Below the pieces are notes generated by a model, which saw only the letters and a program-made list of their open reading frames with translations, made no database searches and had not been told where the DNA came from. A stretch of DNA of 38,300 nt. Origin: Angustibacter sp. Root456. GTDB lineage: Bacteria; Actinomycetota; Actinomycetes; Actinomycetales; Angustibacteraceae. The translations under genes and the position numbers were made by a program. Every line of letters begins with the position of its first letter. Position 1 is the stretch's first letter. Where the stretch lies: NCBI RefSeq assembly GCF_001426435.1, contig NZ_LMER01000015.1:456-38755 (forward strand). The letters are read 5' to 3'. Positions 1 to 38,300 of the stretch are shown here, piece after piece.

Positions 1-144
1 ATCTGGGACACCAACCCACCAGGCCCACCAGGCCCACCAGGCAGCAACCCACCAGACCCACCAGACCAGCCGCTACCGCCCCACCGCGCCAACGACCTCA
101 TCCACCGCCTCGTGCGGCAGTGGGTCGCACCCAGGCGCGAGTAG
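1..144 (+). CDS. C-terminal end of a truncated CDS, possibly an HNH/DUF222-type protein
   Basis: The first forward frame is open from the window edge to a TAG at 142-144, giving 47 residues. The start lies outside the window. The segment is a Pro/Gly-rich tail (repeated PPG and PPD units) followed by a basic end with HRANDLIHRL and WVAPRRE. Actinobacterial DUF222/13E12 HNH endonucleases often end in such a proline-rich tail after an aromatic-DT/H-PP segment, so this is a possible identity, but no catalytic residues are in view. The stop is four bases from the stop of the convergent xth fragment, the spacing of an undisturbed tail-to-tail gene pair. This suggests it lies in chromosomal DNA outside the island. 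Confidence 0.45.
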   Translation: MWDTNPPGPPGPPGSNPPDPPDQPLPPHRANDLIHRLVRQWVAPRRE

Positions 145-148
145 AGCC

Positions 149-310
149 CTACGCGACCAGGTGAACGTCGTAGTCGACCACCACCGCGGCGTGGTCGCTC
201 CACCGCTCGGCGTAGCTGTGCGCGCGCCCGGCCTCGGCTTTGACCGCTCGAGCGCCGAGAGCCGCCGTCGCCAGCTGGTAGTCGATCCGCCACCCCGCGT
301 CGTTGTCCAA
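149..310 (-). pseudogene. Displaced 3' fragment of an exonuclease III gene (xth)
   Basis: Read on the minus strand, these bases encode about 53 residues ending at TAG (149-151). They match the C-terminus of the intact Xth at 6008-6814: DNDAGWRIDYQLAT against DSDAGWRIDYQLAT, then SYAERWSDHA in both, with about 33 of 48 residues identical. The SDH catalytic triplet is kept. No start codon exists, homology stops at about 310, and the same frame meets a TAG just upstream, so it cannot be a gene. Codons are GC-rich at third positions, like the host core genes. I read it as the original 3' end of the host xth, cut off when the island entered. Confidence 0.8.
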
Positions 311-381
311 CGACCTCCGCTATCTCACCAAACGTCGACTACACGCTGACCTGCGTAAATGCGCGATTTGATCTTGATCAC

Positions 382-433
382 GGCGGCCGCGCAGCCCATG
401 CCAGGGGGTGTTACGGGCACACATGCGGCCGCC
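382..433. repeat. Inverted repeat in the left non-coding margin of the island
   Basis: Nine-base arms (382-390 and 425-433, GGCGGCCGC and its complement) flank a 34-base interval between the xth fragment and the first operator. Bases 311-502 hold no convincing gene. The interval is long for a terminator and there is no U-tract, so any function is unknown. Confidence 0.35.
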
Positions 434-502
434 CCACACCGACTCAAATCCTCAGGTCGCGTCGCCCCGAGCTCGCTCTTCCACACTTCCCGCCAAGAAC
501 AA

Positions 503-516
503 GAGACTATAGTCTC
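503..516. promoter_or_regulatory. C-box-like palindrome 1 overlapping the promoter of the 181 aa gene
   Basis: This is a perfect 14-bp palindrome, GAGACTATAGTCTC. Its core, GACTATAGTC, recurs at 1311-1320 and 5463-5472. The sequence TATAGT at 508-513 is a good -10 hexamer and lies across the dyad, and GTG (522) follows eight bases later, so the transcript is probably leaderless. A dimeric HTH protein bound here would cover the -10 and repress. Controller proteins of restriction-modification systems bind GACT/AGTC dyads (family knowledge). No good -35 is visible. Confidence 0.7.
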
Positions 517-521
517 GTTGG

Positions 522-1067
522 GTGAATAGGCGTCGCCGGAGGCCGGACCCAGCCGTGGAGGCCTTCCTGGCATGCCACCCAGCACCGGCCGCCCCCACTC
601 GCTGGGTCAGAGAGACCAAGGCTGACGGGCGTGACTACTGGGCGGCAGTGGACGCGCCGGTGGTCACCTTCGAAGAGGCCTGGGCGCGGTACCACCACTT
701 CATGGCCGAGGCCGTGCTCTGGATGATCCAGGAGGGGCGCTGGCCTGAGTGGAGTTGGGACGACGACTGCGTGGCGCTGCACGCGTCCGTCGACGACAGC
801 AGGGCCGGGACGGTGGCGGCGGAGAAGTTGTGGATCAGAAAGCTACTTCTGGGCGAGGCCCTCGAAGGACAGCACGTTGCGGACCCAGTCCCCCGTGTGT
901 TCGCGACGAGCGCGGATCTGGATAGAGCGCGGACACAGGCACTCCGATCGGACCTCGATCAAGAGATCCATCGCGCATGGAGTAGTTGGCGTCGAGCGGT
1001 CGAGGCAGTCCGTGACGGCGGTCTGGCAGCGCTTGCGGAGCTCGCCGAGGAGAACGACGGCGTCTAG
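522..1067 (+). CDS. Island protein A, 181 aa, unknown function, paralogue of the product at 5571-5846
   Basis: I do not recognise the family. The protein is soluble, with no signal peptide or membrane segment, an Arg-rich start and an acidic body. Residues ~49-140 align with the shorter island protein B. Shared features are TFE..W at the start of the match, MAE, PEWsWDDDC (PEWWWDEEC in B), a charged DD segment, L.W..LLL..E..EG.H, VRVF.T and a final AR..ALR. The motif with two Trp, an acidic cluster and Cys is the most distinctive. The GTG start follows a TATAGT -10 in palindrome 1 by eight bases, without a ribosome site, so translation is probably leaderless. It ends tail-to-tail with the next ORF, sharing the bases CTAG. 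An antitoxin-like, immunity or anti-repressor role is possible but is inference only. Confidence 0.7.
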   Translation: MNRRRRRPDPAVEAFLACHPAPAAPTRWVRETKADGRDYWAAVDAPVVTFEEAWARYHHFMAEAVLWMIQEGRWPEWSWDDDCVALHASVDDSRAGTVAAEKLWIRKLLLGEALEGQHVADPVPRVFATSADLDRARTQALRSDLDQEIHRAWSSWRRAVEAVRDGGLAALAELAEENDGV

Positions 1068-1252
1068 CCCTCGCCCTCCAAGTCCGCGGCCACATCGACA
1101 AAGGCCTGCCAGGCGTCCCGGAGCCGCTCCCGCTCCGCTACGGAGAGCCCGTCGCCGGCCGTCGTAAAAGCCACGTCTTCCGCGACGTCCGCGAGCGCCT
1201 CGGCAGCCCGCTGGTAGGGGGTTGACGGGTAGACCGAGTTGGCCCTACTCAT
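1064..1252 (-). CDS. Small helical protein of 62 aa, unknown function
   Basis: ATG at 1252, ending with a TAG inside the CTAG that also stops protein A. The sequence is Ala/Glu/Asp-rich and probably almost all helical (QRAAEALADVAEDVAF, then VAERERLRDAWQAFVDVAADLE). It is acidic and has no Cys, membrane segment or recognised domain. It lies on the same strand as the controller-like HTH gene 1407-1661, and palindrome 2 sits between them. A 19-codon leaderless-type ORF (1304-1245) overlaps its start by eight bases, so translation may be coupled. It could be a small partner protein of the island. Its size makes the call uncertain. Confidence 0.45.
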   Translation of the reverse strand: MSRANSVYPSTPYQRAAEALADVAEDVAFTTAGDGLSVAERERLRDAWQAFVDVAADLEGEG

Positions 1253-1304
1253 TGGCCGTCCTCATGTCCTGCCCCGCCCGCCGCATCGCCGAAGCCTCTG
1301 CCAC
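1245..1304 (-). CDS. Possible 19-codon leader ORF upstream of the 62 aa gene
   Basis: GTG at 1304 is seven bases past the minus-strand TATAGT of palindrome 2. That is almost the spacing seen for protein A (eight) and the same as the leader of protein B (seven). The frame runs 19 codons (MAEASAMRRAGQDM...) to TAG at 1245-1247 and overlaps the next ATG (1252). If the transcript is leaderless, this would be the first start translated, and it may deliver ribosomes to the 62 aa gene. The evidence is positional only. Confidence 0.3.
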   Translation of the reverse strand: MAEASAMRRAGQDMRTANE

Positions 1305-1309
1305 GGCAA

Positions 1310-1321
1310 TGACTATAGTCA
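1310..1321. promoter_or_regulatory. C-box-like palindrome 2
   Basis: A perfect 12-bp palindrome, TGACTATAGTCA, with the same GACTATAGTC core as the sites at 503-516 and 5450-5485. The minus-strand TATAGT (1317-1312) would serve as -10 for the small ORFs reading leftwards. The site lies between the first HTH gene and the 62 aa ORF. Confidence 0.65.
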
Positions 1322-1406
1322 CGCACGCTTACCGCTTTGCAACGATGCCTGCGCAGGCTTGGGAGCGGAGAACCCCTCCCGCTGGCTTGTCGTCAACCAG
1401 GGGCCG

Positions 1407-1661
1407 TCAGTCATCAGCGTCTAGAACGTCGGCCTCGACCCTCGCGACCACTTCCGCCATGGTTAAGCCCAGGGACCACGCCAGCCGTGCCGCCACCTCG
1501 AGGGTCATGCGGCGCTTGCCGGTCTCGATGAGCCCGATGCTGGTTCTGTGGAGCTCGGCCTCCTGGCCGAGCCGCTCCAGCGACCACCCTCGCGCCAGCC
1601 TGGCCTCTCGCAGTACCTGGGCTATACCCCTCGCGAAGTCTTCGTCACGACGGGTTGGCAC
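1407..1661 (-). CDS. XRE-type HTH regulator 1, controller (C) protein-like, 84 aa
   Basis: A single-domain helix-turn-helix protein. Helix 1 (VLREARLARGW), the SLERLG turn, the recognition segment LHRTSIGLIE..GKRR (residues ~37-51) and the VAARLAW helix are clear. Length and layout match C proteins of restriction-modification systems, and the SXX-like Cro/CI class is the alternative. It is about 68% identical to regulator 2 (5176-5424), with identical recognition helices, so both should read the same operators. The GTG start was chosen because both genes begin GTG, share TAGGTTCAA just upstream and have exactly 39 bases between TATAGT and the GTG. It has no partner nuclease gene directly downstream. 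It may cross-regulate the AIPR operon. Confidence 0.88.
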   Translation of the reverse strand: MPTRRDEDFARGIAQVLREARLARGWSLERLGQEAELHRTSIGLIETGKRRMTLEVAARLAWSLGLTMAEVVARVEADVLDADD

Positions 1662-1698
1662 ACGTTGAACCTAGGTGGCGGTGCGCGGACAATCCATG

Positions 1699-1711
1699 CC
1701 ACTATAATGTC
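1699..1711 (-). promoter_or_regulatory. Promoter with a degenerate C-box upstream of HTH regulator 1
   Basis: The minus strand reads GACATTATAGTGG. It contains TATAGT (1706-1701) at exactly the distance from the GTG that is seen for regulator 2, but only one half of the GACT/AGTC dyad is intact. It may be a weaker operator. Bases 1712-1912 show no gene. Confidence 0.45.
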
Positions 1712-1912
1712 GCTCGCAGAAAATCCGCCCTATTTGCCGGCACTGCTACCAGGCAGTTATGCGACCAGCTGATCTTGATTGACGTGGTCAGGATGCCATG
1801 CCGCAGCACCGCCACAGGCGACGATTCAGGGGGTGGAGGCGTTCCGTTCTGGTTCCGTCTGCCCCGTCAAGGACCCATACGTTCGCTCTTCGTTTGCCGG
1901 CTCGCCTGACGG

Positions 1913-3094
1913 TCATCCAGTCCTTGATGTAGGCGCTGCAGCAGTTGCCGTCCCCGAGCTTGGGCGCCGACGCGACCTAAATCGCAGGGACACCGCCCCT
2001 CCAAGGACGATCAGGCTGAGGTCACGCAATGCGTTTCCCACCTGCTGGCCATTCACGTTAGTGACGGCTATCGCAGCGTCCCAATCGGGGAGTGCCTGCT
2101 CGCTGGCCACGAACGTCAACGTATCCCCCCGGTTCACACCGACGCCTCTCACGATGCGTGGAGATGCTTGGTTCTTCTCACTCAGACCCCATGTTGGAAA
2201 CTCTACGACCGTTCCTTTCCGCATCGCGCCCTGCGCCTCCCGGGAAACATCGTCGAATGAAGCCCACGCTGAGTTTCCCGGCCCCTCCGACATACGAACG
2301 CCATACCCGGTCTCGTAGTCTCCTGTGCGGAAGAATGAGTTGGAAACCGGAACGCGGATCTTCTCGCCGTCCGCGGGACAAACGACGGTAGCTACGGGAC
2401 TGGGGAGATCCAGTATGTCCATGCGACAAGTCGGCGGAACCTCCGAAGGCACTGCCCCCACGACTGTCCATTCGACGTGCAGGTACCCAGCGATGGCCCT
2501 TAGCTCCAGGCTGCCGTCGGGTTGAACTCGGACCGACGGCGGGGCGGCAATGTCAACGTGCGACCACTTGGAGAGCTCTTTCCTTGGCACTCTGACACTA
2601 ATGACGGGAAGGGCGCTGCTATTTGGCAGGGTCCTCGCGCTGTCATGCAGCCCGAAGATCATGCTGCCGCTCAGGCCGACGAGGGCCCACGAAAACACGA
2701 CGAAGGCATCGGCGAGCCAACGGGAGATGATAATCAATGCAGCGATCGCGATCGCACTCAATCCCGTCTGCAGCATCAGTTGGGTAATCGGACGGAATCT
2801 CTCGTGCGGGTCCCACCACACCTGAGCCCAGAAAGAGATTGCCAGTCCGGCCATTGCGCCAAAGAATAGCGCGAGGAGGGCGCATACGATTGGCGAAGCC
2901 GCCCATAGCCGAGACGGCTGGTTATTGGCAACGCGCGGGCTGAGTGTTGAACGCTCTGTGGCTACAGGCTGCAGCGTCTTCGCGCTCGGGGCGCGGCCCC
3001 TGGGTGGGCCCGCTGGTGCGGTTGCCCGCCTGTGTCTCCGTTTGTGCCGATCCGGTTCATTGTCGGCGCGTCCCAGTGGCGGAGTCGATGGCAC
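1913..3094 (-). CDS. Island membrane protein with a ~200-residue outer domain, 393 aa
   Basis: I do not recognise the family. Residues 1-66 are Arg/Pro-rich and probably cytoplasmic. Three membrane segments follow at ~68-90 (IVCALLALFFGAMAGLAISF), ~106-124 and ~129-149. Residues ~150-355 are polar and beta-rich with two Cys and should lie outside the membrane. A weak fourth segment near 358-372 is followed by RFRSRRR, which fits a cytoplasmic tail by the positive-inside rule. The GTG start has only a weak GGA upstream, so a later start is possible. It stands alone on the minus strand, downstream of the AIPR gene, and codon use is less GC-biased than in the core genes. A role as membrane effector or phage-entry barrier is conceivable, but nothing in the sequence proves it. 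Confidence 0.7.
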   Translation of the reverse strand: MPSTPPLGRADNEPDRHKRRHRRATAPAGPPRGRAPSAKTLQPVATERSTLSPRVANNQPSRLWAASPIVCALLALFFGAMAGLAISFWAQVWWDPHERFRPITQLMLQTGLSAIAIAALIIISRWLADAFVVFSWALVGLSGSMIFGLHDSARTLPNSSALPVISVRVPRKELSKWSHVDIAAPPSVRVQPDGSLELRAIAGYLHVEWTVVGAVPSEVPPTCRMDILDLPSPVATVVCPADGEKIRVPVSNSFFRTGDYETGYGVRMSEGPGNSAWASFDDVSREAQGAMRKGTVVEFPTWGLSEKNQASPRIVRGVGVNRGDTLTFVASEQALPDWDAAIAVTNVNGQQVGNALRDLSLIVLGGAVSLRFRSRRRPSSGTATAAAPTSRTG

Positions 3095-3204
3095 ATCCGC
3101 AGGTTAGCGATACTCGAGGGACGTCGGTCGTATGCGCGAAGTCGCTTTGGCCGTGCGAGGGCCCCGAAGACGGGGGGGGCTGCACGAACGGCTGACAGTT
3201 GAGG

Positions 3205-3330
3205 TCAGGCGGCCTGGGCGGCGGTTGTGGTCATGATCAGCTCGTATTGACCGGGGTCGATCATCCGATGGCGGCCCGCCTTCGACGGCGGTGATACACC
3301 CTCCGAGCATGCAAAGGCAGCGAGACGACG
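3205..3330 (-). pseudogene. Possible gene remnant between the AIPR gene and the membrane protein gene
   Basis: A minus-strand frame without a convincing start reads ...GRHRMIDPGQYELIM followed by TTTAAQAA and stops at TGA (3205-3207). It has the composition of a real protein C-terminus and recalls the tail of some transposases, but I cannot assign it. The rest of 3095-3371 contains a run of eight G near 3172 and no other gene. Confidence 0.2.
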
Positions 3331-3371
3331 TCTTGACGACGAAGTGCTCTAAGGGCCACAGGATGCCCAGG

Positions 3372-5105
3372 TCACTTCATAGGCGCGATCCACCAACCCC
3401 TTCCCGCTCGCGTACCCCTCCGTGCCTTCGCGATCTGGGTCACATCGGACGTGAACGACTGCTGCTTCGTGAAGTCGCGGGTCAACTCGGAGCCGCCAGC
3501 AGCCTCTAGCACGACTTCGCCCGCCTGGCGGTAGAGGTCGCCGGCAGCATCGTCCGCCCACAGCACTCGGCTGAACGCCTCTGCTGCCTTCTCCTGCCTT
3601 CTGCTATTCATGGGACCCACCTGATCACCGAGTGCCAGATGCCTCACGGCATGCAGGACGTGGTAGCGGGCCGGCCGCAACGCTCGATCCAGGGACTGCG
3701 CCCTGAACAGCGATTCCAGCTTGTACAGCGCTAGTGCGCTCGCATAGTAGTTCTCGAGCTTGTGGTCATCATCGAAGACTCGCTTACCAACCTGGGTATA
3801 TAGCGTTGAATAGTACCGGGTGGCCCGATGTGCCTCATCGAGAAATACCGATGCGAAGGCCTTCACGAGCTGCGCACGTGTGATGATCTTATACCGAGGT
3901 ACGCCGGACATACCTGAATACTGCTGTGAGCGCCGCTCGTAGTACAACCGCCTCGAGTCCTCGAAAGTGGCGAAGTAGTCCTCGAGCTTCTTCTGGAAGG
4001 ACAGAAGTGCGTATAGGTCTTCCTTTGCAACCTTCGTCTGACTGTTGGTTGCTGCAGTGATCGTATTAGCGATTTCGTCACTTTGTGTGATCACCAGGCG
4101 CACTGGAACTGACACCTTATCCAATGAGTCTGCCAAGTTGAAGAGAATGTTGGACGTCTGACAGCCGTTCACGATCTGGAAATCTTCGAGCGTGAACTCA
4201 TTCGCAGTCGTGCGGAGTTGACGGCCGACGATCGTAATCCCGTTATTCAGGACGGCAAACCGATCCGCAGCCTCAATAATCGACCGCCGAATGCCATCGT
4301 TGACCTCGTTGCTCTCCCCTTGGAAGTCACGGACATTGTCTTCAAAGATTCCACGCCGAAGGTCGCCGGCCTCATCAGTGACGATGCGCAGGAACTGTGA
4401 GCCTGGCAGATAACCTAGGTAGGACTGATCGACACCGTCGATCCTTGGCAGTGTGACCTTATCGCGAAACTCGAAGCTAACGCTGACACTATTCTGGATA
4501 GCTCGATAGCGACGCTGAACATCGTCGGCCCCGACTGGCGTTACCGTTACATCGCGAAACAGCGATAGTTCTGCGAGCCGATCACGCGCGGCGTCACGGC
4601 GCAGCGAGGGTGTTCTGTCGTCCGCCCAGCGACCAGTTGTGACGTAGAAGAGATGACAGTCCGGATTGCGCTTCAACTTCGCGCCAAGCCCGAATAGGCG
4701 TTCTGCTATGTCCTTCGCCGGTCGGAGTCGCGGTGGAACGGAGTCCTCGGCGAAGAATAGGCGCACTTCTTCCCCGAAGTTCGCAATCTTCGCTCCGTCA
4801 AACTCGGGACTCGTCTTGGCTTGAATAAAGTAGAAGTCGGGTTCGACGTAGCCGTGGGTCTCTAGGATCGCCTCTAAATCATCGACCGTGGCCACGACTG
4901 TGCCACTGATTATCACGGCCACCGAGTCGATTCCGGGTGTGGAGTCGTCGCCGACGGAGACATCGTCCACTGCCAACGTGTCGTGCACTTTCGGCGAGAG
5001 GATCGAATAGGCAGCGAAGCGCTCAAACAGCCGGGCTTCGTCCATCCCAGCCAGATCCTCCGACTGGGCGTATTCAGCCACCAGCGACTTGGTGATCTTG
5101 TCCAC
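3372..5105 (-). CDS. AIPR-family protein (abortive infection/phage resistance), 577 aa
   Basis: The AIPR family (named after an abortive phage resistance locus) is recognised from GIDSVAVIISG, FYFIQAKTSPEFDG, VRDFQGESNEVNDGIR, FAVLNNGITIV and FQIVNGCQTSNILF. Counting from the upstream ATG at 5147, Asp74 and the Gln-Ala-Lys at 109-111 have the spacing of the Mrr-like D-x(n)-QxK variant of the PD-(D/E)xK nuclease core. This suggests a nuclease, which is inference. The start was set at GTG 5105 because AAAGGGGGA stands seven bases upstream. The ATG at 5147 adds 14 residues without a ribosome site. The HTH gene 5176-5424 lies 70 bases upstream on the same strand, so the two form an operon under the 36-bp palindrome. 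Codon use (ATA, AGG, TTG) is foreign compared with the core genes. Confidence 0.85.
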   Translation of the reverse strand: MDKITKSLVAEYAQSEDLAGMDEARLFERFAAYSILSPKVHDTLAVDDVSVGDDSTPGIDSVAVIISGTVVATVDDLEAILETHGYVEPDFYFIQAKTSPEFDGAKIANFGEEVRLFFAEDSVPPRLRPAKDIAERLFGLGAKLKRNPDCHLFYVTTGRWADDRTPSLRRDAARDRLAELSLFRDVTVTPVGADDVQRRYRAIQNSVSVSFEFRDKVTLPRIDGVDQSYLGYLPGSQFLRIVTDEAGDLRRGIFEDNVRDFQGESNEVNDGIRRSIIEAADRFAVLNNGITIVGRQLRTTANEFTLEDFQIVNGCQTSNILFNLADSLDKVSVPVRLVITQSDEIANTITAATNSQTKVAKEDLYALLSFQKKLEDYFATFEDSRRLYYERRSQQYSGMSGVPRYKIITRAQLVKAFASVFLDEAHRATRYYSTLYTQVGKRVFDDDHKLENYYASALALYKLESLFRAQSLDRALRPARYHVLHAVRHLALGDQVGPMNSRRQEKAAEAFSRVLWADDAAGDLYRQAGEVVLEAAGGSELTRDFTKQQSFTSDVTQIAKARRGTRAGRGWWIAPMK

Positions 5106-5175
5106 GCGAATGTCCCCCTTTGGACGTCCACACCGAGCCGCACGCATTTGCGGCGCTAAAGGAGACTAGCAACCT

Positions 5176-5424
5176 TCACCCGTGGAGCAGGCGGTCCTCT
5201 GCCGCGGCTACCACTTCGGACAGACTCATGTCGACGGCCCAGGCCAATCGAGCTGCCACGTCGAGCGTCATGCGACGCTTGCCACGCTCGATCAACCCGA
5301 TGCTGGTTCTGTGCAGACCTGCCTCGTCACCAAGGCGCTCGAGCGACCAACCGCGTGCGAGACGCGCCTCGCGAAGTACGTCGACTACAACCTTGGCGAA
5401 CTCCTCATCACGCCTTGGCTGCAC
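5176..5424 (-). CDS. XRE-type HTH regulator 2, controller (C) protein-like, 82 aa
   Basis: Paralogue of regulator 1 with 17 consecutive identical residues at positions 16-32 and an identical recognition helix (LHRTSIGLIE). It is a single HTH domain of the size of restriction-modification C proteins. The GTG start is 39 bases from the minus-strand TATAGT in the 36-bp palindrome, and TAGGTTCAA precedes the start as in regulator 1. It is the first gene of an operon with the AIPR gene, the C-then-R order of many controlled restriction systems, and is divergent from island protein B. Autorepression is likely because the palindrome covers its own -10. Activation at low level, as C proteins do, is also possible because no good -35 is visible. 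Confidence 0.9.
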   Translation of the reverse strand: MQPRRDEEFAKVVVDVLREARLARGWSLERLGDEAGLHRTSIGLIERGKRRMTLDVAARLAWAVDMSLSEVVAAAEDRLLHG

Positions 5425-5449
5425 CTATTGAACCTACGGACAAGGACGC

Positions 5450-5485
5450 GCGTCATCTACGAGACTATAGTCTCGTAGATGACGC
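5450..5485. promoter_or_regulatory. 36-bp perfect palindrome, divergent operator/promoter (C-box-like)
   Basis: The two 18-base arms are exact reverse complements with no spacer (dyad between 5467 and 5468). The core is GACTATAGTC, as at 503-516 and 1310-1321. TATAGT occurs on both strands across the dyad (5466-5471 forward, 5469-5464 reverse) and can serve as -10 for the HTH-AIPR operon to the left and the protein B transcript to the right. One bound dimer or tetramer would therefore control both directions. The stem is long enough to extrude as a cruciform. Confidence 0.8.
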
Positions 5486-5571
5486 CTACCCCGCCCGCCG
5501 ACGGCGGGCTCCCTCAACGTCGGCCCTCGACCGGACGTTCGAGCCGTGTTGGCAGCGGTTTGTTGAAGTGA
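5479..5571 (+). CDS. Possible 30-codon leader ORF, or frameshifted N-terminus, of protein B
   Basis: ATG at 5479 is seven bases past the forward TATAGT of the 36-bp palindrome, inside its right arm. The frame runs 30 codons (MTPTPPADGGLPQRR...) and ends at TGA 5569-5571, whose A starts the ATG of the next frame (TGATG). This is either a leader ORF with termination-reinitiation coupling, or the original N-terminus of protein B separated by a one-base frameshift. Confidence 0.35.
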   Translation: MTPTPPADGGLPQRRPSTGRSSRVGSGLLK

Positions 5572-5846
5572 TGGCAGAAGGCTGGCCCCAGGCCCTGGAG
5601 GGTCGTCGACTGCCGGAGTGGTGGTGGGATGAGGAGTGCAGCCTGGCGGCGGACGACAGCACAGGCGACGACTTCGACGGCCGGGAAGTGGCAGGGCTGC
5701 GTAAATGGATCTTGCTGCTCTTGACCGCGGAGCGGACCGAAGGACGGCACATCGGCCGGTCTGCGGTGCGAGTGTTCCCAACCGCTCGGTCTCTCGAGCA
5801 GGCTCGGGGCATGGCCCTTCGGTATGGCGTGGAGCAAGATCGATGA
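5571..5846 (+). CDS. Island protein B, 91 aa, unknown function, shortened paralogue of protein A
   Basis: It shares PEWWWDEEC, the DD-rich segment, LRKWILLLLTAERTEGRH, VRVFPTA and AR.MALR with protein A (522-1067) but lacks the C-terminal ~40 residues of A. Similarity to A begins upstream of this ATG (TFEPCW in B against TFEEAW in A), in a frame with no start codon between the palindrome and 5568. The gene may therefore be frameshifted near its start, or may be translated by coupling from the leader ORF at 5479. GTG 5568 is an alternative start. It is divergent from HTH regulator 2 across the 36-bp palindrome, the place a methyltransferase would occupy in a C-R/M arrangement. Function unknown. 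Bases 5847-6007 hold no gene, only a small inverted repeat at 5895-5912. Confidence 0.6.
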   Translation: MAEGWPQALEGRRLPEWWWDEECSLAADDSTGDDFDGREVAGLRKWILLLLTAERTEGRHIGRSAVRVFPTARSLEQARGMALRYGVEQDR

Positions 5847-6007
5847 GATTGCAGCCAGCTATGAGCGCCGAAGTACACCGTGGCTCCAGCGTTGACGTGC
5901 GCTAGTGCACGTGCCAGCCAAAGTCCTAATGGGTACGTTCGTCGTCAAACAACCACGTGCCACCACGCCGTTCCGACCATGCAGGCAGGCCAAAACACCA
6001 TCCGCCG

Positions 6008-6814
6008 TCACATTTCGTAATCTACCGTAACCGGTGCGTGATCACTCCAGCGCTCAGCGTATGACGGCGCTCTACCGACCGTGACCCTGTGTGCCCGGTT
6101 TGCCAGTTCACGCGTCGCCAACTGGTAATCGATTCTCCATCCGGCGTCGGAGTCGAACGCCTTGCCGCGCCACGACCACCACGTGTACGGCCCGGGGCCG
6201 TCGCCGGCGAGCGAGCGGTGGACGTCGACGTACCCGCCGCGAGTCGACAGCCATCGGTCGAGATAGGCGCGCTCCTCGGGCAGGAACCCCGCGCGTCCGA
6301 CGTTGCCGCGCCAGTTCTTCAGGTCGACCTCGCGGTGCGCCACGTTCAGGTCGCCCGTGACGACGACGTGGTCGCGCTCGCGTCGCAAGGCGGCCATGCG
6401 CCGTCCGGCGGCGGCGAGGAAGCGCTGCTTCACCACCTGTCGCGACGTGCCAGCCTCGCCCGTGTGCACGTACGCCGACACGACGGTCAGAGGACCGGCG
6501 TCGGTGGCCAGGTCGGCCTCCACCCACCGGCCGCAGGGGTCGAACTCTCGGTGCCCGAAGCCGTGTCGGACGTGCGCGGGCTCGTGCCGGGTCAGCACCG
6601 CGACGCCGCACCGGCCGGCGGCGTCGCAGGTGGCGTGCGCCACGTGCCAGCCCGCCAACGGGCTGTCCGCCAGCACCTCGTGCAGCTGCTGTGCCGTCGC
6701 CCGCACCTCCTGCAGCGTCACGACATCCGGTGCAGCGTCGGCGAGCCAGGTGAGGCCGCCGCGACGGGCCGCCGCGCGGATGCCGTTGACGTTGGCGGAG
6801 ACGAGGCGCAGCAC
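6008..6814 (-). CDS. xth: Exodeoxyribonuclease III (xth family), 268 aa
   Basis: Mg-dependent AP endonuclease and 3'-5' exonuclease of base excision repair. Family residues are in place: SANVNG (Asn8), LQEVR (Glu36), Tyr115 in SAYVHTG, GDLNVAH (Asp155, Asn157), the Trp/Phe region TWWSWRGKAFDSDAGWRIDY and the terminal SDH (258-259). Length is normal. The GTG start has GATGGGG just upstream. From about codon 225 (GGA TGG AGA ATC GAT onward) the gene changes to AT-richer codons (AGA, GAT, TTG, GAA, GTA), unlike its first 220 codons. The same C-terminal segment exists as a host-like fragment at 149-310. The gene appears to be a chimera whose 3' end came with the island, yet it looks functional. 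Confidence 0.95.
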   Translation of the reverse strand: MLRLVSANVNGIRAAARRGGLTWLADAAPDVVTLQEVRATAQQLHEVLADSPLAGWHVAHATCDAAGRCGVAVLTRHEPAHVRHGFGHREFDPCGRWVEADLATDAGPLTVVSAYVHTGEAGTSRQVVKQRFLAAAGRRMAALRRERDHVVVTGDLNVAHREVDLKNWRGNVGRAGFLPEERAYLDRWLSTRGGYVDVHRSLAGDGPGPYTWWSWRGKAFDSDAGWRIDYQLATRELANRAHRVTVGRAPSYAERWSDHAPVTVDYEM

Positions 6815-6835
6815 GGCCCCATCATGGCCGACGCG

Positions 6836-7312
6836 TCAGCGTCGGATGAAGTCGGCCACCGTCGTGCACAGTGACGCGCACTGGGTGCCGACACCGACCT
6901 GGGTCACCCGAGAATTCAGGATGTTGGCGCGGTGGCCCGGCGAACGCATCCACATCGCGACCAGACTCGGTGCGGACATGCGCGCCCGCGCGATGTTCTC
7001 GGCGGCCATGGTGGCCCGGCAGCCGCGCATCACCGTGTACATCGACTGGTGGTACAGCGTCGTCGACGTGCGGAGGCGAAGTGCCCACCGCTCACCGTAG
7101 GAGTCGGGGCACGACGTGTAGGCCAGCGGCCGCAGCCCGTGGCGCGAGCGCTGGTAGTTGATCGCCTGCACCACGCGGACCTCGTAGCCGTTGAGGTAGG
7201 TCTGCGACTCGGCGGCCTGAGCCGGCGCGTGCGCGGAGACGGCGACGATCCCGCTGGCCGCCACAACGAGGGCCAACGCGACACGGAGAATCACCCTGGG
7301 TAGAGCATGCAT
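6836..7312 (-). CDS. Secreted CAP-domain (SCP/PR-1-like) protein, 158 aa
   Basis: A signal peptide (basic start, hydrophobic core VALALVVAASGIVAV, cleavage likely after AQA near residue 33) precedes a compact CAP domain. Landmarks are INYQRSRHGLRPL, the YHQS His (88), MAAENIA (Glu105) and the CAP signature W.RSPGHRANIL (121-132, His127). Cys68/Cys98 and Cys145/Cys149 may pair outside the cell. CAP proteins of bacteria are extracytoplasmic with mostly unknown roles. The upstream region has an inverted repeat (GGGACTA at 7327-7333, complement at 7346-7352) that may belong to its promoter. It is 21 bases upstream of xth on the same strand and may be cotranscribed with it. Confidence 0.88.
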   Translation of the reverse strand: MHALPRVILRVALALVVAASGIVAVSAHAPAQAAESQTYLNGYEVRVVQAINYQRSRHGLRPLAYTSCPDSYGERWALRLRTSTTLYHQSMYTVMRGCRATMAAENIARARMSAPSLVAMWMRSPGHRANILNSRVTQVGVGTQCASLCTTVADFIRR

Positions 7313-7390
7313 GCACCGAGGGTAGAGGGACTATCTTGAATTGACTAGTCCCATGGGAGCATTTCCGTGACCACGCGTGACGCACAGCAA

Positions 7391-7421
7391 CGGCGCGGCG
7401 TCCTGAGGGGACACCGCGCCG
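7391..7421. terminator. Hairpin downstream of icd
   Basis: Arms CGGCGCGG-C-GTCC and GGACACCGCGCCG pair with one mismatch around a short loop. The hairpin lies 37 bases past the icd stop on the minus strand. It lacks a clear U-run, as is common in actinobacteria. Confidence 0.6.
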
Positions 7422-7457
7422 CTGCGCGTCCGGCCGCGGTCGGCCGACCGCCCGTGC

Positions 7458-8675
7458 TCAGGCGAGCGCCGCCGCGAGGTTCTCGTCGAGCGCCGCGAGG
7501 AACTCCTCGGTCGTCAGGTAGGGCTGGTCCGGACCGATGAGCAGCGCGAGGTCCTTGGTCATCTTGCCGCTCTCGACCGTCTCGACGCAGACCCGCTCGA
7601 GGGTCTCGGCGAAGCCGGTGACCTCGGGCGTGCCGTCGAGCTTGCCGCGGTGCTTCAGGCCACCGGTCCAGGCGAAGATCGAGGCGATCGGGTTGGTGGA
7701 CGTCGGCTTGCCGGCCTGGTGCTGGCGGTAGTGACGCGTGACCGTGCCGTGGGCCGCCTCGGCCTCGACCGTCTTGCCGTCGGGCGTCATGAGCACCGAC
7801 GTCATCAGCCCGAGCGAGCCGAAGCCCTGCGCGACGGTGTCGGACTGCACGTCGCCGTCGTAGTTCTTGCAGGCCCAGACGTAGCCGCCCTCCCACTTCA
7901 TGGCTGCGGCGACCATGTCGTCGATGAGGCGGTGCTCGTAGGTGAGGCCGGCGGCGTCGAAGTCGGCCTTGTACTCGTTCTCGAAGATCTCGGCGAAAAT
8001 GTCCTTGAAGGCACCGTCGTAGGCCTTGAGGATCGTGTTCTTCGTCGACAGGTAGACCGGGTAGCCGCGCTGCAGGCCGTACGAGAACGACGCCCGCGCG
8101 AAGTCCTCGATGGACTTGTTGAAGTTGTACATGCCCATCGCGACGCCACCATCGGGGCCGTAGTTGGCCACGACGTGCTGGATCGGCTCCGAGCCGTCCT
8201 CGGGCGTGAAGGTGATCGTCAGCTGGCCGGCGCCCGGCACCTTGAAGTTGGTGGCCTTGTACTGGTCGCCGTGAGCGTGACGGCCGATGACGATCGGCTT
8301 GGTCCAGCCGGGCACCAGGCGCGGGACGTTGCTGATGATGATCGGCTCGCGGAACACCACGCCGCCGAGGATGTTGCGGATCGTGCCGTTCGGCGAGACG
8401 TACATCCGCTTGAGGCCGAACTCCTCGACGCGGGCCTCGTCGGGCGTGATGGTCGCGCACTTGACCCCGACGCCGTGCTCCTTGATGGCGTTCGCCGCGT
8501 CGATGGTCACCTGGTCGTCGGTGGCGTCGCGGTGCTCGATGCCGAGGTCGAAGTAGCGCAGGTCGATGTCGAGGTAGGGGTGGATCAGGCGGTCCTTGAT
8601 GAACTGCCAGATGATCCGGGTCATCTCGTCGCCGTCGAGCTCGACGACCGGCCCGGCAACCTTGATCTTCGCCAT
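7458..8675 (-). CDS. icd: NADP-dependent isocitrate dehydrogenase, 405 aa
   Basis: Oxidative decarboxylation of isocitrate to 2-oxoglutarate in the TCA cycle. The sequence belongs to the homodimeric, eukaryote-like NADP-IDH group. It opens with [21 protein letters not shown], then has [12 protein letters not shown] (substrate loop), [12 protein letters not shown], the Mn-binding NYDGDVQSD and the cofactor segment [12 protein letters not shown]. Length is as expected. The start is ATG 8675, with GAGAGG upstream. A longer reading from 8711 would add 12 unrelated residues. It is transcribed alone, followed by a hairpin, and is divergent from the membrane-anchored protein at 8798. mdh lies nearby on the other strand. 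Confidence 0.96.
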
Positions 8676-8797
8676 GGGAGTGCCTCTCGTGGGGGGATTG
8701 CTTGACGTCAAGATATCGGCTCGGAGGTGGCTGGTGCCAGGCAGCCGGCGGGCCCGCTCCGGTGGCGGGGCGACGACAGCGGTCCGATCATGACCCC

Positions 8798-9379
8798 ATG
8801 ACGAGCACTGAGCAGTCGGCGCATCGTCCCGCGAACCCGATTGCCCGGCCGTGGACCGACACGGACGACGGAAGCACCCTGCGCCCGGTGCGCGACGCGC
8901 ACGACGTCCAGCGCAACCGCCGGTGGCGCGCTGCCTCGGTCATCGCCCTGTGGGCCGTGGTGATCGCCGGTGCCATCGGCCTGCTCGGCGTGCGCTCGCA
9001 CACGGTGCACGCAACCGGCAGCGGCTACCGCGCCGACTTCACGTACGCCTCCGTGGCCCGGCCGGGCTGGGACGTTCCGTGGCACCTCGTGATCCGCCAC
9101 CCCGGCGGTTTCGGAGAGGGTCTGGTCACCGTCGCGGTGAGCCGGTCGATGTTCGACATCTACGAGACGCAGGGCTTCCACCCCTCGCCGGACTCCGAGA
9201 CCGCCGACGGCGAGTACGTCTACCTGGAGTTCTCGCCGCCGCCCGGCGACACCCTCGTCGTCGACTTCGACGCCTACATCCAGCCGACCAGCCAGATCGG
9301 CCGCACAGCCACCATCAAGCTCATCACGGGTGGCCAGGAGCGGCTGCGGCTGCACGCCCGCACGCTGCTGCTGCCCTGA
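8798..9379 (+). CDS. Membrane-anchored protein with a single N-terminal segment, 193 aa
   Basis: A ~43-residue polar N-terminus precedes one membrane segment ([21 protein letters not shown], ~45-65). A ~125-residue domain outside the membrane follows. It is rich in beta-type sequence ([23 protein letters not shown]) and has no Cys. I do not recognise the domain. The DUF421/YetF gene follows 31 bases later on the same strand, so the two likely form an operon and the products may act together at the membrane. The ATG was chosen because upstream codons run into the icd promoter area and look non-coding. Confidence 0.75.
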
Positions 9380-9410
9380 GCCGCAGCGGCCCCAGCGAGA
9401 GGAGCATCCG

Positions 9411-10902
<1,492 letters not shown>

Positions 10903-10924
10903 GGCACCAGCAGTCCGGCGGCTC

Positions 10925-10963
10925 GGCCGCCACGGTCAGACCGTGAGCTTGACCGTGGCGGCC
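10925..10963. terminator. Perfect 14-bp hairpin between mdh and the convergent DUF3017 gene
   Basis: Arms at 10925-10938 (GGCCGCCACGGTCA) and 10950-10963 are exact complements around an 11-base loop. The hairpin works from either side. The last codons and the TGA (10938-10936) of the DUF3017 gene lie inside it. Confidence 0.8.
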
Positions 10964-11202
10964 AGCACGGCGGCCGCGCCGGCCGCACCGGCGAGCAGCA
11001 GGACGTCAACCGCCTTGGAGCGCACCGCCACCGCGCCGACGGCGCTGGTGGGAAGCACCGCCCGCACGACCGCGGTGACGCCGAGCGCACCGGCCAGCAG
11101 GTAGCCGCCGGCGCGCAGGTGGCCCGACACGACGGCCACGACCGCGGCGGCCACGCCGACGAGCAGCAACAGCCAGGGGCCCAGGAGCCGCGGCGTCGTC
11201 AC
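10936..11202 (-). CDS. DUF3017-type small membrane protein, 88 aa
   Basis: Three hydrophobic segments fill the protein ([39 protein letters not shown] and [20 protein letters not shown]). Members of DUF3017 typically follow folD in actinobacteria. Here the start overlaps the folD stop by four bases, so the two are translationally coupled. Function is unknown. The 3' end is embedded in a terminator hairpin. Confidence 0.85.
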
Positions 11203-12080
11203 GACGCGAGCGAGCGCTCGGCCGCCTCGACCACGTTGGCCAGCAGCATCGCGCGCGTCATCGGTCCCACGCCGCCCGGCATGGGCGCCAGCCAGCCGGC
11301 GACCTCGGCGACCTCGGGCGCGACGTCCCCGACGATGCGGCTGCGGCCGGTGTCGTCGACGACGCGGCTCGTGCCGACGTCCAGCACCACCGCGCCGGGT
11401 CGCACCATGTCAGCGGTGACGAGTCCCGCGCTGCCCGCGGCCGCGACGACGATGTCGCCGGAGCGCACCACCGAGCGCAGGTCGCGTGTGCCCGTGTGGC
11501 ACGAGGTGACGGTGGCGTTCTCGGGACGGCGCGTGAGCAGCAGGCCGAGGGGACGGCCGGACGTCGTGCCTCGGCCGATGACCACCACGTGGGCTCCGGA
11601 CAGGCTGATGTCGTAGCGGCGCAACAGCTCCACGATGCCGCGCGGGGTGCACGGCAGCGGCGCGTGGCCGCGTCCGGACACGTCGAGCACCAGCCGCCCG
11701 AGGTTGGTGGGGTGCAGGCCGTCGGCGTCCTTGGCCGGGTCGATGCGCTCCAGCACGGCGTCGGGGTCGACGGCACGCGGCAGCGGCAGCTGCACGATGA
11801 AGCCGGTGCACGCGGGGTCGGCGTTGAGCTCGTCGACCGCCTGCTCGACGTCCGCCTGCGTCGCGTCAGCCGGCAGGTCGCGGCGGATCGAGGCGATGCC
11901 CACTTCAGCGCAGTCGCGGTGCTTGCCGCCGACGTACGCGCGGCTGCCGGGGTCGTCACCGACCAGCACCGTGCCGAGGCCGGGCGTCACCCCGCGAGCC
12001 CGGAGCGCGGCGACCCGCTCGGTGAGCTCGGCGCGGATCGCCGCAGCGGTCGTCTTGCCGTCGAGCACGCGCGCTGCCAT
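11199..12080 (-). CDS. folD: Methylene-THF dehydrogenase/methenyl-THF cyclohydrolase FolD, 293 aa
   Basis: Bifunctional enzyme interconverting 5,10-methylene-THF and 10-formyl-THF, the one-carbon donor used by PurN and PurH encoded nearby. The active-site segment [17 protein letters not shown] has Tyr49 and Lys53. FIVQLPLP, the KDADGLHP Asp, the Rossmann loop [18 protein letters not shown] and the closing [11 protein letters not shown] are all present. ATG 12080 is the first start. Length is normal. Placement beside purine genes makes metabolic sense. Confidence 0.96.
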
Positions 12081-12144
12081 GGCGGCATCCTTTCACGGGC
12101 CCGCTCCGGCTCAAGGCAACGCCCCGCCGTGCCGAGGGGGGGCT

Positions 12145-13059
12145 GTGGAGGAGTGCGCGACACCTGCTCGGCCGGCCACCGCGCCGGACGCCGATCCCTG
12201 CTGGGACGGCGCGTGGCTGCGGGGCGAGCCGCTGGACGACGTCTGGGCCCAGGCCGCTCTGCTGCGCACGGTGGCGACGCTGCCCCGCCTGCACCCGTGG
12301 CGCCTGGGCGACCAGAAGGGGTCGTCGCGCCAGCTGCAGTGGCTGGCGCGGTGCCCGCCCGACACGCAGTCCCCGACCACCCGCCCCGCCTTCGCCGTCC
12401 TGTCGGTGACGGCGCGCGAACCCGACCTCGACCGCTCGGACAGCCCCGCGAGCGCGGGCCTGGACTCCCCCGCGGCCCTGCTCGCGGCGATGGCGTTCGG
12501 TGCCGCCGTCCGGTCGGTGGGGGCGGTGACGTCGGCGGGCACCACGCCCCAGTGGGCGGGGGCCATGGTGCGGCTGCCGGGTACCTGGCTGCCGCCGGTG
12601 GCGTGGCTGCCGCGTGAGCTGCGCGACCTCGACGACCCGGGCTCGGCCTGGCTCACCGAGTCCGTCGACTTCGCCGGCCGCTACTCGGTGCACGCCGACG
12701 ACCTGACGACCGCGGCGGCCCTGCTCACCCCCGCCGTGATGGCGATCGCGCTCGACGTCGTGCCGCCGCTCAGTGCCGTGACCGTGGCCGGTGACGCGCT
12801 GCACGTGTGGTGGCCCTACCGCTCGGCCACCCGGCGCGACACCGCGCGGGTGCACCGCACCGTCGAGGCCGCGCTGCGGCTCGCCGAGGCGTTCCCCAGG
12901 TTCGTGCTGGGCGACTTCCCCGACCGCAGCGGCGAAGTCGAGCAGGCCATGGCCGAGCGCCGTGCCGCGGCGGAGGCGTACCGGGCGGCACGTCGCCCCG
13001 GAGCGTCTCAAGACCCTGTGCTGCAACGGATCTACGAGCAGTCCCGCCGAGGCGACTGA
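12145..13059 (+). CDS. Uncharacterised protein, 304 aa
   Basis: I do not recognise a domain. GTG 12145 follows GAGGGGGGG and gives a soluble protein of 304 residues. An upstream extension in this frame would run through folD and is not believable. Features are LPRLHPWRLGDQKGSSRQL, a central Pro/Ser/Ala-rich part, VKsVDFAGRYSVHADD-like sequence (TESVDFAGRYSVHADD), VVPPLSAVTVAGDALHVWWPY and a helical basic end. The D-F-A-x-R-Y-x-V segment resembles that of small DUF3137-like proteins, but this is weak. It is divergent from folD and convergent with purH, 20 bases from the purH stop. Confidence 0.7.
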   Translation: MEECATPARPATAPDADPCWDGAWLRGEPLDDVWAQAALLRTVATLPRLHPWRLGDQKGSSRQLQWLARCPPDTQSPTTRPAFAVLSVTAREPDLDRSDSPASAGLDSPAALLAAMAFGAAVRSVGAVTSAGTTPQWAGAMVRLPGTWLPPVAWLPRELRDLDDPGSAWLTESVDFAGRYSVHADDLTTAAALLTPAVMAIALDVVPPLSAVTVAGDALHVWWPYRSATRRDTARVHRTVEAALRLAEAFPRFVLGDFPDRSGEVEQAMAERRAAAEAYRAARRPGASQDPVLQRIYEQSRRGD

Positions 13060-13079
13060 CCGCCACCCGCTGCGAGCGC

Positions 13080-14656
13080 TCAGTGGGCGAAGTGCCGCGT
13101 GCCGGTGAAGTACATCGTCACGCCAGCCGCCTGCGCCGCGGCCACGACCTCGTCGTCGCGGATCGAGCCGCCCGGCTGCACGACGGCGCGCACGCCGGCG
13201 TCGAGCAGCACCTGCAGGCCGTCGGCGAAGGGGAAGAACGCGTCGGAAGCCGCGACGGCGCCGCGCGCCCGCTCCGCGCCCGCACGCTCCACCGCGAGCC
13301 GGCAGGAGTCGACGCGGTTGACCTGCCCCATGCCCACCCCGACGCTCGCGCCGTCGTTGGCCAGCAGGATCGCGTTCGAGCGCACCGAGCGCACCGCCCG
13401 CCACGCGAACGCGAGGTCGGCGAGCGTGTCGGCGTCGGCGGCCTCACCCGCCGCGAGCGTCCAGGACGCCGGGTCGTCACCGGGCGCGTCGATGCGGTCG
13501 CCCGTCTGGGCGAGCACTCCCCCGCTCACCTGGCGCAGCTCGACGGCGTCGCGGGCGTAGCCGTCGGGCAGCTCGAGCAACCGCACGTTCTTCTTGCGAG
13601 TCAGCACCTCGTAGGCGTCGTCGTCGAACGAGGGAGCCACGACGACCTCGGTGAAGATGTCGGCCAGCCGCTCGGCCATCGCCAACGACACCGGTCGGTT
13701 CGCCGCGACCACGCCGCCGTACGCCGACACCGGGTCGCACGCGTGCGCCTTGGCGTGTGCCTCGGCGATGTCGGCGCCGACGGCGATACCGCAGGGGTTG
13801 GCGTGCTTGATGATCGCGACTGCCGGCTGGTCGAAGTCGAACGCCGCCCGCAGCGCGGCGTCGCCGTCGACGTAGTTGTTGTACGACATCTCCTTGCCGT
13901 GCAACGGGGTCGCCTGCGCGATGCCGGGCGCGGCGTCCGGGTCGACGTACAGGGCGGCGCGCTGGTGCGGGTTCTCGCCGTAGCGCAGGGTCGCGGCGCG
14001 CTCGAGAGCAAGGCCGGCGTACGCGGGCCACCACTGCGGGTCGTCGGCGAGCTCGCGGGCGCACCACTCCGCCACCGCCTTGTCGTACGACGCGGTGTGC
14101 GCGAAGGCCCGAGCGGCCAGCCGGCGGCGAGCGGCGAGGTCGAAACCGCCGTCCCGCAACGCCTCGGCGACGAGAGGGTAGTCGCTGGGGTCGGTGACGA
14201 TCGCGACGCTCGCGTGGTTCTTGGCGGCCGCCCGCACCATCGACGGGCCGCCGATGTCGATCTGCTCCACCACGTCGTCGAGCCCCGCGCCCGAGCGCAC
14301 CGTCTCGCGGAAGGGGTACAGGTTGCTGACGACGAGGTCGAACGGCTCGATGCCGAGGTCGGCGAGCTGTCGCTCGTGGTCGGCGTTGCGGCGATCGGCG
14401 AGGATGCCCGCGTGCACCTTGGGGTGCAACGTCTTCACCCGCCCGTCGAGGCACTCGGGGAAGCCGGTGAGCTCCTCGACCTGCGTCACCGGCACCCCCG
14501 CGGCGGCGATCCGCGACGCCGTCGAGCCGGTCGACACGATCGCGACGCCCGCACCGTGCAGCGCCGCCGCGAGGTCCTCGAGACCAGACTTGTCGTACAC
14601 CGACACCAGGGCGCGACGGATCGGACGCCGGGCGCCGTCGACGGCGGGCTGCTCGC

Positions 14657-14660
<4 letters not shown>
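13080..14660 (-). CDS. purH: AICAR formyltransferase/IMP cyclohydrolase PurH, 526 aa
   Basis: Last two steps of IMP synthesis. The N-terminal MGS-like cyclohydrolase domain shows [26 protein letters not shown] and [12 protein letters not shown]. The C-terminal formyltransferase domain shows [24 protein letters not shown], the [13 protein letters not shown] segment with the catalytic Lys-His, and the closing [12 protein letters not shown]-like [13 protein letters not shown]. Length is as expected. The GTG start overlaps the purN stop by four bases (GTGA), so PurN and PurH are translationally coupled in the DUF6350-purN-purH operon. Confidence 0.97.
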
Positions 14661-15286
<626 letters not shown>

Positions 15287-15308
15287 GGACGACGAGGGTA
15301 TCGGCGCC

Positions 15309-16544
15309 TCAGGCCCGGCGTCGCCGGTGGGTGGCCCACGCGGCCGCACCCGCCCCCAGGGCCAGCTCTCCGGCGAGCACCAGACCGGCCTTCCACGCCG
15401 ACGGCCCGACGGCCGAGAGCGCACCGGGCCCGGCCGCACCCCCGCTCAGCGCGAGCAGCACCGTGAGCACCGCGGCGGCCAGCCCGGCCGCCGCCAGGGC
15501 GTCCCAGACCGTGCCCTCGCGGCGGGCGACGACCCACCAGCCGACGACGGCTCCCACGATGACGGGAACGAGCACCAGCGCCTGGAACGCCACGGGCAGC
15601 GCACCCGGCGGCGGCACCGCTCCGAGCACGGGCACCAGCGGGAGCAGGCCCAGGTCGGAGCCCGCCGGCGTCACCGACGTGCCCGCTCCGAGCGCGAAAC
15701 CCTGGCCGCTCACGAACGCCACGCCCCACAGCACGAAGTTGGGCACCAGCAGCAGCTGGCCGAGCGTGACGACGGCACCGCCGACCACCCCGGCGCCGAG
15801 GGCCTCGTACAGTGACCCGATCCGGGCGAACCGCAGCGCCAGCGTGACCAGCACCAGCGCCGCCGCGACGGCCACGAGCGCCGCGACCGCGACGGCCGCG
15901 GGCCGGGCGGCCCGGCGCAGCAGCATTGGCGTTCGCACGGCTTCGGCCAGCGTCGCCGCCACCGGTGCGTCGACCGCGCGCAGCGCCGCCACCAGCGCCC
16001 CCGCCGCGGGCAGCAACAGGCCGGCCACGACGGCCTGCCAGAGCACGGGGCGCACGCCGTCGCCGTGCGCCAGCAGCGCCACGAGCAGCAGCACCACCGC
16101 GTACCCGCCCGCGAGCGCCGCCACGAGCGGAGCCACGGCGCGCAGCGCTCCCCCCGCCGCCGTGACGTGCCGCGCGTCGAGCGAGTGGCCGATGCGGCGT
16201 CCGGCGAGCCACGCGAGGCCCACGGGCAGGGCGAGCCCACCCAGCGGCGCCAGGGCGACCTGGCCGTCCGGCACCTGCACCGCGACCCGGTGCAGCACGA
16301 GCCACACGTCCGAGCCGACGCGCAGGGACTGCCCCCAGCTCGCCGTCGACTGGGCCGATGTCGCCCAGGCCAGCAGGGCGGGCAGGACGACGGCCAGCCA
16401 CGACAGCGCCGCGCTCCACATCCCCGTCAGAGCCGCCAGCAGCGGGCTGGTCGGCCCGTCGTCGGGGCCGCGGCCGGACGTGGCGGTGGTCGAGCTGGTG
16501 CTCGAGCTGGTGCTCGAGGTGTGCAGTCGGTCGAGGAGGCTCAT
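15309..16544 (-). CDS. DUF6350 / PerM-like polytopic membrane protein, 411 aa
   Basis: About ten hydrophobic segments run from residue ~40 to the end. Its position directly upstream of purN-purH is that of the mycobacterial PerM (Rv0955) gene, a membrane protein linked to cell division and persistence, so DUF6350 is the likely family (context plus composition). ATG 16544 has GGAGGGG five bases upstream; 14 further upstream codons are unlikely. The N-terminus has a Ser/Thr-rich low-complexity stretch, encoded by repeated CTCGAGCTGGTG-type units at about 16493-16519, followed by GRGPDDGPTSPLLAALTGMW. It is the first gene of the operon with purN and purH. Confidence 0.82.
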   Translation of the reverse strand: MSLLDRLHTSSTSSSTSSTTATSGRGPDDGPTSPLLAALTGMWSAALSWLAVVLPALLAWATSAQSTASWGQSLRVGSDVWLVLHRVAVQVPDGQVALAPLGGLALPVGLAWLAGRRIGHSLDARHVTAAGGALRAVAPLVAALAGGYAVVLLLVALLAHGDGVRPVLWQAVVAGLLLPAAGALVAALRAVDAPVAATLAEAVRTPMLLRRAARPAAVAVAALVAVAAALVLVTLALRFARIGSLYEALGAGVVGGAVVTLGQLLLVPNFVLWGVAFVSGQGFALGAGTSVTPAGSDLGLLPLVPVLGAVPPPGALPVAFQALVLVPVIVGAVVGWWVVARREGTVWDALAAAGLAAAVLTVLLALSGGAAGPGALSAVGPSAWKAGLVLAGELALGAGAAAWATHRRRRA

Positions 16545-16710
16545 CGCCCCTCCATGGTCGCCCGTGGTGCGCGCCGCGACCGGCATCCGCCCACGCTTCG
16601 GGGTGTCGCGGGCGGCGACGAGGGCAGCGCGTGCAACCGGGCGCCCCGCTCAGGCGTGTTGGTGGTGGAGGCTGGGCGCAGGGGGCCCAGGCGACCGAGA
16701 AGAGGGTGGC

Positions 16711-17241
16711 GTGAGCAGCGAGCAGGACGAGTCGTCGTTCGACGAGTTCTACCGGACGACGAGCCGGCGCGTGATGCACCACGTCTACGCCATGACCGGC
16801 GACCGCACCGAGGCGCAGGACTGCGTCCAGGAGGCGTACGCGCGGGCCTGGCAGCGGTGGGGACAGCTCCACCGTGACGACCGGGACGGCGACCCGGAGG
16901 CGTGGGTGCGTACGGTGGCGCGGCGCATCGCCGTCTCGAGATGGCGCCGCACCCGGACGGCGGCCCGGCACCTGCTCGTGCACGGGCGCGAGCAGTCCGT
17001 GCCGCCGCCGAGCGAGGACCACCAGGTGCTCGTCAACGCCTTGCGGCAGATTCCTGCGGCCCAGCGCCACGCCGTGGTCCTGCACCACCTCGTCGGCCTG
17101 AGCGTCGAGGAGGTCGCCCGCGAGACCGGCGCGCCGACCGGCACGGTCAAGGCCCGCCTGAGCCGCGGACGGACGGCGCTCGCCGCCGTCATCGGATCGC
17201 TCGACGCGCAGACCGAGAAAGGGCTTCGTCATGGTCACTGA
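16711..17241 (+). CDS. SigE-family ECF RNA polymerase sigma factor, 176 aa
   Basis: Region 2 (FDEFYRTTSRRVMHHVYAMTG then EAQDCVQEAYARAWQRW) and region 4 (LRQIPAAQRHAVVLHHLVGL, VEEVARETGAPTGTVKARLSRGR) are both clear. The size and AR.YAR-WQRW pattern fit the actinobacterial SigE-type ECF group. GTG 16711 follows AGAGGGTGGC. The gene is divergent from the DUF6350 operon and overlaps the next gene, a membrane protein probably acting as its anti-sigma partner, by up to 11 bases. Confidence 0.9.
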   Translation: MSSEQDESSFDEFYRTTSRRVMHHVYAMTGDRTEAQDCVQEAYARAWQRWGQLHRDDRDGDPEAWVRTVARRIAVSRWRRTRTAARHLLVHGREQSVPPPSEDHQVLVNALRQIPAAQRHAVVLHHLVGLSVEEVARETGAPTGTVKARLSRGRTALAAVIGSLDAQTEKGLRHGH

Positions 17242-18196
17242 GATGAACGATCCGCTCCACGAGGCGCTGAGCGGACTGCGCGACGACGTCAGGGGCGTCT
17301 CGCTCGCGTCGGCCGACACGGTCCGCCGCCGCGGCAACCAGCGCACCCGCAACCGACGGATCGGCGCCACGGCCGTCGGCGTGGCCGCCGTGGCCGGCAT
17401 CGCGGTGCTGAGCGGCCAGCTCGGCCGCCCAGACGCCGCACCACGTCCGGTGACACCCGCGTCGCGGACGACGTCCACGAGTGCGGCCACGACCTCGAGT
17501 GCGGCCACGACCTCGAGTCCGAGCGCCACGGCGTCCACTCCGGTCAGTCGACCCACGGTGAAGCTGGTCCCGGCGGCTCCGGGCGGCGGCACGGTGCCCG
17601 CCGCCTACTTCCTGCCCGGGCAGCTGTGGCAGGGGCCTGACCTGAACTCCGGCCACCGCATGCAGTCCGTCGAGCCCTACGAGACCGAGGGCAGCGTGAC
17701 GCGCTTCGAGTGCGACCCCGACACCGACATCACAGGTGATGTCGCCTTCCTGCAGGTGCGCGACCTGATGACGCAGAACGTCGCCGGCACGCAGAAGGTG
17801 CGGCTGCTGGGCTCGCCCGAGGAGGCCGCGACGTTCGCCGCGTCCATGGCCGGGGCGATGGCCGACTGCCAGGACCGGCTGCGGGCCCAGGCCCAGAAGG
17901 ATGCTGCATCCGCCCCGGCCGGCGAGACCGCCCCGACGCCGAACGCGACGGTCGAGCCGCAGCAATCCAGCGCGGTCACCGACGCCACGGGGTCGGTGCA
18001 GGCGTTTCGCACCACCACCGACTACGGCACCGGCGCCAGCTCGAAGCTGAGCCAGTGGGTGGTGCTGGCCCGCGAGGGCTCGGCCGTGACGTTCCTCAGC
18101 CTGCCGCAGCTCGACGGCTCGTCGGTCACTGTGAGCGCCCTGCAGCGCCTGGCTGAACAAGCCCGGCTGCAGATCCGGTGGGCCGCTGCGCGATGA
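17231..18196 (+). CDS. Membrane-anchored probable sigma-partner protein, 321 aa
   Basis: A ~42-residue cytoplasmic N-terminus with LHEALSGLRDDVRGV and VRRRGNQRTRNRR precedes one membrane segment (IGATAVGVAAVAGIAVLSG, ~44-62). A Ser/Thr/Ala linker and a ~200-residue outer domain without recognised family follow. The short N-terminus fits the partners seen with SigE-type ECF factors, and the overlap with the sigma gene supports cotranscription. No HxxxCxxC zinc motif is present, so a ZAS-type anti-sigma mechanism is excluded. ATG 17231 overlaps the sigma gene. ATG 17243, one base past its stop, is equally plausible. The linker holds an 18-bp tandem repeat. Confidence 0.75.
   Translation: MVTEMNDPLHEALSGLRDDVRGVSLASADTVRRRGNQRTRNRRIGATAVGVAAVAGIAVLSGQLGRPDAAPRPVTPASRTTSTSAATTSSAATTSSPSATASTPVSRPTVKLVPAAPGGGTVPAAYFLPGQLWQGPDLNSGHRMQSVEPYETEGSVTRFECDPDTDITGDVAFLQVRDLMTQNVAGTQKVRLLGSPEEAATFAASMAGAMADCQDRLRAQAQKDAASAPAGETAPTPNATVEPQQSSAVTDATGSVQAFRTTTDYGTGASSKLSQWVVLAREGSAVTFLSLPQLDGSSVTVSALQRLAEQARLQIRWAAAR
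17478..17520. repeat. 18-bp tandem repeat in the linker of the sigma-partner gene
   Basis: The unit CGAGTGCGGCCACGACCT occurs twice exactly (17478-17495, 17496-17513) and begins a third time. It encodes a repeated SAATTS. As the unit is a multiple of three, copy-number change would alter linker length without breaking the frame. Confidence 0.8.
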
Positions 18197-18211
18197 CGCG
18201 TCTACGGTGCG

Positions 18212-19672
18212 GTGGTGCACCGACCCGTCGCTGATCACCGCTGGCGGGCGCTCGCGGTCTGCCAGCTGGCGCTGTTCGCGACGCTGCTCGACGTCAGCGT
18301 CACGAACGTCGCGCTGCCCTCGATCGGCCGGGCCACGGGCGCGTCGCCGTCGCAGCTGCAGTGGGTCGTCACGGGCTACGTGCTGTCGTTCGGGCTGGTG
18401 CCCGTGCTCGCCGGGCGGCTCGGTGACGACCGCGGCCGGCGACGGATGTTCATCATCGGCGTGGCCGGGTTCGTCGTCACGTCGGCCGTCGTCGGCGTGG
18501 CGCCCGACCCGACGCTCATCATCGCCGCGCGCGTCGCGCAGGGGCTCTTCGGGGGGCTGATCAACCCGCAGGTGTCCGGCATCGTGCAGCAGCTGTTCAC
18601 CGGCGCCGAGCGGGGCAAGGCGTTCGGTGCGATCGGCGCGATGGTGGGGACGGCGACCGCTGTCGGCCCGCTCGTCGGTGGCCTGCTCATCGGGCTCGGC
18701 GGCGAGCAGCTCGGCTGGCGGCTGGTGTTCTTCGTCAACATCCCGCTCGGGATCCTGGCCATCGTGCTGGCCCGCCGGTGGCTGCCCGGGCCCGAAGAGT
18801 CGGCGCCCGGGCGGCGGCCGCGGCTCGACGTCCTCGGCGCGAGCCTGCTCGGTCTCACCACGCTGTGCGTGCTGTTCCCCACGGTGCAGTACGACACGGT
18901 GCGCGACGCGCGGCTGTTCTGGATCCTCGTGCCGGCGCTGCCACTGGCCCTGCTGTTCCTGCGGCGCGAGTGGCGGCTCACCCGCACCCGCAGCGACCCG
19001 CTCGTCGACCTGCGGCTGTTCCGCCAGCCGTCATACACCGTCGGGGTGCTGCTGGCGCTGCTGTACTTCTGCGCCTTCACCGGCCTGCCGCTGGTGCTGG
19101 CCCTCTACTACCAGCTCGGGTTGGGCTTCTCAGCACTGGAGTCGGGGCTCGGTGTGACGGCGTTCGCGATCGGGTCAGCGGTGTCGGCGCCGCTCGTCGG
19201 ACGGCGTGTGGCCGCCCGCGGGCGGCCGCTGGTGATCGTGGCGCTCGCCGTCTTCGCCGCCGGTGCCGTGGCCGTGGACGTCGTCGCGCGGCACAGCGGC
19301 GGGGGTGGACGCAACGCGGCGTTGGCGCTGGCGCTGCCCCTGCTCGTGCTCGGCCTGGGCAGCGGCGGGATCATCACGCCCAACCAGGCGCTGTCGCTGC
19401 AGGACGTCGACCCCCGCATGGGCGGTGCTGCCGGGGGCGTGCTGCAGACGGCGCAGCGCATCGGCTCGGCCGTCGGGCAGGCCGTGATCGGCTCGGTCTT
19501 CTTCGCCACCCTGGCTGCCCAGGGCGTGCGTCCTGGGCACCGTGACCCGGCGGCCTACTCCCACGCCCTGTCGAACGCGGTGCTGGCCACCCTCGCCTTC
19601 ACGGCCGCGGCGCTCGTGCTCGGTGTCACCGATCTCGTGCGGACCCGCCGACGAGCGCCTGCCGTCCTCTAG
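18212..19672 (+). CDS. DHA2-type (EmrB/QacA-like) MFS exporter, 486 aa
   Basis: Proton-driven drug or metabolite exporter of the 14-segment DHA2 class. FATLLDVSVTNVALPSI is the family D1-type motif in segment 1. GRLGDDRGRRRMFI is motif A, RVAQGLFGG belongs to segment 4, and GPLVGGLLI is motif C. GWRLVFFVNIPLG follows, as usual for DHA2. GTG 18212 (or the next codon, 18215) lacks a clear ribosome site and is 15 bases after the sigma-partner stop, so it may be cotranscribed. Substrate cannot be deduced. Confidence 0.92.
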   Translation: MVHRPVADHRWRALAVCQLALFATLLDVSVTNVALPSIGRATGASPSQLQWVVTGYVLSFGLVPVLAGRLGDDRGRRRMFIIGVAGFVVTSAVVGVAPDPTLIIAARVAQGLFGGLINPQVSGIVQQLFTGAERGKAFGAIGAMVGTATAVGPLVGGLLIGLGGEQLGWRLVFFVNIPLGILAIVLARRWLPGPEESAPGRRPRLDVLGASLLGLTTLCVLFPTVQYDTVRDARLFWILVPALPLALLFLRREWRLTRTRSDPLVDLRLFRQPSYTVGVLLALLYFCAFTGLPLVLALYYQLGLGFSALESGLGVTAFAIGSAVSAPLVGRRVAARGRPLVIVALAVFAAGAVAVDVVARHSGGGGRNAALALALPLLVLGLGSGGIITPNQALSLQDVDPRMGGAAGGVLQTAQRIGSAVGQAVIGSVFFATLAAQGVRPGHRDPAAYSHALSNAVLATLAFTAAALVLGVTDLVRTRRRAPAVL

Positions 19673-19830
19673 CGGCCCGGCTGCGCTCGCCGCAAGCGTC
19701 GTTCTGCGCTGTCTGCAGGTGCTCCGGTCGGTACGAGGCAGTCACCGCCTGTTCTCGATGCGGCTCCAATCAGGTGACGTCGACAGCACCGCTCGAGCAG
19801 CTCACGAGAGAGACGCACTACCTTGCGTAG

Positions 19831-20430
19831 ATGCGGCGGAGAATGGCAGTTGTTGGCGCCCTTCTCTTGACGGTTTCCGGCTGCAGCGTGGCGACAGACG
19901 AGGCGGCTCTGTCGCTGACAACGCCCGCTACTCGGTCGGCGACGCCCTCAGCCACGTACGTTCTGGTACCGGTGCCAGGGGCGTCAGTGCCCCCACGGCT
20001 CCCTGCCACATTGATCGTCCAGGGGCGGCCGGTGCTGCGACCTGGGGATGGCATCGATGCGGCCCTGAGCCGACTCGAGCACTGGTACGGCCCAGGTTCG
20101 AGCGCCGTCGCACCTGTCTCGTGGAAGTGCGGATCGGGCCGTCCTCACGGTCAGATCGACTGGTCGACCGGGCTGCGCCTCTATGTCGACCGCGATGCTG
20201 CAAAGCGTCCTGTCGTCGTGGGCTTTCGCGTCGGCCTGCCGCTGTCGAACATCGTCGCTCCATCGCCGACCACGACGACAGCGGTGCACGTCGGCGACCC
20301 AGTCAGCCGGGTGGCCGCCCTCGGCGGTCGACCGACGGCTGACGCGGACTGGTACTACGTCCCGGGCCACGACGAGCACTTTCGTGTCGTTGGCGGCCAG
20401 GTGACAGCCATCTACGCCGGTAGGTCGTGA
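19831..20430 (+). CDS. Predicted lipoprotein, 199 aa
   Basis: MRRRM then a short hydrophobic stretch and the lipobox VSGC (Cys18) mark a type II signal peptide. The mature part is Thr/Ser/Ala-rich near the anchor. It continues with LIVQGRPVLRPGDGIDAALSRL, a Cys/Gly patch (WKCGSGRPHG) and a second part reading VHVGDPVSRVAALGG and DWYYVPG. No known domain is recognised. The second half recalls small repeat-like domains of actinobacterial lipoproteins. TACCTT six bases before the ATG may be a -10 of a leaderless transcript. Bases 19673-19830 hold no other gene. Confidence 0.75.
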   Translation: MRRRMAVVGALLLTVSGCSVATDEAALSLTTPATRSATPSATYVLVPVPGASVPPRLPATLIVQGRPVLRPGDGIDAALSRLEHWYGPGSSAVAPVSWKCGSGRPHGQIDWSTGLRLYVDRDAAKRPVVVGFRVGLPLSNIVAPSPTTTTAVHVGDPVSRVAALGGRPTADADWYYVPGHDEHFRVVGGQVTAIYAGRS

Positions 20431-20500
20431 CCGTGGGACGCCTTCGGCCAGTTCTAGCAGCCACTCGGCGGTGTAGCTGCGACCAGGCACACTGGAAGGC

Positions 20501-20734
20501 GTGGCGAACCCGGAGCCGAAGACCTGCGCGTCCTGCGGGCGGCGCATCGAGTGGCGCAAGAAGTGGGAGCGCGACTGGGAGTCGGTGCGCTACTGCTCCA
20601 CCGCCTGTCGCCGCCACGGCGTCGACGACGCCGACCAGCGGCTCGTGGCCGCGAGCGAGGTGGTGGTGACCCAGGGCGGGCACGTCGTCGACCCGTCGAC
20701 CGCCCGCGACGCCATCCGCATCCGGCGCACATAG
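20501..20734 (+). CDS. DUF2256-type zinc-binding small protein, 77 aa
   Basis: The first 40 residues have the DUF2256 pattern: [20 protein letters not shown], then [10 protein letters not shown], with four Cys (CxxC and CxxxC) that should bind one zinc. The rest is a short variable tail. Function is unknown for the family. GTG 20501 has GGAAGG upstream. It ends before a hairpin shared with the convergent sucD. Confidence 0.88.
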
Positions 20735-20748
20735 GTGGGACGACACGC

Positions 20749-20781
20749 CGACGGCCCCCCGCCGTGAGCGAGGGGCCGTCG
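20749..20781. terminator. Bidirectional hairpin between the DUF2256 gene and sucD
   Basis: Ten-base arms (CGACGGCCCC at 20749-20758 and its complement at 20772-20781) flank a 13-base loop between two convergent genes. Confidence 0.75.
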
Positions 20782-20818
20782 TAGGAGCCTTGCGGCTCAG
20801 GCGTTGTGAGCGATCAGC

Positions 20819-21718
20819 TCAGCGGTTCTTCATGATCTCGCGCATGAGCTCGGCGGTCTCGGACGGCGTCTTGCCGACCTTGACGCCGGCGGCCTCGAGG
20901 GCCTCCTTCTTCGCCTGCGCGGTGCCGGACGAGCCCGACACGATGGCGCCCGCGTGGCCCATGGTCTTGCCCTCGGGCGCGGTGAAGCCCGCGACGTAGC
21001 CGACGACCGGCTTGGTCACGTGCTCCTTGATGTACGCCGCGGCCCGCTCCTCGGCGTCGCCGCCGATCTCGCCGATCATGACGATCGCGTCGGTCTCGGG
21101 GTCGGCCTCGAACGCCTCGAGCGCGTCGATGTGCGTGGTGCCGATGATCGGGTCGCCGCCGATGCCGATGGCCGACGAGAAACCGAAGTCCCGCAGCTCG
21201 TACATCATCTGGTACGTCAGCGTGCCGGACTTCGACACCAGGCCGATGCGGCCGCCACCGCTGATGTTCGCCGGGATGATGCCGGCGTTGGACTTGCCGG
21301 GGCTGATCAGGCCCGGGCAGTTCGGGCCGATGATCCGGGTGGTGCCCGCCTGCTGGGCGTAGGTGAAGAACTCCGCGGTGTCCTTCACCGGGACGCCCTC
21401 GGTGATGACGACGACGAGCGGCATGCCGGCGTCGACGGCCTCGACGACCGCGGCCTTGGTGCCGGCCGGCGGGACGAAGATCACGGAGACGTCGGCGCCG
21501 GTGGCGTCCATCGCCTCCTTGACGGTGCCGAACACCGGGACGTCGACGCTGCCGCCGTCCGCGCCGTCGAAGGCCACGGTGGTGCCGGCCTTCTTCGGGT
21601 TCGTGCCACCGACGATCTGGGTGCCGCTCGCCAGCATCCGCTGGGTGTGCTTGCGGCCCTCGGAGCCGGTCATGCCCTGGACGATGACCTTGCTGTTCTC
21701 GGTCAGGAAGATTGCCAT
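20819..21718 (-). CDS. sucD: Succinyl-CoA synthetase alpha subunit, 299 aa
   Basis: Substrate-level phosphorylation in the TCA cycle. The sequence opens [21 protein letters not shown] (CoA-binding fold). It has [47 protein letters not shown] and the [23 protein letters not shown] end with the phosphorylated histidine (in MGHAGAIV). ATG 21718 gives the standard length; upstream codons in that frame overlap sucC and are not real. It lies 19 bases after sucC and forms an operon with it. Confidence 0.97.
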
Positions 21719-21737
21719 GAGGTGTGGTCCGTTTCCC

Positions 21738-22907
21738 TTACTTCGCGGCCGCGAGCTCGGCCGCCTTGCGGGCGGCGCCGTCCATGGTGTCGACCAGCGT
21801 GACGAGCGGGTGGTTCGCCTCGCTGAGGATGCGTCGTCCCTCGTCGACGTTGTTGCCGTCGAGCCGGACGACGAGGGGCTTGGTGGCCTCGTCGCCGAGG
21901 ATCCCGAGCGCGTGCACGATGCCGTCGGCCACCGCGTCGCACGCGGTGATGCCGCCGAACACGTTGACGAACACGCTCTTGACCTGCGGGTCGCCGAGGA
22001 TGATGTGCAGGCCGTTGGCCATGACGTCGGCCGAGGCGCCACCACCGATGTCGAGGAAGTTCGCGGGCTTGACGCCGCCGAACTCCTCACCGGCGTAGGC
22101 GACGACGTCGAGGGTGCTCATCACGAGCCCGGCGCCGTTGCCGATGATGCCGACCTCGCCGTCGAGCTTGACGTAGTTGAGGCCCTTGGCCTTGGCCTGC
22201 GCCTCGAGCGGGTCAGCGGCGCTCTTGTCTTCCAGCGCCGCGTGCGCCTCGTGGCGGAACGACGCGTTGTCGTCGAGGGTCACCTTGCCGTCGAGGGCGA
22301 TGATCTTGCCGTCCTCGGTCTTCACCAGCGGGTTGACCTCGACGAGCGTCGCGTCCTCCTCGCGGTAGACGACCCAGAGCTGCTGCAGCACCTCGGCGAT
22401 GGCGTCCTTGACGTCGGCGGCGAAGCCGGCCGCCTCGACGATCTCGGCGGCCTTCGCGGCGTCGATGCCGACGTTCGGGTCGACGGGCACGCGGGCCAGC
22501 GCCTCCGGGCGCTCGACGGCGAGCTGCTCGATCTCCATGCCGCCCTCCTTGCTCGCCATGGCGAGGTAGGAGCGGTTCGCGCGGTCGAGCAGCACCGAGA
22601 AGTAGTACTCCTCGGCGATCTTGGCGCCCTGGGCGACCATGACCTTGTGGACCGTGTGGCCCTTGATGTCCATGCCGAGGATCTCGGCGGCCTTGGCCTG
22701 CGCCTCGTCGGGCGAGTGGGCGAGCTTGACGCCACCGGCCTTGCCGCGGCCGCCGGTCTTGACCTGGGCCTTGACGACGACGGTGCCGCCGCCGATCTGC
22801 TCGGCGCCCGCACGGGCGGCCTCGGGGGTGTCGGCGACCGCTGCGTCGAGCACGGGGACCCCGTGCTCGGCGAACAGGTCGCGCGCCTGGTACTCGAAGA
22901 GGTCCAC
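21738..22907 (-). CDS. sucC: Succinyl-CoA synthetase beta subunit, 389 aa
   Basis: Nucleotide-binding partner of Suc[20 protein letters not shown] opens the protein, followed by the ATP-grasp residues [37 protein letters not shown] and the closing [20 protein letters not shown] also match the family. Full length. The GTG start lies 30 bases from the run of intergenic sequence shared with the divergent S15 gene. TAAAGT on the minus strand near 23003 may be a -10. Confidence 0.96.
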
Positions 22908-23121
22908 GGTCTCTGCCTTCCGGTGCCGCGTGCCATCACGGCGCGACGTCGTCGTCGGGTGCGGGGATGTGGCCGCCGATCACGGCGGGCCGGAGGCGAC
23001 TTTAGTCCCGTGCACGGATCACGCTCGACGGCGGTGCGGCAAGTGCGACGAACCGCACACCGGTGACCGGCGTTTCGTGACCCCGGGCGAAGCGGCTCGT
23101 TGAGTGCCGCAGGAGGTCACC

Positions 23122-24963
23122 ATGACGCGCACCCGCACCCTCGCCGCCACTGCCCTGCTCGCCCTCGCTGCCGCCGCGACCACCGCGGCCGGCCCTCCGG
23201 CGGCGTCGGCCGCGACCGGGCTGGACACCGTCACGACGCTGCCGGACCTCACCTTCACGGTGGCGACCGGCCCGGACGGCGCGACGCCGTGCACCATCGA
23301 CGCCGACCTGTACCTTCCAGCGTCCGCGAGCGCCACGCACCGCGTGCCGGCGATCCTCACGACCAACGGCTTCGGCGGGAGCAAGGCCGACCAGGCCGGG
23401 CTGGGGCGCGCGTTCGCCGCGCGCGGCTACGCCGTCCTGTCGTACACCGGGCTCGGCTTCCCCGACTCCAGCTGCAAGATCACGCTCGACGACCCGGCGT
23501 ACGACGGGCGGGCGGCGTCCCAGCTCATCTCGTTCCTCGGTGGCACGGGCACGGCCACGAAGGACGGCGCGCCGTACGCGATGCCGGACGTCGTCGTCCA
23601 CGACGCCACCGACCACGTCGGCGTGGCCCACCCGGACGACCCGCGCGTCGGCATGGTCGGCGGCTCGTACGGCGGCCAGATCCAGTTCGCGACGGCGAAG
23701 GTCGACAAGCGGCTGGACGCGATCGTCCCGATCATCACCTGGAACGACCTGCAGTACTCCCTCGCGCCGAACAACACCTCGCTCGACGGCGTGACGCCGT
23801 CCGTGCCCGGCACCGAGAAGATCGGTTGGACGTCGCTGTTCTTCGGCGTCGGCATCGCCGACGGCGTGCAGGGCGCGACCATCGACCCCACGCGTGACGT
23901 CGGCTGCCCGAACTTTCGCGAGGAGGCGTGCGCCGCGAAGGTGCAGCTCGACACGTTCGGCTACCCGAGCGCCGACACCATCGCGCTGACCGACCAGGTC
24001 TCGGTGGGCCACTACCTCGACGACGTCGTGATCCCGACCTTCCTGCTGCAGGGCGAGAAGGACACGCTGTTCAACCTGCAGGAGGCCGTGGCCACCTATC
24101 GCGGCCTGAAGGCGCGCGGTGTGCCGGTGAAGATGGTCTGGCAGTCGTGGGGTCACAGCGGCTCGACGCCTGCCCCGGGCGAGCTGGACCTGAACGGCGG
24201 CGACATCGAGGGCACCTACCTCGGCCAGCGGATCAAGGACTGGTTCGACCACTACCTCAAGGACTCCACGCTCAGCACCGGCGCGAACTTCGCCTACTTC
24301 CGCGACTGGGTCGACTACACCGGCAACGCGCGCCCGGCGTTCGCCGAGGCCGGCCGCTACCCCGCGGTGTCGAAGCCGACGCCGCTGTACCTGAGCGGCG
24401 GCAACGGCACGGGCGCGCTGGTGAGCTCGACGAGCGCGGTGCGGCCCGGGACCACCTCGTGGAGCAACCCCGGCGGCGGCGCGGCCGCGAGCTACTCGGA
24501 GACCTCGGCGCTGCAGGGGTCGGCCGTGCCGGACGCCATCACGCCGCCGTACGACACCCCAGGCACCTTCGGCGCCTGGACCACCAGCCCGCTGGACGCC
24601 GACACCGACCTCGTGGGCATGCCGACGCTCGACGTGCGGCTCAGCTCACCGGTGGTCGCCGCCGTGCAGTCGGCGGGGCCGGCGTCCCAGCTGCTGGTGT
24701 TCGCCAAGCTCTACGACGTGGCGCCCGACGGCAGCCTCACCCTCGTGAACCGGCTGATCAGCCCCACCCGCGTCGGTGACGTCACCCAGCCGGTGCACAT
24801 CGAGCTGCCGGGCATCGTGCACCGCGTGAAAGCCGGCCACCGCCTGCGGCTCGTGCTCGCCGCCACGGACGCGGCCTACAAGAACGCCGTGCCGGTGCAG
24901 CCGGTGTCGGTGGTCGTCGACCCGACGTCCCCTGCGGTGCTGCGCCTGCCCATCACCCACTGA
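23122..24963 (+). CDS. Secreted S15/CocE-type alpha/beta hydrolase (X-Pro dipeptidyl-peptidase-like), 613 aa
   Basis: A signal peptide (MTRTRT, Ala/Leu core, cleavage near ASA-A at 30) leads to an alpha/beta hydrolase core. This has the nucleophile elbow GGSYGGQ (Ser182), LQGEKDTLF (acid) and QSWGHSG (His). A C-terminal jelly-roll like that of S15 peptidases and CocE esterases follows (LDADTDLVGMPTLDVRLSS, then LYDVAPDGSLTLVNR, and HRLRLVLAATDAAY). It is probably an exported peptidase or acylesterase; substrate unknown. ATG 23122 has AGGAGG six bases upstream; an upstream ATG-like start in frame lacks one. Confidence 0.88.
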   Translation: MTRTRTLAATALLALAAAATTAAGPPAASAATGLDTVTTLPDLTFTVATGPDGATPCTIDADLYLPASASATHRVPAILTTNGFGGSKADQAGLGRAFAARGYAVLSYTGLGFPDSSCKITLDDPAYDGRAASQLISFLGGTGTATKDGAPYAMPDVVVHDATDHVGVAHPDDPRVGMVGGSYGGQIQFATAKVDKRLDAIVPIITWNDLQYSLAPNNTSLDGVTPSVPGTEKIGWTSLFFGVGIADGVQGATIDPTRDVGCPNFREEACAAKVQLDTFGYPSADTIALTDQVSVGHYLDDVVIPTFLLQGEKDTLFNLQEAVATYRGLKARGVPVKMVWQSWGHSGSTPAPGELDLNGGDIEGTYLGQRIKDWFDHYLKDSTLSTGANFAYFRDWVDYTGNARPAFAEAGRYPAVSKPTPLYLSGGNGTGALVSSTSAVRPGTTSWSNPGGGAAASYSETSALQGSAVPDAITPPYDTPGTFGAWTTSPLDADTDLVGMPTLDVRLSSPVVAAVQSAGPASQLLVFAKLYDVAPDGSLTLVNRLISPTRVGDVTQPVHIELPGIVHRVKAGHRLRLVLAATDAAYKNAVPVQPVSVVVDPTSPAVLRLPITH

Positions 24964-24984
24964 CCGCGCAGGTGGGCGCAGCCC

Positions 24985-25389
24985 TCAGTCGGTGGAGACG
25001 TTCGCGCGCACCCACTCGACGATGGACGCCGTGGTGGCGCCGGGCGTGAAGACCTTGGCCACGCCGATCTTCTCGAGCTCGGGGATGTCGCCCTCGGGGA
25101 TGATGCCGCCACCGAAGACGACGATGTCGTCGGCGTCACGCTGCTTGAGCAGCTCGACGACCTTGGCGAACAGCGTCATGTGCGCGCCCGAGAGCACCGA
25201 CAGGCCGATGACGTCAGCGTCCTCGGCGATGGCCGCCTCGACGATCTGCTCGGGCGTCTGGTGCAGGCCGGTGTAGACGACCTCCATGCCGGCGTCGCGC
25301 AGCGCCCGGGCCACGACCTTGGCGCCTCGGTCGTGCCCGTCGAGCCCCGGCTTGGCGACGACGACGCGGACCGGTGCGGTGCTGCTCAT
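24985..25389 (-). CDS. Stand-alone cobalamin B12-binding protein (methylmalonyl-CoA mutase C-terminal type), 134 aa
   Basis: The DxHxxG motif (Asp17-Gly-His19-Asp-Arg-Gly22) carries the histidine that replaces the lower axial ligand of B12. [11 protein letters not shown] and VFGGGIIP followed by VAKVFTPGA complete the fold. It equals the C-terminal B12 domain of acyl-CoA mutases, as a separate small subunit. The catalytic large subunit is not in the window. ATG 25389 has GGAGG upstream. It could serve a split mutase (methylmalonyl-, isobutyryl- or ethylmalonyl-CoA type). Proximity to succinyl-CoA synthetase fits propionate-to-succinate flow, which is inference. Confidence 0.92.
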
Positions 25390-25502
25390 GGCGAGGACCT
25401 CCTGGGGCGGTGGCGGGCGACGCTGCCCGGCTGCGCACGCACTCTAACCCCGGCGTGTCGCTCCACGGGCGCGGACCCCGACCCGCCGGTAGCGTCCCGA
25501 CG

Positions 25503-26435
25503 GTGAACGCCGCAGCGGCGCTGGCCGCGGCACCGCAGGTCGCCCACACCGCGGCCCGCACCGCGACGCGCGCCGTGGGACGCGGCGCGCGGGCCGTGCT
25601 CTCGCCGTCCGGTGTGCGGGGGGCGGCACTGGAGGCCGCGTGGCTCACCACCCACCTGGCCACCTACCCGCTCGGCCTGCTCGACCCCCTGGGCCTGCTC
25701 GGGCCGATGGGCCGCGAGCACGAGCACCGCCCGTACGGCGTAGGGCACCGGTCGCCGGTGCAGCGCGGGCTGCTCGTCGGCGACGTCGAGGCCGCCGGGA
25801 CGCCGATCCTGTTGGTGCACGGCATGGTCGACAACCGGTCGATCTTCACGGTGCTGCGCCGAGCCCTGCGGCGCCGGGGCTTCGGCCACGTCCACTCGAT
25901 CAACTACTCGCCGCTCACCGGCGACGTGCGCGCCGCAGCGCGCGACCTGGCCCGGCACGTCGAGGGGCTCGCGGCCGACACCGGCTCGGAGCAGGTGCAC
26001 GTCGTCGGCCACAGCCTGGGCGGCCTCATCGCGCGGTACTACGTGCAGCGACTCGGCGGCCACCACCGGGTGCACACGCTGGTGACCCTCGGCACGCCGC
26101 ACGCCGGCACGCTGCCTGCCTACCTGCTGCCGGCGCGCCTGTGCCGCCAGCTGCGACCGGGCAGCGCGCTGATGCGCGAGCTCGCCGAGCCGGCGCCGGA
26201 CTGCACCACCCGGTTCGAGGCGTACTGGTCGGACCTCGACCAGCTGATCGTGCCCCAGCGCAACGCCCGGCTCGTGCACGCCGACCTGGACGTCGTCAGC
26301 CACCTCGTGCGCGGCATCGGGCACACGTCCCTGCCTGTCGACTCCCGCGTCGTCCACGGGATCTGCTCGACGCTGGCCCACCTGCGCCGCGAGGGCGGCC
26401 ACGGCGGGGCCCCCGAACCCCGCCTGGCCGGCTAG
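25503..26435 (+). CDS. Lipase/esterase of the alpha/beta hydrolase fold, 310 aa
   Basis: ILLVHGMVDNRSIF is the oxyanion segment, VVGHSLGGLIARYYVQRLGG the nucleophile elbow (Ser171), and LVTLGTPHAGT is typical of lipases related to triacylglycerol lipase and PGAP1-like enzymes. Asp and His candidates lie in HADLDVVSHL and GIGHTSLPVD. There is no classic signal peptide; the hydrophobic part near 45-65 could attach it to the membrane. GTG 25503 follows TAGCGT by seven to eight bases, so it may be a leaderless transcript. Confidence 0.85.
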   Translation: MNAAAALAAAPQVAHTAARTATRAVGRGARAVLSPSGVRGAALEAAWLTTHLATYPLGLLDPLGLLGPMGREHEHRPYGVGHRSPVQRGLLVGDVEAAGTPILLVHGMVDNRSIFTVLRRALRRRGFGHVHSINYSPLTGDVRAAARDLARHVEGLAADTGSEQVHVVGHSLGGLIARYYVQRLGGHHRVHTLVTLGTPHAGTLPAYLLPARLCRQLRPGSALMRELAEPAPDCTTRFEAYWSDLDQLIVPQRNARLVHADLDVVSHLVRGIGHTSLPVDSRVVHGICSTLAHLRREGGHGGAPEPRLAG

Positions 26436-26457
26436 CGCCGGTCGGGCTGCGACTCGA

Positions 26458-26778
26458 TCAGGTGTAGATCGGCGGCGGGTTGTCGCCGCCGCCCGAACCA
26501 CCGTCGCCGCTGCCGGGGTCGGTCGGGTCGACGGTGCCGCAGGCGTCGCCCTTCTTGTACCCGCCGTTGCCGCCGCCGTTCGGGTCGCTGTGCGGGTTGC
26601 CCCGGCTGGAGTTGTGCCCGCAGTTCCCCCAGCCGTTGTCGCCGCCGTTGTCCGACGGCGCGATGGGCACCACCGGACCGTCCGGCCGCTGCGGCGTGCC
26701 CGCCGCGGCCAGCGCCGGCGCGGCGCTCGCACCGAGCATGGCGATGCTCAGTCCGACCGCCAGAGTGATCTTGCGCAT
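26458..26778 (-). CDS. Small secreted Gly/Asn/Asp-rich peptide, 106 aa
   Basis: ATG 26778 is preceded by GAAGGAGG. The signal peptide (MRKITLAVGLSIAMLGASAA, cleavage after ALA at 24) is convincing. The mature ~80 residues are low-complexity (NGGDNGWGN, SDPNGGGNGG, GSGDGGSGGGDN) with two Cys (in WGNCGHN and GDACGTV) that may form one disulphide. No known family. The length, strong ribosome site and export signal indicate a real gene for an abundant extracellular or wall-associated product. Confidence 0.75.
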   Translation of the reverse strand: MRKITLAVGLSIAMLGASAAPALAAAGTPQRPDGPVVPIAPSDNGGDNGWGNCGHNSSRGNPHSDPNGGGNGGYKKGDACGTVDPTDPGSGDGGSGGGDNPPPIYT

Positions 26779-26948
26779 GTCGCCTCCTTCGCGTGGTGGC
26801 CGAGTGCGCTCGGCTGCTGGAACCTTCGACACGCCGCACGGCGGCTGAAGCGGCGAATCGGGTGAGGCGGGCAGGCCGCGTCGGGCACAGTCGGTGACCT
26901 GCGCCGGCTCCGGCTCGCGCGCCGTCAGCGCGCCGTCAGCACGCGGAC

Positions 26949-26977
26949 TTGATCGAGGGGGCGACGCTCCGTATGGT
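26949..26977 (+). promoter_or_regulatory. Promoter of the M23 peptidase gene
   Basis: TTGATC (26949-26954) and TATGGT (26972-26977) are separated by 17 bases, a good housekeeping-type promoter. The transcript would begin about 110 bases before the GTG at 27099. Confidence 0.65.
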
Positions 26978-26989
26978 CGACGGGAGGAT

Positions 26990-27085
26990 TTGCCCACCCA
27001 GCCTGTCCCGCTCGTCCCGCCTGACCCGCTCGTCCTGCCTGACCCTGCCGGACCCTGCCTGCCCCCGCCGCACGCCCCCTGCCCC
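26990..27085 (+). repeat. Pyrimidine-rich repetitive 5' leader of the M23 peptidase gene
   Basis: The coding strand of the leader is almost purine-free, with imperfect repeats of the types CCCGCTCGTCC and CCTGACC(C/CT)G (about 27002-27070). No terminator, start codon for a clear leader peptide, or riboswitch fold I know could be made out. It may be an unstructured RNA leader or a protein-binding RNA. Confidence 0.5.
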
Positions 27086-27098
27086 GTGAGGTACCCCT

Positions 27099-27863
27099 GT
27101 GCCGAAGCGCACCGCGTACACCGGACGTCATCGTGGTCGTCATCGCGCTGAGGTCGAGCGCTCGTCACGCTCCGTGGCGCTCCCCGGTGCCGCCACCGTG
27201 GCGCTGACGCTGACGGCGACCGGCACCGCGGTGATCCCGGGTCTGGGTGGTCCGGCCAGCGCGAGCGAGCAGGACCATGACGCGGCGCCTCGCTCGCAAG
27301 AGGCCAACGCCGCCGCTCAGGCCAAGTACATCGAGAGCGCGCAGGCTCTGCTGGCTCGCGCCGAGCTGCAGGAGAAGGCCGAGCGGGCACGCACCGAGGC
27401 GCGCGCCCGGGCCAGCCGTGCCGCCGAGCGCAAGCGCATCGAGGAGAAGCGCCGCAAGGCCCTCGCCGCCGCCCACCGCTGGGTCATGCCGGTGGCGCAC
27501 TTCCGGTTCAGCTCCGACTTCGGCATGCGCTGGGGCCGGCTGCACGCGGGCAACGACTTCGCGGCGCCGATCGGCACGCGCATCGGCGCGCTGTCGTCCG
27601 GCACGGTGATCTTCGCCGGGCAGCAGAGCGGCTACGGCAACAAGGTCGAGATCCGGCACTGGGACGGCACGGTCAGCTGGTACGGCCACATGTCCCAGAT
27701 CGACGTCACGGTCGGCCAGAAGGTCGCGCCGGGCGAGAAGATCGGCGAGGTCGGCAACACCGGCCACTCCACCGGCCCGCACCTGCACCTGGAGATCCAC
27801 CCCGACGGCGGCGGCCCGGTCGACCCGACGCCGTGGCTCGCCAAGCACGGCATCACGGTCTGA
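27099..27863 (+). CDS. M23-family (LytM-type) murein endopeptidase, 254 aa
   Basis: Cell-wall hydrolase or activator. An Arg-rich start and a hydrophobic stretch (~30-53, ending near GPASAS) act as a signal or anchor. A helical, probably coiled-coil segment follows at ~70-123. The M23 domain then shows its zinc ligands: LHAGNDFAAPIGT (His149, Asp153) and GPHLHLEIHPDG (His228, His230), with WYGHMS between. All metal ligands are intact, so it should be active. GTG 27099 has GTGAGG upstream. It is expressed from its own promoter with a long pyrimidine-rich leader. Confidence 0.93.
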   Translation: MPKRTAYTGRHRGRHRAEVERSSRSVALPGAATVALTLTATGTAVIPGLGGPASASEQDHDAAPRSQEANAAAQAKYIESAQALLARAELQEKAERARTEARARASRAAERKRIEEKRRKALAAAHRWVMPVAHFRFSSDFGMRWGRLHAGNDFAAPIGTRIGALSSGTVIFAGQQSGYGNKVEIRHWDGTVSWYGHMSQIDVTVGQKVAPGEKIGEVGNTGHSTGPHLHLEIHPDGGGPVDPTPWLAKHGITV

Positions 27864-27868
27864 ACGCC

Positions 27869-27888
27869 GGCGCCGCTCGTGCGGCGCC
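27869..27888. terminator. Hairpin between the M23 gene and the convergent DUF3592-like gene
   Basis: Arms GGCGCCG (27869-27875) and CGGCGCC (27882-27888) surround CTCGTG, five bases past the M23 stop. It touches the stop codon of the convergent gene. Confidence 0.65.
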
Positions 27889-28307
27889 TACAGCAGCACG
27901 ACGGCCAGCACGACGGCCAAGATCAGCACCACGATGGCGGACACGAACACGTCACCGCCGGTGATGCCGCGCTCGCGCAGGGGCGGCACCAGCGTGAAGC
28001 GCTCCGGCCGGTCGGGGTCGTACCACGCGCGCCGCCGCTGACCGAGCCACTGCTTCGCCTCCTCGGTGTAGGTGCCGATGGCCGTCCCCGCGTGCTGCTC
28101 GCCGTCCGGCGTGAGCACCTGCGCGCGCACGGTGTGCCGCTGGCTGCCCGGCGCGCCCTCGTCGAAGGCGTGGTCGCGGAAGACGACGTCGGTCACGAGC
28201 GCCTCGCCCTCGGTCCAGTGCCGTCGCCGCAGCCCACGGTAGGCCCCGACGACGACCCCGCCGGCGATGATGGCGAGGATGAGGTAGACCGCGAACGGCT
28301 GGTGCAC
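27888..28307 (-). CDS. DUF3592-like membrane protein, 139 aa
   Basis: One membrane segment at each end (FAVYLILAIIAGGVVVGAY and FVSAIVVLILAVVLAVVLL) flanks a ~90-residue polar domain with WTEGEALVTDVVFRDH, HTVRAQVLTPDGEQHAGTA and WYDPDRPERFTL. The last resembles the V.YDPxxP signature of DUF3592 proteins. The GTG 28307 start is 28 bases after the pcrA stop on the same strand, so it may be transcribed with pcrA. Function unknown. Confidence 0.75.
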   Translation of the reverse strand: MHQPFAVYLILAIIAGGVVVGAYRGLRRRHWTEGEALVTDVVFRDHAFDEGAPGSQRHTVRAQVLTPDGEQHAGTAIGTYTEEAKQWLGQRRRAWYDPDRPERFTLVPPLRERGITGGDVFVSAIVVLILAVVLAVVLL

Positions 28308-28335
28308 TGGCCCCCCTGGGCTGTCTCGGATCCGG

Positions 28336-30756
28336 CTACAGCTTCTCGACCGGTGCGTACCGCAGCAGCAGGCGCTTCTCGCCGTCGGCCCCGAAGTCGA
28401 CCTTGGCCACCGTCTTGTCGCCGACGCCCTCGACGGCCACGACCGTACCGAGCCCGAAGGTGTCGTGGGTGACGCGGTCGCCGGGCTCGAGGTGGATGAT
28501 CGGCCGGTTGCCGGGCGAGCGGACGCCGGGCTGCTGGGCCAGGCGGGCCACGGCCGGCGTCGACGACGTGCGCACCGCCGAGGTGTCGAGCCGGCGCCAG
28601 TCGACCAGCTCGCCGGGCAGCTCGTCGAGGAACCGCGACGCCGGGTTGTACGACGGCGCGCCCCACGCGCTGCGGACGGCCGCCCGGCTCAAGTACAGCC
28701 GCTCACGCGCCCGGGTGATGCCGACGTAGGCCAGCCGGCGCTCCTCCTCGAGCTCGGCGTTGTTGCCCAGCGCCCGCAGGTGCGGGAACACGCCGTCCTC
28801 GAGGCCGGTGAGGAAGACCACCGGGAACTCCAGGCCCTTGGCGGTGTGCAGCGTCATGAGCGTCACCACGCCCTGGTCGACGGCGTCGCCGTCGTCACCC
28901 GCCCCGGCGTCGTCCGGGATCTCGTCGGCGTCGGCCACCAGCGAGACCCGCTCGAGGAAGTCGGTGAGGCTGCCGTCGGGCGAGCCCTCCTCGAACTCGC
29001 GAGCGACCTGCACGAGCTCGGCGAGGTTCTCCAGCCGGGTCTCGTCCTGCGGGTCGTGACTGGCTTGCAGCTCGGCGACGTAGCCGGTCTGCTCGAGCAC
29101 CGCCTCGAGCACCGTGGCGGGCCCGGCGCCGCCGTCGACCACCGTGCGCAGATCCTGCAGCAGCGAGGTGAACGAGCGGATGCAGGTGAGCGATCGGGTG
29201 GCGATGCCCGGCGCCTCGTCGGCGCGGGCCAGGGCCTCGACGAACGAGATGCGCTCGCGGTCGGCGAGCGCGGCCACCACCGCCTCGGCGCGGTCGCCGA
29301 TCCCCCGCTTGGGGACGTTGAGGATGCGGCGCAGGTTGACGGTGTCGGCGCCGTTGGCGAGCACCCGCAGGTAGGCCAGGGCGTCCTTGACCTCGCGCCG
29401 CTCGTAGAACCGCGTGCCCCCGACGATCTTGTAGGGCAGTCCGACGCGGACCAGCACCTCCTCGAGCGCTCGGGACTGGGCGTTGGTGCGGTAGAAGACC
29501 GCGACGTCGCCGGGCCGCACGTGCTCGGTGTCGCCGAGGCGGTCGATCTCCTCGGCGACGAAGGCCGCCTCGTCGTGCTCGTTGTCGGCGACGTAGCCGA
29601 CGATCTTCGGGCCGCCGGCTGCCGCCGTCCACAGCCGCTTGGGTCGGCGGTCGGGGTTGCGGGCGATGACGGCGTTGGCCGCCTCGAGGATGGTCTGGGT
29701 CGAGCGGTAGTTCTGCTCGAGCAGGATCGTGCGCGCGTCGGGGTAGTCCTGCTCGAACTCGACGATGTTGCGGATCGAGGCGCCGCGGAAGGCGTAGATC
29801 GACTGGTCGGCGTCACCCACGACGGTGAGCTCGGCCGGCTCGACGTCGACGTCGCGCCCCTCGCGCACCACCGTGCCGTCGGCGGCGAGCACCTGCGCCC
29901 GCGCGGACTCCTCGCTGCGCGAGCCACCGACGAGCTCGCGCACGAGCACGTACTGCGCGTGGTTGGTGTCCTGGTACTCGTCGACGAGCACGTGCCGAAA
30001 GCGCCGGCGGTAGTACTCGGCGACGTCCGGAAACGCCTGCAGGATGTTGACCGTGGTCATGATGAGGTCGTCGAAGTCGAGCGCGTTGGCCTGGCGCAGC
30101 CGCTGCTGGTACATCCGGTAGGCCTCGGCGAGGGTCTGCTCGGCGGGGTTGCCGCCCTCGCCGCCCGCGCGCTCGGCGTACGTCTCCTCGTCGACCAGCT
30201 CGTTCTTGAGGTTCGAGACCTGCGCGCTGAACGAGCGCGGGGGGTAGCGCTTGGGGTCGAGGTCGAGCTCGCGACACACCATGGCCATGAGGCGCTGGCT
30301 GTCAGCGGCGTCGTAGATCGAGAAGCTCGAGCGCAGCCCGACCTTGGTGGCTTCGCGGCGCAGGATCCGCACGCACGCGGAGTGGAACGTCGACACCCAC
30401 ATGGACGCCGCCCGCGGGCCGACGAGCGCCGCCACCCGCTCCTTCATCTCGCCGGCGGCCTTGTTGGTGAACGTGATGGCGAGCACCTGCCCCGGCCGCA
30501 CGCCGCGGTGGCCGAGCAGGTAGGCGATGCGGTGGGCCAGCACGCGGGTCTTGCCGGACCCCGCGCCCGCGACGATGAGCAGCGGCGACCCCTCGTGCAG
30601 CACCGCCTCGCGCTGCTGGGGGTTGAGCCCCGCGAGCAGCACCTCGGGGTCGGGCGCGTGGCGCTCGTCCGTCGAGGTCCCGGACGCCGTGGCGGCGGAC
30701 GCGGAGGGTGCGGCGAGGCCACCGAGCGGCAGGTCGTCGAAGAGGGTGCTCATCAC
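28336..30756 (-). CDS. pcrA: ATP-dependent DNA helicase PcrA/UvrD, 806 aa
   Basis: SF1A 3'-5' helicase for repair and replication restart. LNPQQREAVLH is the Q motif, AGAGSGKTRVLAHR motif I (Walker A, 63-71), and LAITFTNKAAGEMKERV motif Ia. DEYQDTNHAQ is motif II, VVGDADQSIYAFRGA motif III, ILLEQNYRST motif IV, TLHTAKGLEFPVVFL motif V and LAYVGITRARERLYL motif VI. The C-terminal ~55 residues (PGDRVTHDTFGLGTVVAVEGV) form the Tudor-like RNAP-interacting domain of PcrA. Start GTG 30756 or ATG 30753. Confidence 0.97.
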   Translation of the reverse strand: MMSTLFDDLPLGGLAAPSASAATASGTSTDERHAPDPEVLLAGLNPQQREAVLHEGSPLLIVAGAGSGKTRVLAHRIAYLLGHRGVRPGQVLAITFTNKAAGEMKERVAALVGPRAASMWVSTFHSACVRILRREATKVGLRSSFSIYDAADSQRLMAMVCRELDLDPKRYPPRSFSAQVSNLKNELVDEETYAERAGGEGGNPAEQTLAEAYRMYQQRLRQANALDFDDLIMTTVNILQAFPDVAEYYRRRFRHVLVDEYQDTNHAQYVLVRELVGGSRSEESARAQVLAADGTVVREGRDVDVEPAELTVVGDADQSIYAFRGASIRNIVEFEQDYPDARTILLEQNYRSTQTILEAANAVIARNPDRRPKRLWTAAAGGPKIVGYVADNEHDEAAFVAEEIDRLGDTEHVRPGDVAVFYRTNAQSRALEEVLVRVGLPYKIVGGTRFYERREVKDALAYLRVLANGADTVNLRRILNVPKRGIGDRAEAVVAALADRERISFVEALARADEAPGIATRSLTCIRSFTSLLQDLRTVVDGGAGPATVLEAVLEQTGYVAELQASHDPQDETRLENLAELVQVAREFEEGSPDGSLTDFLERVSLVADADEIPDDAGAGDDGDAVDQGVVTLMTLHTAKGLEFPVVFLTGLEDGVFPHLRALGNNAELEEERRLAYVGITRARERLYLSRAAVRSAWGAPSYNPASRFLDELPGELVDWRRLDTSAVRTSSTPAVARLAQQPGVRSPGNRPIIHLEPGDRVTHDTFGLGTVVAVEGVGDKTVAKVDFGADGEKRLLLRYAPVEKL

Positions 30757-30848
30757 CGTCCAGGGTACGGGGGGCCACCGACGGTCCGCTGACCTAGACT
30801 GCGGGGCTGCCGCAGGCCTCGTTCGTCCACCGTCCCAGGGAGATCCGC

Positions 30849-31574
30849 ATGCCGCTGCCTGACACCGAGATCGAGCGCGTCCTGGCCGTTGCGGCCCACC
30901 CGGACGACATCGACTTCGGCGCGTCGGGCACCATCGCGACCTTCGTGCGGCAGGGCCTGCAGGTCACCTACCTGCTGTGCACGTACGGCGACCAGGGCGG
31001 TTTCGACGACACGCCCCGCGAGCAGATGCCTGCGATCCGCGAGGCCGAGCAGCGTGCGGCCGCGGCCGCCGTCGGCGTCGAGGACGTGCGCTTCCTGAGC
31101 GGCTACCGCGACGGCTGGCTGGAGCCGACGTTCGACCTGCAGCGCGACATCGTGCGCGTGATCCGCCAGGTGCGCCCGCAGCGCGTGCTCGCGCAGAGCC
31201 CCGAACGCAACTGGGAGCGCATCGGCGCCGGGCACCCCGACCACCTGGCGGCCGGCGAGGCCGCCGTGCGCGCCATCTACCCCGCCGCCCGCAACCCCTT
31301 CGCGTGGCCGGAGCTCATGAGCGACGAGGGCCTCGAGCCGTGGACCGTCAAGGAGCTGTGGCTCATGGCGCACCCCGACACCAACCACACGGTCGACATC
31401 ACCGACGACTTCGACCGCAAGCTGGCCGCGCTGCGCGCGCACACCAGCCAGACCGAGCACATGGGCGAGCAGCTCGAGACCCTGCTGCGTGGCTGGGGCA
31501 GCCAGGTGGCCGTCGCCGGCGGCCTCGGTGACGACCGGCTGGCCGAGGCGTTCCGCGTCGTCGCGACGGGCTGA
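30849..31574 (+). CDS. PIG-L family deacetylase, 241 aa
   Basis: Zinc-dependent N-acetylglucosaminyl-type deacetylase fold. AAHPDDIDFGASGTIA provides His17/Asp19/Asp20, and HPDHLAAGEA provides the third ligand. LLCTYGDQGG and AIREAEQRAAAAAVGV are typical of the LmbE/MshB-like branch. It may belong to mycothiol metabolism (MshB or Mca relatives) or to another GlcNAc-conjugate pathway. Sequence alone does not decide. TAGACT at 30795-30800 may be its -10. It is divergent from pcrA. Confidence 0.9.
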   Translation: MPLPDTEIERVLAVAAHPDDIDFGASGTIATFVRQGLQVTYLLCTYGDQGGFDDTPREQMPAIREAEQRAAAAAVGVEDVRFLSGYRDGWLEPTFDLQRDIVRVIRQVRPQRVLAQSPERNWERIGAGHPDHLAAGEAAVRAIYPAARNPFAWPELMSDEGLEPWTVKELWLMAHPDTNHTVDITDDFDRKLAALRAHTSQTEHMGEQLETLLRGWGSQVAVAGGLGDDRLAEAFRVVATG

Positions 31575-31577
31575 GCC

Positions 31578-31892
31578 TCAGCTGCACCGCCGGGTCGGAT
31601 CCAGCACGCCCGCGAGGCAGTGCACCAGCACCTCGCAGTTGCTGTCGGTGTACTTCTGCGGGTCGGTCTGCCACAGGGACCGGCAGCTCGCCTGCGCCAT
31701 GGGAGCGGTGGCTACCGCCAGCGCGAACGCCGCGACCGCCAGCACCCCGAGGCCGCCGGCGCCCGCCGGGCTGTGGTCCTCGTACGCCTTGTAAGCGAGC
31801 CAGGCCAGCCACGCGCCCGCGAAGACGAGCACCCCGATGACCGGCCACGCGGCGCCGAAGCCGGTCACGAGGTCACGCAGGATCTCAGCCAT
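31578..31892 (-). CDS. Small membrane protein, 104 aa
   Basis: Two membrane segments (WPVIGVLVFAGAWLAWLAY and GGLGVLAVAAFALAVATAP) are followed by a ~35-residue outer tail with four Cys (SCRSLW, SNCEVLVHC, RRCS). No family recognised. It stops three bases from the PIG-L gene on the other strand, and its start is 44 bases from the marR stop upstream on the same strand. Confidence 0.65.
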   Translation of the reverse strand: MAEILRDLVTGFGAAWPVIGVLVFAGAWLAWLAYKAYEDHSPAGAGGLGVLAVAAFALAVATAPMAQASCRSLWQTDPQKYTDSNCEVLVHCLAGVLDPTRRCS

Positions 31893-31936
31893 GCCCGACG
31901 TCCTAGACCCGCCGGCACCGGACTGTCAACGGCTCC

Positions 31937-32437
31937 TCACGCGCCGACGTGGCCGCTCCAGGTCACCAGGAGCCGCTCCAGCTCAGCGCGGTCGTGCGCA
32001 TCGAGCCCCCCGAGCAGCCGGTGCTCGTTGGCGATGTGCGCGGTGAACGCCTCGTCGATGAGCTCGCGCCCGGCCGAGGTGAGCCCGACGACCCGGCCGC
32101 GCCCGTCGGTCGCGCTGCGCTCGCGGCGCACCAGCCCCGCCGCCTCCAACCGGTCGAGCCGCTTGGAGACCGCGCCCGACGTCACCATCGTGGACGCCGC
32201 CAGCTGGGTCGGCGTCAGCTCGAACGGCTCCCCCGCCCGGCGCAGCGTCGCGAGGACGTCGAACTCCCCGTCGCTGACGCCGAACCGCGCGTAGACGGTG
32301 TCGAGCTCCTCGTAGAGCGCGGCGGCCAGCCGGTGGAGGCGGCCGATGAGGCCCTGCGGGGCCACGTCGAGATCGGGGCGCTCGCGGCGCCACTGGGCCA
32401 TCACCTCGGCGGCGTGGTCAGCGGGGGGGTCCGTCAT
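31937..32437 (-). CDS. MarR-family transcription regulator, 166 aa
   Basis: Winged-helix protein: YEELDTVYARFGVSDGEFDVLATL, LTPTQLAASTMVTSGAVSKRLDRLEAAGLVRRE (recognition helix), and the wing with DGRGRVVGLTSAGRELIDEAF. ATG 32437 is preceded by TATTCT seven bases before, so a leaderless transcript is likely; an ATG at 32476 would lie in the promoter area of eamA. It is divergent from the EamA transporter gene, the usual layout for a MarR repressor controlling an adjacent exporter and itself. Confidence 0.88.
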   Translation of the reverse strand: MTDPPADHAAEVMAQWRRERPDLDVAPQGLIGRLHRLAAALYEELDTVYARFGVSDGEFDVLATLRRAGEPFELTPTQLAASTMVTSGAVSKRLDRLEAAGLVRRERSATDGRGRVVGLTSAGRELIDEAFTAHIANEHRLLGGLDAHDRAELERLLVTWSGHVGA

Positions 32438-32441
32438 GAGC

Positions 32442-32484
32442 TTGAGAATATCTTCCTCGTCAGGTACTTTATCTTCCATGGAAG
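32442..32484. promoter_or_regulatory. Interlocked marR/eamA promoters with an operator palindrome
   Basis: For eamA, TTGAGA (32442-32447), 17 bases and TACTTT (32465-32470) precede the ATG (32478) by seven bases. For marR, TATTCT (minus, 32450-32445) precedes its ATG by seven bases and overlaps the eamA -35. The 12-bp palindrome CTTCCATGGAAG (32473-32484) covers the eamA start codon. A second TATCTTCC copy lies at about 32449-32456. Confidence 0.7.
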
Positions 32485-33422
32485 TTATCGTACGCACCTC
32501 AGCCGTCACTGCCGTCGCTCCCGTCGTCTGGGGCTCGACCTACCTCGTCACCAGCCACCTGCTGCCGTCCGATCGCCCGCTGTTCGGCGCCGCCGTCCGC
32601 GCGCTTCCGGTCGGCCTGGTGCTGCTGGCGCTCACGCGCCGCCGTCCGCGCGCGTCGTGGTGGCTCAAGGCATCGGTGCTCGGCACCCTCAACATCGGGG
32701 CGTTCTTCGTGCTCATCTACGTGACCGCCCAGCTGCTACCGAGCGGCATCGCGGCCACGCTGACGGCCTTCTCGCCGCTGGTGATGATGGCCCTGGCCTG
32801 GCCGCTCCTGGGCCAGCGCCCGGCGCCGGCGTCCGTGACGGCAGCACTCGTCGGGCTCGTCGGCGTCGCCCTGCTGGTGCTGCGCGGGGGCGGCTCGGTG
32901 CCCCTGGCCGGAGTCGCGGCGTCCGTGGCCGCGATGACCATGGCGTCCCTCGGCTTCATCCTCGTCAAGCGCTGGACGCCGCCGGTGCCGCTGCTCGCCT
33001 TCACGGCCTGGCAGCTCGTCGCCGGTGGCGTCGTGCTCGCCCCCGTGGCGTTGGTGGTCGAGGGGCCACCGCCCGCACTCGACCTGCCCGCCGTGGCCGG
33101 GTTCGCCTACCTCGCCGTCATCGGCACCGGGGCCGCGTACGCCGCGTGGTTCCACGGCCTGTCCCGGCTCGACCCGGGCGCGGTCGCCCTCATCGGCCTG
33201 CTCAACCCGCTCGTGGGCACCGCGCTCGGCGTGGTGGTCGCGCACGAGGCCTTCGGCGCCGTCCAGCTGATCGGCACCGCGCTCGTCGCCGTAGGCATCG
33301 CGGCCGGCCAGCCTGCCGTGCGGGCGAGGTTCGCCCGCAGGACCATCTCCCCTGACCTCCGCCGTGCACCGCTACCTAGCGTCGGAGGTGGAAAGGAGAT
33401 GAGGAGTCAATGGCAAAGCTGA
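32478..33422 (+). CDS. EamA-family (DMT superfamily) transporter, 314 aa
   Basis: Ten membrane segments in two EamA repeats: VTAVAPVVWGSTYLVTSHLLP opens the first, PLLAFTAWQLVAGGVVLAP lies in the second, and AVIGTGAAYAAWFHGLSRLDPGAVALIGLLNPLVGTALG is the diagnostic second-repeat signature. It is likely a metabolite exporter, with the MarR gene as repressor. The last ~25 residues read through the ribosome site of the next gene and look non-native. The gene overlaps the SRPBCC gene by 13 bases. Confidence 0.9.
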   Translation: MEVIVRTSAVTAVAPVVWGSTYLVTSHLLPSDRPLFGAAVRALPVGLVLLALTRRRPRASWWLKASVLGTLNIGAFFVLIYVTAQLLPSGIAATLTAFSPLVMMALAWPLLGQRPAPASVTAALVGLVGVALLVLRGGGSVPLAGVAASVAAMTMASLGFILVKRWTPPVPLLAFTAWQLVAGGVVLAPVALVVEGPPPALDLPAVAGFAYLAVIGTGAAYAAWFHGLSRLDPGAVALIGLLNPLVGTALGVVVAHEAFGAVQLIGTALVAVGIAAGQPAVRARFARRTISPDLRRAPLPSVGGGKEMRSQWQS

Positions 33423-33856
33423 CACGGAGCATCACCGTGCACGCGCCGGTCGCGTCGGTGTTCGGGTTCGCCCTCGACATCGGTCACCTGTGGCGGGCGA
33501 AGGACGTCGCGCTCGGCGAGATCACCCTGACACCGGACGGCGTCGGCACCAGCGCGCGGATCTATACCCACGCCCTGGGCTTCCACATCGAGGGCGGGAT
33601 CGAGTACACCGAGGTCGTCCCGAACGAGCGGATCGTGGCTCAGGTGCACTTCTTCGCCGAGAAGCCGATGTGGACGTTCACCTTCGCGCCCACCAAGAGC
33701 GGCGGCACCAAGGTCACCGCCGTGGGCGAGTGGGACGTCAAGCTGCCCGTCGTGGGTCGGCCGATCGAGACCATGATGGTCCGTGAGCACGAGCCCTTCC
33801 TGGAGGGCATGCTCGCCAACCTCAAGTCGCAGGTCGAAGCGATGACGACCGTCTGA
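33410..33856 (+). CDS. SRPBCC (START/polyketide cyclase-like) protein, 148 aa
   Basis: LTRSITVHAPVASVFGFALD starts the fold. GVGTSARIYTHALGFHIEGGIEYTEVVPNERIVAQVH and FTFAPTKSGGTKVTAVGEWDVKLPV follow the helix-grip pattern, ending in the long C-terminal helix (EPFLEGMLANLKSQVEAM). Such proteins bind small hydrophobic ligands; the ligand is unknown. ATG 33410 has GAGGAG upstream. It is coupled to eamA, so the two may deal with one compound. Confidence 0.85.
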   Translation: MAKLTRSITVHAPVASVFGFALDIGHLWRAKDVALGEITLTPDGVGTSARIYTHALGFHIEGGIEYTEVVPNERIVAQVHFFAEKPMWTFTFAPTKSGGTKVTAVGEWDVKLPVVGRPIETMMVREHEPFLEGMLANLKSQVEAMTTV

Positions 33857-33868
33857 CGGCCGCACGCA

Positions 33869-33908
33869 CACGAGCCGCCGAGCCACCCGGCCCGGCGGCT
33901 CTCTCGTG
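33869..33908. terminator. Hairpin after the eamA-SRPBCC operon
   Basis: GAGCCGCC (33872-33879) pairs with GGCGGCTC (33894-33901), with outer bases CACGAG/CTCGTG extending the stem. It starts 13 bases after the stop. Confidence 0.65.
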
Positions 33909-33928
33909 CGAGGAGCCGTGCGAGGAGG

Positions 33929-34276
33929 TCAGTGCCAGAGGACGGCGACGAGCACGTTCACGATCGCGCCGAGACCCACCACGTGCGTCAGCGGGTCGCC
34001 GTGCCGGCGCCGGCGGAACTGCATCTCCGCGGCCGCGACGACGATGAGCGCGATGACGAGCTTCACGGCGATCTTCGTGTGGTCGAGCGGATCGCCGTCG
34101 ACCGCGCCGGACTCGCGGAGCCCCACGAGCACCAGGCCGGTGAGCAGCTGCGCGCGGGCGCCCCACACCTGCACCAGATTGACGTGCGGCTCGCGCAGCG
34201 TCACGAGGTAACCGCCCACGATGGCGGCCATGCCGAGCAGGTGCAGCACGACGATCAGGTCGTAGACGACGTCCAT
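33929..34276 (-). CDS. Small four-segment membrane protein, 115 aa
   Basis: Hydrophobic segments at ~5-26 (YDLIVVLHLLGMAAIVGGYLV), ~42-52, ~68-84 (VKLVIALIVVAAAEM) and ~98-112. His12 near LHLLG and the basic QFRRRRHG loop are notable. This pattern resembles small CopD-like or heme-exporter-like integral membrane proteins, but the family is not certain. It stands alone on the minus strand, convergent with the SRPBCC gene. Bases 34277-34420 carry no gene. Confidence 0.7.
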   Translation of the reverse strand: MDVVYDLIVVLHLLGMAAIVGGYLVTLREPHVNLVQVWGARAQLLTGLVLVGLRESGAVDGDPLDHTKIAVKLVIALIVVAAAEMQFRRRRHGDPLTHVVGLGAIVNVLVAVLWH

Positions 34277-34343
34277 GCGGTGATCCTAGGGGCTGTCGGC
34301 ACTCGGGCCGGCCGGTGAGTGGCAGACGCAGCGTGCAGTCGTG

Positions 34344-34370
34344 GGTGCGGCGAAGGTGCGGCGAAGGTGC
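34344..34370. repeat. 11-bp tandem repeat downstream of the response regulator gene
   Basis: GGTGCGGCGAA occurs at 34344-34354 and 34355-34365 and begins again. It lies in the 144-base gap between two minus-strand genes. Confidence 0.7.
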
Positions 34371-34420
34371 TGCGATCACGACCACCCGGCCGCACCCTCG
34401 GCCGCACGCGCCCAGCGCGC

Positions 34421-35074
34421 TCAGAGCAGGCGACGGTCGGCCGCCCAGCGGGTCAGCTCGTGCCGGCTCGACAGCTGCAGCTTGCGCAGCACCGCCGACA
34501 CGTGGGTCTCCACCGTCTTCACCGAGATGAACAGCTCCTTGGCGACCTCCTTGTACGCGTAGCCGCGCGCAATGAGGCGCATCACCTCGCGCTCGCGGTT
34601 GCTGAGGCGGTCGAGGTCGGCGTCCACCGACGGCGCCTCCCCCGCCGCGAACGCGTCGAGCACGAAGCCGGCCAGCCGCGGACTGAACACGGCGTCACCG
34701 TCGGCGACCCGTCCGATCGCCTGCACGAGCTCGGGCCCGGTGATGGTCTTGGTGACGTACCCGCGAGCGCCAGCGCGGATCACGCCGATGACGTCCTGCG
34801 CGGCGTCGCTCACGGACAGCGCGAGGAACCGCGCGGGGGCGCCTCGCGAGCTCACCTGGTTGATGACCTCGACGCCGCCCCCACCGGGCAGGTGCACGTC
34901 GAGCAGGACGACGTCCGGCTGCTCGCGCAGCACCGCTGCCACGGCGCTGTCGACGTCGTCGGCCTCGGCCACGACGTCGACGGCATCGCCGAGCTCGGCG
35001 CGCACCCCGCTGCGGAACATCGCGTGGTCGTCGACCACCACGACCCGCGCTCTGGCCTGGGTCTGCTCGGTCAC
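34421..35074 (-). CDS. NarL/LuxR-type response regulator, 217 aa
   Basis: Receiver domain: VVVDDHAMFRSGVR (acid pocket), VVLLDVHLPGGGG (phospho-acceptor Asp59), ALSVSD and GYVTKTI (Lys). The LuxR HTH at the C-terminus reads LSNREREVMRLIARGYAYKEVAKEL, then VKTVETHVSAVLRKL. GTG 35074 overlaps the kinase stop by four bases (GTGA), so the pair is coupled. Together with the PspC-type kinase and the divergent PspC gene it resembles the actinobacterial LiaRS/MacRS-like membrane-stress systems. Confidence 0.94.
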   Translation of the reverse strand: MTEQTQARARVVVVDDHAMFRSGVRAELGDAVDVVAEADDVDSAVAAVLREQPDVVLLDVHLPGGGGVEVINQVSSRGAPARFLALSVSDAAQDVIGVIRAGARGYVTKTITGPELVQAIGRVADGDAVFSPRLAGFVLDAFAAGEAPSVDADLDRLSNREREVMRLIARGYAYKEVAKELFISVKTVETHVSAVLRKLQLSSRHELTRWAADRRLL

Positions 35075-36366
35075 TGCGGCTCCTTCTCGACGGTGCGCTC
35101 GGCGGGGCGCTCGGCGGGGCGCTCGCCGGTGCGGCGGGTGATCGTGAGGGCCACCTCGGTGCCCTCTCCGGGCGCGGAGCGCACGCGCGCGCTGCCGCCG
35201 TGACGCTCCATCCGCCCGACCACCGAGCCGCGCAGGCCCAGACGGTCGTCGGGCACGCCCTCGGGGTCGAAGCCGCGACCGCGGTCGCGGACGAACACCT
35301 CGACGGCCTCGGGCTGGCACTCGGCGAACACGTCGACGCTCGCGGCCCCAGAGTGCTTGGCGGCGTTGACCATCGCCTCGCGTGCGGCCCGGACGACGGC
35401 GGTGAGCTGCTCGTCCAGCGGGCAGTCGCCCACCGCGACCACCTCGACCGCCACGCCGTGGTCCTGCTCGACCTCCGCCGCCGCCTGCTCCAGCGCCGAG
35501 CGCAACGTGCCGCCCGAGTCGGGTGCGTCGTCGAAGAGCCAGCCGCGCAGGTCACGCTCCTGGGCCCGGGCGAGGGTCAGCACCGCGCGTGGGTCGTCGG
35601 CCTGCCGTTGGATCAGCGCGAGAGTCTGCAGCACCGAGTCGTGCAGGTGCGCGGCGACGTCGGCCTTCTGCTGCTGCAGCAGGCGCTCGCGTCGCTCGTC
35701 ATCGAGCTGGCGCACCAGCCGCCAGACGAACGGGCCGGCCACCAGACCGAGACCGAGCGCCACGACGGTGAGGAGCAGCACGGTCTCGCCGATCTGCGCC
35801 GGCCGCCCACTGCCCACCAGGAAGGCCAGCACCGCGAGCACCACCAGCAGAGCGCCGCCGACCAACCGCACCACCGTCAACCAACGGCGCTGGCCGTCGC
35901 CCAGCCCTCCGGGCACCAGGCGCGCCCACTCGCTCGCGTCGGCCTGCGACCACAGCAGGGCCAGGCCCGCACCCGCGATGAGCAGCGGGACGGTCACGCG
36001 CAGCGGTACGCCCCACCCGGTCTGGGTGAGCAGCAGCACCAACCCCAGACCCAGCGCCCCGAGCGCCACGAGCTGACCGGCGTCCCCGCGGCTCACCGAC
36101 CGCCGCGGACGGCGGCCACCGCGCGAGGCGGACGCCAGACCGGCCGGGTCGTCGTCCGGACCCTGCGACGGGACGAACACCCAGAGCGCGGCGTACAGCA
36201 CCACCCCGAAACCACCCAGCGCGCTGAGGACGACGAAGACCAGCCGCACCTGCAGCACCGGCACGTCGAGGTGCTCGGCCACGCCCGCCGCGACACCGCT
36301 CAGCAGCCGGCCGTCGACCGGACGGCGCATGCGTGCAGGCGCGTCAGCGCCGGACGTGGTGGTCAC
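35071..36366 (-). CDS. PspC-domain sensor histidine kinase, 431 aa
   Basis: An N-terminal PspC domain (~15-68: DGRLLSGVAAGVAEHLDVPV, VLYAALWVFVP) is followed by four or five membrane segments up to ~216. A short coiled linker leads to the HisKA_3 helix with HLHDSVLQTLALIQRQ (His242), and the HATPase has EAMVNAAKHSGA, DRGRGFDPEGV and GLRGSVVGRMERHGG. The acidic/Arg C-terminal tail (GERPAERPAERTVEKEP) comes from short DNA repeats near 35095-35125. GTG 36366 or ATG 36330 may start it. It shares a promoter region with the divergent PspC protein gene. Confidence 0.93.
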   Translation of the reverse strand: MTTTSGADAPARMRRPVDGRLLSGVAAGVAEHLDVPVLQVRLVFVVLSALGGFGVVLYAALWVFVPSQGPDDDPAGLASASRGGRRPRRSVSRGDAGQLVALGALGLGLVLLLTQTGWGVPLRVTVPLLIAGAGLALLWSQADASEWARLVPGGLGDGQRRWLTVVRLVGGALLVVLAVLAFLVGSGRPAQIGETVLLLTVVALGLGLVAGPFVWRLVRQLDDERRERLLQQQKADVAAHLHDSVLQTLALIQRQADDPRAVLTLARAQERDLRGWLFDDAPDSGGTLRSALEQAAAEVEQDHGVAVEVVAVGDCPLDEQLTAVVRAAREAMVNAAKHSGAASVDVFAECQPEAVEVFVRDRGRGFDPEGVPDDRLGLRGSVVGRMERHGGSARVRSAPGEGTEVALTITRRTGERPAERPAERTVEKEPQ

Positions 36367-36511
36367 GACACCGATCCTCTCGCGCGGCGTCCCTGACCGG
36401 CCACCAGGTGACGCCCGGATCCCGACGCGCTCGGCACCGGCGGCGGCTCAGGGGCCGCTCAGGGGCGTCACCGATGGCCCCGGCACCGTGCGGACGCCGA
36501 GCATGGTTGGC

Positions 36512-37804
36512 ATGAACGAGAACCAGACCACGGCGAACGGGCCGGCCGAGCAAGTGCTCGACCAGCTCAAGCGCCTGCGGCGCAGCCGCTCCGACAAGGT
36601 CATCGCCGGTGTGTGCGGCGGCGTGGGCCGCAGCCTCGGCGTCGACCCCCTCCTCATCCGCATCGTCGTCGCCGTGCTCGCGGTGTTCGGCGCGGGCGTC
36701 GTCCTATACGCCCTCGGCTGGCTGCTCCTGCCGGTCGACGACGGCACGCCGTCGGTGGGCGCCCAGGCGCTCGAGCGCGACCAGCAGACCCGCTCGGGCA
36801 CCGTGTGGCTGGCCGTGGTGCTCGCCATCGCCGTGGCCATCGGCATCGCCGGCGCCTTCAACCGCTGGGACGGGCCGATCCTGCTCACCCTCGCCGTGGT
36901 CGCGCTGTTCGTCTGGCTGCTACGCCGCCAGCCGGCGGCGTCCGCACCACCGATGACCTCGGCGCCGCCCCCCACGACGTCCGTGCCGTACGGCGTGGCG
37001 CCCAACACCGCAGCCACCACCGCGCCCACCACCGCGCCCAGCGCACCGCCCAGCACCGCGCCCACCACCGTGCTGCTGCCGACGGACGGCGAGGGCGAGC
37101 CGCCCGCGCGTCCCCCGCTGCCGCCGCAGCCGCCCTACGCGGCCGGGCCCCCCGTGCCGCCGCAGCCGCCCCTGCCCCCGCAGCCCCCGCGCCCCAGGTC
37201 GCACCTGTTCGGCGCCACCGTGAGCGTCGCGCTCATCGCCCTCGGCGTGCTGGCGGCGTTCGACGTCGCGGGCGCCGAGCCGCCGGCCGGCGCCTACCCC
37301 GCCCTCGCCCTCACCGTGGTCGGTCTCGGACTCGTGCTCGGCACGTGGATCGGACGCGCCCGGGGGCTCGTGTTCTGGGGCCTCGTGCTCTCGCTGGCCA
37401 CCCTCATCGGGTCGGTCGCCGGCCACGCCCGGGGCCTGAACGACAACACCGTCGACCAGACGGTCACGGTGTCGACCGTGAGCGCGCTACCCACCGACGA
37501 CCGGTACGGCGCCGGCCAGGTCGAGTACGACCTCACCGGGCTGGACCTGAGCGGCCAGACCGCCTCGATGGACGCGCAGATCGGTTTCGGCGAGATCGTC
37601 GTCACCTTGCCGCCCGACGTCGACGTCGTGCTCGATGCTCGGACCGGCGTGGGCGGTCTGACCCTCTTCGGCTCCGACACCGGCGGCGTCAACCAGCACC
37701 GCCAGCGCACCGACTACGGCGCCGACGGCCCGGGCGGCGGCACGCTCGACCTCACCCTCTACGCAGGATTCGGACACCTGGAGGTGCGCCGTGCGGCGTC
37801 ATGA
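36512..37804 (+). CDS. PspC-domain / LiaF-like membrane protein, 430 aa
   Basis: PspC domain at ~25-75 (DKVIAGVCGGVGRSLGVDPL, VLYALGWLLLPVDDG), two further membrane segments, then a long Pro/Thr/Ala-rich linker (~150-235). Three membrane segments follow, and a C-terminal domain reading SMDAQIGFGEIVVTLPPDVDV, then DARTGVGGLTLFGSDTGG. The last resembles the C-terminal domain of LiaF/YvqF and related beta-helical domains. It is probably the membrane-stress sensor or inhibitor acting with the divergent kinase. ATG 36512 was preferred; ATG 36503 is possible. Confidence 0.9.
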   Translation: MNENQTTANGPAEQVLDQLKRLRRSRSDKVIAGVCGGVGRSLGVDPLLIRIVVAVLAVFGAGVVLYALGWLLLPVDDGTPSVGAQALERDQQTRSGTVWLAVVLAIAVAIGIAGAFNRWDGPILLTLAVVALFVWLLRRQPAASAPPMTSAPPPTTSVPYGVAPNTAATTAPTTAPSAPPSTAPTTVLLPTDGEGEPPARPPLPPQPPYAAGPPVPPQPPLPPQPPRPRSHLFGATVSVALIALGVLAAFDVAGAEPPAGAYPALALTVVGLGLVLGTWIGRARGLVFWGLVLSLATLIGSVAGHARGLNDNTVDQTVTVSTVSALPTDDRYGAGQVEYDLTGLDLSGQTASMDAQIGFGEIVVTLPPDVDVVLDARTGVGGLTLFGSDTGGVNQHRQRTDYGADGPGGGTLDLTLYAGFGHLEVRRAAS

Positions 37805-38030
37805 CCTGGACGTCACGTCCCTCGTCTTCGGCCTGATCTTCCTCGGCGTCGCCGCCACGTGGGCGCTGGTGCAGATCGAGCTGGTGACCTTGCCCGACCT
37901 GTCGCTGCTCGGCCCGGCGGTGCTCATCGTCGCCGGCGTCGTCGGGCTCGCGGCCACCCTCGCCAAGGGCCGCCGCGGCCACGGCGGCGAGCGCGACCAG
38001 CGACCGCTCGACGGCGAGAGCCCCTCCTAG
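37791..38030 (+). CDS. Small two-segment membrane protein, 79 aa
   Basis: GTG 37791 overlaps the PspC gene by 14 bases, so translation is coupled. Two membrane segments (LVFGLIFLGVAATWALVQI and SLLGPAVLIVAGVVGLAATLA) are followed by a basic/acidic tail. This pattern matches small proteins that accompany PspC/LiaF-like genes. It shares the CTAG stop with the convergent NUDIX gene. Confidence 0.8.
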   Translation: MRRHDLDVTSLVFGLIFLGVAATWALVQIELVTLPDLSLLGPAVLIVAGVVGLAATLAKGRRGHGGERDQRPLDGESPS

Positions 38031-38300
38031 GGCCGCTCCTGCAGCAGGTGCCCCAACCGGCCCAGCCACTCCCGCGTCCCGGCGGTGAGTGGCAGGTCGG
38101 TGACGGCGTCCAGCGGCACCCAGCGGGCCTGCACGGTGCTGCCGCCGACGTCGAGCACCTCGGGCTCCCGCACCTCGCGCACGCCACCGCTGTAGACGAT
38201 CTGCACGCTGTGGAAGTCTTCCAGCCGGCCACGTGGCGAGCGCGCGACGAACCGGTGCGACCCGACGTCGAGCAGCCGGACGTCGACCAGCTCGTGCGCG
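38027..38300 (-). CDS. C-terminal part of a NUDIX hydrolase, truncated by the window edge
   Basis: The minus frame is open from the right edge to TAG at 38029-38027, ~90 residues. The reading HRFVARSPRGRLEDFHSVQIVYSGGV, then EPEVLDVGGSTVQARWVPLDAV is typical of the strand following the Nudix box in small NUDIX hydrolases. The box itself (GxxxxxExxxxxREUxEExGU) lies beyond the window. Substrate cannot be deduced. Confidence 0.75.
   Translation of the reverse strand, partial: AHELVDVRLLDVGSHRFVARSPRGRLEDFHSVQIVYSGGVREVREPEVLDVGGSTVQARWVPLDAVTDLPLTAGTREWLGRLGHLLQERP

Follow-up and report, generated by a model that had tools for sequence, protein, structure and literature searches.

Why does the codon usage of xth, a DNA-repair gene, change close to its 3' end in Angustibacter sp. 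Root456? The window, i.e. the whole stretch of 38,300 nucleotides that we analysed, carries xth as an intact open reading frame of 268 codons with a GTG start (6008-6814, minus strand). Going through its codon table, we found that G or C ends 207/225 of codons 1-225 versus 26/43 of codons 226-268, and that AGA, GAT, TTG, CGT, GAA, GTA and AGT appear within the latter in a run beginning with TGG AGA ATC GAT. Splitting the gene at codon 221 gave a GC3 of 0.92 before and 0.62 after, and a change point in GC3 was favoured with a ln BF of 8.0, bearing out the codon-use switch that a preliminary description of this DNA had claimed near the 3' end of xth. The place given there, about codon 225, is not a necessary one: the best split follows codon 224, the 95% set is wide (215-246) and codon 221 (6152-6154) is within the error.

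The GC3 drop was compared among 103 xth genes, namely those of the window, of G001, which is the only other genome of the window's genus shown by our searches, and of the 101 out of 108 loci (L011-L118) that passed the extraction filter, including a few near-duplicates and three loci that carry islands of their own (L013, L046 and L117). The drop was 0.30 in the window (rank 2/103) and 0.42 in G001 (rank 1/103); in the other 101 genes its mean was -0.002 (sd 0.069) and its maximum 0.19. The third-largest drop is that of L117 (Kineosporia rhizophila), island-bearing as well, which cannot separate both copies since its functional and displaced tails are almost the same and both show the drop. 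The change point in the xth of G001 had a ln BF of 15.5, a best split after codon 220 and a 95% set of 216-228, and change points are thus found at or near the crossover proposed below in both species of the genus. A shift that is normal in the genus, named in the preliminary description as the observation that would speak against import, is encountered on the surface only: G001 shows the shift because it has its own island at the same place, and the other 101 genes drop by no more than 0.19.

A second xth 3' end lies at the far side of an island, and the features of the region are:

6155-6814, minus strand: host part of xth, codons 1-220, GC3 0.92; nearest relative, the 5' part of the sister gene (support 100/98)
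6153-6154, minus strand: putative crossover dinucleotide GA, in GAC of codon 221, common to both junctions here, to G001 and to the Kineosporia elements
6008-6152, minus strand: imported xth tail, 47 codons and stop, GC3 0.62, carrying the RID and SDH motifs
5481-5846, plus strand: ORFX2, paralogue of ORFX1, true start uncertain
5450-5485: 36-bp perfect palindrome with the core GACTATAGTC, between regulator 2 and ORFX2
5176-5424, minus strand: Cro/C1-type HTH regulator 2, paralogue of regulator 1
3372-5147, minus strand: AIPR / AbiU-like abortive-infection protein, 591 aa, defence cargo (Pfam AIPR 8e-46, PADLOC AbiU 4e-116)
1913-3094, minus strand: open reading frame of 393 aa, no confident family
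1407-1661, minus strand: Cro/C1-type HTH regulator 1, by family scan
1064-1252, minus strand: small open reading frame, 62 aa, no Pfam match
522-1067, plus strand: ORFX1, 181 aa, orphan
308-6152: island of about 5.8 kb, inserted in the tail region of xth
306-323, minus strand: ATAGCGGAGGTCGTTGGA, putative element-side attachment half-site (P half) adjoining the displaced tail, 14/18 with G001 and 11-13/18 with five Kineosporia half-sites
149-305, minus strand: displaced original xth tail, 52 codons from the GAC at 305-307 and stop, GC3 0.90, no start

As an xth tail, the displaced piece is in frame and ends with a stop codon of its own; it is kin to the displaced tail of the sister genome, and joining the host 5' part to it yields an intact open reading frame of 272 codons. 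As the preliminary description had stated, this stranded copy is free of the shift; the extent ascribed to it there, 149-310, needs correction, as homology begins at about 307. The displaced tail, the joined open reading frame, the sister's same anatomy with other cargo and the split relationships of the gene parts support the reading of the preliminary description, a chimera in which the 5' part of xth is from the host and its 3' end was imported. The RID and SDH motifs, which we take to be active-site residues of ExoIII, are both conserved in the alignment to the solved exodeoxyribonuclease 2jc5, and these conserved motifs suggest that the chimeric xth is functional.

The G+C content is 62% in the island (308-6007) versus 73% in 6155-38300. 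A pair of regulator and ORFX occurs twice, near each island end, with the AbiU/AIPR protein between them; the GACTATAGTC core is repeated before ORFX1 and in G001, and ORFX (522-1067 and 5481-5846 in the window; L119:11757-12224) is divergent from a Cro/C1 regulator across this palindrome. When 9 candidates were scored in each of 396 genomes of the order, ORFX was detected in two, both of this genus. No match to ORFX was found in the phage and plasmid collections, and ORFX1 had none in Pfam or PHROGs or PADLOC either, with a single chance-level match in NCBIfam (E 0.028). Its predicted model is mostly helical (mean pLDDT 68.5) and had no PDB match at E <= 0.001. We considered ORFX as a recombinase and found nothing in support, neither a family match above the cut-off nor a structural one at that threshold. 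Neither the recombinase nor the RepSA and TraB of the Kineosporia elements described below has a relative in the window island, and a tyrosine integrase is likewise absent; integration and transfer genes were also missing from family scans of its larger open reading frames, and an Rfam scan of the window returned nothing. To the left of the displaced tail, the end of the neighbouring gene (24-187) recurs at six other places of the genome with 78-88% identity; the contig extends 455 bases beyond the window on this side and is masked there in places.

G001 has the anatomy of the window at the same place, i.e. a full xth and a displaced tail 4.9 kb away with different cargo between them: a nucleotidyltransferase, a metallophosphoesterase, a DpnII/MboI-type nuclease domain and a Schlafen AlbA_2 protein. 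Common to both islands are the Cro/C1 regulator, the orphan ORFX and the GAGACTATAGTCTCG palindrome, which in G001 adjoins the imported tail. Comparing the two species, the displaced tails gave pS 0.42, pN 0.074 and omega 0.13, the first 220 codons, in an ungapped comparison, gave dS 0.75 and omega 0.26, and the imported tails were saturated at synonymous sites; imported and displaced tail differ at 51/144 positions in each species. As few amino-acid changes as in the displaced tails were obtained in 0/5000 simulations that placed an equal number of changes at random and in 0/5000 with transition bias, and these tails therefore belonged to a functioning gene during most of the period after the species split. 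Separate trees, as the preliminary description had proposed, were built with 45 of the 101 other xth genes. The 5' parts of the two species pair (100/98) and so do their displaced tails (99/93). No supported grouping places the imported tails with each other or with the displaced pair, and the tail phylogeny, in which 49 columns resolve little and the bootstrap has not settled, gives no supported placement for the origin of the imported tail. Given that the displaced tails are kin and under constraint and the imported tails are not kin, the insertions in the window and in G001 look recent and independent, as judged from these sequences. One ancestral insertion followed by a change of cargo was considered and rejected: the displaced tails were under constraint for roughly the same time as the remainder of xth, and the imported tails show no kinship. 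A pair of nucleotidyltransferase and metallophosphoesterase genes is xth cargo both in G001 (L119:7506-9037) and in the Kineosporia genome G120 (L149:6357-7783); the two pairs are distantly related (26% and 30% identity, tblastn E 2e-14 and 5e-23), and their nucleotidyltransferases match the PADLOC candidate PDC-S09.

Displaced xth tails were present in 3/59 fully listed genomes, namely that of the window (G000), G001 and G017; G003, of the same family and 62% complete, has xth without a displaced tail. Eighteen genomes, drawn from the 396 of the order by match count, by family or as controls, were inspected by coordinates, and a displaced tail was seen in seven, G017 and six of Kineosporia genus g40, in which 6/6 genomes are occupied at xth. 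About 20 more genomes with at least 3 matches are outside these 18, most of them in genera g13 and g26, whose fully listed genomes have a second xth gene. The flanks of xth in Kineosporia sp. R_H_3 (L102), a record that falls into a different genus (g33) in the tree, contain no additional tail. Among 80 named loci with flanks of up to 10 kb, extra tails were found in two, those of Knoellia sinensis and K. rhizophila. In Knoellia sinensis (L046:10643-14666) three xth tails follow one another, the first and the second being separated by a PLP-dependent enzyme and a ThrE-type exporter. The island of G017 (L120:6253-14168) encodes a 1130-aa restriction-methylation protein of type ISP / IIG, and immediately downstream of xth this genome has another, decayed piece of the gene. 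Two MAG records, L044 and L110, are titled Bifidobacterium breve; the label of L044 is probably wrong since its xth groups with the uncultured actinobacteria L043 and L073 (100/100), and L110 is outside the tree.

Three of the Kineosporia islands (G106, G176 and G200) are small, the distances between gene and displaced tail in the three being about 0.7, 1.6 and 1.9 kb, and are without a recombinase. Among their contents are a YoeB/YefM pair (G106), an HTH_17 protein (G200) and a weak MazE-like match (G176). Their change-point tests gave ln BF 4.8 for G200, with the best split at 226 versus a crossover at 215, -0.2 for G176 and -1.2 for G106, and the clear codon switch is thus not repeated in them. 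A third partial xth tail of about 14 codons (E 0.003) lies between functional gene and displaced tail in G106 (L151:3433-5444), possibly reflecting more than one insertion. Searches of seven small islands, including those of the window and G001, for remnants of the recombinase, RepSA, TraB and GntR found none; three matches were at chance level (E 0.18-0.78).

The other three g40 genomes (G064, G120 and G134) carry at xth a conjugative element of about 19-23 kb with a recombinase. Its layout begins with the host xth to about codon 220, GA, the element end, a whole element-borne xth, cargo and regulators, and continues with an FtsK-type Tra, RepSA, an oppositely oriented serine recombinase, the other element end, GA and the host xth tail. 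This serine recombinase is a large one, about 553 aa long, and its G134 copy lies within a longer open frame. Pfam matches in G120 were Resolvase (4e-28), Recombinase (1e-7) and Zn-ribbon (4e-5, just under the cut-off) for this protein and RepSA (3e-145), FtsK (8e-17) and GntR (3e-17) for the rest of the element, and tblastn detected homologues in G064 and G134.

The element-borne xth genes themselves change near the crossover. Among the three copies the pairwise nonsynonymous difference is 0.01-0.02 in the 5' 220 codons and 0.27-0.38 in the tails from 9 codons past the crossover; the hosts' own parts in the same genomes differ by 0.04-0.06 (5' part) and 0.03-0.11 (displaced tails). DNA identity of the element-borne copies is 0.90-0.95 in the 60 bases before the crossover and 0.55-0.60 in the 60 after, and since the first nine codons past the crossover stay alike the break is not exactly at GA. 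By these comparisons, the replacement of the tail in element-borne xth is an independent replicate of a switch near the crossover.

Relatives of the recombinase (E <= 1e-25, at most 3 candidates scored per genome) are present in 17 genomes of the order, and an xth piece lies within about 1.5 kb in 3/17, all Kineosporia. Class-wide, 394 genomes yielded three recombinases at E <= 1e-60, with an xth piece within about 1.5 kb in 0/3. The nearest serine recombinases in the window's genome are 28% and 25% identical to the Kineosporia one and are on other contigs, and G001 has no relative of it at E <= 0.001. In phages, 45 records matched the recombinase, all with <60% identity; in viral contigs two stretches matched a pattern for it and neither was confirmed. 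The GWRIDYQ pattern hit 17 loci in viral contigs, among them a whole xth with 35% identity and a weak match over 41 residues (E 0.004), and no attP-like xth tail of this kind.

The junctions read GCGTTC-GA-CTCC (host to imported tail) and GTCGTTG-GA-CAAC (element to displaced tail) in the window, GCGTTC-GA-TAAC and ATCCCTG-GA-CAAC in G001, and TGG-GA-TAGC and CTTG-GA-CACC in the Kineosporia genome G120. Both junctions of the window and both of G001 are consistent with one crossover at the GA of codon 221. The window P half agrees with that of G001 at 14/18 positions and with five Kineosporia halves at 11-13/18, a count that omits L046 and G176, whose half would need a gap. Scored by its best match (13/18), the site itself is the sole 13-scorer among the 191 window 18-mers ending with TGGA, four of which, the site included, reach 12/18 or more, the score of G001. 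Since a search of the window for the Kineosporia form TTRACGAMGGYCCYTGGA with up to 3 mismatches found nothing, the likeness to Kineosporia is one of position-wise counts, and we regard it as moderate. On the xth side of the window and of G001 the imported tail takes the place of the element half, and by eye no P'-like sequence is visible; the right junction is therefore not a plain attR, given that its imported side is unlike the Kineosporia P' half.

Together, we consider it likely that a family of serine-recombinase elements has its attB in the 3' part of xth and that the window island is an integrase-less relative, which left a chimeric xth. According to this model, actinobacterial integrative elements with a large serine recombinase would use the 3' part of xth as attB and cross over at GA in the Asp codon after Phe or Trp (TTCGAC / TGGGAC), codon 221 in the window. 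Insertion would sever the last ~50 codons, and since this lost tail contains the RID and SDH motifs only an insertion that brings a replacement tail or a whole xth would be tolerable. The window island would be such a relative carrying an AbiU-like defence gene and regulators, the host 5' part and the imported tail now forming the working gene and the old tail lying next to the element half-site at the far end. We infer that a recombinase of this family made the insertion in the window, either in trans or since lost, and that the chimera arose at the crossover by a route such as accretion of a second element followed by excision between unlike att sites. A serine-recombinase insertion at GA in xth is the best-supported account of the locus.

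More speculatively, xth might be an exchange dock, with a recoded copy of the target on conjugative elements and crossovers that swap defence cargo, together with its own xth tail, between elements and chromosomes; we hold this extension to be doubtful. If true, the element's xth copy would rescue the host, its altered crossover half-site would be a poor target or none, and the codon switch in the window would be the trace of one swap, a natural counterpart of a cut-and-rescue design.

Other routes to a chimeric gene have to be weighed against insertion at GA by the serine recombinase. An element with a whole xth could have inserted at GA, and recombination between the truncated host xth and the element xth could then have deleted one 5' copy, a substrate for which exists in three Kineosporia genomes, where both copies lie side by side and are 70-87% identical per 60-bp window; a switch would then be expected anywhere in about 220 codons, whereas the 95% sets of both species begin at codon 215 or 216, and we consider this route unlikely. 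An island of the icd/e14 kind with a tyrosine integrase, since lost, and an attP natively carrying the 3' end of xth would yield a chimera at the crossover without a second step, and a regenerated target with a displaced fragment is its classic signature (PMC4383910, PMC6379469). However, PF00589 found no tyrosine integrase near xth in G000, G001, G200, G106, G176 or G017, with matches on other contigs or far away (three in G000, none on the window's contig; six in G001, none on the xth contig), the block common to both junctions, about 3-6 bp in the window and in G001, is short for a tyrosine core, and the integrase that is found at the xth site is a serine recombinase, making this origin quite improbable. 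A chimeric gene and a displaced tail are likewise expected from homologous recombination alone, by one crossover with a circular DNA carrying a foreign xth 3' fragment or by homology-assisted end joining of a foreign neighbourhood, and the tails are alike enough to be recognized by tblastn; yet with 51/144 differing positions imported and displaced tail are a poor substrate, and the same junction in several lineages together with change points near the crossover in two independent islands calls for site specificity, and we rate this explanation as improbable, too. A native change of codon use at the xth 3' end without import, for which one might cite that the only other genome seen of the genus has the shift too, is almost certainly wrong, given the drop of at most 0.19 in the 101 other xth genes and displaced tails without the shift.

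More widely, xth contains an insertion site that has been used repeatedly and at which tails are swapped, different elements bringing different tails. An odd codon pattern can now be read as the mark of a hot spot at which elements recurrently insert into a DNA-repair gene, with a candidate recombinase and its putative crossover dinucleotide named. The system is replicated, with two species that carry seemingly independent islands and six genomes of one Kineosporia genus that are all occupied, and it suits the study of elements that break a useful gene yet repair it. A serine recombinase with a protein-coding attB could also become a tool in actinobacteria.

In the open-licence PMC literature, none of the titles and abstract openings among the matches listed names xth as an attachment site. 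Among known systems, the AICE Faln2929 of Frankia alni, the excision of which was detected, has a serine recombinase convergent with tra and rep and disrupts a 'putative endonuclease' gene (PMC3218068). The Kineosporia elements resemble it in that they have RepSA and an FtsK-type Tra and that their serine recombinase, too, is convergent with tra and rep; unlike Faln2929 as described there, they carry a whole xth, its target being given as 'putative endonuclease' only (PMC3218068). The AICE gene set (RepSA-type initiator, FtsK-type Tra and integrase) is present in the Kineosporia elements and absent from the window island, which is without any of the AICE genes of Faln2929. The island resembles CIMEs, for which flanking attL and attR sites, mobilisation in cis or trans by a related element, and accretion are described (PMC5704250): integration and transfer genes are absent, an att-type end is kept on at least one side and several insertions occur per site. 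Its left end has a P-like half and, by eye, its right end no recognisable P' half; unlike in CIMEs, the right end is a host half with a foreign xth tail and no recognisable attR. Islands in tRNA genes use tyrosine integrases according to the work on Islander (PMC4383910), and the displaced end of e14 in icd is given as 163 bp (PMC6379469). The window shares with such tail-regenerating islands the insertion near the 3' end of a housekeeping gene, the regenerated gene and the displaced fragment (PMC6379469, PMC4383910). Specifically, it has the regenerated 268-codon open reading frame with a diverged tail and the fragment at 149-305 at the far end, and it lacks a tyrosine integrase gene. e14 uses a tyrosine integrase; unlike in e14-type islands, a serine-family recombinase is what was found at the xth site, the new tail has diverged strongly and different insertions have different tails. 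SCC and pseudo-SCC elements at rlmH have serine recombinases, repeatedly use the 3' end of a housekeeping gene and include derivatives without recombinase. The att site of rlmH is at the very end of the gene, whereas at xth about 50 codons with the active-site motifs are exchanged.
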